Origin: Dehalococcoidia bacterium
GTDB taxonomy: Bacteria > Chloroflexota > Dehalococcoidia > Tepidiformales > Tepidiformaceae
Length of the DNA: 42,835 nt
Direction of reading: 5' to 3'
Assembly: GCA_009841435.1 (NCBI GenBank)
Contig: VXLW01000017.1
Location: 1-42,835 of the forward strand
Positions within the stretch are counted from its first letter, which is position 1, and each line of letters begins with the position of its first letter. The notes beneath the pieces are model-generated. The model ran no database searches and was not told the DNA's origin. It saw nothing but the letters and a program-made list of their open reading frames with translations. Below, piece by piece: positions 1-42,835 of this stretch. The translations under genes were made by a program, and so were the position numbers.

Positions 1-864
1 CCGATGTACGGCGCGGGGGCGGGGCTGCTGCCGGAGCTGCTCGATGGGGGCAGCACGCAGGTCGAGGAGATACACACGGAGCGCAACCCGCTCTTCCCGG
101 GACTGCGGGCGCCGGAACCGATCGCGTCGAACCTTGACGCGTTGCTGTCGCTCGTGGCGGGCGGGGGCTTCGACGCAGGCGTCGCGAACGACGGCGACGC
201 CGACCGGGTGGGGCTGGTGGACGGGTCGGGGTCGTACGTCGACCAGCTGCGGACGTTCGCGCTGCTGGTCGAGTACCTGCTGGGGGCGCGGGGGCTGCGA
301 GGGGCGGTGGTGAAGTCGGTGACGACGACGGCGATGGCGCGTCTGCTGGCTGAGCACTACGGCGTGAACTGCATCGAGACGCCGGTGGGGTTCAAGCACA
401 TCGGGCCGGTGATGATGCGCGAGGACGCGCTCATCGGGGGCGAGGAGAGCGGGGGCTACGGCTTCCGCGGCCACCTGCCGGAGCGCGACGGCGTCCTCTC
501 GGCGCTCTACCTGCTGGACGCGATGGCGATCAGCGGAAAGGGTCCGGCCGAGCTGCTCGAGGACGTGTTCGCAATCACGGGACCGCACTTCTACGAGCGG
601 GTGGACCTGGAGCTGGAGGCGGGGGCGAATGCGGCGGTGAAGGCCGCGCTCGACGCGGCCTCGCCGAACGAGTTCGCGGGGCTGCCGGTGACGGGGGTCG
701 ACACAACGGACGGGTGGCGCTTCCTCCTGTCGGAGGGGTGGGTGCTGTTCCGGCTCTCGGGCACGGAACCGCTGCTGCGCATTTACACAGAGCTTCGGGA
801 GGAGTCGAAGGTGGGGCCAGTGATCGCGGCGGGGCAGGAGTTGGTGGGGGACGCGCTGGCCTAG
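1..864 (+). CDS. Phosphoglucomutase/phosphomannomutase family protein, 3' part
   Basis: The reading frame is open to the first base, so the N-terminal part with the phosphoserine loop lies outside the window; the ATG at 4 is internal. The visible 287 codons carry the alpha-D-phosphohexomutase metal-binding loop (DGDADR), the sugar-specificity loop (GGEESGGYG) and the C-terminal phosphate-binding loop (RLSGTEPLLRIY). The family interconverts hexose-1-phosphate and hexose-6-phosphate using a phosphoserine and Mg2+. Whether the substrate is glucose, mannose or glucosamine phosphate cannot be decided from this part. The family call is firm. A promoter for the next operon begins 22 bases after its stop. 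Confidence 0.93.
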   Translation, partial: PMYGAGAGLLPELLDGGSTQVEEIHTERNPLFPGLRAPEPIASNLDALLSLVAGGGFDAGVANDGDADRVGLVDGSGSYVDQLRTFALLVEYLLGARGLRGAVVKSVTTTAMARLLAEHYGVNCIETPVGFKHIGPVMMREDALIGGEESGGYGFRGHLPERDGVLSALYLLDAMAISGKGPAELLEDVFAITGPHFYERVDLELEAGANAAVKAALDAASPNEFAGLPVTGVDTTDGWRFLLSEGWVLFRLSGTEPLLRIYTELREESKVGPVIAAGQELVGDALA

Positions 865-885
865 CGTTCTGTAACCGGGCGCGGC

Positions 886-914
886 TTCACGTAAGAACGG
901 AACGGGCCTACACT
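886..914 (+). promoter_or_regulatory. Probable sigma-70-type promoter of ilvBN
   Basis: TTCACG (886-891) and TACACT (909-914) are separated by exactly 17 bases. Transcription would start near 921, leaving a leader of about 170 nt before ilvB. This is seen by eye only and is not experimentally supported. Confidence 0.5.
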
Positions 915-920
915 CAGGGT

Positions 921-1091
921 GGCTCACTGGAGGGACCGCGGCTTACCGGTCGCGCCTCCGCTCGCTGAAACGCCTGGGGCGAGACGCCACCGTCGGACCC
1001 CTGGCCGCCACGACCGAATGGCGTGGCAGGCACCGGTCAGCCCCCACCAGGGCACAGGCCGGCAAATCAGAGCCTTTGGAAGGACTCAACC
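921..1091 (+). promoter_or_regulatory. Structured 5' leader of ilvBN
   Basis: This is the gene-free stretch between the phosphomutase and ilvB. It holds two hairpins. At 929-959 the arms ggagggaccg and cggtc(gcg)cctcc pair with a three-base bulge. At 1007-1027 the arms gccacg and cgtggc pair around a short inner cc/gg stem. A leader this long and folded before a branched-chain amino acid operon suggests attenuation or translational control. I find no leader peptide rich in Leu/Ile/Val codons, no U-tract terminator and no complete T-box, so the mechanism is unknown. Confidence 0.35.
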
Positions 1092-2783
1092 ATGGTTCGG
1101 ATGACGGGATCCCAGATCCTGCTGGAGTGCCTCCAGCGGGAGGGCGTATCGACGATATTCGGCTACCCCGGCGGGGTGGTGCTGCCGCTCTACGACACAC
1201 TGCCGCAGTTCCCCGCGCTCCGGCACGTGCTCGTCCGGCACGAGCAGGGCGCCGCGCACATGGCCGACGGCTACGCACGAGCCTCGGGCGAAGTGGGCGT
1301 CTGCCTGGCCACGAGCGGTCCCGGCGCGACGAACCTGGTGACGGGCATCGCGACTTCGTTCCTGGACTCGACGCCAATGGTGGCGATTACGGGGAACGTG
1401 GCGCGCACGCTGCTGGGCAAGGACGGGTTCCAGGAAGCCGACATCACCGGGATCACGCAGCCGATCACGAAGCACAACTACCTCGTGATGCGGGCCGAGA
1501 ACATCGCAATGACGGTCCGCGAGGCGTTCCACATCGCGCGCTCGGGCCGCCCCGGCCCGGTGCACGTCGACATTCCCAAGGACGTGTTCCAGGAAGAAGC
1601 GGAGTTCGAGTGGCCGGAGGAAATCAACCTGCGCGGCTACCGCCCGACGACGAAGGGGCACGCGGGGATGATCCGGCGGGCGGCGGACGCCATCAACAAG
1701 GCCAAGCGTCCGATCATCATCTCGGGGCACGGGATCATCTGGGGCGACTCCTCGGACGAGCTGGTGGCGCTGGCGGAGAAGGCGCAGATCCCGGTGATCA
1801 CGACGTTCCTCGGGATCGGAGGCTTCCCCGAGACGCACTCGCTGAGCTACGGATTCCTCGGCATGCACGGCATGTATCACGCGAACATGGCAGCGGACGA
1901 AGCGGACGTCGTGATCGGCATCGGGATGCGGTTCGACGACCGAGCGATGGGGCGGTTTAACGACTTCAACCCCGACGCGACGATCGTCCACATCGACATC
2001 GACCCGGCGGAGATCGGGAAGAACCTGCCGACGGCGATCCCGGTGGTCGGGCACGTGAAACGCGTTCTGCCGGAGCTGACGGAACGCCTCGAGGTGCACG
2101 ACCGCTCGCAGTGGCTGGGCTGGATCGACAAGGTTGAGGAGGAGCACCCGAGCCTGGAGATCCGGGAAACGCGGCGACTCATCCCCCAGGAGATCGTGCG
2201 CACGCTGTACGAAGAGACGAACGGCACGGCGACGCTGGTGACGGGCGTTGGCCAGCACCAGATGTGGGCAGGCCAGCACTACTTCTACGACAGTCCGCGG
2301 AAGCTGGTGTCGTCGGGCGGCCTGGGGACGATGGGGTTCGAGTTGCCGGCGGCGATCGGGGCGCAGATGGGCATGCCGGACTCGGAGGTCTGGGCGATCT
2401 GCGGTGACGCGGGTTTCCAGATGACGATGCAGGAGCTGGCCGTCTGCGTGGACGAACGGCTGCCGGTGAAGATCGCGATCATGAACAACGGCTACCTGGG
2501 CATGGTTCGCCAGTGGCAGGAACTGTTCTACGACGAGAACTTCGTCTCGGTGGCGGTGACGCAGCCGGACTTCTGCAAGCTGGCGGAGGCGTACGGCATC
2601 CGCGCACTGCGGATCGAGTCGAAGTCGGAGGTGCTTCCCGCCGTCCAGGAGGCACGGAACTACGACGGACCGATCCTGCTCGACTTCCACGTGGACCAGG
2701 ACGAGAACGTGTGGCCGATGGTTCCGGCGGGCGCCGCCCTCTCGGAGACGATCGAGATGCCGGAGAAGGAGCTCGTGCGATGA
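1092..2783 (+). CDS. ilvB: Acetolactate synthase large (catalytic) subunit
   Basis: This is the thiamine-diphosphate enzyme of the first common step of valine, leucine and isoleucine synthesis; it condenses two pyruvates, or pyruvate with 2-oxobutyrate. The 563 residues match the usual large-subunit length. Seen are the N-terminal TPP-binding half with GYPGG, the catalytic Glu51 in RHEQGAAHMADGYAR, the central domain, and the C-terminal TPP/Mg motif beginning GDAGFQM and ending in NNGYLGM. The frame is open further upstream (a GTG-type start at 1023), but the ATG at 1092 has AGGA seven bases before it and matches family N-termini. It overlaps ilvN by four bases (ATGA), so the two subunits are probably translationally coupled. 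No ilvC follows; the next gene is convergent. Confidence 0.97.
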   Translation: MVRMTGSQILLECLQREGVSTIFGYPGGVVLPLYDTLPQFPALRHVLVRHEQGAAHMADGYARASGEVGVCLATSGPGATNLVTGIATSFLDSTPMVAITGNVARTLLGKDGFQEADITGITQPITKHNYLVMRAENIAMTVREAFHIARSGRPGPVHVDIPKDVFQEEAEFEWPEEINLRGYRPTTKGHAGMIRRAADAINKAKRPIIISGHGIIWGDSSDELVALAEKAQIPVITTFLGIGGFPETHSLSYGFLGMHGMYHANMAADEADVVIGIGMRFDDRAMGRFNDFNPDATIVHIDIDPAEIGKNLPTAIPVVGHVKRVLPELTERLEVHDRSQWLGWIDKVEEEHPSLEIRETRRLIPQEIVRTLYEETNGTATLVTGVGQHQMWAGQHYFYDSPRKLVSSGGLGTMGFELPAAIGAQMGMPDSEVWAICGDAGFQMTMQELAVCVDERLPVKIAIMNNGYLGMVRQWQELFYDENFVSVAVTQPDFCKLAEAYGIRALRIESKSEVLPAVQEARNYDGPILLDFHVDQDENVWPMVPAGAALSETIEMPEKELVR

Positions 2784-3382
2784 CGACCACCAACGGAACG
2801 AAGCCAGGCCAGCACACCGTCGTCGCCATCGTCGAGGACAAGCCGGGCGTCCTGCAGCGGGTCGCGGGGCTGTTCCGGCGGCGCGGCTTCAACATCGAGT
2901 CGCTTGCGGTGGGGCCGACCGAGTTCGAGGGGCTCAGCCGCATGACGATCATCGTCGACGGGGCGAGCGCGCCGGTGGAGCAGGTGGAGAAGCAGCTCTA
3001 CAAGCTCATCGACGTGGTGAAGGTGAGCGACCTGACGCACGAAGACGCGATCACGCGGGAGCTGGCCCTGCTGAAGGTGCGCTGCAACAACGTGAACCGG
3101 CACGAGCTGCTGGACATCGCGAACGTGTTCCGCGCCGACGTGGTTGACATGGCCACGAACTCCCTGATGCTCCAGGTGGTCGGCGACGAGGACAAGATCA
3201 ACGGGCTCATCAAGATGTGCGAGCCGTACGGCATCCGTGAGCTTTCGCGGACGGGCACGATCGCGATGACGCGCGGGCAGAAGACCACCACGGTGCACGA
3301 GTCCGAGCCGGAAGCGATCGCGCGGGTGCACCAGAGCCAGGGTCGCCGCGTGGAGGCGGACCTGCCCTTCAGCAGCGACTAG
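2780..3382 (+). CDS. ilvN: Acetolactate synthase small (regulatory) subunit
   Basis: This 200-residue regulatory subunit binds the large subunit, raises its activity and confers feedback inhibition by valine. An ACT domain fills roughly residues 12-85 (VVAIVEDKPGVLQRVAGLF, then RRRGFNIESLAVG), and the C-terminal small-subunit domain follows (LLKVRCNNVNRHELLDIANVF). The start ATG lies inside the ilvB stop region (ATGA overlap), and the family N-terminus begins shortly after it. The stop is seven bases from the convergent stop of the biotin carboxylase gene, leaving no room for a separate terminator on either side. In some species the gene is called ilvH. Confidence 0.96.
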   Translation: MTTTNGTKPGQHTVVAIVEDKPGVLQRVAGLFRRRGFNIESLAVGPTEFEGLSRMTIIVDGASAPVEQVEKQLYKLIDVVKVSDLTHEDAITRELALLKVRCNNVNRHELLDIANVFRADVVDMATNSLMLQVVGDEDKINGLIKMCEPYGIRELSRTGTIAMTRGQKTTTVHESEPEAIARVHQSQGRRVEADLPFSSD

Positions 3383-3389
3383 GGGCGGG

Positions 3390-5285
3390 CTACTCCAGCT
3401 CGACCAAGAGCGCCCCGGCCTCGACGACCTCGTCGGGGGCGACGTGGACGGTTCGCACGGTGCCTGCACCTGGCGCGGTGATGGCATGCTCCATCTTCAT
3501 GGCGTCGAGGACGGCGACGACGTCGCCGTCGCCGACTGCGTCGCCTTCACGCACATGCACGGCGGCGACGCGTCCCGCGAGGGGCGCGCGTATCTCGCCG
3601 GCGGGGCCTTCGCCGGCGCGGGCGGCGGCGGAGACGGTGGGGGGCGCCACGAGGCGCAAGCGAACGTCTCCAGCCGGGGTTTCGACGACGACAGCACTGT
3701 CGTACTCGAGAGTCGCGGTGGCCGCGGCCAGGGCCGCAGCGTCGACGGGCTCGCCCTCGACGGTAGCCGCATCCCCGGCGATGGAGACGGCGCGGGATCC
3801 GGCGCCGTCGTCCAGCCAGAGGGCGCGGGCGCCGGGCGCGAGCCACGCGGAGCCGAGGAAGCCGGGCTCCTCGCGGGAGACCAGCAGGGTGGCGGCCGCG
3901 GCCAGGGCCGCGGGGACGGGACGGGCAGCGGCGAGGAGGGCGGGCAACTCACGTTCGAGCCACTGCACGCTGGCCTCGCCTGCGGCGAAGGCGGAATCGG
4001 CGACGACGGCGCGATGAAGAGGCAGATTCGTGCGGAGACCGTCGACGGAGGCGCGGCCGAGCACGCCAGCGGCAAGGCCGAGAGTCTCGGTGCGGGCGGG
4101 ACCGCGAACGACGAGCTTGGCTATGAGCGAGTCGTACTCGCTGGGGACGGCATCGCCGGCTTCGTAGCCGGTGTCGAGGCGGGCTCCGGGGGTGGTGAGG
4201 GCGGTGAGGCGTCCGGCGGCGGGGAGGAAGCCGGCCCAGGGGTCCTCGGCGTTGAGGCGGAACTCGATGGCATGGCCGTCAAAGCGCACGTCGTCCTGGG
4301 CGAAGGGGAGGGGGTCGCCGGTCGCGATGGCGAGCTGGAGGGCGACGAGATCGAGGCCGGTGACGGCTTCGGTGACGGGGTGTTCGACCTGGAGGCGGGG
4401 GTTCACCTCGAGGAAATAGAAGGGACGGCGCCCGGCCTCGGGCTCACCGACCAGGAACTCGACGGTGCCGGCGTTCACGTAGCCGGCGGCTTGCATGAGT
4501 CGCAGGGCGGCGCCGGTGAGCTCGGTGCGCAGGGTGGTATCGACGACCGGGCTGGGCGTCTCCTCGACGAGCTTCTGGTGCCGGCGCTGCACGGAACAGT
4601 CGCGCTCGCCGAGATGAAGGCCGTTCCCGTGGGCGTCGGCGAGGACCTGGACCTCGACGTGGTGGGCGTTCTCGACGTAGCGCTCGACGAAGAGGCGGTC
4701 GTCGCCGAAGGCGGCGGAGGTCTGGCGGCGGGCGGCCTCGATGGCGGGGGCGAGGTCGTCGGGGTCTGAGACGACGCGCATCCCGAGGCCGCCGCCTCCG
4801 CCGCGGGCCTTGAGCATGAGCGGGAAGCCGACCTCGCGGGCGGCCGCGGCAAGCTCGGCATCCGTCGCGCCCTCGGCGCCCGGGGCGACGGGGACGTTGT
4901 TGGCGACGGCGAGGTCGCGGGCGGCGACCTTGTCACCGAGGAGGGTCAGGGTCTCGGGGGTGGGACCGACGAAGACGAGGCCGGCATCGGCGCAGGCGCG
5001 GGCGAAGTCGGGGCGCTCGCTGAGAAGCCCGTAGCCGGGGTGGACGGCCTCGCAGCCGGTTGCCTTCGCGGCGGCGATGACGGCGTCGACGTCGAGGTAG
5101 GTGTCGGCGGCGGTGTGTCCTTCGAGAAGCACCACCTCGTCGGCGAGGCGGGCGGCGAGGCTGTGGCGGTCGGGCACGGAGGCAGCGAGCACGGCGCGCA
5201 TGCCGAGCGTTCGCAGGGTGCGGATGATGCGCACGGCGATCTCGCCGCGGTTCGCCACGAGGACGGCGTCGAACACGAGGCGCAT
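3390..5285 (-). CDS. Acyl-CoA carboxylase biotin-containing alpha subunit (methylcrotonyl-CoA carboxylase type)
   Basis: A 631-residue fusion of biotin carboxylase and biotin carboxyl carrier domains. In order it shows the N-terminal biotin carboxylase domain (ANRGEIAVRIIRTLR), the ATP-grasp glycine loop (GGGGLGMRVV), ERDCSVQRRHQK, the active-site segment EVNPRLQVEHPVTE, a linker region, and a C-terminal carrier domain with the biotinyl lysine K597 in AMKME. It would carboxylate its own biotin with ATP and bicarbonate and hand the CO2 to the beta subunit. The beta subunit at 6949-8559 is clearly of the methylcrotonyl-CoA type, so leucine breakdown is the likely pathway; propionyl- or geranyl-CoA carboxylase are alternatives. 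The ATG at 5285 was chosen because the 61 codons before it look like non-coding sequence. Confidence 0.9.
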   Translation of the reverse strand: MRLVFDAVLVANRGEIAVRIIRTLRTLGMRAVLAASVPDRHSLAARLADEVVLLEGHTAADTYLDVDAVIAAAKATGCEAVHPGYGLLSERPDFARACADAGLVFVGPTPETLTLLGDKVAARDLAVANNVPVAPGAEGATDAELAAAAREVGFPLMLKARGGGGGLGMRVVSDPDDLAPAIEAARRQTSAAFGDDRLFVERYVENAHHVEVQVLADAHGNGLHLGERDCSVQRRHQKLVEETPSPVVDTTLRTELTGAALRLMQAAGYVNAGTVEFLVGEPEAGRRPFYFLEVNPRLQVEHPVTEAVTGLDLVALQLAIATGDPLPFAQDDVRFDGHAIEFRLNAEDPWAGFLPAAGRLTALTTPGARLDTGYEAGDAVPSEYDSLIAKLVVRGPARTETLGLAAGVLGRASVDGLRTNLPLHRAVVADSAFAAGEASVQWLERELPALLAAARPVPAALAAAATLLVSREEPGFLGSAWLAPGARALWLDDGAGSRAVSIAGDAATVEGEPVDAAALAAATATLEYDSAVVVETPAGDVRLRLVAPPTVSAAARAGEGPAGEIRAPLAGRVAAVHVREGDAVGDGDVVAVLDAMKMEHAITAPGAGTVRTVHVAPDEVVEAGALLVELE

Positions 5286-5359
5286 TGTAGGGCGAGTCAG
5301 AGGCCGGTCCGAGGTTGTGGGAGCGTCACACCATGTGGCGCCCGGTGATCGAGGCAGGC

Positions 5360-6829
5360 CTAACCCGAAGGGGCGCCCCTCTCCGAGAGTGCCTTCTGCC
5401 CGAAACGCTCGACCGCTTCCAGGGTCTCGCGCACGTCGTCCCACGTGGTGGTGTGGTTGATGATGCACATCCTGAGCGCGAACGTCCCGTGCAGCATCGT
5501 GGAGGACATGAAGGCGGGATCGTCCCAGAACATCTGCGCGAGGACGGTCCGGTTGACACCCTCCAGGGCAGCCTCATCGAGGAGGTTGCCGCCGGGATTG
5601 ACGCGGAAGCACACGATTCCGAGCTCCGGCGTGCTGAGGGCCTCCAGGGTCGGGCTCGCGCTGACGTACTCCTGGGCGCGGTCGGCGAGTTCCATGCCGC
5701 CCTCGACGGCTCGGCGGAAGGCGTCCATGCCGAAGGTCTGGACGGACATCCATACCTTGAGGGCGCGGGCGGAGCGGCTCAGCTGCAGACCGATGTCCGC
5801 GAAGTTGGGGTGATCCGCCCCCCAGACGGTGTCCTGGAGGATGTCATGCGGCATGTGGAAGGCGTCGCTGAGCGTCTCCCGATCCTTCACCAACAGGCAG
5901 CCAGCCTCGTACGGCTGGAAGAACCACTTATGGGCATCAAGGCCGACCGAATCGGCGCGTTCGAGGCCGCGCAGGAGTTCCCTGCCCCGCTCGGTGACCA
6001 CCGCGAAACCACCGTAGGCGGCATCCACGTGAAGCCACAGGCCTTCCGCTTCGCAGAAGTCCGCCAACTCCTCAAGCGGGTCGATTGAGCCGGTGCTGGA
6101 GGTACCGGCATTGGCGCAGACGGCGATGGGGTTCAGGCCGGCGGCGCGGTCGTCGGCGACAGCCTGGGAGAGGGCTTCCATGTCCAGCCGGAAGCTGCTG
6201 TCGCTCGGGACCTTGCGGATGTGCTCGCGGCGGACGCCGACGATCACGGCAGCGCGGGGGAGGGCGCTATGGCTCTGGTCGCTCATGTACACGGTGGCGA
6301 CTTCGGGGTGGCCGGCGGCCTCGCGGGCGGCGACGAAGGCGTCGACACTGGCGGCAGAGCCACCGCTAGTGAAGAGGCCGCTAGCCCCCTCGGGGTATCC
6401 GATCCAGCGCCTGAACCAGTCGATGACGACGAGTTCGATCTGGCTGGGGCCGCTTGCGACGAGCCACGTGCACTGGTTGAACAGGTAGCCCGCCGCCAGG
6501 AAGTCGGCGATGACGCCGGGCCAGGTGGCCGAGGTGGGAATGAAGCCGAAGAAGCGAGGGTGGTCGAGGCGCGCGCTAAAGGGGAGGACGTTCTGCGCGA
6601 GCCTGTCCAAGACCTCGGAAGCCGGGTTCGGGCCCTCGGGGGGATCCTCAGCGAGGTGGGCATCGAGAACCTGCCGGAACTCGCCGTCCCAGGCCTGCTC
6701 GGCGGGCAGGTTCTCCATGCGTTCCACGAGAAGGTCGAGGGCCTGGCGCCCGAGTTCGAGCATCTGCTCGTGCGACATCTGGAGTCCGGTGGTGGCGTCC
6801 GCCTCGTCACCCACATGTTCCTCGGTCAC
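5360..6829 (-). CDS. Pyridoxal-phosphate-dependent group II amino acid decarboxylase
   Basis: About 489 residues of the aromatic-L-amino-acid/glutamate decarboxylase family. Visible are the cofactor-phosphate region FTSGGSAAS, the PLP-ring aspartate in LHVDAAYGG (about residue 269), and the Schiff-base lysine K301 in DAHKWFFQP. Family members decarboxylate tyrosine, tryptophan, DOPA, glutamate or 2,4-diaminobutyrate; the substrate cannot be read here. A TTG at 6844 and a GTG at 6835 also open the frame. I chose the GTG at 6829 because GGAGG lies eight bases before it. The gene sits between the two subunits of a biotin-dependent carboxylase in the same direction, which is unusual and may simply reflect a shared transcript. 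Confidence 0.88.
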   Translation of the reverse strand: MTEEHVGDEADATTGLQMSHEQMLELGRQALDLLVERMENLPAEQAWDGEFRQVLDAHLAEDPPEGPNPASEVLDRLAQNVLPFSARLDHPRFFGFIPTSATWPGVIADFLAAGYLFNQCTWLVASGPSQIELVVIDWFRRWIGYPEGASGLFTSGGSAASVDAFVAAREAAGHPEVATVYMSDQSHSALPRAAVIVGVRREHIRKVPSDSSFRLDMEALSQAVADDRAAGLNPIAVCANAGTSSTGSIDPLEELADFCEAEGLWLHVDAAYGGFAVVTERGRELLRGLERADSVGLDAHKWFFQPYEAGCLLVKDRETLSDAFHMPHDILQDTVWGADHPNFADIGLQLSRSARALKVWMSVQTFGMDAFRRAVEGGMELADRAQEYVSASPTLEALSTPELGIVCFRVNPGGNLLDEAALEGVNRTVLAQMFWDDPAFMSSTMLHGTFALRMCIINHTTTWDDVRETLEAVERFGQKALSERGAPSG

Positions 6830-6948
6830 CTTCACTGCCTCCAATCGCCGTTCAAATTATGAAGCTAGGGACGGCTCACGTCGGGTGAGCGCCAGCGAGT
6901 CTAGCAGGCAGCGCCATGCGCCCGTAACGCGTCAGTCTTGCCGGGTCG

Positions 6949-8559
6949 CTACATGCGGAAGACGCCCCAGTCGGTCTCGGGGATGGGGGCGTTGAGGGCG
7001 GCGGAGATTCCCATGGAGAGGACGCGGCGGGTGTCGAGGGGGTCGATAACGCCGTCGTCCCAGAGGCGGGCGCTGCTGAAGTAGGGCGAGCCCTCGCGCT
7101 CGTAGGTTTCGACGGTGGGGGCCATGAAGGCGCGCTGCTCCTCCTCGCTCAGTTCCTCGCCACGGTCGAGGCGGACCTGGAGGAGGACGTTGGCGGCCTG
7201 CTCGCCGCCCATGACGCTGATGCGGGCGTTGGGCCACATCCAGAGCTGGCGGGGCGAGTAGGCCCGTCCGGCCATGGCGTAGTTGCCGGCGCCGAAGCTG
7301 CCGCCGATGACAACCGTGAACTTGGGGACGGCGACGCTGGCGACGGCGGTGACCATCTTGGCGCCGTCGCGAGCGATGCCGGCGTTCTCGTACTGGCGGC
7401 CGACCATGAAGCCGGTGATGTTCTGGAGGAAGACGAGGGGGACGCGGCGCTGGCCGCAGAGCTCGACGAAGTGGGCGCCCTTGAGGGCGCTCTCGCCGAA
7501 GAGGATGCCGTTGTTGGCGATGATGCCGACGGGGAAGCCGGTGATGCGGGCGAAACCGCAGACGAGGGTCGTGCCGTAGCGCGCCTTGAATTCGTGGAAG
7601 CGGGAGCCATCGACAAGGCGGGCGATGACCTCGCGCACGTCGTAGGTGCGGCCGTAGTCGGGCGGGACGACGCCGTACAGCTCCTCGGGGTCGTGGAGGG
7701 GCGGGGTGGAGTCGAGCACTCCCCAGGGCGGGGACTTGGTGGCGGGGATGCTGGCGATGATGCTGCGGACGATGCGGAGGGCGTCCTCGTCGTCCTCGGC
7801 GAAGTGGTCGGCGACGCCGCTTATGCGGGTGTGGACGTCGGCGCCCCCGAGCTCCTCGGCGGTCGTCTCCTCGCCGGTGGCGGCCTTCACGAGGGGCGGG
7901 CCGCCAAGGAAGATCGTACCGGTACCACGAACGATGACTGTCTCGTCGCTCATGGCGGGGACATAGGCGCCGCCGGCGGTGCAGGAGCCCATGACGGCGG
8001 CTACCTGGTAAATGCCTTTCGCGCTGAGGTTGGCCTGGTTGTAGAAGATGCGGCCGAAGTGGTCGCGGTCGGGGAAGACGTCGTGCTGGAGGGGAAGGAA
8101 CGCCCCGCCGGAATCGACGAGGTAGATGCAGGCGAGGTGGTTCTGCTCGGCGATCTCCTGGGCGCGGAGGTGCTTGCGCACGGTGAGGGGGTAGTAGGAG
8201 CCGCCCTTGACGGTGGCGTCGTTGGCGATGATGACGCACTCGCGGCCGCTGACGCGCCCGATGCCGGTGACGATGCCGGCTGCGGGCACGTCGTCGTCGT
8301 AGACGCCGTCGGCGGCGAGAGGGCTGAGCTCGAGGAAGGCGCCGTCGGGATCGATGAGGCGCTGGATGCGCTCGCGGGCGAGGAGCTTGCCACGGGCGTG
8401 GTGGCGCTCGACGTAGCGCTCGCCGCCGGCCTGCTCGACGCGACCGAGCCGGTCGCGGAGGTCGGCGACGAGGGCGAGGTTCGCCTCCTGGTTCTCCCGA
8501 TAGCGTTCGTCGAGCACGTCGACGCGGGAAGGGAGGAGGGGGAGGTCGTCGAGGGCCAT
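6949..8559 (-). CDS. Methylcrotonyl-CoA carboxylase-type carboxyltransferase beta subunit
   Basis: A 536-residue carboxyltransferase of the crotonase superfamily. It carries the near-invariant stretches of methylcrotonyl-CoA carboxylase beta chains: [65 protein letters not shown] and [17 protein letters not shown]. The C-terminal half has [18 protein letters not shown]. It moves the carboxyl group from biotin of the alpha subunit to the acyl-CoA. Methylcrotonyl-CoA, in leucine catabolism, fits best; acyl-CoA carboxylases of related substrate range remain possible. It is the upstream member of the minus-strand set, followed by the decarboxylase and then the alpha subunit. Confidence 0.93.
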
Positions 8560-8607
8560 GGGCGGAAGGGTACGCGGGGGAGGGGGCGCGGTGCGAGGGG
8601 TTCGACG

Positions 8608-9336
8608 CTAGCCGAGGAAGGCGGTGACAAGCGCCGTGACGGCGGTTGCGATGAGGAGGACGGTGACGAGACGGCGGAACGCGCGCTCGTTGACGCGTCC
8701 GGCGAAGAGAGCGCCGGCGGCGGTGCCGATGACGACACCGGGGGTGGCGGCGCCGACGGCGAGGCCGATATCGGCATCGAGGCTGCCGGTGGCGGCGTAG
8801 AGGACGATGGCGACGGCGCCCGTTGCCATGAGGAAGAAGGAGCCCGTCGCGCGGAAGGGGTCGGGCGGCAGGCTTCTGGCCTGGAGGTAGAGGATGACGG
8901 GCGGTCCGGCGGCGCTGGTACTGGTGCGCAGGAAGCCGCCCGCGACGCCGGCGGCGGCGGCGATGGCGGTGTTGCCGCCGATGGTGAGGCCGCGGGCAAG
9001 GGCGAGCGTCCCGCTGAGAACGGCGAGGGCTATCAGCACCTGGATTACCGCTGGCTCGACGACGAGGAGCACGAGCAGGCCGAACGGCATCCCGACGAAG
9101 GACGCGGTGAAGAGGATGCCGACCGTGCGCCAGGCGACGGCGTGGCGGAGCCGCCAGACGACGGCAGTAGCCGAGAGCATGGCGAGGATGTTGACGATGA
9201 TGACGGTCTCCTCGGGGTCGATGAAGAGGACGAGGAGGGGGGCGAGGACGAGCGCGAAACCGAAGCCGGCGACGTTCTGGGGGAGGGCTGCGACGGCTCC
9301 GAGAACGCTGATGAGCGCGAGGTCGAGGGGGCTCAC
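8608..9336 (-). CDS. TauE/SafE family sulfite exporter-like membrane protein
   Basis: A 242-residue polytopic membrane protein with about eight hydrophobic segments in two similar halves. It has the family's N-terminal pattern (VAGFGFALVLAPLL), followed by conserved glycine-rich turns and a polar P-P-x-I segment (AAGPPVILYL). The family exports sulfite, sulfoacetate or other organic anions, or moves small sulfur compounds, and substrates are rarely predictable. The start is a GTG at 9336. It precedes the carboxylase genes on the same strand by 48 bases and may share their transcript, but no functional link is evident. Confidence 0.85.
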   Translation of the reverse strand: MSPLDLALISVLGAVAALPQNVAGFGFALVLAPLLVLFIDPEETVIIVNILAMLSATAVVWRLRHAVAWRTVGILFTASFVGMPFGLLVLLVVEPAVIQVLIALAVLSGTLALARGLTIGGNTAIAAAAGVAGGFLRTSTSAAGPPVILYLQARSLPPDPFRATGSFFLMATGAVAIVLYAATGSLDADIGLAVGAATPGVVIGTAAGALFAGRVNERAFRRLVTVLLIATAVTALVTAFLG

Positions 9337-9389
9337 AGGGCGGCCCCGGCGCGGTTGACGGGGCGGCGGCGTGCGGGGAAGCTCCGCGC

Positions 9390-10070
9390 ATGGACGTTGC
9401 GAACGAGATCATGGTGCGGGGCATCGTGGTCGGGGTCTTCGCCGAGAACTGCTGGGTGGTGGGGAACCGCCGCACGGGTGAGGCGATCTGCATCGACCCG
9501 GGGGACCAGCCGGACGAGGTGCTGGCGCTGGCGAAGGACATGGGGGTGACGATCAAGGCGATCGCGAATTCGCATGCGCATGTCGACCACATTCTGGGGG
9601 TTCGCGGGGTACAGGCGGCGACGGGAGCGACGTTCCTGCTGCACCAGAGCGACCTCGACCTGCTGAGGCACGGGTGGCAGGGGGCCGTATCGAGCTTCGG
9701 CATCGACGAGTCGCAGGCGCCGCCGGACCCGAACGGCTTTGTCACGAACGGGGACGAGGTGGAGGTGGCGGGGCTGAAGCTGAAGGCGATCGCGACGCCC
9801 GGTCACACGCCGGGGAGCGTGAGCTACTACGCCGACGGCCTGCTCTTCAGCGGAGACACGCTCTTCCGAGGATCGATCGGGCGGACGGACCTGCCGGGCG
9901 GCGACTTCGACGAGGAGATGCGCAGCATCACGAACGAGCTGCTGACGCTTCCGGAGGAGACGATCGTGCTGCCGGGCCACATGCAGGAGACGACGGTGGC
10001 CTTCGAGCGGGACCACAACCCGTTCGTGCAGGACTGGCTGCGGCGGCAGCGCGAGGCGGCGGGGGAGTAG
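9390..10070 (+). CDS. Metallo-beta-lactamase-fold hydrolase, glyoxalase II-like
   Basis: A 226-residue single-domain hydrolase. The dinuclear metal site is visible: HAHVDH at residues 62-67, a later His in GHTPGSVSYY, Asp in FSGDTLF, and the final His in LPGHMQETT. This order and spacing match the hydroxyacylglutathione hydrolase/YcbL-like group, which cleaves thioesters or related esters in the cytoplasm. Chloroflexi-like bacteria generally lack glutathione, so another thiol ester or a general role is more likely (inference). It lies divergently from the TauE gene with only 53 bases between them, and 69 bases before glnA. Confidence 0.88.
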   Translation: MDVANEIMVRGIVVGVFAENCWVVGNRRTGEAICIDPGDQPDEVLALAKDMGVTIKAIANSHAHVDHILGVRGVQAATGATFLLHQSDLDLLRHGWQGAVSSFGIDESQAPPDPNGFVTNGDEVEVAGLKLKAIATPGHTPGSVSYYADGLLFSGDTLFRGSIGRTDLPGGDFDEEMRSITNELLTLPEETIVLPGHMQETTVAFERDHNPFVQDWLRRQREAAGE

Positions 10071-10139
10071 CGACCCGCAACCTGCCTGTAACATCGGACG
10101 GGTAGGGTGGAAGGGCGGAACTGTCCGCGGGACGAGAGA

Positions 10140-11462
10140 ATGAACGAGTCAGCGAGCTATGTGATCTCGGCGTGCCGCGAGAACGACGTGAAGTTCGTGC
10201 GGCTCTGGTTCACGGACATCGTAGGGACGCTGAAGAGCTTCCAGATCACCGTCGGGGAGTTGGAGAACGCGCTCGAAGAGGGGATGGGGTTCGACGGCTC
10301 GAGCATCGAGGGGTTCGCCCGCATCGACGAGTCGGACATGCTGGCGCGGCCCGACCCAGCGACGTTTCAGCTGGTGCCGTGGCGTCCGCGCGAGCAGGGC
10401 GTGGCGCGCATGTTCTGCGACATCTACCGGCCCGACGGGGAGCCGTTCGAGGGCGATCCGCGCTGGGTGCTTCGCCGCCAGCTCGAGCGGGCGAAGGCGC
10501 TTGGCTACACGTTCTACGTGAGCCCGGAGCTGGAGTACTTCTACTTCCAGGACCAGGAAAGCACGGTCCCGCTGGACAAGGGCGGGTACTTCGACCAGAT
10601 CGCGGACAAGGGGTCGGATCTGCGCCGGGACACGGTGCTGACGTTGAGCGCGATGGGGATCGAGGTGGAGTCGAGCCATCACGAGGTAGCTCCCAGCCAG
10701 CACGAGATTGCGCTGCGCTACACAGACGCGCTGACGATGGCGGACAACGCCATGACCTACCGCGCGGTGGTGAAGGAGATCGCGGCCTCGAACGACGTGT
10801 ACGCGACCTTCATGCCAAAGCCGCTGGAGGACGAGAACGGCAGCGGCATGCACGTGCACCAGTCGCTGTTCAAGGGGGAGCGGAACGCGTTCTTCGACGA
10901 GGAGGACGTGTACCACCTGAGCGCGCTGGCGAAGGGGTACGTGGCGGGCCTGCTGGCACATGCGCGAGCGATGACGCTGGTGACGAACCAGTGGGTGAAC
11001 AGCTACAAGCGGCTGCAGCCGGGCTTCGAGGCGCCGGTCTACCTGAGCTGGGCGCGGCGCAACCGGAGCGACCTCGTACGCATCCCCGAGTACTCGCCGG
11101 GTGACGAGGTGCACACGCGCATCGAGTACCGCTCGCCGGACCCCGCCTGCAACCCGTACCTGGCGTTCGCGGTGATGCTGGCGGCTGGGCTCGACGGGAT
11201 CGAGCAGGAACGGGCGCTGCCACCTCCGGTGGAGGAAAACGTCTTCGAGATGACGGACGGGGAGCGCGACGAGCTCGGGATCGCGACGCTTCCGGGGAAC
11301 CTGCGGGAGGCGATCGACGCGGCGGCGGAATCGAAGCTGCTGCGGGAGGCGCTGGGCGAGCACGTCTTCGAAACGCTGCTGAAGAACAAGCGCATCGAGT
11401 GGGAGCGCTACCAGCGCCACGTCTCGGACTTCGAGCTGTCGGAGTACCTGCCGCTGCTCTAG
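10140..11462 (+). CDS. glnA: Glutamine synthetase, type I (alpha-like)
   Basis: A 440-residue glutamine synthetase that makes glutamine from glutamate, ammonia and ATP. Seen are the N-terminal beta-grasp domain (VRLWFTDIVGTLKSF), the metal and substrate segments (GFDGSSIEGFARI, HHEVAPSQHEIALRY), the ATP-binding part (NGSGMHVHQSL) and the arginine-bearing stretch RNRSDLVRIP. The adenylylation-type tyrosine motif of the beta subtype is not present in the C-terminal region, so control by adenylylation is unlikely and feedback inhibition of the alpha type is expected. The frame is open to a GTG at 10107, but the ATG at 10140 with a GA-rich site before it fits family length. Its stop shares the palindrome CTAG with the opposing gene. 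Confidence 0.96.
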   Translation: MNESASYVISACRENDVKFVRLWFTDIVGTLKSFQITVGELENALEEGMGFDGSSIEGFARIDESDMLARPDPATFQLVPWRPREQGVARMFCDIYRPDGEPFEGDPRWVLRRQLERAKALGYTFYVSPELEYFYFQDQESTVPLDKGGYFDQIADKGSDLRRDTVLTLSAMGIEVESSHHEVAPSQHEIALRYTDALTMADNAMTYRAVVKEIAASNDVYATFMPKPLEDENGSGMHVHQSLFKGERNAFFDEEDVYHLSALAKGYVAGLLAHARAMTLVTNQWVNSYKRLQPGFEAPVYLSWARRNRSDLVRIPEYSPGDEVHTRIEYRSPDPACNPYLAFAVMLAAGLDGIEQERALPPPVEENVFEMTDGERDELGIATLPGNLREAIDAAAESKLLREALGEHVFETLLKNKRIEWERYQRHVSDFELSEYLPLL

Positions 11463-12640
11463 GCCGAGGCGGCAACGGCGAGGCGAGCGGCCTCGTCGAT
11501 GCTGACGCTGCGGTCGCAGGCGGTGACGCCGTAGTGGCGGAGGAGGGCGACGCACTCCTCTTCCCAGGCGCCGGGTACGCGGAAGACGGCGATCGCGGAG
11601 GCGGGCTCGAGCCCGGCATCAAGGCAGCCGCGGATGACACCCCGAGCGATGAGGTCGGCGCGGGTGTTGTTGACCACGTTCATGATGACGGCGATGCGCT
11701 CAATTCCGGGCTGGCCGAGCAGGAGGCGGGTGAGGGCAGCGACCTTGCGCACGCTGGGGTTGCCGCCTATCTCGCAGTAGTTGGCGGGCCGGCCGCCGTG
11801 CGCACGGACGGCGTCGAAGGCGGTGAGGCTGGCGCCGCCGCCACCGATGAGGAGCGCGAGCGACCCATCGAACTGGACGACCCGACCCGCGACTCCGCGG
11901 TGGTCGGACCGGTCGATGCGGGCGGCTTCGAGCTCGAGGTCGCTGGCTTCGCGGTCGCTGCGGGTGGAGGGGTCGATGCCGAGGTCGCGGATAGCCTGGT
12001 CCTGGCGGAATAGGGCGTCGTCGTCGATTTCGACGCGCGCATCGAGGGCGACCCAGCGGGCATCGCCGGTACGGGCAAGGGGATTGACCTCGGCGAGGAG
12101 CAGGTCGTGTTCGGTGAAGAGCCGCCAGAGACGCCCGAGGATGCCGGTCAGCTCGACAAGCTCGCGGCCGGACAGGCCGAGGGAGGCGACGGCCTCCTTG
12201 AGGCGGAAGTCCTGGGTAGGGGCGAGGGCGGAGAGGGGGACGCGGGCGGCTGCGGCTGCCGCGTCCTCGACATCGACGCCCCCGGCGAGGGAGGCGACGG
12301 TAGCGGGGCCCCGGGAGCGGTCGTCGTAGACGATGCCGAGGTAGCGCTCGCTCTCGACCGACAGGACCTCCTCGATGAGGAGGCCATCGACGGGCTGGCC
12401 AGCGACGCGGGTGGCGAGGACGGCCCGGGCCGCCTCCTCCACCTCGGCGGATTCGACGAGGCGGACGGCGCCGGCCTTCGCGCGGCCGCCGGAACGCACC
12501 TGTCCCTTGACGGCTACCCGGGGGCCGAGCTCAGCCGCCGCGAGGACGGCCTCGGCGGGCGTCCCGGCAAGGAGCCCGCGAGGCGTCTCGAGGCCGGCGC
12601 GGCGGAAGAGCGCCTTGGCCTCGTGCTCGAAGAGGCGCAC
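11459..12640 (-). CDS. Succinyl-CoA synthetase beta-like ATP-grasp protein (divergent)
   Basis: 393 residues, the length of SucC, with a clear N-terminal ATP-grasp domain (MRLFEHEAKALFRRAGL, then VKGQVRSGGRAKAGAVRL, and EVNPLARTGDARWVALDARV for the metal site). The C-terminal CoA-ligase domain is present but altered. The glycine loop reads GGGGAS, and the segments usually resembling GGGATKE and NIFGGI read GGNPSVRK and MNVVNNT. The family joins succinate, malate or another acid to CoA. Because the loops differ and no alpha subunit (sucD) lies next to it, the true acid substrate and partner are unknown. Its stop overlaps that of glnA in CTAG. It follows pnp by 14 bases on the same strand. Confidence 0.8.
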   Translation of the reverse strand: MRLFEHEAKALFRRAGLETPRGLLAGTPAEAVLAAAELGPRVAVKGQVRSGGRAKAGAVRLVESAEVEEAARAVLATRVAGQPVDGLLIEEVLSVESERYLGIVYDDRSRGPATVASLAGGVDVEDAAAAAARVPLSALAPTQDFRLKEAVASLGLSGRELVELTGILGRLWRLFTEHDLLLAEVNPLARTGDARWVALDARVEIDDDALFRQDQAIRDLGIDPSTRSDREASDLELEAARIDRSDHRGVAGRVVQFDGSLALLIGGGGASLTAFDAVRAHGGRPANYCEIGGNPSVRKVAALTRLLLGQPGIERIAVIMNVVNNTRADLIARGVIRGCLDAGLEPASAIAVFRVPGAWEEECVALLRHYGVTACDRSVSIDEAARLAVAASA

Positions 12641-12654
12641 GGACGGGTTCCCGG

Positions 12655-15387
12655 CTAGTCCTCGTAGTCGCCGCCACCACCGAGCCCGCGACGGGGCGGG
12701 GGCGGCGGGGCGGGAGGAACGCCACTGTCGGGGGTGCTGCGACGGGTCCAGCCGCGGCTGGCGCCACCGCGGCTGCTGCCGCCACGGTTGATCTCGCGCT
12801 GCTCGGGCTGACGCTGACCGGAACCACCCTCGCGGTTGCCACCGCTGCGGGGGCGGCGGCGGCGGCGGCGCCGGGGAGCGCCCTCGCCGCGGTCATCGCT
12901 GCGGTCTTCGGAACGATCGTCGGGGCGGTCATCGGCAGCGACGGTCTCAACGCCGTCGTAGTCGAGGTTGTCGTCGAAGTCCTCTTCTACGGCGCCATTG
13001 ACTTCAGCGGCGGCGACAGGCGCCTCTTCCTCGATTTCCGGTTCCGGCTCGCGCTCGGGGCGACGGGGACGCGGGGCACGAGCCTCCGGGCCTCGGTCGC
13101 GATCACGGTCACGGTCGCGGTCACGATCCCTGTCGCGGGGCCGGTCGCGGTCACGATCGCGGTCTCGGCCACGCGGGCGGTCACGATCCCGGCCACGGTC
13201 TCGGCCGCCACGGTCTCGGCCACCACGATCGCGGCCGCCACGGTCACGGTCCCGCGGACGCTCCCGGTCGCCCCCCTCGGGGGCGGCGCCGACGCGGCCG
13301 CTGCGAGCGGTGAGGTTGACGCGTCCCAGCGAATCGATTTCGGTGACGGTGACGGTGAGCTCATCGCCCACGGAGACCACGTCCTCAACGCGCTCGACAC
13401 GCTCCTCGCTGAGCTCGGAGATGTGCACGAGGCCGTCCTTGCCGGGAAGGATCTCGACGAAGGCGCCGAAGTTGAGTATGCGGGTAACGGGACCGGTGTA
13501 GGTCTCGCCGACGCCGATCTCCTTGGTGAGGCCCTCGATCATGCGGATGGCGATATCGGCAGCGTCGCCCTCGACAGCGGAGACGAAGATGGTGCCGTCT
13601 TCCTGGATGTCGACGTTGGCGCCGCCGGAGTCTTCCTGGATCTTGCGGATGACGCGGCCACCGGGGCCGATGACCGTCCCGATCTGCTCCTGGTCGATCT
13701 TGATGATGTAGACCTTCGGGGCGTGCTCGGAGACGGACTCGCGCGGCTTCTCGATGACCTCGCCCATGCGCTCGAGGAGGAACATGCGGGCTTCCCGTGC
13801 CTGGGAGAGGGCGGTCTCGAGCAATTCGCGGGAGACGCCGCCGATCTTGATGTCCATCTGGAGGGCGGTGATGCCCTCTTCCGTACCGGCGACCTTGAAG
13901 TCCATGTCGCCCATGAAGTCTTCCTGGCCGGCGATGTCCGTGAGGACGGCGTAGTTGTCGTCGTCGCCCATGATCAGGCCCATGGCAATGCCGGCGACGG
14001 GGGCGGAGAGGGGCACGCCCGCGTCCATCAGAGCGAGGGTGCTGCCGCAGACGCTGGCCATGGAAGTTGAGCCGTTGGAGGAAAGCACCTCGCTCACGAG
14101 GCGGAGGGCGTAGGGGAACTCCGTCTCGGGCGGGATGACGGGAAGGAGGGCGCGCTCGGCGAGGGCGCCGTGCCCGATCTCGCGGCGGCCGGCGCCTCGC
14201 ATGGGGCGCGCCTCGCCGACGGAGTAGGGCGGGAAGTTGTAGTGGTGCATGTAGCGCTTGGACTCGTCGGGGGAGAGGGTGTCGAGCTTCTGCGCCATGT
14301 TCATGCCGCCGAGGGTGGCGATGGTGAGCACCTGGGTCTCGCCGCGCTTGAACAGGCCGGAGCCATGGGTGCGAGGGAGGGTGCCGACATGGATATCGAG
14401 GGGGCGGATCTCGGTGGTCTCCCGGTCGTCGGCGCGACGTCCCTCGTTCAGGATGCGGTCGCGCATGGCCTTCTTGATGACGGCGTAGAGGGCGTCACCG
14501 ATGTCGCGCTTGTCGAAGCGGTCCTCGAACTGCTCGGTGAGCTCGGCGCGGACGCGCTTGTTCTCTTCGCTGCGCTCGCTGGCGGCGTTCGAGACGAGGT
14601 CGTCGAGGCGGTCGGCGAGGGCGTCGCGGACGGCCTCGATGGCCTCTTCGTTGTCGACGGCGGGGGTGTAGTCCTTCTTGACGGGGGCGGCGGCGGCGGC
14701 GATTTCCTCGATGAGGCCGTTGATGGCGGAGTTCGCCTCCATGGCGATCTCCATGGCCTCGATGACGGCCTCCTCGGGAACCTCGGTGGCGCCAGCCTCT
14801 ACCATCATGACGGCGTCCTTCGTGCCGGCGACGATGAGGTCGAGGTCGCCCTCGGCAGCCTCGGTGAAGGTCGGGTTCACGACGTACTCGCCGTCGATGC
14901 GACCGACGCGGACGCTGCTGACGGGCCCGTTGAAGGGGATGTCGCTGATGCTGAGGGCGGCGCTGGCGCCGACGGTGATGAGGGTGTCGGGCTGGTGCTC
15001 GCGGTCGGACGAGAGGGTCGTGGCGACAATCTGGATCTCGTTGCGGAAGCCCTTGGGAAAGAGGGGGCGGATGGAGCGGTCGGTCAGGCGCATGGCAAGG
15101 ATGCCATCGGAAGAGGGGCGACCCTCGCGGCGGGGGAAACCGCCGGGGATCTTGCCCACGGCGTAGAGGCGCTCTTCGTAGTCGACGGTGAGGGGGAAGA
15201 AATCGATGCCCTCGCGCGGGTCGGCCATGCAGGCCGTGACGAGGACAACGGTATCGCCCTGGCGCACGGTGACGGCGCCGTTGGCGAGGCCGGCGAGGGC
15301 GCCATGCTGGATGAGCAGGGGCTTGCCGCCGATCTCGACTTCGTAGGTACGGATGCTGGATTCGGTTGCTGTCATGTCTGTGTTCAC
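12655..15387 (-). CDS. pnp: Polyribonucleotide nucleotidyltransferase (PNPase) with long Arg/Asp-rich tail
   Basis: A 3'-5' phosphorolytic exoribonuclease of 910 residues, against about 700-750 usually. In order it has the first RNase PH domain, the linker helical domain, the second RNase PH domain ([21 protein letters not shown]), a KH domain ([16 protein letters not shown]), an S1 domain ([18 protein letters not shown]), and then about 215 extra residues from roughly 696 on. The tail holds RGG and RD dipeptide runs, an acidic stretch, a poly-Arg block and a proline-rich end. The start is a GTG at 15387 with AGAGAAAG before it; an in-frame ATG at 15375 is the alternative. It follows rpsO as in many bacteria. 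The core assignment is certain; the role of the tail is unknown. Confidence 0.97.
13093..13262 (-). repeat. Low-complexity RD/RGG codon repeat inside pnp
   Basis: Imperfect six-base units (cggtca, cgatcg, cggtcg and relatives on the plus strand) encode alternating Arg and Asp with interspersed Arg-Gly-Gly. The repeat stays in frame with pnp, so it is protein-level low complexity rather than a separate element. Boundaries are approximate. Confidence 0.75.
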
Positions 15388-15490
15388 ACTTTCTCTTGCG
15401 GCGTCCGCCGCGGTGTCAGGTCGGTTCGGGAGGGCTCAGTGGCAGGCTGCGGCCCAGCGCGGGGGCAAGGCCGGGGAGAAAGAGGGTGGG

Positions 15491-15757
15491 CTAGCGGCGC
15501 AGCCCGAGGCGCCCGATGAGCGTGCGGTACCTGTTGACATCCCGCTTGTTGAGGTAGCGCAACAGCCTGCGACGCTGCCCGACGAGCTTCAGCAGCCCGC
15601 GGCGCGTGTGGTAGTCGTGCTTGTGCTCCTGCAGGTGCGCGGTCAGGTACTTGATGCGCTCAGTGAGGAGCGCCACCTGTACTTCAGGGGAGCCGGTATC
15701 GCCTTCGTTCTGGGCGTACTCCCGGATCAGGGCCTCTTTCGTTTCCTGGGCCAGCAA
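15491..15757 (-). CDS. rpsO: 30S ribosomal protein S15
   Basis: 88 residues, the normal length of S15. It carries the family's signature stretches [30 protein letters not shown] and [13 protein letters not shown]15 binds the central domain of 16S rRNA early in small-subunit assembly. The start is read as TTG at 15757, since no ATG or GTG fits, and the upstream Shine-Dalgarno-like AAGGAAG is about 14 bases away. The rpsO-pnp order is a classic pair. A promoter with 17-base spacing lies just upstream, and the gap of about 100 bases before pnp shows no obvious terminator. Confidence 0.97.
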
Positions 15758-15796
15758 ACTTGCTCGTTCGACTTCCTTTACCTGTCTTCAGGGAGG

Positions 15797-15825
15797 AAAG
15801 TAGCACGAGGGGGAGGTACCGGCAA
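15797..15825 (-). promoter_or_regulatory. Promoter of rpsO-pnp
   Basis: Read on the minus strand, TTGCCG (15825-15820) and TACTTT (15802-15797) are 17 bases apart, with an extended -10 TGC directly before TACTTT. The start of transcription would fall near 15790, giving a leader of about 33 nt. The -35 box touches the start of the divergent kinase gene. Confidence 0.6.
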
Positions 15826-15826
15826 T

Positions 15827-16342
15827 TTGCCGACACTGGTCCTGCTGAGCGGTTTGCCGGGTTCGGGCAAGACCACGTTTGCAGCGCAGCTTGCGCCGCG
15901 ACTGGACGCCTGCGTGCTCGAGAGCGACCTCGTGCGCCGGGAGCTGTTCCCGAAGCGACGGTACACGCGCAAGGAGAGCGGAGCCGTGTTCGCGGAGGTG
16001 CGGGCGCGGGCGGAGGGGGCGCTGGGGGAGGGTCGCGACGTGATCATCGACGCGACGAACCTGCGGGACTGGGAGCGGCAGGGGTTCCTGGAGCTGGCGG
16101 AGCGGCAGGGGGCGGCCGCGGTGGCGGTGCGGCTGACGGCGCCGGACGCCGTGGTGCGAGAGCGGCTCTCAGGGCCACGCGAGGGCGCTTCCGAAGCGAA
16201 CATCGGCGTGTACAACCGTATGCGAGGCGAGGAGGAGCCGTTTCGGGTGCCGTGCGTACAGGTGGATTCGCGATACTGTGTGGAGGCGAGCGTGGCCCTG
16301 ACGGCAACGCTCTGCCAGGGAGGCAGCCGGGGGGACGCATGA
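15827..16342 (+). CDS. Small P-loop kinase (AAA_33/zeta-toxin-like family)
   Basis: A 171-residue cytoplasmic ATP-binding protein. The Walker A loop GLPGSGKT (residues 9-16) follows a hydrophobic beta strand at the very N-terminus. Further on there is an ESDLVRRELF segment (the usual D-x-x-R site of small-molecule kinases) and IIDATNLRDWER, typical of the AAA_33 group that includes polynucleotide and small-molecule kinases. A lid-like region rich in arginine follows (VVRERLSGPREG). The substrate is unknown. The TTG at 15827 has GGGAGGT eight bases before it and places the P-loop at the usual distance. It overlaps the next gene by four bases (ATGA). Confidence 0.8.
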   Translation: MPTLVLLSGLPGSGKTTFAAQLAPRLDACVLESDLVRRELFPKRRYTRKESGAVFAEVRARAEGALGEGRDVIIDATNLRDWERQGFLELAERQGAAAVAVRLTAPDAVVRERLSGPREGASEANIGVYNRMRGEEEPFRVPCVQVDSRYCVEASVALTATLCQGGSRGDA

Positions 16343-16665
16343 GAGGCGAGCAGCCGTTCATCCTGTTGCGAGCGCGTGTGAAGGACGACCGGGCGACGTT
16401 CTCGGCGTGGTTCCGGTCGCAACACCTGCGCGAGGTGGCGAAGATCCCGGGGATCTCGAGCGTGCAGTGGGGAGAGACGCGGGAAGGGACGATGCTGGGC
16501 GTGTACTGCTTCGAGGATGCGCGGGCGATGCAGGGATCGTTCGGGAGCGCGGAGGCGGCGTACGCGCGAGGGATGTGGGCGAGCTGGTCGGACAAGCTGG
16601 ACGAGTTCTCGGTGGAGATGCACTTCGCGCTGACGCCGCCGACGATGACGCTCTCGGTGAACTAG
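16339..16665 (+). CDS. Small unknown protein, possible dimeric alpha/beta-barrel
   Basis: 108 residues, start ATG overlapping the kinase stop. I do not recognise a named family. The layout is an N-terminal strand (FILLRARV), a helix with an exposed His (FSAWFRSQHLREVAKIPG), strands (SSVQWGE, MLGVYCFED), and a Trp/Tyr-rich helix. This resembles small ferredoxin-like dimeric barrels of the EthD/antibiotic-monooxygenase type, but that is pattern likeness only. Coupling to the kinase suggests shared expression. No signal peptide or membrane segment. Confidence 0.65.
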   Translation: MRGEQPFILLRARVKDDRATFSAWFRSQHLREVAKIPGISSVQWGETREGTMLGVYCFEDARAMQGSFGSAEAAYARGMWASWSDKLDEFSVEMHFALTPPTMTLSVN

Positions 16666-16722
16666 GCGGCCGAACCTAAAGGTTAAAGCGCTAGCACAGT
16701 GGGATATTTCCGAGAACTGCTG

Positions 16723-16728
16723 TAGGCT
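16723..16728 (+). promoter_or_regulatory. Possible -10 element for a leaderless start
   Basis: TAGGCT lies six bases before the ATG at 16735, where no Shine-Dalgarno sequence is visible. No good -35 is present. Placement fits transcription starting at or next to the start codon. Confidence 0.3.
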
Positions 16729-16734
16729 CGGCTC

Positions 16735-17865
16735 ATGGACCGGCAGCGGGGGGGATGGCTATTCGCGGCCCTCGCCACGCTGGCGGCAGGTGTGGCGCTG
16801 GCAGCAGGGCTGGCGACGGGGCCGGGGGGATTCGCGCAGGCACAGCCGGGCTTGCCGGGAACGTTCTTCGGCGAGGTGACCGCGGCGGACGGCGACGTAG
16901 ACGGAGGGCTCGATGTCGTCGCATACATCGACGGCACCGTGTGCAGCGAGACGGACACTGAGCAGACCATCCGCGAAGACGGGGTCACAAAGTACCTCGT
17001 GGTGGTGCTCTCCGAGGAGGGGAAGGCGGGGTGCGGCGTGGCCGCCGCCGAGGACGGCACCGGAGCGTCGGAGGTGCGCTTCAAGATCGGTGACCGGTTC
17101 GCCGAGGAAACGGGTTCCTGGGACGCGCGGCCACAGACACTCCACCTGACGCTGCCGGCAGCTCCTCCTGAGCCTGTCGAGCCGACGGAGACGCCCTCCG
17201 ATCCCGGAGAGCCAGAGGAGCCTGCCGAGCCTGAGGAACCCGGGGAGCCCGAGGAGCCTGCCGAGCCCGAAGAACCAGGAGAGCCCGAGGAGCCGACGGA
17301 GCCCACAGAGACCGAGGAACCAACGGAGACCGAAGAGCCCGCCGACACCGAGGAGCCGACTGAGACCGAAGAGCCCGCGGATACGGAGGAGCCAACCGAA
17401 ACAACGGAATCGGAGGAGACTACCGAAGAGACGCCGGTACCCACCGAGGCCGTTGAGGCGACAGAAGTTGCGACCGCCACGCCAACCCCGGCGCCGACGC
17501 CGACAGCCGCCGCAACACCGGTCGCCACCGAGGCCCCTGCGGCGACCGAGCCCCCTGCGGCGACGGAAGCACCCACGGCCGCGGCAACGGATACACCCGC
17601 TCCTCCAGCCCCGGATGAGACGGAGGAGACCGGCGGCGCGGGCGCCGGTACCACCGCGCTCATCGTCGTGCTCTCAGTGGTAGCGGGGCTGGCTGCGATT
17701 AGCACCGTGTTCTTCCTGTGGATGGCGAGGTCTCCAGCGACAGCGGGTGGCGTAGCCGGTGGGAGCGAGACGGGCGGCGCCCAGTTCGCTGCCATGGGAA
17801 GCGGGGTCAGGGACCGGCTGGCGACGCTCTGGGACAGCATTCGGTCAAGAATCCAGCGACCGTAG
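16735..17865 (+). CDS. Secreted/membrane-anchored Glu/Pro/Thr-rich stalk protein
   Basis: 376 residues, family not recognised. An N-terminal signal sequence (about residues 1-36, ending GFAQA) is followed by a folded domain of about 100 residues that includes a pair of Cys residues. A long stalk of E-P-x-E-P, T-E-T-E-E-P and A-P-T type repeats follows (about 145-300). Then comes one transmembrane helix (TTALIVVLSVVAGLAAISTV) and a tail of about 50 mostly small, polar residues. The layout suggests a domain held away from the membrane through the cell wall. The tail after the membrane helix is too long for a sortase sorting signal, and no LPXTG-like motif is seen, so it is probably not a substrate of the neighbouring sortases. 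Confidence 0.75.
   Translation: MDRQRGGWLFAALATLAAGVALAAGLATGPGGFAQAQPGLPGTFFGEVTAADGDVDGGLDVVAYIDGTVCSETDTEQTIREDGVTKYLVVVLSEEGKAGCGVAAAEDGTGASEVRFKIGDRFAEETGSWDARPQTLHLTLPAAPPEPVEPTETPSDPGEPEEPAEPEEPGEPEEPAEPEEPGEPEEPTEPTETEEPTETEEPADTEEPTETEEPADTEEPTETTESEETTEETPVPTEAVEATEVATATPTPAPTPTAAATPVATEAPAATEPPAATEAPTAAATDTPAPPAPDETEETGGAGAGTTALIVVLSVVAGLAAISTVFFLWMARSPATAGGVAGGSETGGAQFAAMGSGVRDRLATLWDSIRSRIQRP
17206..17400 (+). repeat. In-frame EP/TE repeat tract
   Basis: Imperfect repeats of gagcccgaggag-type and gagaccgaagag-type units encode the EPEEP and TETEEP stalk of the preceding gene. The reading frame is kept throughout, so the tract is coding low complexity. Confidence 0.7.
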
Positions 17866-17879
17866 GTCCCGCCCAACCG

Positions 17880-17885
17880 TATACT
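17880..17885 (+). promoter_or_regulatory. -10 element upstream of the sortase pair
   Basis: TATACT matches a bacterial -10 box. No convincing -35 is visible 17 bases upstream. Transcription would begin near 17892, giving a leader of roughly 38 nt to the GTG at 17930. An in-frame GTG at 17894 would make a nearly leaderless longer form. Confidence 0.4.
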
Positions 17886-17929
17886 TGGGGTCCGTGGGAG
17901 CGATCCCCGCGGGGTGCACGGAGAGCGTC

Positions 17930-18700
17930 GTGCGCAGCTGGCAACTGACACGTGGAATCCTGGTCCTGGCCGTAGCCCTTCTTGTGAGCGTCGGCTGCGC
18001 CAGCTCCAGGCCCGACCCTCCGGAGCCGACGGCTGAACCGACGGCCGAGCCGACCCCCATCTCGACGCCGACACCAACGAGAACACCAGTCGCGCCGACG
18101 GCCACGATCCCGGCGCCGACGGAGAGACCCACTCCGGAGGCCACCCCGGAGCTGGGGCCGTACGACGGCGATCTGGTGTCGATGCGCATCCCCTCGCTGG
18201 GGGTGGAGGCGCCGATCGAGCCGATCGGCCTGGTGGAGGGGCGCAACCAGCTCGACGTACCCGAGTGGTACAACATCGGCTGGTACCACATCTATGACAA
18301 GCCCGGATTCGGAACGAGCTCCCTCTACTCGGCGCACAAGGACTACTGGCCCAACAAGAAGGGGCCGTTCTACGCCCTGACGGAGCTGCAGGCCGGCGAC
18401 CAGATCGTGGTGGTGATGGATGACGGCCGCGAGTACGTCTACGAGGTGTTCTTCCAGCGGCGGTATACCAGGGAGGACATCCCGATGTACGACCTGATCT
18501 GGCCGCACAAGGCGAGGAATCCGGAGCTGCTGCGGCCCGAGGACGAGGAGTGGATCACGCTGTACACGTGCGGTGGCGACTTCGTGGAGAGAACCGAAGG
18601 CGGGGCGGGCTACTACCTCCACCGGGACGTCGTGATTGGCAGGCTCGTCGAGACAATCCCGCCGCCGGCTGTGGGGACGCTCGAAGGCGACCAGCGGTAA
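17930..18700 (+). CDS. Sortase-family transpeptidase (first of a tandem pair)
   Basis: 256 residues. A hydrophobic N-terminus ends in SVGC (possible lipobox, Cys23) and is followed by a Pro/Thr-rich linker to about residue 75. A single sortase beta-barrel domain follows. The catalytic residues are visible: His136 in SAHKD, Cys214 in LYTCGGDF and Arg232 in LHRDVV. Sortases cut a sorting signal of surface proteins and join them to the wall or to each other. The style (short domain, PT-rich N-terminal linker) resembles actinobacterial class E/F enzymes. The start GTG at 17930 has GGAG six bases before it. The next gene, 10 bases on, is a close paralogue, so a recent tandem duplication is likely. 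Confidence 0.87.
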   Translation: MRSWQLTRGILVLAVALLVSVGCASSRPDPPEPTAEPTAEPTPISTPTPTRTPVAPTATIPAPTERPTPEATPELGPYDGDLVSMRIPSLGVEAPIEPIGLVEGRNQLDVPEWYNIGWYHIYDKPGFGTSSLYSAHKDYWPNKKGPFYALTELQAGDQIVVVMDDGREYVYEVFFQRRYTREDIPMYDLIWPHKARNPELLRPEDEEWITLYTCGGDFVERTEGGAGYYLHRDVVIGRLVETIPPPAVGTLEGDQR

Positions 18701-18710
18701 GCTGAGAACC

Positions 18711-19487
18711 ATGCCGGGGTTCTGGGAACGGGCCATGGGCCGCGGGAGAAGGGCGGCAGGGGCCTGGGTGCTGGCAGCCGTGGTTGCCCTCACGGGAGCA
18801 GGGTGCGCGGCGATCGACGTCCCGGCCGAGCCCGACCAGGTCCCGGAGACACCGACGCCGGCGCAGACCGCAACGCCCACGGCGGCGCCCACCGAAGCAC
18901 CCACCGGGGCGCCCGCAGGACGTGCTGCGCCAACGCCGGAACCGACGCCCTACGACGGGGAACTGGTCCTGATGCGCATCCCCTCGCTGGGCGTGGAGGC
19001 GCCAATCGAGGCCATCGGGAAGATCCCGGGGGCGAACAAGCTGGACGTGCCCCAGCCCCGCAACGTCGGCTGGTACGACATCTACGACAAGCCGGGGTTC
19101 GGAACGAGCTCGCTCTTCTCGGCGCACAAGGACTGGCATCCAGACATTCGCGGGCCGTTCTACGCGCTGACCGAGCTCGAGGACGGCGACCTCGTGATCG
19201 TGGTGATGGATGACGGCCGCGAGTACGTGTACGAGGTCTTCTTCCAGCGGCGCTACGTCACGGGCGAGATGCCGATGGCCGACCTGATCTGGCCGCACGA
19301 GGCCGAGGACGAGGAGCTGCTGCGTCCGGCGGACGAGGAGTGGGTCACGCTTATCACGTGTGGAGGGGACTTCATTCCGACGGAGGACGACGGGTCGGGG
19401 TACTACGTGCATCGCGACGTGGTGATCGCGAGGCTGGTGGAGACGAGGCTTGGGGATGTCGTGCAGTCGATAGCGGGTGGCGACTAG
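18711..19487 (+). CDS. Sortase-family transpeptidase (second of a tandem pair)
   Basis: 258 residues with the same plan as its neighbour: hydrophobic N-terminus ending GAGC (possible lipobox, Cys32), a linker rich in Thr, Ala and Pro, then the sortase domain from about residue 80. Catalytic residues are His139 in SAHKD, Cys217 in LITCGGDF and Arg235 in VHRDVV. The two domains agree over long blocks such as MRIPSLGVEAPIE, YDKPGFGTSSL and VVMDDGREYVYEVFFQRRY. The linkers and the loop after the catalytic Cys differ. Two near-identical sortases side by side may serve different substrates or act in sequence; no substrate with a recognisable sorting signal is encoded in the window. Confidence 0.87.
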   Translation: MPGFWERAMGRGRRAAGAWVLAAVVALTGAGCAAIDVPAEPDQVPETPTPAQTATPTAAPTEAPTGAPAGRAAPTPEPTPYDGELVLMRIPSLGVEAPIEAIGKIPGANKLDVPQPRNVGWYDIYDKPGFGTSSLFSAHKDWHPDIRGPFYALTELEDGDLVIVVMDDGREYVYEVFFQRRYVTGEMPMADLIWPHEAEDEELLRPADEEWVTLITCGGDFIPTEDDGSGYYVHRDVVIARLVETRLGDVVQSIAGGD

Positions 19488-19517
19488 CGGCCGAGGAGCC
19501 GGGCGGGCAGGGACGGT

Positions 19518-20738
19518 CTACCAGAAGTTCAGGTAGTTGGCGGGGTCGAGGTACTGGCCGTTGTAGCGGATCTCGAAGTGGAGGTGCTCGCCGGTGCTGT
19601 AGCCGGTGGAGCCGGAGATGCCGAGGATGGTCTCGCCCTTCCTCACAGAGTCACCCCAGTTGACGATGATCTCGCGGAAGTGCGAGTAGAGGGTCTCCCA
19701 GCCGTCGCCGCAATCGACGATGACGTAAAAGCCGTAGCTGTAGGTGAGGTGCTCGACGCGCGACACCCAACCATCGCAGGCGGCGTACACGGATGAGGCG
19801 GGTTGAGACCCGAGGGCAAGGTCGATCCCCGTATGGATGCGGCCGCCCCCGCGGTCGGTCCCGAAGAGGTCGCTGACGAAGTCCCAGGACGCCAGGGGCA
19901 GACCGAAACGGCCGGGGGAAACCGGCGGCGGCGGGGTAATGATCCACCCGTTGGGGCTGCGCACGGGGGGCGGCTTGAGCCTGGCGTTGGGAAGGAGGAT
20001 GTATTCGCCGGGCTGGATGTCGTCGCCACTGAGGAGATTATTTGGGCGGTGGTTGAGGACGTCGTCGATGGTGACATCAAGGTGCTTGTCGATGATGCCG
20101 CTGAGCGTCTCGGCGTGGCCGACGAGGTAGAGAATGCCATGAACGCTGCCCTGAGGCACGAGGATCTTCTGGCCGACGGGGATGTAGTCGCCTTCGACCA
20201 CCTCGGCGTTGTTGAGCAGGATGTTATCGACGGTTGTGTCGTAGGTCTCGGCGATCTCGCCGAGGGTGTCTCCCCCGCGAACCTCGTAGATGACGTAGGG
20301 CTCCTCGGGGTCGATCTGGTCGGTCAGCGCGCGGACGTCGTAGCCGGCATCCTGGCCGGCGGCGGTGGCGCGGCCGACGCTATCGGAAATGGTCTCCCCT
20401 TCGGCCACGGGGTTGGTGGGGCGAAGCGGGACCTGGGGCGTGGCGAGCGCGGCCCTGAGGGGGGACTCGACGGTGCCATGGCTGACGCCCGGGCGGAGGA
20501 ACGACTCGCCCGTGGGAGCAATAGCGCGCACGCCCGAGAGGGGAACAGGCGGGATGCTGGAGACCTGGGCCGCCTCGGTGTCGGTGACGAGCCGGGCGGT
20601 GAGGAGCGCGGCCAGCGCAGCGATCCCGATCAGGAGCAGGTGGAGACCGGCGCGGAGGGGGAGATGACCGTGAGCGTGAGAGCGGGCGCGCGGAGAAGAG
20701 CGCCCATACAGGAGGCCCAGGAGCCAATCCCTCAGCAC
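19518..20738 (-). CDS. LysM-domain M23 family metallopeptidase
   Basis: 406 residues. A membrane anchor or uncleaved signal lies at about residues 30-50, followed by a low-complexity region. There are two LysM domains (VRGGDTLGEIAETYDTTVDN and the one starting VGHAETLSGIIDKH), a proline-rich linker, and a C-terminal lysostaphin-like peptidase. The zinc motifs are HTGIDLAL and HLHFEIR, with a third His in the segment LYSHFREI. Such proteins cut peptide cross-links of peptidoglycan, or activate other hydrolases when degenerate; here the metal ligands are all present. The start is a GTG at 20738 with GGAG close by. It is convergent to the sortase genes. Confidence 0.9.
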   Translation of the reverse strand: MLRDWLLGLLYGRSSPRARSHAHGHLPLRAGLHLLLIGIAALAALLTARLVTDTEAAQVSSIPPVPLSGVRAIAPTGESFLRPGVSHGTVESPLRAALATPQVPLRPTNPVAEGETISDSVGRATAAGQDAGYDVRALTDQIDPEEPYVIYEVRGGDTLGEIAETYDTTVDNILLNNAEVVEGDYIPVGQKILVPQGSVHGILYLVGHAETLSGIIDKHLDVTIDDVLNHRPNNLLSGDDIQPGEYILLPNARLKPPPVRSPNGWIITPPPPVSPGRFGLPLASWDFVSDLFGTDRGGGRIHTGIDLALGSQPASSVYAACDGWVSRVEHLTYSYGFYVIVDCGDGWETLYSHFREIIVNWGDSVRKGETILGISGSTGYSTGEHLHFEIRYNGQYLDPANYLNFW

Positions 20739-20865
20739 GGTCTCCAGTCCCTTCGTGGTGTCGGGAGTGACAGGGTCCCACGCCGACGCTGACGTCGATT
20801 GTTAAGACCTAAACTGCCGCAACCGGCTGTGAAAAGCAAGGATTGATAAGGGTTCTCGTCCGCCT

Positions 20866-22206
20866 CTAGACCTCGGTGCGGAGGCTGGCGAGGAACTCTT
20901 CGTTGGTGTCGGACCGGCCGAGCCGCTCGAGCAAGCGCTCGGTGGCCTCGAGGGAGTTGGGGGAGTTCTGCGAGATCATGGCCGTCATGCGGCGGACCAG
21001 CCAGACGCCCTTGAGGGTGCTCTCATCGAGGAGCAGCTCCTCGCGACGAGTGGAACTGGCCTGGATATCGATGGCGGGATAGAAGCGGCGCTCGGCAAGC
21101 TTGCGGTCGAGCCGGAGCTCCATGTTCCCGGTGCCCTTGAACTCCTCGAAGATGACCTCGTCCATGCGGCTGCCGGTATCGATGAGGCAGGTGGCGATGA
21201 CCGTGAGGGAGCCGCCCTCCTCGCACTTGCGGGCGGCGCCGAAGAGGCGCTTCGGCGGATAGAGGGCGACGGGGTCGACACCTCCGGTAAGGGTGCGGCC
21301 GCTGGGCGGCAGGGCAAGGTTGTAGGCACGCGTGGCGCGCGTGATGGAGTCCATAAGGATGACGACGTCCTGGCCGCCCTCCACGAGGCGCTTGGCGCGC
21401 TCGAAGGCCATCTCGGCGACGCGAGTATGGTCCTCGACGGGCTCGTCGAAGGTGCTGCTGGCGACCTCACCACGCACGCTTCGGCGCATGTCGGTGACCT
21501 CCTCAGGGCGCTCGCCGATGAGCACGACCATGAGGTGGACGTCGGGGTGGTTGGTGGTAATGCCGTTGGCGATGTTCTGGAGGAGCATCGTCTTGCCGGC
21601 CTTGGGCGGAGAGACGATGAGGGCGCGCTGACCGCGTCCGACGGGAGCGATGAGGTCGATGAGGCGGTGGGTGAGGTTGTCGGGTGTGGTCTCGAGGCGA
21701 AGCTGCTCCTTGGGGAAGACCGCCGTCAGGTTCTCGAAGAAGGGGCGACGCTTGGCGGCTTCGGGATCGATCCCGTTGACAGCCTCGACCTTGAGCAGGC
21801 CGTAGTACTTCTCGTTGTCGCGCGGGGCGCGAATCTGGCCGGTGACGTAATCGCCGGGGCGGAGGGCGAAGCGACGGAGGTTGGACTGGGAGACGTAGAT
21901 GTCGTGCGGTCCGGGCAGGAGAGACTCGCCCCGGAGGAAGCCGTAGTTGCCGTCGTCGGAGACTTCGAGGAAACCGCCGGAGAAGAGGTTGCCGCGCCGC
22001 TCGGCCTGGGTCTGCAGCAAGCGGAAGATGAGGTCGCGCTTGCGCAGGGTAGAGGCGTTGCTGACGCCGAGGTCGCGGGCAAGGCTAATCAGCTCGCCAC
22101 GAGTGCTGCCCTCGAGCTCAGAGATGTTGAGCGTGGGGACACTGTCCTCTCGCTCGGAGGGAGCGGTGGCTTCTTCAGCCGGCGGGGATTCTGGTGCGCG
22201 TGTGAT
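20866..22206 (-). CDS. rho: Transcription termination factor Rho
   Basis: Hexameric RNA-dependent ATPase that ends transcription. Present are the Rho RNA-binding OB fold ([16 protein letters not shown], then [15 protein letters not shown]), the Walker A loop ([14 protein letters not shown]), Walker B ([11 protein letters not shown]) and the Q/R-loop region ([20 protein letters not shown]). The first ATG/GTG/TTG in frame is a TTG at 22020, which gives 384 residues and cuts off the Rho N-terminal helical domain. That domain is clearly encoded upstream ([20 protein letters not shown]) in an open frame back to a TGA at 22243-22245. The best-placed start is an ATC at 22206-22204, with AGGA eight bases before it, giving about 446 residues. 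A sequence error at this codon is the alternative. Confidence 0.9.
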
Positions 22207-22341
22207 GGCAACGATCCTGTTGCCCGCTGCGAGCGGCGCTCGTCAGGTACGGGCGATATGGGTTGCGGAGAGACCTCGAACTCTGAGGTGTGCCTGGTGA
22301 GCGCATCGGCAGGATACCGGGCTTCGTTCCAGTGCAAATTC

Positions 22342-22370
22342 AGAATACGAGAGCTTTGGAAACGGGGCAA
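22342..22370 (-). promoter_or_regulatory. Promoter of rho
   Basis: On the minus strand TTGCCC (22370-22365) and TATTCT (22347-22342) are 17 bases apart. Transcription would start near 22335, leaving a leader of about 130 nt before the proposed rho start. A leader of this size allows the autogenous attenuation known for rho in other bacteria, though I see no specific element. Confidence 0.5.
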
Positions 22371-22383
22371 GTAGGGGTTGGCT

Positions 22384-22412
22384 TTGCGCGGAGCCGGAGG
22401 CGCGCCTACGAT
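22384..22412 (+). promoter_or_regulatory. Promoter of rpsT, probably giving a leaderless mRNA
   Basis: TTGCGC (22384-22389) and TACGAT (22407-22412) are 17 bases apart. The -10 ends eight bases before the ATG at 22421, so transcription would start at or within about two bases of the start codon. No Shine-Dalgarno sequence precedes the ATG. Confidence 0.5.
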
Positions 22413-22420
22413 CGGCGTTC

Positions 22421-22678
22421 ATGGCTACGAAGCAATCAGCGATGAAGCGCTGGCGGCAGTCGCTCAAGCGCCGGGCCCGGAACCGGCCGAACCGGTCCGA
22501 GTCGCGGACGGCCGTGCGGGCAGCGCGCGAGGCTGCGGCCGCAGGCGACAGCGATGCCTACCAGGAGGCGCTGAGTCGCGCGTACTCGGTGCTGGACCGG
22601 GCGGCGCGGAAAGGCGCCATCCCCACGGGGCGCGCCGATCGCACGAAGCGCCGGCTGGCGGCGCTGCGCCCGGAGTAA
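22421..22678 (+). CDS. rpsT: 30S ribosomal protein S20
   Basis: 85 residues, basic and helical, matching S20 in length and pattern (ATKQSAMKRWRQSLKRRARN at the start, AYSVLDRAARKGAIPTGRAD near the end). S20 binds the 5' domain and helix 44 of 16S rRNA. It is transcribed divergently from rho across a 214-base gap that holds both promoters and nothing else I can identify. It probably starts on a leaderless transcript. The GT2 gene follows after 31 bases. Confidence 0.95.
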   Translation: MATKQSAMKRWRQSLKRRARNRPNRSESRTAVRAAREAAAAGDSDAYQEALSRAYSVLDRAARKGAIPTGRADRTKRRLAALRPE

Positions 22679-22709
22679 CCTCTTTCCCGGAACCGACCCG
22701 GAGGACGGC

Positions 22710-23498
22710 GTGAGCAGCAGTTGCCACACGCCGGATTCGCGATCCACGACCTCGGGAAGTGAGCCCGTGACCGAGCAAGGTGGCGGCCGCCCGACGGTGG
22801 ACGTGGTCATCCCCTGCTACAACGAGGTCTCAGTGCTGCGCGAGAGCGTGGAGCGAACCCTCGCGCTCTTCGATGAGCATCCCGGTTACGACTGGCGCCT
22901 GGTGATCGCGGACAACGGCTCGAACGACGGGACGAGCGAGCTGGCGCGCGAGCTGGACGCGGCGCACGCACGCGTGCGGGCGCTCGTGCTGACTATCAAA
23001 GGGAGGGGCATCGCGCTGCGGGAGGCGTGGCTGGGAAGCGATGCGGACGTGGTCTCCTACATGGATGTCGACCTGAGCACGGACCTGGCGCACCTGCCAG
23101 AGCTGATCGGGATGGTGGCGGAGGGCGGCTACGACGTTGCGAGCGGTTCCCGGCTGGCGCGCGGGTCGGCGACGGAGCGTTCGCTCAAGCGGGAGGTGAT
23201 CTCGCGGAGCTACGTGTTCATCATCCGGGCGTTCTTCCCGCGACTGCGGATCACGGACGCACAGTGCGGGTTCAAGGCGGTGAGCCGGAAGGCCGTGGAC
23301 GCCGTGGTGCCGGGGATCGAGGACCGCGCCTGGTTCTTCGATACGGAGCTCCTGATCCGGACGCAGCAACAGGGATTTCGGGTAGGGGAACTGCCGGTTC
23401 GCTGGTTGGAGGATCCGGACACGAAGGTGCACATCATCAGCACAGCGCTGGAGGATCTGCGGGGGCTGGTGAGGCTTCGTTTCGGGCTACGACTGTAA
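22710..23498 (+). CDS. Family 2 glycosyltransferase, dolichyl-phosphate-sugar synthase-like
   Basis: 262 residues. A GT-A fold with VDVVIPCYNE at the N-terminus, ADNGSNDGTSELA, the DxD metal/nucleotide-sugar motif in YMDVDLSTDL, and the acceptor region ITDAQCGFKAVSR. The last motif is typical of DPM1/ALG5-like enzymes that move a sugar from a nucleotide sugar to a polyprenyl phosphate at the inner face of the membrane. No membrane helices follow, so it is the short soluble form. The GTG start at 22710 has GGAGG five bases before it; a GTG at 22767 is an alternative. The sugar and the acceptor cannot be determined. Confidence 0.88.
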   Translation: MSSSCHTPDSRSTTSGSEPVTEQGGGRPTVDVVIPCYNEVSVLRESVERTLALFDEHPGYDWRLVIADNGSNDGTSELARELDAAHARVRALVLTIKGRGIALREAWLGSDADVVSYMDVDLSTDLAHLPELIGMVAEGGYDVASGSRLARGSATERSLKREVISRSYVFIIRAFFPRLRITDAQCGFKAVSRKAVDAVVPGIEDRAWFFDTELLIRTQQQGFRVGELPVRWLEDPDTKVHIISTALEDLRGLVRLRFGLRL

Positions 23499-23544
23499 GG
23501 GGAGCGGCGGCCGCTCAGGGTGGGCCTCGGGAGGGCGCTCAGGT

Positions 23545-23573
23545 TTGACCCCCCTAGAGGGGCAGGGTATAAC
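23545..23573 (+). promoter_or_regulatory. Near-consensus promoter of the cytochrome b6/Rieske operon
   Basis: TTGACC (23545-23550) and TATAAC (23568-23573) are 17 bases apart, the best promoter in the window. The spacer holds an inverted repeat cccct-ag-agggg (23551-23562), a plausible operator position between the two boxes. Transcription would start near 23580. Confidence 0.7.
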
Positions 23574-23649
23574 TCGCTTGCTACAGGATTCACAAAGTCG
23601 CCGCGGCCGAAGAGGGCCCGCTGGCGCGGAACAGAGAGGGCGCTGGGCC

Positions 23650-23748
23650 GTGGAAGTTGGCGAATTCCTCGAGCTGGTTTTCGTGTTCATCACGATGTTC
23701 CTGGGCCTTGGCATCATGGTTCTGTTCGGCAAGTGGTGGGAGCGCTAA
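23650..23748 (+). CDS. 32-residue single-span membrane peptide of the cytochrome b6 operon
   Basis: A short frame starting at a GTG with GAGAGGG about ten bases upstream. It starts MEVGEFLELVFVF, runs through one hydrophobic helix and ends in GKWWER. The stop is three bases before the cytochrome b6 ATG, and the strong promoter at 23545 lies just upstream. The frame is open back to 23545, but the extra residues would be encoded over the promoter. Small one-helix subunits (PetL, PetG, PetM, PetN) surround cytochrome b6f in cyanobacteria, and this peptide has the same plan. No sequence family is recognised, so a subunit role is inferred from place and shape. Confidence 0.6.
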   Translation: MEVGEFLELVFVFITMFLGLGIMVLFGKWWER

Positions 23749-23751
23749 CGC

Positions 23752-24504
23752 ATGGCCGTGGAGCAGCCCACCCAACCGACTCTCGGCGACCTGATCTACG
23801 ACAAGCTCTTCCACAACTACGTGTGGCGGTCGATCTTCCGCACGGGTTACCCGAACACGCCGCGCAACCAGATGCTGGTGGTCGCGACGAACGTGTTCCT
23901 CCACCTGCACCCGACCCGTATCCACCGCACGCACGTGAAGATCACGCACACCTACTGCCTCGGCGGGCTAACTTTCTTCATGTTCCTGGGGCTGACCGTG
24001 ACGGGCATCCTGCTGATGTTCTATTACGTGCCCAGCGTGGACCGGGCGTACCTGGACATCCAGAACATCCAGACGAACGTGCAGTTCGGGCAGCTGATGC
24101 GGAACATGCACCGCTGGATGGCGCACGCGATGGTGATCCTCGTGTTCCTGCACATGCTGCGGGTCTTCTATACGGGGGCCTATAAGCCACCGCGCGAATT
24201 CAACTGGGTGGTGGGCGTTGTCCTGCTGGTGCTCACCTTCCTCCTGAGCTTCACCGGTTACCTGCTGCCGTGGGACCAGCTGGCATTCTGGGCAATCACG
24301 GTCGGCACGAACATCGCCGGCTCGGCGCCGGTGCTGGGCCCGAAGACGCGCTTCTGGCTGCTCGGCGGCTTCGAGGTGGGTCCGGACGCGCTGATTCGCT
24401 TCTACACACTGCACGTCATCGGCCTGCCCCTGCTGGCAGCAATCTTCATGGCCGTGCACTTCTGGCGGATTCGCCGGGATGGCGGCCTGGCGCGGCCGCT
24501 GTAG
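23752..24504 (+). CDS. Cytochrome b6-type subunit of a quinol:cytochrome c reductase
   Basis: 250 residues with four membrane helices, equal to the N-terminal half of mitochondrial cytochrome b (PetB/QcrB type). Two histidine pairs for the b hemes are visible: MHRW with LHMLRVF, and LHVIGLP with VHFWRIRR. Cys69 in THTYCLGG aligns by eye with the cysteine of PetB and Bacillus QcrB that binds the extra heme c_i covalently. The complex oxidises menaquinol and passes electrons to the Rieske protein while moving protons. It is the second gene of the operon; subunit IV follows after 19 bases. Confidence 0.94.
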
Positions 24505-24523
24505 CGGCGGGGTGAGCTAACGC

Positions 24524-25414
24524 ATGGCAACCGTCGTCGTCGCCCGGCCGGCCGCCCGACCCACTCCTCGCGCTCGCGACGAGGAGGTGCTGGTCTGGCC
24601 CGACCTGGTCTTCGTCGAGTTCATCTCGGCGATGCTGTTCACGGTCCTGCTGTTCCTGCTCTCGTACCTGATGAACGCGCCGCTCCTGGACGAGGCGAAC
24701 GCGAATGTCACGAACGACCCGGCGAAGGCGCCGTGGTACCTGCTGAACCTGCAGGAGCTGCTGCTGCACATGAACGCGGCGCTGGCAGGCATCGTGGTGC
24801 CGACCGTGTGGCTGATCATCCTGATAGTCTTCCCGTACTTCGACCGCTCCACGGACGGACAGGGGCGCTGGTTCGCCGACGTGAACTCGGTGAAGAACAC
24901 CGTGGTCTCACTCAACGTGGGCCTGTGGGGCACGCTGGCGCTCATCATCTGGAACTCGGGCAAGGCGGCGCTCTGGGCCAAGGACTGGTTCGGCTTCTCC
25001 GGCGGCAGCACGCTCGCGTTCCTCGAGCGCTCGGCGGCGCTGAAGGACCCCTCGGTGGTGCCCTGGCCCGGCTGGGCGGACTCGATTCCGTACCTGTGGT
25101 TCAACCTGAAGATCCTGGACGAAGGTCCGGGGGCAGGTGTGACGACCTTCCAGAAGATCGACCTGCCCACGCTGCTGGTGGACATCGGTATCCCAACGGG
25201 ATTCATGGTCGGGTTCTCGTGCCTGCTCATCTTCTTCTTCTGGAAGATCAACTGGGTGCATACACGCCGGGACGCGCTGATCACGCTGATGAGCGGGTTC
25301 GTGGGCGTCTTCCTGATGTTGACGGTTATCGGTACGGCCTTCCGCGGGCCCGGCCAGGATCTGATCTGGCCGTGGGACCTGCGCACGCTCGAAGGCATCC
25401 CGGGGCAGGAGTAG
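24524..25414 (+). CDS. Cytochrome b C-terminal/subunit IV-like protein
   Basis: 296 residues, longer than cyanobacterial PetD (about 160). An N-terminal helix precedes the quinol-site segment DPAKAPWYLLNLQELL, where APWY (residues 69-72) stands in place of the canonical PEWY; the glutamate is absent, as in several bacterial complexes with split cytochrome b. Helices follow at about 85-105 (VVPTVWLIILIVFPYF), 130-150, 220-245 and 255-275. The extra C-terminal helices may replace a cytochrome-bearing domain or contact the other subunits. It is placed between cytochrome b6 and the Rieske gene, so the assignment as the second half of cytochrome b is sound. Confidence 0.88.
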   Translation: MATVVVARPAARPTPRARDEEVLVWPDLVFVEFISAMLFTVLLFLLSYLMNAPLLDEANANVTNDPAKAPWYLLNLQELLLHMNAALAGIVVPTVWLIILIVFPYFDRSTDGQGRWFADVNSVKNTVVSLNVGLWGTLALIIWNSGKAALWAKDWFGFSGGSTLAFLERSAALKDPSVVPWPGWADSIPYLWFNLKILDEGPGAGVTTFQKIDLPTLLVDIGIPTGFMVGFSCLLIFFFWKINWVHTRRDALITLMSGFVGVFLMLTVIGTAFRGPGQDLIWPWDLRTLEGIPGQE

Positions 25415-25421
25415 GGATCGG

Positions 25422-26015
25422 ATGGCAGCGCAACGGGTAGAGCAAGCACGGCAGGCGGAGGCGCGCAAGGTCTCGCGGCGCTCGTTCATGCGGGTGAGCG
25501 CGTTCGCCGGGCTGACCCTCGCCCTGGGCGCGTTCAGCGCGTTCTTCCTGGGCTTCTTCAATCTGCGCAGCCCGCAGGGCTTCGGACGGCCGGTGACGGT
25601 TCCCAAGATCCAGATCCCGGAGCCGGGCGCCGAGCCCGTCCGCATCACCGAGGGCAAGTTCTGGCTGGTGAACCTGGACGGTAACGAAGGCGACGTGCTC
25701 GACCAGGGAGGCACGGGAGGCCTGCTGGCCCTCTACTGGAAGTGCCCCCACCTCGGCTGCACCGTCCCCTGGCGGGGCGACTTCGACGGGGCGGAGGTGG
25801 CCTTCCCCGGCATCCAGGGGTGGTTCCGCTGCCCCTGCCACGGCTCAACGTATTCGCGCGCGGGCGTAAGGGTCTTCGGACCGGCGCCTCGCCCGCTCGA
25901 CACGTTCCTGCTGACGACCAATCCCGACGGCTCGGTCACGGTGAACACACGCGGCCTGACGCTCGGCGGCGGCGAGAATCCCAATCCGAAGCGGGCGGTT
26001 CCCTACAGTGGCTAG
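25422..26015 (+). CDS. Rieske [2Fe-2S] protein
   Basis: 197 residues. The N-terminus has a Tat-type signal (SRRSFMRVSAF) and a membrane helix, as in Rieske proteins that stay anchored by an uncleaved signal. Cluster ligands by family alignment are Cys108 and His110 in CPHLGC and Cys137 and His140 in CPCHGS, with a disulfide between Cys113 and Cys139. It takes one electron from quinol and passes it to the c-type or copper carrier. The start ATG at 25422 is seven bases after the previous stop. The next gene, 18 bases on, is the probable electron acceptor. Confidence 0.95.
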   Translation: MAAQRVEQARQAEARKVSRRSFMRVSAFAGLTLALGAFSAFFLGFFNLRSPQGFGRPVTVPKIQIPEPGAEPVRITEGKFWLVNLDGNEGDVLDQGGTGGLLALYWKCPHLGCTVPWRGDFDGAEVAFPGIQGWFRCPCHGSTYSRAGVRVFGPAPRPLDTFLLTTNPDGSVTVNTRGLTLGGGENPNPKRAVPYSG

Positions 26016-26033
26016 CCGGCAGCGGAGGACCCG

Positions 26034-27773
26034 TTGAACACCCAGCGCCAAATCTTCCTGATCGTGGTGCTGCTGTTTATCAGCGTGGCGGGCTGCGCCG
26101 CGTATACGGCGATCGACCTGCCCATCCGAGCGGAGCGGCAGGCGGACTTCTTCCAGGCTGAGTCGATCGAGCGCGGGGCGCTGCTCTACGCGAACAACTG
26201 CCGCACCTGCCACGGCATCCGGGGCGAGGGCGGGGTGGGCCTGACGCTGAACAAGGCCGCGTTCCGGAACCAGGAGCCGCTGGCGCTCTCGCAGAACCAG
26301 GATCTGATCAGGCGCACGCTGATCTGCGGGCGGGCGGGCACGCTCATGCCGGCCTGGCTCGACTCGAACGGCGGCAGCCTGACGGCGAACCAGATCGAGC
26401 ACCTCGTTCGGCTGCTGACCGCGCCGCTGGAGGGAGAAACGTTCGACGCGAACGGCAATCCGACGAACCACGGCTGGCTGGCGGCGGTCGAGTTCGCCCA
26501 TAACCTGAACCACGAGTCGTCGGCCTCGGTGACGGGGGACACGCTGCCCCTGATCGCGGCGGCGCACGGCATCGGGGCGAACGAGGTCGAGGGCGCCATC
26601 CTCATCGCCGAGCTGAACGGGCTGACCTACGCGGTCGACGGGAGCGGGAACTTCTACCTGCCGTACTCCGGCGACGACGAGGCCCTGATGCTGAACCCGT
26701 CCGCGGACACCATCGCGACGGGGCTGCTTCCGGGGCAAACGCTGCGCTTGCCGGAAGGCGCGTCCTACCGCGTGAGCGCGGGAGACACGCTGGGGAGCAT
26801 CGCGGAGCGGCACGGCATCACGCCCTCGCAGATCCGCTCGCTAAACCCGTTGCTGCTGTCGATCGTAGGCGACATCGCCGACGACACGCCGCTGACGGGC
26901 GAGCGCAAGCTGCTCCTGCCTGACGGCACGTCCTACACCGCACAGGCGGGCGATACGCTCCTCTCCATCGCGGAAGCGCACGACATCCCCGTGCTGGCGC
27001 TCGCGGAGGACAACGAACTCGCCGAGGACGCCGCCATCGCGGAAGGCACGGAACTCACGCTGAGGGACGGCACGGGCTACATCGTGCAGTTCGGCGACAC
27101 GGTTCTCTCCATCGCCAGCGCCCATGGCCTGAGCGAAAGCACGGTGCGGTCGCTCAACGAGCTGGGCTCGGGCGAAGAGGTCTCGACCGAAGTCTGGATC
27201 GCGCTCCCGCCGATCAACGCCTACGTGGTGGCAGGCGCCGACCTGGCCCAGGTAGCCTCGGGCTTCGGCAACGTGACGGCCGCCTCATTGGGTGAGGCGA
27301 ATGGCCTCGCAGCGGACGCGGTCGTGCCCATCGGCAAGTCGCTCCACTTCCCCGCCGACGCGTGGGGGGCGGCGCCATCGGACGAGATCAACCCGGGCAC
27401 GGCGTGCGTCGAGCACACCGTCTCGACGAGCGCGTTCAACACGATCAGCGGCGCGGACCCGATCGTCATCGACGAGCCGAACGCGGTTTCGACGGACGTG
27501 CTCATCCTCGCGAACGACAACGACTGGACGGTGGTGGCCGACGGGGTAGCCGGCGAGCCGAACCGGACGGGCGTGAAGGTCGCCGTGGGAACCACGGTGA
27601 CGTTCGAGAACGTCGTGGGGCTGCACAACATCGAGATCGACGGTCAGCAGCAGGGCGACGACTTCGAGGGTGTGGGCGTCACGCGGACGTTCACGTTCGA
27701 TGCGCCGGGCGAGTACCGCATCACCTGCAGCTACCACCCGGACATGCTGGCGGTGGTGTTCGTCACCGAATAG
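26034..27773 (+). CDS. Lipoprotein fusing cytochrome c, LysM repeats and a blue-copper domain
   Basis: 579 residues. A lipoprotein signal ends at Cys21 (VAGC). A monoheme cytochrome c domain follows, with C56-x-x-C59-H60 and probable axial Met105 (TLMPAW). Next come four readable LysM repeats (about 244-297, 299-345, 348-394, 396-442; GDTLGSIAERHGI, GDTLLSIAEAHDI, GDTVLSIASAHGL) and a weaker one at about 163-212. A cupredoxin domain closes the chain with copper ligands His531, Cys565, His568 and Met571 (CSYHPDM, amicyanin-like spacing). The start is TTG with GGAGGA four bases before it. It is the last gene of the reductase operon and so probably the electron acceptor, carrying electrons from the membrane through the wall layer. 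I know of no named family with this order. Confidence 0.9.
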   Translation: MNTQRQIFLIVVLLFISVAGCAAYTAIDLPIRAERQADFFQAESIERGALLYANNCRTCHGIRGEGGVGLTLNKAAFRNQEPLALSQNQDLIRRTLICGRAGTLMPAWLDSNGGSLTANQIEHLVRLLTAPLEGETFDANGNPTNHGWLAAVEFAHNLNHESSASVTGDTLPLIAAAHGIGANEVEGAILIAELNGLTYAVDGSGNFYLPYSGDDEALMLNPSADTIATGLLPGQTLRLPEGASYRVSAGDTLGSIAERHGITPSQIRSLNPLLLSIVGDIADDTPLTGERKLLLPDGTSYTAQAGDTLLSIAEAHDIPVLALAEDNELAEDAAIAEGTELTLRDGTGYIVQFGDTVLSIASAHGLSESTVRSLNELGSGEEVSTEVWIALPPINAYVVAGADLAQVASGFGNVTAASLGEANGLAADAVVPIGKSLHFPADAWGAAPSDEINPGTACVEHTVSTSAFNTISGADPIVIDEPNAVSTDVLILANDNDWTVVADGVAGEPNRTGVKVAVGTTVTFENVVGLHNIEIDGQQQGDDFEGVGVTRTFTFDAPGEYRITCSYHPDMLAVVFVTE

Positions 27774-27854
27774 CGGCTGCTTCATTGACGCTCCGAAGGG
27801 GCGTGCCTACGATCCGCACCACCCGAAGAAGTTCGCCACCGAGGAGGGACGCAG

Positions 27855-27974
27855 ATGGCAGCACAGACGGGAAAACGGTATCTCTGCCCGAAGTGCGGCG
27901 CTGAGTTCATCGTGACGAAGGGCGGCGACGGCGAACTGAAGTGCGGAGACACGCCGCTCGAACTGAAGAAGTAG
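27855..27974 (+). CDS. Desulforedoxin-like 39-residue metal-binding mini-protein
   Basis: It starts MAAQTGKRYLCPKCGAEFIV and has a C-x-x-C knuckle (YLCPKCGAE) and a third cysteine in ELKCGDTPLEL. The pattern resembles the N-terminal desulforedoxin domain of desulfoferrodoxins, which binds Fe or Zn through four cysteines; here only three are present. GGAGGGA lies just before the ATG. The next gene is a degenerate copy. The protein is too short for an enzyme by itself; a role in metal binding or as a small redox or zinc-ribbon protein is likely but unproven. Confidence 0.75.
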   Translation: MAAQTGKRYLCPKCGAEFIVTKGGDGELKCGDTPLELKK

Positions 27975-27988
27975 CGAGGGGACATTCG

Positions 27989-28132
27989 ATGGCCGTACAA
28001 CTGGGGAAGCGCTACAAGGACGAGGACACCGGCATCGAGGTGCTGGTAATCAAGCCGGGCGAATGCGACCTGAAGTGCGACGAGCGCGACATGGAGCTGA
28101 TGCAGCCGAAGGTTCTTCCCTCGGCCGACTAG
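27989..28132 (+). CDS. Degenerate desulforedoxin-like mini-protein
   Basis: 47 residues, clearly a paralogue of the preceding gene: it shares GKRY at the start, a V-x-x-K-x-G-x-x-x-L-K-C core, and MEL near the end. The C-x-x-C knuckle is replaced by DEDT, so two metal ligands are lost, while Cys in DLKCDERD remains and a new one appears in GECD. It probably cannot bind metal in the same way. It may form a heterodimer with its neighbour, as desulforedoxin itself is a dimer (inference). The ATG at 27989 was chosen over an upstream in-frame start because it lines up with the paralogue. Confidence 0.7.
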   Translation: MAVQLGKRYKDEDTGIEVLVIKPGECDLKCDERDMELMQPKVLPSAD

Positions 28133-28159
28133 CGACCTGCACCAACGGAGACGACTGAG

Positions 28160-28180
28160 ACGGGGCCCGCGCGGCCCCGT
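28160..28180 (+). terminator. Hairpin terminator after the mini-protein genes
   Basis: Arms acggggcc (28160-28167) and ggccccgt (28173-28180) pair perfectly around the loop cgcgc, followed by a short tct. The U-tract is weak, so it may act with Rho or merely block nuclease digestion. It lies 27 bases after the stop at 28132. Confidence 0.6.
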
Positions 28181-28209
28181 TCTGCTAGGCAGCACAGGGC
28201 GAGGAACCG

Positions 28210-28680
28210 GTGAGATTCGAGCAACTGGTCGAGAACCGCATCCTCGAAGCGATCGAGGAGGGCGTGTTCGCGGGGCTCCCGGGGGAGGGAGCGCCGCTGC
28301 AGTTGCGCGATGCTGACCGGCTGGCGGGCGACCTCTGGCTCGCGCAACACATCCTCGGGAACGCAGGGGCCCTTCCGGAGTGGCTTGAGCTGGCGCGCAC
28401 GATCGAGGGCGACAAGAAGCGGCTGGCGAACATCGACAATGCGCATGCGACGCTCGTCGAGCGGGCGCGGTCGACGGGGGAATGGCGGCGGCTGGCGCCG
28501 CTCATCGCGGAGCGCAGGCGGGAGTTCGCGGCCGCGGGGCGGTCGCTGCGCATGAAGCAGGACCGCTACAACATCGAGTCGCCGAGCGTCCGGAACGAGC
28601 GTCCGGCGATCTGGGTGGAGGAGCGGCTGCGCATCCTGGACGCGCGCGTGCGGGAGGCGCGGGGCGGCGGGGGGAGCTGA
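28210..28680 (+). CDS. DUF1992 (DnaJ-homologue C28-like) protein
   Basis: 156 residues. The N-terminal 70 residues match DUF1992: FEQLVENRILEAIEEGVFAG, then GEGAPLQL and LAQHILGNAGALPEWLELAR. The C-terminal part is charged and helical (a coiled-coil-like stretch). The domain occurs in bacterial YhdN-like proteins and in eukaryotic DNAJC28, and its role is unsettled. The start is GTG with GAGGAA just upstream. The gene follows the terminator and appears to be its own unit. Confidence 0.82.
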   Translation: MRFEQLVENRILEAIEEGVFAGLPGEGAPLQLRDADRLAGDLWLAQHILGNAGALPEWLELARTIEGDKKRLANIDNAHATLVERARSTGEWRRLAPLIAERRREFAAAGRSLRMKQDRYNIESPSVRNERPAIWVEERLRILDARVREARGGGGS

Positions 28681-28689
28681 CGCCGCAGC

Positions 28690-28718
28690 TTTCGCGAGCG
28701 GTCGGCGGGTGGTACCGT
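28690..28718 (+). promoter_or_regulatory. Possible promoter of rpsU
   Basis: TTTCGC (28690-28695) and TACCGT (28713-28718) are 17 bases apart. Both boxes are weak matches. Transcription would start near 28725, at the edge of a 12-base palindrome. Confidence 0.35.
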
Positions 28719-28727
28719 GAGCGCTCG

Positions 28728-28739
28728 CCGTCCGGACGG
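28728..28739. promoter_or_regulatory. Palindrome ccgtccggacgg in the rpsU leader
   Basis: A perfect 12-base palindrome that would sit within the first 15 bases of the rpsU transcript. It could be an operator or, as RNA, a short stem. Confidence 0.35.
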
Positions 28740-28775
28740 GCGGCAGTCGCACCCGAAGGGTGGTGAGCCAGCAAC

Positions 28776-28991
28776 GTGGCTGAAATCATCATCGGCGAGG
28801 ATGAGCCATTCGAGTCTGCACTGAAGCGCTTCAACAAGCGTGTGCAGCAGGACGGCATTCTCTCCGAGACGCGCAAGCGCCAGCACTACGAAAAGCCGAG
28901 CGTGAAGCGCAAGAAGAAGGAAGCAGCGCGCCTGCGGAAGTTGCGGAAGAAGCAGCTTCGGGCGGAAGCGCGAGCCCGCTCGGGCCGGTAA
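28776..28991 (+). CDS. rpsU: 30S ribosomal protein S21
   Basis: 71 residues with the S21 pattern: an N-terminal strand ([19 protein letters not shown]), the conserved helix region ([20 protein letters not shown]) and a strongly basic tail. S21 joins the small subunit late and helps base pairing of mRNA with the anti-Shine-Dalgarno sequence. The GTG start at 28776 has GGTGGTG ten bases before it. The yqeY-like gene follows ten bases after the stop; rpsU-yqeY is a widely conserved gene order. Confidence 0.95.
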
Positions 28992-29001
28992 CCCTCTTCC
29001 C

Positions 29002-29448
29002 GTGGCAGACCTGAAAGAGCGCATCCAGAGCGACCTGCGCGCGGCCATGCTCGCGAAAGACGAGCCGCGCAAGGCCGCGCTGCGCATGCTGACGGCAGCG
29101 ATCAAGAACGCGGAGATCGAGGCGGGCGACGAGCTCGCCGAGGGCGACCTGCTGGTCGTCGTGCAGCGGCAGGTGAAGCAGCGGCGGGAGAGCATCGAGG
29201 AGTTCCGCAAGGGCAGACGCGAGGACCTGGTGGAGCGCGAGGAAGCGGAGCTCGAGGCGTTCGCGGGCTATCTGCCCGAGGAAGCGAGCCACGAGGAGAT
29301 CGAGGAGGCGGCGCGGGCGACGATCGAGGAGACGGGCGCCTCGGGGCCACGCGACATCGGCAAGGTGATGCCAGTGCTGATCAAGCGCTTCCAGGGGCGG
29401 GCCGACGGCCGCGCCATCAGCGAGATCGTGCGGGGTCTGCTGGGCTAG
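29002..29448 (+). CDS. GatB/YqeY domain protein
   Basis: 148 residues, start GTG. The protein matches the YqeY family along its length: LKERIQSDLRAAMLAKDEPR, LRMLTAAIKNAEIE, KQRRESIEEFRKGRREDL and the end GRADGRAISEIVRGLL. The fold equals the C-terminal tRNA-binding part of the GatB amidotransferase, which suggests tRNA contact, but the cellular role is not settled. It is probably co-transcribed with rpsU. Its stop shares CTAG (29445-29448) with the opposing serine hydrolase. Confidence 0.93.
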   Translation: MADLKERIQSDLRAAMLAKDEPRKAALRMLTAAIKNAEIEAGDELAEGDLLVVVQRQVKQRRESIEEFRKGRREDLVEREEAELEAFAGYLPEEASHEEIEEAARATIEETGASGPRDIGKVMPVLIKRFQGRADGRAISEIVRGLLG

Positions 29449-30584
29449 CCAGCCTCTTCATCGGGGAAGCCGAGCTCGCGGCGCACGAGCGCGCCGATGA
29501 CCTCGGCGGCGCTCTGGCCGGGCTCCGCGCCAGCGACGAGCGAACTCTTCGTGAGGGCGAAGGCGAACTCGTGCTCGGGGTCGGCGAAGCCGATGGCGCC
29601 GCCGGCCCCCGGGTGGCCGAAGGTGGTCGTGCGGGGACCCATCGCGGTGATGGGACCTGTCTGGAAGTAGCCCAGCGCCTTGCGCACGGGCTGCTGGATG
29701 ACCATGTCGACGTCGTCGGTCTGGAAGCGGGTGGCGGTGCGGACGCGCTCCTCGGAGAGGATGCGGACGCCGTCGAGCTCGCCACCGTTGCCCAGCGCGG
29801 CGTACATGCGGGCGAGGGAACGGGCGCTCATGAGCCCGCCGTGGGCGGGGAGGGCGGCGCGGCGCACGCGGGGGTTGTTGTAGGGCTCGGCGACGATGCC
29901 GACGGCAGGGGGGATGGCACGCGTGATGAGCGCGTCCGGGGGCGCGGGAGGGAGGTCGGGCCGGGGGCCGTCGACGAGCGTGGCGACACGCGGCTCGGCG
30001 GCGTCGTTGACACCCATGTAGATGCCGTCGAGGCCGAGGGGGGCGCAGATCTCGTCCTGGACGAACTGGTTGATGGGCCGGCCATCGGCGCGCCGGATGA
30101 TCTCGCCGAGGATCCAGCCGAACGTGTAGGCGTGGTAGCCCGTGCGGGTTCCGGGCTCCCAGAGGGGCTCCAGGGCGGCGATGGCGTCGCACATGTAGTC
30201 CCAGTCAGCCATGAGCTCGGGGGTGACGCCGTCGGGCATCTGGGGGACGCCGGCGCGATGGGTGAGCGCGTGGCGGATCGTCGCGTACTGCTTCCCGCGC
30301 TGGGCGAACTCGGGCCAGTAGGCGGCGATAGGCTCGTCGTAGGCGATGACGCCGCGTTCGACGAGCATGTGGATCGCGGTCGCGGTGACGCCCTTGGTGC
30401 AGGAGAACGACGTGAAGAGCGTACCGCCGTCGACGGGGCGGCCGGACTCAACGTCGGCCAGGCCGGCCCAGGTGTCGACCACGAGCTCGCCATGGTGGTA
30501 GGCCGCCACCTGCAGACCCGACTCGACGCCGCTGGCGATCAGCTCTTCGAGCGCCGTCCTGACTACCTCGTTGATGTCCGCCAT
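29445..30584 (-). CDS. Serine hydrolase of the beta-lactamase class C/esterase EstB family
   Basis: 379 residues. The nucleophile motif S-x-x-K is S61-C-T-K64 (FTSFSCTKGVTA), and the tyrosine element appears in GYHAYTFGWILGEI. The C-terminal KTG-equivalent is a weak GHPGAGG segment. There is no signal peptide, which favours a cytoplasmic esterase or peptidase over a secreted beta-lactamase. Family members act on esters, peptides or beta-lactams, and the substrate cannot be called. The start ATG at 30584 is unambiguous. It converges on yqeY and diverges from the HD-domain gene. Confidence 0.87.
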   Translation of the reverse strand: MADINEVVRTALEELIASGVESGLQVAAYHHGELVVDTWAGLADVESGRPVDGGTLFTSFSCTKGVTATAIHMLVERGVIAYDEPIAAYWPEFAQRGKQYATIRHALTHRAGVPQMPDGVTPELMADWDYMCDAIAALEPLWEPGTRTGYHAYTFGWILGEIIRRADGRPINQFVQDEICAPLGLDGIYMGVNDAAEPRVATLVDGPRPDLPPAPPDALITRAIPPAVGIVAEPYNNPRVRRAALPAHGGLMSARSLARMYAALGNGGELDGVRILSEERVRTATRFQTDDVDMVIQQPVRKALGYFQTGPITAMGPRTTTFGHPGAGGAIGFADPEHEFAFALTKSSLVAGAEPGQSAAEVIGALVRRELGFPDEEAG

Positions 30585-30686
30585 CAGGTCCGCCCTTCAG
30601 GGAAAACTGGCCGGCTGCGGGGCCGGCTCGACCCGTAACGATACCGGCTCGGGGGGTGCCACGGCGGCGGGACGGCAGGGTTGCTC

Positions 30687-30695
30687 TGCTATCAT
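30687..30695 (+). promoter_or_regulatory. Extended -10 promoter element of the HD-phosphodiesterase gene
   Basis: TGC followed by TATCAT forms an extended -10, with no good -35. The ATG lies 13 bases downstream, so the mRNA leader would be only about seven bases. Confidence 0.4.
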
Positions 30696-30708
30696 CCGAG
30701 GCCACCTC

Positions 30709-32913
30709 ATGCTGCGCCGCCGCCCTGATCCGGTCGTTACGCGCGGGGGCGCGACTGCCTTTGGCGTGATCATCGCTATCGGCGCGATCGCGCTGGCGAT
30801 ACCCCTGCTTCCGGGGGAGAGCGCCCCCAACGAAGGCGACATCGCTCCGCGCGCCTTCGCCGCCGTGCGCGAGAGCGAGTACGTCTCGGAGGAGCTGACA
30901 CGGGCGGCGAGGGACGAGGCGGAGGCCACCATCGAGCCGGTGATGGCCTCGCTCGAAGAGGTGCCGGAACAGCAACTGGCGCTGCTGGACACGCTCTTTG
31001 AGGAGGTGGCGCGGTTACGACTGCGTTCCGGGCTCTCCTCGGATGAGCGGTTGGAGGCACTCGGCGAGTCGCCGGGAGGCATCGGGCTCGGGCAGGCGAT
31101 CCGGTCGACGCTGCTGACGCTCAACCTGCGGGATCTGGAGGACTTGCGCCAGTCGGCGGTGGAGGGTGTGCGCGCGATCCTGAACTCGCCCCTTCGCGAG
31201 GAGGACAAGCGCAACCGCATCGAGGCGTACCTGCTGGTAGGAAGCGTGCCATCGTTCCAGAACGGGGAAGGGGCGCTTCGGGAACTGCTCGAGGCGTTCG
31301 TCACGCCGACGGTGGCGCTCGACCTGGAAACGACGCAGGAGCTTCAGGAGGAGGCGCGGGCGGCCGTGGAGCCGGTGCTGGTGACCTACGCCACCGGCGA
31401 GGTGATAGCCGAGGAAGGGCAGACGCTCGACGCGGTCGTGATCGAGGCGCTCCGAGAGACGGGCGTCATCCGCGAAGGGTTCGACTACTACGACCTGGGA
31501 GCGGGGCTGCTGATGGGAGCGGCGCTGGGGACAGTGCTGGGGGTCTACCTCTACCGCCTGCAGCCGTTCGAGCGTCCGGCCGAGCGCCGGGGCTTGATGA
31601 CGCTGCTGGCGGTGCTGGGGACGCTCGTCGCTGTGCGGGTGGCGTTGCCGGAGCTGCTGCCCGACACGGAGGGGCGGTTCTTCGCCTACGCCGTGCCGGT
31701 GGGGGCGGCCGCGCTCGTGGTGTCTTCGGTATCGGCGCCGCGATTCGGGGCGATGGTGGCGGTGGTGGTGGCGCTCTACGCGGGCTTCATCGCGGCTACG
31801 GCGCCTTCCCTTGCGGGGGCGGCGTTCACGAGCGCGCTCGAGCCACTGGAGCTGGTGATCGCGTACGCGGCGGCGGGTCTGGCAGGGGCGGCGGCGATGC
31901 AACGGACCGAACGGCTAGGGCGCTTTGCCACGGCTGGCGTGGCGGTGGCCGCGGCAACGGGGGCGGTCCTGCTGGCGTTCTGGCTGCTGACGGAGCAGCG
32001 GGAGACGGAGGGGCTGGGCTGGCTGGCGATGGCAGCAGGCATCTCAGGAGGCGGCTCGGCTGTGATCGGGCTCGGGCTGCACGTCCTCCTCTCGATGGCG
32101 CTACGGGTCACGACTCGTATGCAGCTGATGGAGCTGGCGCAGGCGGGCCACCCAATCCTGCAGGAGCTGCAAGAGAAGGCGCCGGGGACGTTTCACCACA
32201 GCATGCTGGTGGGGACGCTGGCGGAACAGGCGGCGAATCGCATCGGGGCGGACTCGCTGCTGGTGCGCGCGGGGGCGTACTACCACGACATCGGCAAGAT
32301 GGAGCGTCCCGAGTATTTCGTGGAGAACAACATCGACCGCGGGGTAAGTCCACACGACAGCCTCGCCCCGGAAGCGAGCGCCCGGATCATCCACGGCCAT
32401 GTGCTCGACGGTATAGAGATCGCACGACGGCGCCGGCTGCCGGCGCTCGTGGGGGATTTCATTCCGCAGCACCACGGCACACGGCTGGTGGAGTTCTTCT
32501 TCCACAAGGCGCTGGAGCGAGGCGACGCCGAGGAGGAGAAGTTCCGCTATCCGGGGCCACGCCCACAGGAGAAGGAGCACGCCATCGTGATGCTGGCGGA
32601 CTCGTGCGAGGCGCTCGTGCGGGCCACCCAGCCGGAGACGCACGAGGAGATCGACGAACTCGTGAACGGCGTGTTCGCGGAACGGCTGGCCGAAGGGCAG
32701 ATGGACGAGTGCGACATCACGATGCGGGAGATGCAGGTAGTGGCGGCAAGCTTCCGGAGCACGCTGCGAGCGGTCTACCACCCGCGCATCGAATATCCTG
32801 ACGCGCCTGAGCGAGCCGGCTCGCCGGACGAGCCACAGGACGCGGTGGCGCCGATAGTCGGTCCAACGCCGGCGGACCCCGACACCCCCCCAATCCGGGC
32901 AGCCGACGAGTAG
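30709..32913 (+). CDS. 7TM-HD membrane phosphodiesterase (PgpH/YqfF-like, probable c-di-AMP hydrolase)
   Basis: 734 residues. One N-terminal membrane helix is followed by an extracytoplasmic 7TMR-HDED domain (about 40-260), then about seven helices (260-480) and a cytoplasmic HD domain. HD ligands include His497 in FHHSMLVG and His526-Asp527 in YYHDIGK; further histidines are in IIHGHVLDG and PQHHGT. PgpH-type enzymes open cyclic di-AMP to pApA and thus affect wall and potassium homeostasis. The frame is open to 30571, but the ATG at 30709 has GAGG seven bases before it and starts the first helix properly. The usual neighbours phoH and ybeY are absent here. Confidence 0.9.
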   Translation: MLRRRPDPVVTRGGATAFGVIIAIGAIALAIPLLPGESAPNEGDIAPRAFAAVRESEYVSEELTRAARDEAEATIEPVMASLEEVPEQQLALLDTLFEEVARLRLRSGLSSDERLEALGESPGGIGLGQAIRSTLLTLNLRDLEDLRQSAVEGVRAILNSPLREEDKRNRIEAYLLVGSVPSFQNGEGALRELLEAFVTPTVALDLETTQELQEEARAAVEPVLVTYATGEVIAEEGQTLDAVVIEALRETGVIREGFDYYDLGAGLLMGAALGTVLGVYLYRLQPFERPAERRGLMTLLAVLGTLVAVRVALPELLPDTEGRFFAYAVPVGAAALVVSSVSAPRFGAMVAVVVALYAGFIAATAPSLAGAAFTSALEPLELVIAYAAAGLAGAAAMQRTERLGRFATAGVAVAAATGAVLLAFWLLTEQRETEGLGWLAMAAGISGGGSAVIGLGLHVLLSMALRVTTRMQLMELAQAGHPILQELQEKAPGTFHHSMLVGTLAEQAANRIGADSLLVRAGAYYHDIGKMERPEYFVENNIDRGVSPHDSLAPEASARIIHGHVLDGIEIARRRRLPALVGDFIPQHHGTRLVEFFFHKALERGDAEEEKFRYPGPRPQEKEHAIVMLADSCEALVRATQPETHEEIDELVNGVFAERLAEGQMDECDITMREMQVVAASFRSTLRAVYHPRIEYPDAPERAGSPDEPQDAVAPIVGPTPADPDTPPIRAADE

Positions 32914-32937
32914 GCAGCCGGGGGGTTCACGGGGCGC

Positions 32938-32946
32938 TGCTATACT
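32938..32946 (+). promoter_or_regulatory. Extended -10 promoter element of purQ
   Basis: TGC followed by TATACT forms a strong extended -10, of the same type as the one before the HD gene. Transcription would start near 32953, leaving a leader of about 30 nt with GAGGG before the ATG. Confidence 0.5.
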
Positions 32947-32982
32947 GCCGTCAGGCACCCACAGGCCGACGATCGAGGGCTA

Positions 32983-33684
32983 ATGCGCTTCGCCATCGTG
33001 CGTTTCCCGGGGACCTGGAGCGACCGCGACACGGAGCATGTGCTCGCGAACGTGCTCGGGCAGGAAGCGGAGATCGTGTGGCACCGGGAGACCTCCCTAG
33101 CGGGGTACGACGCGGTGGTGCTGCCGGGCGGCTTCTCCTACGGGGACTACCTGCGCTGCGGGGCGATCGCGCGCTTCTCGCCGATCATGGAAGAGGTAGT
33201 GCGGGCTGCGAACGCGGGGCTGCCGGTGATCGGCATCTGCAACGGTTTCCAGGTGCTCTGCGAGAGCGGCCTGCTGCCGGGGGCGCTGATCCGCAACCGC
33301 AGCCTGCGATTCCGCTGCGAGTGGACGCACCTCCTTCGCGAAGGGGAGGGCTCGCCCTGGACGGCGGGCATCGGCGAGGGCGAGGTGCTGCGCATTCCCA
33401 TCAGCCACGGCGAGGGGAACTACCAGGCCGACCGGGCGACGCTCGACGAGCTTGAGTCGGCTGGGCGCGTGGTGTTCCGCTACTGCGACGAGCGGGGCGA
33501 GGTCACACCGAATTCGAACCCGAACGGGAGCGCCCGCAACATCGCGGGCATCCGCAACGAGGCAGGGAACGTGGTGGGGATGATGCCCCACCCGGAGCGA
33601 GCCGGTGAAGAACTGACGGGCGGGGCGGACGGGAACCGCATCTGGCAGTCACTGGTCGAAACTGCGGCAGGAGTCGCGGTCTGA
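32983..33684 (+). CDS. purQ: Phosphoribosylformylglycinamidine synthase, glutaminase subunit
   Basis: 233 residues of the class I glutamine amidotransferase fold. The nucleophile is Cys86 in GICNGFQVL, and the His/Glu pair is His203 and Glu205 in MPHPER. Early motifs FPGTWSDRDTEH and PGGFSYGDYLRCG match PurQ. It frees ammonia from glutamine for PurL in the fourth step of purine synthesis. The start ATG has GAGGG three bases before it. The partner PurL is encoded about 2.3 kb downstream after four membrane-protein genes. The third partner, PurS, is not in the window. Confidence 0.95.
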   Translation: MRFAIVRFPGTWSDRDTEHVLANVLGQEAEIVWHRETSLAGYDAVVLPGGFSYGDYLRCGAIARFSPIMEEVVRAANAGLPVIGICNGFQVLCESGLLPGALIRNRSLRFRCEWTHLLREGEGSPWTAGIGEGEVLRIPISHGEGNYQADRATLDELESAGRVVFRYCDERGEVTPNSNPNGSARNIAGIRNEAGNVVGMMPHPERAGEELTGGADGNRIWQSLVETAAGVAV

Positions 33685-33697
33685 AAGGAGCGCATCC

Positions 33698-34342
33698 ATG
33701 ACGGCAATGGAATCGGAGTATCCGGTTCGACTGGAGATCGATCCGGCGGCCTCCCAGAACCGACTGACGGTGTTCTTCCGGCCGATCCTGGCGATTCCGC
33801 ACTGGATCATCCTCGCATTCCTTGGGATCGCAGCCTTCTTTGTCTGGCTGTTCGCATCGCTCTCGATCGTAGTCACCGCCCGCTACCCGGAGGGGTTGCT
33901 CCGGTTCTCGACTGGCGTCGCTCGGTGGGCCACCCGCGTGGGAGCCTACGGCGGGTCGCCCAACCAGCAAGACATCGGCAGCGCTACCGTCTTTTTCGTG
34001 ACGGGCGGCTTCCTGACGGACAAGTACCCGCCGTTCACCCTGGACGAAGCTCCCGACTACCCGATTCGACTGCACGTACAGCAGCAGGTCGAGGGGAGGA
34101 ACCGGCTGACAGGCTTCTTCCCGGTGCGCATCATCATGCTCATTCCTCACGGCATCGTGCTAATCATCCTCGGCGTCTTCGTGACGCTGGCCACGATCGT
34201 GGCCTGGCTCGGGGGGACTGTCCTCGGCGGACTGCCCGAGTGGCTGCATAACTTCATCGCGGGATACACCCGCTGGTCCACGCGCGTGAGCGTCTACTTT
34301 GGGCTGCTGGTCGACGAGTACCCGCCGTTCAGCTTCAACTAG
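33698..34342 (+). CDS. Double DUF4389 membrane protein
   Basis: 214 residues with two DUF4389 units (about 8-105 and 118-214). Each has YP at its start, NRL followed by FF and IPH, one long hydrophobic stretch, a W-x-x-R-V turn, and YPPF at its end (DKYPPFTL, DEYPPFSF). The function of the domain is unknown; it is common in membrane proteins of Actinobacteria and Chloroflexi. AAAGGAG lies just before the ATG. It starts 13 bases after purQ and is probably on the same transcript. The next gene is a paralogue. Confidence 0.82.
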   Translation: MTAMESEYPVRLEIDPAASQNRLTVFFRPILAIPHWIILAFLGIAAFFVWLFASLSIVVTARYPEGLLRFSTGVARWATRVGAYGGSPNQQDIGSATVFFVTGGFLTDKYPPFTLDEAPDYPIRLHVQQQVEGRNRLTGFFPVRIIMLIPHGIVLIILGVFVTLATIVAWLGGTVLGGLPEWLHNFIAGYTRWSTRVSVYFGLLVDEYPPFSFN

Positions 34343-34382
34343 AGTCGGGGCCCATAACCTCGTCGCCTGAAAGGGGCTCGCC

Positions 34383-34967
34383 ATGACAGCCGAGACAGCG
34401 GGCTACCCCGTTCAGTTCGACGTCGACGAGGTGGCCGCCCAGAACCGGCTCTCGATCCTGTTCCGGTGGCTGCTCGTCATCCCGCACGTGATCATTATTG
34501 AGCTCCTGGGGATCGCGCTAGGCGTGGTGACGCTGCTGGCGTGGTTCACGATCGTGTTCGTGGGGCGTTATCCGGCGAGCATGTTGCGGTTCGCGATCGG
34601 GGTGTCGCGCTGGACTGCACGCGTCAGCGCCTACGCCGCCCTTCTGACCGGTCGCTACCCACCTTTCTCGCTGGAGGAGGAGGGGGACTACCCCGCGCGG
34701 CTCCTTGTGGAGGAGCGAAGCGAAGACCGCAACCGGCTGACGACCTTTTTCCGCGCGATCCTCATCATTCCGCACGGCATCGTGCTGTGGTTCCTCGGCC
34801 TCGCGGCGTCCTTCGTGATTCTGGCAACGTGGCTGGTCGCGCTGATCGTCGGACGGGTCCCCGAGGGGCTTCACAACTTCCTCCTGGCGTACACCGTCTG
34901 GACCGAACGCGTGAACGCCTACGGCGCTCTGTTGGTCGACGAATACCCGCCATTCAGCTTCAGGTAG
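34383..34967 (+). CDS. Double DUF4389 membrane protein, paralogue
   Basis: 194 residues with the same two-unit plan as its neighbour (YPVQF, then NRLSILFRWLLVIPHVI and RYPPFSL; then YPARL, NRLTTFFRAILIIPHGI and EYPPFSF). It lacks the insertion that lengthens the first unit of the neighbour. It is followed, eight bases after its stop, by an RDD protein. The strict conservation of IPH and YPPF in four units suggests a shared structural or ligand role, but none is known. Confidence 0.82.
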   Translation: MTAETAGYPVQFDVDEVAAQNRLSILFRWLLVIPHVIIIELLGIALGVVTLLAWFTIVFVGRYPASMLRFAIGVSRWTARVSAYAALLTGRYPPFSLEEEGDYPARLLVEERSEDRNRLTTFFRAILIIPHGIVLWFLGLAASFVILATWLVALIVGRVPEGLHNFLLAYTVWTERVNAYGALLVDEYPPFSFR

Positions 34968-34975
34968 GAGGGGGC

Positions 34976-35539
34976 ATGACGGTCGCGACGGAGTTTTCTG
35001 AAGGGCCCGATCTGGCGCTGGCAAGCCAGGGACGGCGGCTGGCGGCATTCGTCCTCGACATCGTTCTCTTCGCGTTCACGCTCGGGATTGGCTGGCTGAT
35101 CTGGCTCATCGTCGTCGGACAGCGGGGCCAGAACCCGGCGAAGCAACTGCTCGGCATGCACGTGGTCCGGGTGGACGGGAGCCGGGCCGAACTGGGGTGG
35201 ATGCTGCTGCGCGAGATCGTCGCCAAGTGGGCCTTCTTCGCCGTGCTGGACGTGGTGCTGATGCTCGCGAGCGCGGGTGTTGCAGGGACGATCACGGCGA
35301 TCGTGTTCGCGATCGCCGCGCTCTGGTGCGTTTGGGATGCGAACCGGCAGTGCCTCTGGGACAAGGCGATAGGTACGTACGTGGTTCGCGAGGGGGACGC
35401 GCCGGCAGGCACAAGGGCCACGTCTTCCGCCGAACGAACTGCCGAGAACCTTGAGACGCTGCAGGACCTGCACGCACGCGGTCTGCTGACCGACGAGGAG
35501 TACGAAGAGCGGCGAGCTCGGGAGCTGGAGGGGCTGTAG
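34976..35539 (+). CDS. RDD-family membrane protein with C-terminal SHOCT-like segment
   Basis: 187 residues. The RDD domain (about 10-140) begins LASQGRRLAAFVLDIVLFA, and the second block is NPAKQLLGMHVVRVDG. It has three hydrophobic segments and a late motif with NRQCLWDKAIGTYVV. The last 35 residues (LETLQDLHARGLLTDEEYEE) look like a SHOCT helical hairpin, often found at the ends of membrane or oligomerising proteins. RDD proteins include ion antiporters, but most are uncharacterised. The ATG at 34976 has TAGGAGGGGG before it. Confidence 0.83.
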   Translation: MTVATEFSEGPDLALASQGRRLAAFVLDIVLFAFTLGIGWLIWLIVVGQRGQNPAKQLLGMHVVRVDGSRAELGWMLLREIVAKWAFFAVLDVVLMLASAGVAGTITAIVFAIAALWCVWDANRQCLWDKAIGTYVVREGDAPAGTRATSSAERTAENLETLQDLHARGLLTDEEYEERRARELEGL

Positions 35540-35561
35540 GCCCGGGTCGCAGGGCGAGACG

Positions 35562-35990
35562 TTGGCGACGGACGAGGCCCCCTCCGAAGCGACCATCGTG
35601 CTGGCCAGTCGCGGGCAGCGGCTCTCCGGACACGTCCTCGAGATGGCGCTATTCGGGCTAACGCTCGGGATCGGGTGGGCGTTCTGGTTCGCGAGCACGG
35701 GACGGGGCGGCCAGACGCCCGCGAAGCGGCTGCTGGGGATGCGGGTCGTCGATGGGGAGGGGCGTCCGGCGAGCCTGCGGCGAATGGTCATCCGGGACGT
35801 GCTGCTCAAGGTGGTGGCGTTCGTGCTACTCGACCTGCTGCTGCTGTCGATGGAGGTGGAGGGCGGCCTCAACCTCGCGCTGGCGGGGGTGGTGGCCTGG
35901 CTGGCGGCGGCGCTCTGGTGCGTGTGGGACGGGAACCGCCAGTGCCTCTGGGACAAGGCGGCGGGAACCCGCGTCGAGGTGACCTCGTAG
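35562..35990 (+). CDS. RDD-family membrane protein, short paralogue
   Basis: 142 residues, start TTG. It repeats the RDD plan of its neighbour: LASRGQRLSGHVLEMALFG, TPAKRLLGMRVVDGEG and NRQCLWDKAAGTRVEV. It lacks the SHOCT-like tail. In the first motif the usual aspartate after the arginines is replaced (LEM rather than LDI), so one conserved acidic residue of the RDD signature is missing. It lies 22 bases after the neighbour and 43 before purL. Confidence 0.78.
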   Translation: MATDEAPSEATIVLASRGQRLSGHVLEMALFGLTLGIGWAFWFASTGRGGQTPAKRLLGMRVVDGEGRPASLRRMVIRDVLLKVVAFVLLDLLLLSMEVEGGLNLALAGVVAWLAAALWCVWDGNRQCLWDKAAGTRVEVTS

Positions 35991-36021
35991 GCGGCAGCGC
36001 GCGCGTGAAGGGGAGGGGCGG

Positions 36022-36027
36022 TAGCAT
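36022..36027 (+). promoter_or_regulatory. Possible -10 element for a leaderless purL start
   Basis: TAGCAT lies six bases before the GTG at 36034. The nearest Shine-Dalgarno-like run (GGGGAGGGG) is about 15 bases from the start, too far to be typical. Confidence 0.3.
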
Positions 36028-36033
36028 CGGGGC

Positions 36034-38244
36034 GTGGCGGTCGAGCAGGAGGCGCTGGACGCGGTCGCGCTGAGCCGCGACGAGTACGACCTCCTCGTCG
36101 CGCGGCTGGGGCGCGAACCCAACGACGTCGAGCTGGGGATGTTCGGCTCGCTCTGGAGCGAGCACTGCGGCTACAAGAACAGCCGCCCCCTGCTGCGCCG
36201 CTTTCCGAGCGGGGGCGACCGTGTCCTGACGCGCGTGGGCGAGGAAAACGCGGGGGCAATCGACATCGGCGACGGCTGGGCGGTGGTGATGAAGGTCGAG
36301 TCGCACAACCACCCCTCGGCGATCGAGCCGTACGAGGGGGCGGCGACGGGCGTGGGGGGCATCGTGCGGGACATCTTCGCGATGGGGGCGTACCCGATCG
36401 CGCTGTTGGACTCACTCCGTTTCGGTCCGCTGGACGAGGGGAACAACCGCTACCTGTTCGAGGGCGTGGTGGGCGGCATCGGGGGGTACGGGAACTGCCT
36501 CGGCATCCCCACGGTGGGGGGCGAGGTGGTGGTCGGCGGTCCGTACAACGGCAACCCGCTCGTGAACGCGATGTGCGTGGGGCTGGTGCGGGCGGACGGG
36601 ATCGTGAGCGCGACGGCGAGCGGCGAGGGGAACGCACTGCTGCTCGTGGGCGCGGACACGGGCCGGGACGGCATCCACGGGGCGAGCGGGCTTGCGAGCC
36701 GAACGGATCCGGAGGCGCGCTTCGAGGAAATGCGTCCGGCGGTACAGGTGGGCAACCCGTTCCTGGAGAAGATGCTGATGGAGGCGTGTTTCGAACTCTC
36801 CTCGGAGCACCGCGACTGGATCGTGGGGCTGCAGGACCTGGGGGCGGCGGGCCTTACGAGCTCGGTGCTCGAGTGCTGCGCGCGGGGCGAGGCGGGGGCG
36901 GTGCTGAACCTAGAGTGCGTGCCGCGCCGGGAGTCGGGGATGACGCCGTATGAGGTCATGCTCTCGGAGAGCCAGGAGCGGATGCTCGTCATCGCGAAGC
37001 GGGAGCATGTGGCGGACGTGGAGGCGCTGTTCGAGCGCTGGGAGGTGGACTGCATCGAGATCGGCCAGGTGACCGACGGCGACGAGGTGGTGCTGCGGGA
37101 AGACGGGGTGGAGGTCGGGCGCGTCCCGGTCGAGGTGGCGACGGAGGCGCCGGCGTACACGCGCGACGGGCAGCGCAGCCTGGACGCGCTGGCGCGCAGC
37201 CAGGCCAATCCGGGAGCGTTCCCGGACCTGCGTCCCGAGGCGGCAACGGAAGCGCTCGTGGCCCTCATCGCGCGGCCGAACCTCGCGAGCAAGGCGGAGG
37301 TGTTCCGGCAGTACGACCACCAGGTGCTGACGAACACGGTGGTGGCGCCCGGCGGCGACGCGGCCGTGCTGCGCGTGCCGGGCACGACCCGGGGCATCGC
37401 CGTGGCTACGGACGGCAACGGTCGCTACTGCCAGCTCGACGCGCACAACGGCGGCGCCATCGCGGTGGCGGAGGCGGCGCGGAACGTCGTCTGCACGGGG
37501 GGGCGGCCGGTGGCGGCGACGGACTGCCTCAACTTCGGCGCACCCGAGAACCTCGAGGTGTACGCGACGCTGGCGGGGGCGGTGGACGGCATCTCCGCCG
37601 CCTGCGAGGCGTTCGGGACGCCCGTCGTAAGCGGCAACGTGAGCCTCTATAACGAGAGCGGCGGGGCGCCCGTCTGGCCGACACCGGTGATCGGGATGCT
37701 GGGCGTGTTGGAGAACGTCGACGCGCACCTGGGCGCCGCATTCGAGCGGGCGGGGGCGGAGGTCTGGCTGCTGGGCGGGACGATCGAGCAGGCCGCGCGA
37801 ACGCTCGCGGGGAGCGAGTACCTGGAGGCGGTGCACGGAGCCGTCATCGGGACGCCGACGGTCGACCTCGAGGCGGAGGCGCGGCTGCACGACCTGGTGC
37901 TGGGCGCGAACGACGCGGGTCTGCTGCTGAGCGCGCACGACTGCAGCGACGGCGGCCTCGCGGTGGCGCTGGCGGAGTGCTGCCTGCTCGGCGGTTACGG
38001 CCTCGCGGGGGAGGTCGAGGTGGAGGGGCGCATCGACGCGGCGCTGTTCGGCGAGGGACAGGGGCGGATCGTCGTGAGCGCGCGTCCGGAGGCGGGGGTG
38101 CGGCTAGCGGCGCTGGCGGAGGAGATGGGCGTACCGGCCACGCGGCTGGGCGTCACGACCGACGAGGGCGTCCTTCACTACGGGCCCGTCGAGGCCGACC
38201 TCGACGAGGTTCGCGAGGCGTGGGAGTCAGGGCTCGGTCTCTAG
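36034..38244 (+). CDS. purL: Phosphoribosylformylglycinamidine synthase, synthetase subunit (small type)
   Basis: 736 residues, the size of the small PurL that needs separate PurQ and PurS. It has the ATP-dependent amidation core in two AIRS-like halves: LWSEHCGYKNSRPLLRRFP, VMKVESHNHPSAIEPYEGAA and GVGGIVRDIFAMGAYPIALL in the first, and NTVVAPGGDAAVLRV, AATDCLNFGAPENLEVY, SGNVSLYNES and SAHDCSDGGLAVALAEC in the second. It makes FGAM from FGAR, ATP and ammonia supplied by PurQ. The start is GTG at 36034. The stop shares CTAG (38241-38244) with the opposing M16 gene. Confidence 0.97.
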   Translation: MAVEQEALDAVALSRDEYDLLVARLGREPNDVELGMFGSLWSEHCGYKNSRPLLRRFPSGGDRVLTRVGEENAGAIDIGDGWAVVMKVESHNHPSAIEPYEGAATGVGGIVRDIFAMGAYPIALLDSLRFGPLDEGNNRYLFEGVVGGIGGYGNCLGIPTVGGEVVVGGPYNGNPLVNAMCVGLVRADGIVSATASGEGNALLLVGADTGRDGIHGASGLASRTDPEARFEEMRPAVQVGNPFLEKMLMEACFELSSEHRDWIVGLQDLGAAGLTSSVLECCARGEAGAVLNLECVPRRESGMTPYEVMLSESQERMLVIAKREHVADVEALFERWEVDCIEIGQVTDGDEVVLREDGVEVGRVPVEVATEAPAYTRDGQRSLDALARSQANPGAFPDLRPEAATEALVALIARPNLASKAEVFRQYDHQVLTNTVVAPGGDAAVLRVPGTTRGIAVATDGNGRYCQLDAHNGGAIAVAEAARNVVCTGGRPVAATDCLNFGAPENLEVYATLAGAVDGISAACEAFGTPVVSGNVSLYNESGGAPVWPTPVIGMLGVLENVDAHLGAAFERAGAEVWLLGGTIEQAARTLAGSEYLEAVHGAVIGTPTVDLEAEARLHDLVLGANDAGLLLSAHDCSDGGLAVALAECCLLGGYGLAGEVEVEGRIDAALFGEGQGRIVVSARPEAGVRLAALAEEMGVPATRLGVTTDEGVLHYGPVEADLDEVREAWESGLGL

Positions 38245-39515
38245 GAGCCGAGCGCGTTCGCGATTTCGTCCTCGTTCAGGTCGGGGCCAACGGCGGCGCA
38301 GTGCATGCGTTCGTTCACAAAGATGTCCGTGGCGAGGGAGCGGACCTGGGAGGCGGTGACGGCTTCGAGGCCGGCGACGAAGTCGTCGATGGTCTCGACC
38401 TCGCCCTTCGTGAGGAGGTGCTCGCCGTGGCGCTGGCCGAGGGAGAAGGCCGTTTCGAGGGAGAGGCGGAAGCGGCCGATGGCGTGGTCCTTGGCGCGGC
38501 GCAGCTCGTCCTCGGGGACGGGCTCGTCGACGAGCTTGCGGAGCTCTTCGAGGCAGACGCCGATGGTCTCCGTGAGCTTCTCGCGGTTGACGCCGGCGGA
38601 AACGGTGAAGACACCAGCGTCAGCGAGATAGCCGTAGCTGGAGTGGACGGAGTAGGCGAGGCCGCGGCGTTCGCGTACCTCGGTGAAGAGGCGCGAGGAC
38701 ATGCCAGAGCCAAGGATGTCGTTGAGGATGCGGAGGGCGAAGCGGCGGGGGTCGTCGCGACCGAAGATGGGCATACCGAGCATGACGCTGCACTGGTCGA
38801 TGTCGCGGGAATCGATGCTGACCCGGGCGCCGGTTGTGCCGGGGTCGTAGGGGGTGACGGCGGGGAGCGAACCGCTGGCGACTTCGGAGAAGCGGGGTTC
38901 GGCCAGCTCGAGGACCTGCTCGTGGGTGCAGTTCCCGGAGACGGAGAGGACCATGTTCGGGCCGAGGTACCAGCCCTCCATGTGCTCGAGGAAGTCGGGG
39001 CGGTTCATGCCATCGACGTGCTCGACACTGCCGCCGACGTCCCAGCCGCAGGGCTGCTCACCGTAGACGGAGACGCCGAGGAGGCGCCCAACCCAGCTTC
39101 CGGGGTTGTCGTGATTCCGCTTCAGCTCCTGCTGGACGACCGTGCGCTCGCGGTCGATCTCCTCCTGGGAGAGGGTGGAGTGGAGGAGCATGTCCGCGGT
39201 TATGTCGATTGCGGTCTCGAGACGGTCGTAGGGAACTATGTTCCAGTAGCAGGTGTATTCCTTGTTCGTGTAGGCATTGAGCGTGCCGCCGGCGCCCTCG
39301 ATCTCCTCGGCGATCATGTTGGCTTTGGGACGACGCTCGGTTCCCTTGAAGATCATGTGCTCAAGGAAGTGGGTGATGCCGTTCAGGCGCTGCGGCTCGG
39401 AGCGGGAGCCGACGCCGACGAAGAGGCTGACGGTGGCCGCCTGGGTGGTGGGAACGGGGGTGGTGACGACGCGCAGGCCGTGAGGGAGCGTGGTCGTCTG
39501 CCAGGTAACGGCCAT
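38241..39515 (-). CDS. M16 family zinc metallopeptidase
   Basis: 424 residues, the length of one M16B subunit (processing-peptidase type). The inverted zinc motif H-x-x-E-H is His49, Glu52 and His53 in HFLEHMIFKGT, and the downstream acidic ligand region is present (CYWNIVPYDRLETAIDI). The C-terminal half contains the R/Y substrate segment (RERRGLAYSVHSSYGYLAD). Such enzymes degrade short peptides inside the cell. The start ATG has GAGAGG seven bases before it. The convergent stop is shared with purL. Confidence 0.93.
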   Translation of the reverse strand: MAVTWQTTTLPHGLRVVTTPVPTTQAATVSLFVGVGSRSEPQRLNGITHFLEHMIFKGTERRPKANMIAEEIEGAGGTLNAYTNKEYTCYWNIVPYDRLETAIDITADMLLHSTLSQEEIDRERTVVQQELKRNHDNPGSWVGRLLGVSVYGEQPCGWDVGGSVEHVDGMNRPDFLEHMEGWYLGPNMVLSVSGNCTHEQVLELAEPRFSEVASGSLPAVTPYDPGTTGARVSIDSRDIDQCSVMLGMPIFGRDDPRRFALRILNDILGSGMSSRLFTEVRERRGLAYSVHSSYGYLADAGVFTVSAGVNREKLTETIGVCLEELRKLVDEPVPEDELRRAKDHAIGRFRLSLETAFSLGQRHGEHLLTKGEVETIDDFVAGLEAVTASQVRSLATDIFVNERMHCAAVGPDLNEDEIANALGS

Positions 39516-39598
39516 GGGGTAGCCTCTCGTTCTGCGGCGAGTTGGGCTTATTCTACGGTCGCCCGCAGGACGGGCCGCGAACTGGCGGGGATGGATCC

Positions 39599-40561
39599 GT
39601 GGGCGAACTCACACTGAGACCGAACTGGACAACGGCGGCAGGCGCGCTGGAAGGGGTGCTGGCGGCGGAGGGGCTGGAGCTGCCGCGCCACGCGGTGATG
39701 GGTCTGACGGGTCACGCGTGGCACCTGTGCCTGGCCTCCGAGGGCGGCATAACGGCGCTGCCGAACGGCCCGCACGACCTCGATTGGGGGGCGATGGTGG
39801 AGCGGTACGCGAGGACGGGGCTGGAGTGGGAACGGTTCGGGCGGCGGGCGAAGGGGGAGGATCTGGACGCGGCGCGGGAGGAGGCGCTGGGGTGGGCGCG
39901 GGAGCGGCTGGACGAGGGCCTTCCCCTCATCGGGTTCGACCTGCAGGTGCACGAGTTCGCGATCGTGACGGGGTACGACGACGAGCGGGGCGGGTTCCAC
40001 GTGGAGTCGGCGGTGTCGGAGGAGTTGGGAGGGTTCGCGCCGTGGGACGACTGGCCGTCGCTGGGCATCATCGAGCTGTTCGCGCCAACGGGGCCGAGCG
40101 ACCCCGACCCGGAGCTGGCGGTGCTGGGAGCGCTGCAGACGGCGCTGCAGTTGCTGTCCGGCGAAGGGGGCGCGAGCGAGCACCCGAGGGGGACGCCAGC
40201 GCTGGAGGCGTGGGCGGAGGCACTCGAGGGGGCGGGAGAGGTGGACCGGGCGGGGAACGCGTACATGCTCGCGGTGCTGCAGGCGGCGCGCATCGACGGC
40301 GCGGCGTTCCTGCACGACCTGGCGGAGTCGGTCCCGCCACTGGCGGAGCCGCTGGGTCGGGCCGAGGATGCGGTGCGCGAGGTGACGCAGGCGCTCTCGC
40401 CACTGCTAACGCTGTTCCCGTTCCCGGCGGGTGGCCACGGAAACGTCGCGAATCCGGGGCTGCGGGAGGCGGCGGCGAACGCCTTGCGGCGGGCGGCGGG
40501 GCACGAGCGGCGGGCGGCGCAGGCGATCGCCGAGGCTTTCGGGATGATGGGGGCCGTGTAG
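39599..40561 (+). CDS. Unknown protein, possibly with a BtrH/C39-like N-terminal domain
   Basis: About 320 residues, no secure family. The first 150 residues hold strands and helices ending in a central pattern DEGLPLIGFDLQVHEFAIVT followed by GYDDERGGFHVES. This arrangement, a substrate cavity followed by a histidine strand and G-Y-D-D, recalls papain-like C39/BtrH_N domains. An alanine-rich helical C-terminal part follows (NALRRAAGHERRAAQAIAEA). A catalytic cysteine is not evident: the only candidate is in HLCLASEGG. The frame is open to a TTG at 39542; the GTG at 39599 with GGGG and GGA upstream is preferred. The phosphatase gene follows after five bases. Confidence 0.65.
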   Translation: MGELTLRPNWTTAAGALEGVLAAEGLELPRHAVMGLTGHAWHLCLASEGGITALPNGPHDLDWGAMVERYARTGLEWERFGRRAKGEDLDAAREEALGWARERLDEGLPLIGFDLQVHEFAIVTGYDDERGGFHVESAVSEELGGFAPWDDWPSLGIIELFAPTGPSDPDPELAVLGALQTALQLLSGEGGASEHPRGTPALEAWAEALEGAGEVDRAGNAYMLAVLQAARIDGAAFLHDLAESVPPLAEPLGRAEDAVREVTQALSPLLTLFPFPAGGHGNVANPGLREAAANALRRAAGHERRAAQAIAEAFGMMGAV

Positions 40562-40566
40562 AGCCG

Positions 40567-40974
40567 ATGGTGAGCTGGATCATCGAGGGGGAGCTGGCGG
40601 TGAGCTCGCGTCCCGGGTACGTCCCGGGGGAGGAGCGGGCGGTATCGCGCGCGGTGGTGGATGCGTGGATCACGGATGCGCGGGCGGCGGGGGTGCGCTC
40701 GGTCATCTGCCTGCTGGGTGACGACCAGCTGCCGCTCTACGCAGAGGCGCTGCCGGAGGGGCTGCTGGGGCGCTACCGGGCGTCTGGCTTCGAGGTGGCG
40801 CACCACGGCGTTCGCGATGGGCTCACAGAGCCATACACGGCGGCGCAGCTCGATGAGGCGTGGGCGTCGTTCCGGCGGCTGCCGAAGCCGGTGCTGGTCC
40901 ACTGCAGCGCGGGGTACGACCGCACGGGGCGGGTGGTGCGTCACATCCAGGGGAGGCTGGAGGAGGCGGGGTAG
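40567..40974 (+). CDS. Small CX5R protein phosphatase-like protein
   Basis: 135 residues of the cysteine-based phosphatase fold. The P-loop is VHCSAGYDRTG with Cys113 and Arg119, and the probable general acid is Asp84 in GVRDGLTEPY. The N-terminal part (WIIEGELAVSSRPGYVPGEE) matches the opening of compact dual-specificity phosphatases. The substrate could be a phosphoprotein, a phosphoinositide or a nucleotide. No kinase is encoded nearby. It probably forms a two-gene unit with the unknown protein before it. It ends six bases before the convergent thioredoxin-fold gene. Confidence 0.82.
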   Translation: MVSWIIEGELAVSSRPGYVPGEERAVSRAVVDAWITDARAAGVRSVICLLGDDQLPLYAEALPEGLLGRYRASGFEVAHHGVRDGLTEPYTAAQLDEAWASFRRLPKPVLVHCSAGYDRTGRVVRHIQGRLEEAG

Positions 40975-40980
40975 GGGCGG

Positions 40981-41928
40981 CTAGTTCGGGTTCGGGAGCC
41001 GCGACCACTCGTCCTGCGTCTCGAAGAGGAGGTCGTGCATCTCCCAGAACTTGCCCTGCTCCCCGGCGCACTCGGCAGCAACGTGGGCGGTGGGGGCGTT
41101 CGGGTGGAGCTGCGTGATGGGGAAGTGGAGGAAGACGAGCGCCACGTCGTCGCCGATCTGCCGCTCGATTTCGGGAAGGGTGTTCAGGTACCAGCGCTGA
41201 CAGAAGGGACACTGGAAGTCGCTGAACTCCACGATGACGACAGCAGCGTCGGGGCTGCCCTTGATGGGCGCGTTCGAGAAGTCCGGGGCCCGGTCGAGGA
41301 TGGCGAAAGCGGGGGGTTCGCGGTTGGCGAGCACCTGGATGGACTCGGAGTAATGCTCAAGCGAGGTGGGGCTGCCCGCGAGTTCGGCGGCGATGACCTC
41401 CGCGAAGATGGCCGAGGGCTGGGCGCCCGAGATGTACTTGTTGTTCACGAAGAAGGCAGGCGTGCCGTTCACGCCGAGGTCGAGGCCTCGCTGGAGCTGG
41501 TCGCCCACGGTCTCCAACCGAGAGTTGTCACTCAGGCACTCCGCGAAGGCCGTGGCGTCGAGGTCGAGGGCGGCGGCGTAGCCCTCCAGTGTCCCGCGGA
41601 GGGTGACCGGCTCGGGTGCGGCGGCGGGTTGGGCGGCTTCGGCGGCGGCCCGCATGTCCTCGGATGCGATGGCGAGGGACTCGACCGCCTCGGACAGAGA
41701 CTCCAGGGCAGGGCCGATGGGCTCGGCGGGCGGCGGGTCGTCGTCCAGCAGGATGATCGTGACGACGATGGCGGCAGCGCCGATGAGCACTGCGACCGGA
41801 GTCAGAAAATAGGGCCACAGCGGAGGACGAACGGTCCTGCGAGGGGACTGCGGGGGAGCCTCGAACGCCGGTTCCGCCGGCTGCTCCGGGGGAGGGGTGC
41901 TCTCGGGTTCGGTGGGGGGCTCGGTCAC
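40981..41928 (-). CDS. Membrane-anchored DsbA-type thioredoxin-fold protein with permuted halves
   Basis: 315 residues. The first 37 are Pro/Glu-rich, a membrane helix follows (about 38-61), then a helical stretch (64-104). Residues 108-183 equal the C-terminal half of ordinary DsbA/DSBA-like oxidoreductases: GTLEGYAAALDLD, FAECL and the cis-proline loop GVNGTPAFFVNNKYISGAQP (Pro157). Residues about 214-311 equal the N-terminal half: DFSNAPIKGSPDAAVVIVEF, the active site CPFC (Cys240, Cys243) and CAGEQGKFWEMHDLLFETQ. The order is therefore reversed, and the protein stops where the second half would normally follow. All parts of one domain seem present once. It would act outside the membrane on disulfides. 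RuvA is encoded 46 bases upstream on the same strand. Confidence 0.88.
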   Translation of the reverse strand: MTEPPTEPESTPPPEQPAEPAFEAPPQSPRRTVRPPLWPYFLTPVAVLIGAAAIVVTIILLDDDPPPAEPIGPALESLSEAVESLAIASEDMRAAAEAAQPAAAPEPVTLRGTLEGYAAALDLDATAFAECLSDNSRLETVGDQLQRGLDLGVNGTPAFFVNNKYISGAQPSAIFAEVIAAELAGSPTSLEHYSESIQVLANREPPAFAILDRAPDFSNAPIKGSPDAAVVIVEFSDFQCPFCQRWYLNTLPEIERQIGDDVALVFLHFPITQLHPNAPTAHVAAECAGEQGKFWEMHDLLFETQDEWSRLPNPN

Positions 41929-41974
41929 CGGGCCATCCTAGCGGGGCTGGGAGGTTAGGGGCGAACGGGGCAGG

Positions 41975-42628
41975 TCAGGAGCCGCGAGCGCGGAGGACGG
42001 CCAGGGTGAGATCCTCGACCGTGGCGATGTCGGGGTCGTCGGTGAGGGCTTCGTCGACCCAGCGGCGGGCCTCCGTGCGGCCGTAGCCGAGGGCCGCGAT
42101 CGCCTCGACGGCATCGAGGGAGACGCGGTCGCGGCGGAGGCTGTCGAGGTCGACAGGGCTGTCGAGGCCACTGTCCTGGAGGGCGGCCTCGGCCACGACC
42201 TTGCCGCGGAGGGTCGCGATGATCTTCCCGGCAACGCGGGGGCCGATGCCGGGCAGGCGCGTGAGCACCGCCTGGTCTTCCTGCTCGATGGCGCGGGCGA
42301 TGGTGCTGACGGATACGGTCATGGCCTTTACGGCCTTGGTCGGGCCCAGCCCCTCGACGGTGGTGAACTTGCGGAAGAAGTCGCGCTCGGGGCGGCGCAG
42401 GAAGCCGACGAGGAGCGGCACGGGGACATTCGCAGTGGCGTGGTAGAGGACGTGCAGAGCGATCGGGGGGTCGGGGTCGCCCTCGCCGGCGGAGTCGATG
42501 GTCTCCTGGATCTCGGGCCAGAGGAAGGCGGGCACGAGCACCTCGTAACGGACGCCGGAGACATCGACCTCGACGCTGAGCTCGCCGACGTCGGTGTGGG
42601 TGAGGGTTCCGGAGAGGTGGGTGATCAC
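41975..42628 (-). CDS. ruvA: Holliday junction branch migration protein RuvA
   Basis: 217 residues. Domain I (OB fold) has VDVSGVRYEVLVP and PVPLLVGFLRRPERDFF, where VGF replaces the usual YGF. The helix-hairpin-helix domain II contains VEGLGPTKAVKAM and LTRLPGIGPRVAGKIIATL. Domain III is the short C-terminal helical bundle (DAVEAIAALGYGRTEARRWV). RuvA binds the four-way junction as a tetramer and loads the RuvB motor. The OB fold carries an acidic insertion (SAGEGDPDPP). No ruvB or ruvC is within the window. Confidence 0.92.
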   Translation of the reverse strand: MITHLSGTLTHTDVGELSVEVDVSGVRYEVLVPAFLWPEIQETIDSAGEGDPDPPIALHVLYHATANVPVPLLVGFLRRPERDFFRKFTTVEGLGPTKAVKAMTVSVSTIARAIEQEDQAVLTRLPGIGPRVAGKIIATLRGKVVAEAALQDSGLDSPVDLDSLRRDRVSLDAVEAIAALGYGRTEARRWVDEALTDDPDIATVEDLTLAVLRARGS

Positions 42629-42670
42629 GGGGCGATCTTACGCCGCCGCGACGCCGGGCCGGGGCGCGGG

Positions 42671-42676
42671 TAGGCT
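42671..42676 (+). promoter_or_regulatory. Possible -10 element for a leaderless glycosylase start
   Basis: TAGGCT lies seven bases before the GTG at 42684, with only GAGAG in between as a weak ribosome site. Confidence 0.3.
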
Positions 42677-42683
42677 GAGAGCC

Positions 42684-42835
42684 GTGCCGGAACTGCCGGA
42701 AGTCGAGACGATCAGACGCGACCTGGAACCGCTGGTGGTGGGGCGGACGGTGGCGGCGGTGGAGGTCGATCCGGGGACGATCGACCTGCTGACGGACCTG
42801 CCCATCGACGGGCTGCGGGCGGGGTTGGTGGGGCG
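42684..42835 (+). CDS. Formamidopyrimidine-DNA glycosylase (Fpg/MutM family), 5' part
   Basis: The start GTG gives MPELPEVETIRRDLEPLVVG, the family hallmark: the catalytic proline after the removed Met and the essential glutamate in PELPEVE. The window ends after 50 codons, so the helix-two-turn-helix and zinc finger cannot be seen. Family members excise oxidised bases such as 8-oxoguanine and nick the strand. A Nei-type enzyme cannot be excluded from this part, but PELPEVET favours Fpg. It is divergent from ruvA with a gap of 55 bases. Confidence 0.9.
   Translation, partial: MPELPEVETIRRDLEPLVVGRTVAAVEVDPGTIDLLTDLPIDGLRAGLVG

Follow-up and report, generated by a model that had tools for sequence, protein, structure and literature searches.

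How electrons pass through a single protein that carries a heme site, a row of LysM repeats and a blue-copper domain, and what the repeats do between the two redox sites, is the question raised by one gene in contig VXLW01000017.1 (GCA_009841435.1) of a Dehalococcoidia bacterium of the family Tepidiformaceae, Chloroflexota. The stretch of DNA analysed, 42,835 nt, is referred to as the window; its coordinates are on the + strand unless stated otherwise. The gene (26034..27773) translates from a TTG start into 579 amino acids without an internal stop. Translation, Pfam searches and a family alignment gave the domain order, from the N- to the C-terminus, as an anchor with a lipobox, a single heme site (CxxCH), the LysM array and a cupredoxin (type-1 copper) domain. 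We consider it probable, with some reserve, that the protein serves a bc-type complex as its cytochrome c subunit, that its tethered copper is a second carrier on a path from the Rieske protein through heme c and copper to CuA with no free carrier, and that the LysM array, as a loop between Cys98 and Cys458, anchors the complex to peptidoglycan. We infer the assembly into the complex, the disulfide, the binding of peptidoglycan, and the direction and partner of electron flow.

The residues named in the original prediction (Cys21, C56-x-x-C59-H60, H531, C565, H568 and M571) were all read in the translation, and both redox sites are intact in the sequence of one chain. A frame error or a joining of two genes was ruled out: 30 full-length copies from 30 genomes of the family aligned end to end, all with the same domain order, and the chain is under purifying selection. 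In five pairwise comparisons within the genus, dN/dS was 0.03-0.06 for the cytochrome part, 0.10-0.32 for the LysM part, the fastest-evolving part of the chain, and 0.03-0.14 for the linker and copper part. The alignment omits the copies of G011, G016, G026, G031 and G035 (contig ends or split matches); that of G198 was found later. The class search (E <= 1e-12) matched the fusion protein in 36 of the 38 family genomes listed, in some only partially at contig ends, and G013 (81% complete) and G349 (72%) gave no fusion match at this threshold. The protein is present in 17 of 18 family genera. Its AlphaFold model had a mean pLDDT of 82.7 and a pTM of 0.60. One Chloroflexota family appears to have a complex III subunit that joins a heme protein, a row of LysM repeats and a blue-copper carrier.

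The N-terminal hydrophobic anchor (residues 1-24; 26034..26105) contains the lipobox VAGC at residues 18-21. Lipidation of Cys21 is possible because Lgt and LspA were both matched over cut-off in the window's genome, which together with the lipobox marks the protein as a candidate lipoprotein of bacterial type; Lgt was matched in 58/60 relatives and LspA in 53/60. A cysteine stands at this place in all 30 family copies and in only three of 65 class-level proteins (L040, L117 and L144), among which a hydrophobic N-terminus is kept. Lipidation does not define the protein. The cytochrome c domain (residues 45-130; 26166..26423) was matched over cut-off by two class I cytochrome c models, PF13442 (Cytochrome_CBB3; 31.5 bits, cut-off 27) and PF00034 (25.2 bits, cut-off 21.3). 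It holds the CxxCH heme site C56-H60 (26199-26213) and a likely Met ligand, M105 (26346-26348), which is conserved in at least 90% of family copies.

Three genes of bc/b6f type adjoin the fusion gene, in the order that had been predicted; Pfam and the family loci agree on it. They encode a cytochrome b6-type subunit (23752..24504; PF00033, 165.9 bits), a subunit IV-like protein (24524..25414), whose PF00032 match of 20.0 bits is just under the cut-off of 20.7 and which has the same place after b6 in relatives, and a Rieske iron-sulfur protein (25422..26015; PF00355, 31.5 bits, cut-off 20.3) with the motifs CPHLGC and CPCHGS in its translation. The Rieske gene lies directly upstream in all 30 family copies aligned, and 103 of the 106 loci of the tree described below have one upstream in the same orientation. 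The fusion gene most probably encodes the cytochrome subunit of a complex of bc type. The b6 gene also matched an NCBIfam model labelled 'selenite/tellurite reduction operon ExtP' over cut-off (300.1 bits, cut-off 290), yet it lies in a Rieske operon; the ExtP name may have been propagated too widely.

PF01476 (LysM) matched the window protein with 104.3 bits (cut-off 20.9) in three stretches. These correspond to three well-formed repeats (residues 243-391; 26760..27206), which a local family HMM matched at 247-274, 301-336 and 349-384 and in which pLDDT was mostly above 90. They are preceded by a hybrid first unit (residues 163-238; 26520..26747), recognized by an alignment gap relative to L010 and L011 and by a fourth local HMM match at 167-186. 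This unit, which six close relatives share, has the look of two units fused through an internal deletion; two copies from the same genus, L010 and L011, retain the longer form in the alignment. By our reading, a last divergent LysM-like unit (residues 392-440; 27207..27353) follows, which is helix-helix-strand in the model and gave no local HMM match. The count is thus three by Pfam, four by the local HMM, and four beta-alpha-alpha-beta units plus the hybrid unit by reading model and alignment; 'four or five', as first proposed, was a fair count. In the AlphaFold model the LysM units (about 240-440) are predicted with confidence, and the Foldseek matches include LysM structures. All 30 family copies matched LysM in Pfam (E <= 0.01), and copy number varies, with two to four local HMM matches per protein.

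The copper domain (residues 487-578; 27492..27767) was delimited by the family alignment, the model and Foldseek. Its ligand codons are at 27624-27626 (H531), 27726-27728 (C565), 27735-27737 (H568) and 27744-27746 (M571). H531, C565 and H568 are invariant in the 30 family copies, and M571 is present in 29. The remaining copy, L050:4477-6399 (-), has Gln in place of the ligand Met, a substitution familiar from stellacyanin-type sites. PF00127 (Copper-bind) stayed below its cut-off in the window protein (15.7 bits, cut-off 21.2) and matched 5/30 family copies at E <= 0.01. The model has cupredoxin strands at about 487-578, with mean pLDDT of 82-94 in 10-residue blocks from 481 on, and Foldseek matched plastocyanin 7pcy (E 3.5e-5, target TM-score 0.66) as well as amicyanin. 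Model and Foldseek thus support a cupredoxin fold in which the His, Cys, His and Met ligands of a type-1 site are intact; metal binding is predicted. We take the C-x2-H-x2-M spacing of the site to be that of amicyanin. PDB sequence matches include CuA domains of oxidase subunit II; a CuA identity was excluded by the single Cys in the ligand loop CSYHPDM.

Two further cysteines bear on how the array sits in the chain. Cys98 (26325..26327) lies just before the Met-ligand loop and Cys458 (27405..27407) after the LysM array. A motif search found the pair in 30/30 family copies and in 58/65 class proteins. The other seven class proteins are L141 (pair displaced by an extra repeat), L129 (contig end) and L044-L048 (no motif). 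In 22 proteins from other classes the motif gave no match; copper-bearing L173, L174 and L177 among them have a pair at similar spacing, which the motif misses as it misses the pair of L141 (176/316, read in sequence). Cysteines outside the heme and copper sites number two in 29 of 30 family copies. L025 counts one, which we think is an artefact because the copper regex absorbed the second cysteine. The class proteins (65) have two in 55 cases, four in 4, none in 4 and one in 2, and those of other classes (22) have none in 17 and two in 5, so that nearly all counts are even. Five proteins of family f21 that lack a second carrier end 4-36 residues past the second cysteine, and therefore this cysteine belongs to the cytochrome domain.

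From these patterns, C98 and C458 are probably joined by a disulfide, which would make the array a closed loop within the cytochrome domain rather than a linear spacer between heme and copper. This would suggest that the ends of the array meet and that the heme and copper domains are then joined by about 30 residues. Co-occurrence of the cysteines is suggestive and not proof, since the pair may reflect one ancestral gain; in the model, pLDDT falls below 50 in two stretches, 100-114 and 447-475, which include or adjoin these cysteines. Disulfide formation outside the cytoplasm is plausible because a DsbA-like (Thioredoxin_4) protein is encoded in the window (40981-41928, - strand).

The number of residues between the two cysteines ranges from 65 to 511 in the class and from 300 to 422 in the family. 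Members of families f66, f34, f59, f17, f53 and f68 carry another repeat at this site, approximately V-x-R-G-x-x-G-T-x(4)-H-x-x-G. It occurs in L101-L108, L111, L119, L136-L139 and others, in proteins of up to 757 amino acids, and no Pfam model matched it over cut-off in the repeat-bearing proteins among the ten that were scanned singly. In L141:554-1861 (-), of family f50, one repeat unit also lies between the heme site and the Met loop, and the cysteine pair is kept. The AlphaFold model of L101 had a mean pLDDT of 61.7, with a better-modelled stretch at about 300-450 that is mostly strand; its Foldseek list consists of copper proteins, which we read as reflecting the C-terminal domain.

Searches outside the family showed how the rest of the chain varies. 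The class search matched 154/393 genomes (E <= 1e-12); for genomes outside the family it was mainly the cytochrome domain that gave the match. The phylum search matched 152/400 genomes (E <= 1e-10), some by LysM or copper positions alone; among the matches listed, these are located elsewhere than the cytochrome matches or in another reading frame. Architecture was read in 87 non-family homologues (65 from the class, 22 from other classes), a non-random set picked from the listed matches. The local LysM HMM matched none of these 87. In Pfam scans of 78 class and phylum homologues, LysM was not among the 25 listed of 32 families, and each remaining family matched at most one protein. Among the relatives scanned, LysM at this locus was found only in this family.

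Two to four hemes occur in L044-L048, in 10/18 f2 proteins, in L133 (f21) and in 18/22 proteins from other classes. In the remaining homologues one copper motif is commonest, and L040 and L117 have two. Pfam SoxE matched 12 of the 78 scanned homologues at E <= 0.01, not all over cut-off. Five of six f21 proteins read have no second carrier; for one of them, L135, a cytochrome c gene of its own, with lipoprotein-like features, begins 123 bp downstream, and at the other four loci a search of 1.5 kb on the gene's strand revealed no ORF bearing a heme or copper motif. A quick tree was built from the Rieske protein and the cytochrome core with 106 rows (19 of the 30 family copies and the 87 others). 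It implies at least 10 changes of second-module state, 6 with f2 counted alone; support is SH-aLRT only, many inner branches are weak, and L129 and L141 were given no state. L143 (copper) and L157 (heme) are sisters with support 99. We read these sequences as pointing to a second electron carrier that is exchangeable at this locus. In families f34, f59 and f32 the fusion gene is followed directly by a further small gene, for a cupredoxin whose start resembles that of a lipoprotein (L104:2233-2664 (-), L106:3547-4107 (+) and L116:2419-2841 (-)).

For the role of the LysM array, a peptidoglycan anchor is our preferred reading. Closed by the C98-C458 disulfide, the loop would fasten the complex to peptidoglycan by its outer face. 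The window encodes a second LysM protein, an M23 peptidase on the opposite strand (19518-20738; LysM 41.9 bits, M23 89.1 bits), which points to a peptidoglycan wall. A MurG-type match in the window's genome covers positions 6-353 with 222.7 bits, below the equivalog cut-off of 250.25. Such near full-length matches occur in 36/36 family genomes searched. The marker is weak, because none of the 36 reaches the cut-off and all 14 control genomes, archaea included, match at E <= 0.001, 9 of them over cut-off. The window's family, with LysM and a MurG-type match, seems unlike the SAR202 clade that the available text describes.

The array might instead be spacer or bulk that binds no glycan and tunes the reach of, or the crowding around, the copper carrier, the array of other families doing likewise. 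We think this unlikely, with a sizeable chance left to it. A passive spacer is conceivable because the LysM part evolves fastest and varies in length; the wide range of lengths in class and family, the variable copy number, and the unrelated repeats that hold the same place in other families all fit it. Against it, LysM is kept in all 30 family copies, and with a C98-C458 disulfide the length of the array would leave the heme-to-copper distance unchanged.

For the electron path, an analogue is available. Actinobacterial diheme QcrC, as described in the available text of PMC8361435, links complexes III and IV where small c cytochromes are absent, and it is the closest working analogue of the fusion protein: it too is a cytochrome subunit that brings two carriers together in one chain of a quinol-oxidising complex. 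However, QcrC has two CxxCH sites and a heme as second carrier, whereas the window protein has one CxxCH and a copper site, with the LysM array between them. The NCBIfam QcrC model gave a weak match at residues 10-66 (25.5 bits, cut-off 200). By analogy with QcrC, as that source describes it, a path through Rieske protein, heme c, tethered copper and CuA would be the simplest. The Rieske protein would pass electrons to heme c (His60/Met105), heme c to the type-1 copper (H531, C565, H568, M571) on its short tether, and the copper to CuA of a heme-copper oxidase without a free carrier. The second carrier, a type-1 copper here, is a heme domain in many same-locus relatives.

The carriers and acceptors encoded in the genome are in keeping with this path. 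In all nine genomes of the genus PF00034 had one match over cut-off, the fusion ORF (G007 has a second, sub-cut-off match), and PF13442 had one match in 7/9, the window's genome included, and two in G005 and G007; Pfam may miss divergent or multiheme cytochromes, and the window's genome is 89.8% complete. This genome has one COX1 match. The products of its oxidase cluster are COX2, COX1, COX3 and a 416-aa cupredoxin protein; the CuA motif of COX2 is intact, and no cytochrome is fused to this subunit. The 416-aa protein, L100:7653-8903 (+), ends the cluster and has hydrophobic stretches and a Cupredoxin_1 match (33.5 bits, cut-off 27). It is a possible copper partner. Another locus of this genome has a small cupredoxin gene of its own, and the product of either gene could act between the fusion protein and CuA. 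The copper domain might feed the cox-operon cupredoxin protein, or another acceptor, instead of CuA directly. The position of the 416-aa protein after COX2-COX1-COX3 in the same genome favours this version, which we hold to be improbable while credible; the sequences gave no sign of direct pairing, and a copper-to-copper relay is hypothetical.

Electrons taken from the Rieske protein, as the original prediction had it, fit the simplest reading; its wall-spanning outward passage is not supported, since the one COX1-type oxidase found in the window's genome, with CuA, fits an ordinary acceptor in the same membrane. A linear relay with the copper domain distal, delivering electrons outside the cell, would agree with the heme, LysM, copper order in one chain and with the N-terminal lipobox. 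We nevertheless regard it as very unlikely. The cysteine pair would turn the array into a side loop; one heme and one copper cannot tunnel across a wall-scale distance unless the copper domain moves; and a CuA-bearing oxidase is present in the window's genome. In addition, the fusion ORF is the only one with CxxCH among the 31 longest non-overlapping window ORFs of at least 150 aa, and Pfam scans of 20 further window ORFs turned up genes for metabolism, RNA and signalling, without a second cluster for electron transfer. There is likewise only a very small chance that host glycans, for instance sponge chitin, are the ligand of the LysM repeats, as a symbiosis trait: the isolate codes of several of seven named relatives look host-associated, perhaps from sponge metagenome bins, but the protein is present in all but one of the 18 family genera, and the family is by taxonomy Tepidiformaceae, whose type genus is a free-living hot-spring organism.

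Returning to the preferred reading, in which a wall-anchored complex III subunit passes electrons to CuA through its own copper, we compared the protein with other known systems. Plastocyanin and amicyanin share fold and ligand pattern with the copper domain (Foldseek E about 1e-5 to 1e-4); they are free single-domain carriers, whereas this domain shares a chain with its probable electron donor. The Chloroflexota carrier auracyanin was matched by only one relative, L101, among the Foldseek matches listed. Membrane-anchored cytochrome cy, a carrier between complexes III and IV according to the available text of PMC8361435, is also anchored, but it is a separate heme protein without copper and without LysM. 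Nearest in locus are fourth subunits from other families of the class (L040-L043, L101-L157), either diheme or cytochrome c - cupredoxin proteins, which share the cytochrome domain and mostly the same cysteine pair. In these no LysM was found; they have another array or none, and their second module is a heme, one or two cupredoxins, SoxE-like, or absent.

A PDB sequence search gave no single structure that spans the chain, and no listed Pfam or NCBIfam model covers it whole. The proposal that no described family has this domain order held among the open-licence papers listed (titles and starts of abstracts) and solved structures, where none was found. We class the fusion as a variant of the known cytochrome subunit of bc complexes with an apparently undescribed domain order. 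A wider reading, which we offer tentatively and with somewhat less than even confidence, is that, in a large part of the class, complex III has a modular cytochrome subunit, a chassis whose disulfide loop takes up unrelated arrays and whose second carrier can be exchanged (heme, blue copper, sulfocyanin-like or none), and that in this family the loop bolts complex III to peptidoglycan.

If the main reading is true, a carrier that is usually free has been fused into a respiratory complex, and heme and copper versions of it have been swapped repeatedly at one locus. These proteins would then form a natural series for how electron transfer tolerates the exchange and tethering of carriers. If the LysM loop binds the wall, Tepidiformaceae would have a direct physical link between complex III and peptidoglycan, which offers an idea of how respiratory complexes may be held in place.
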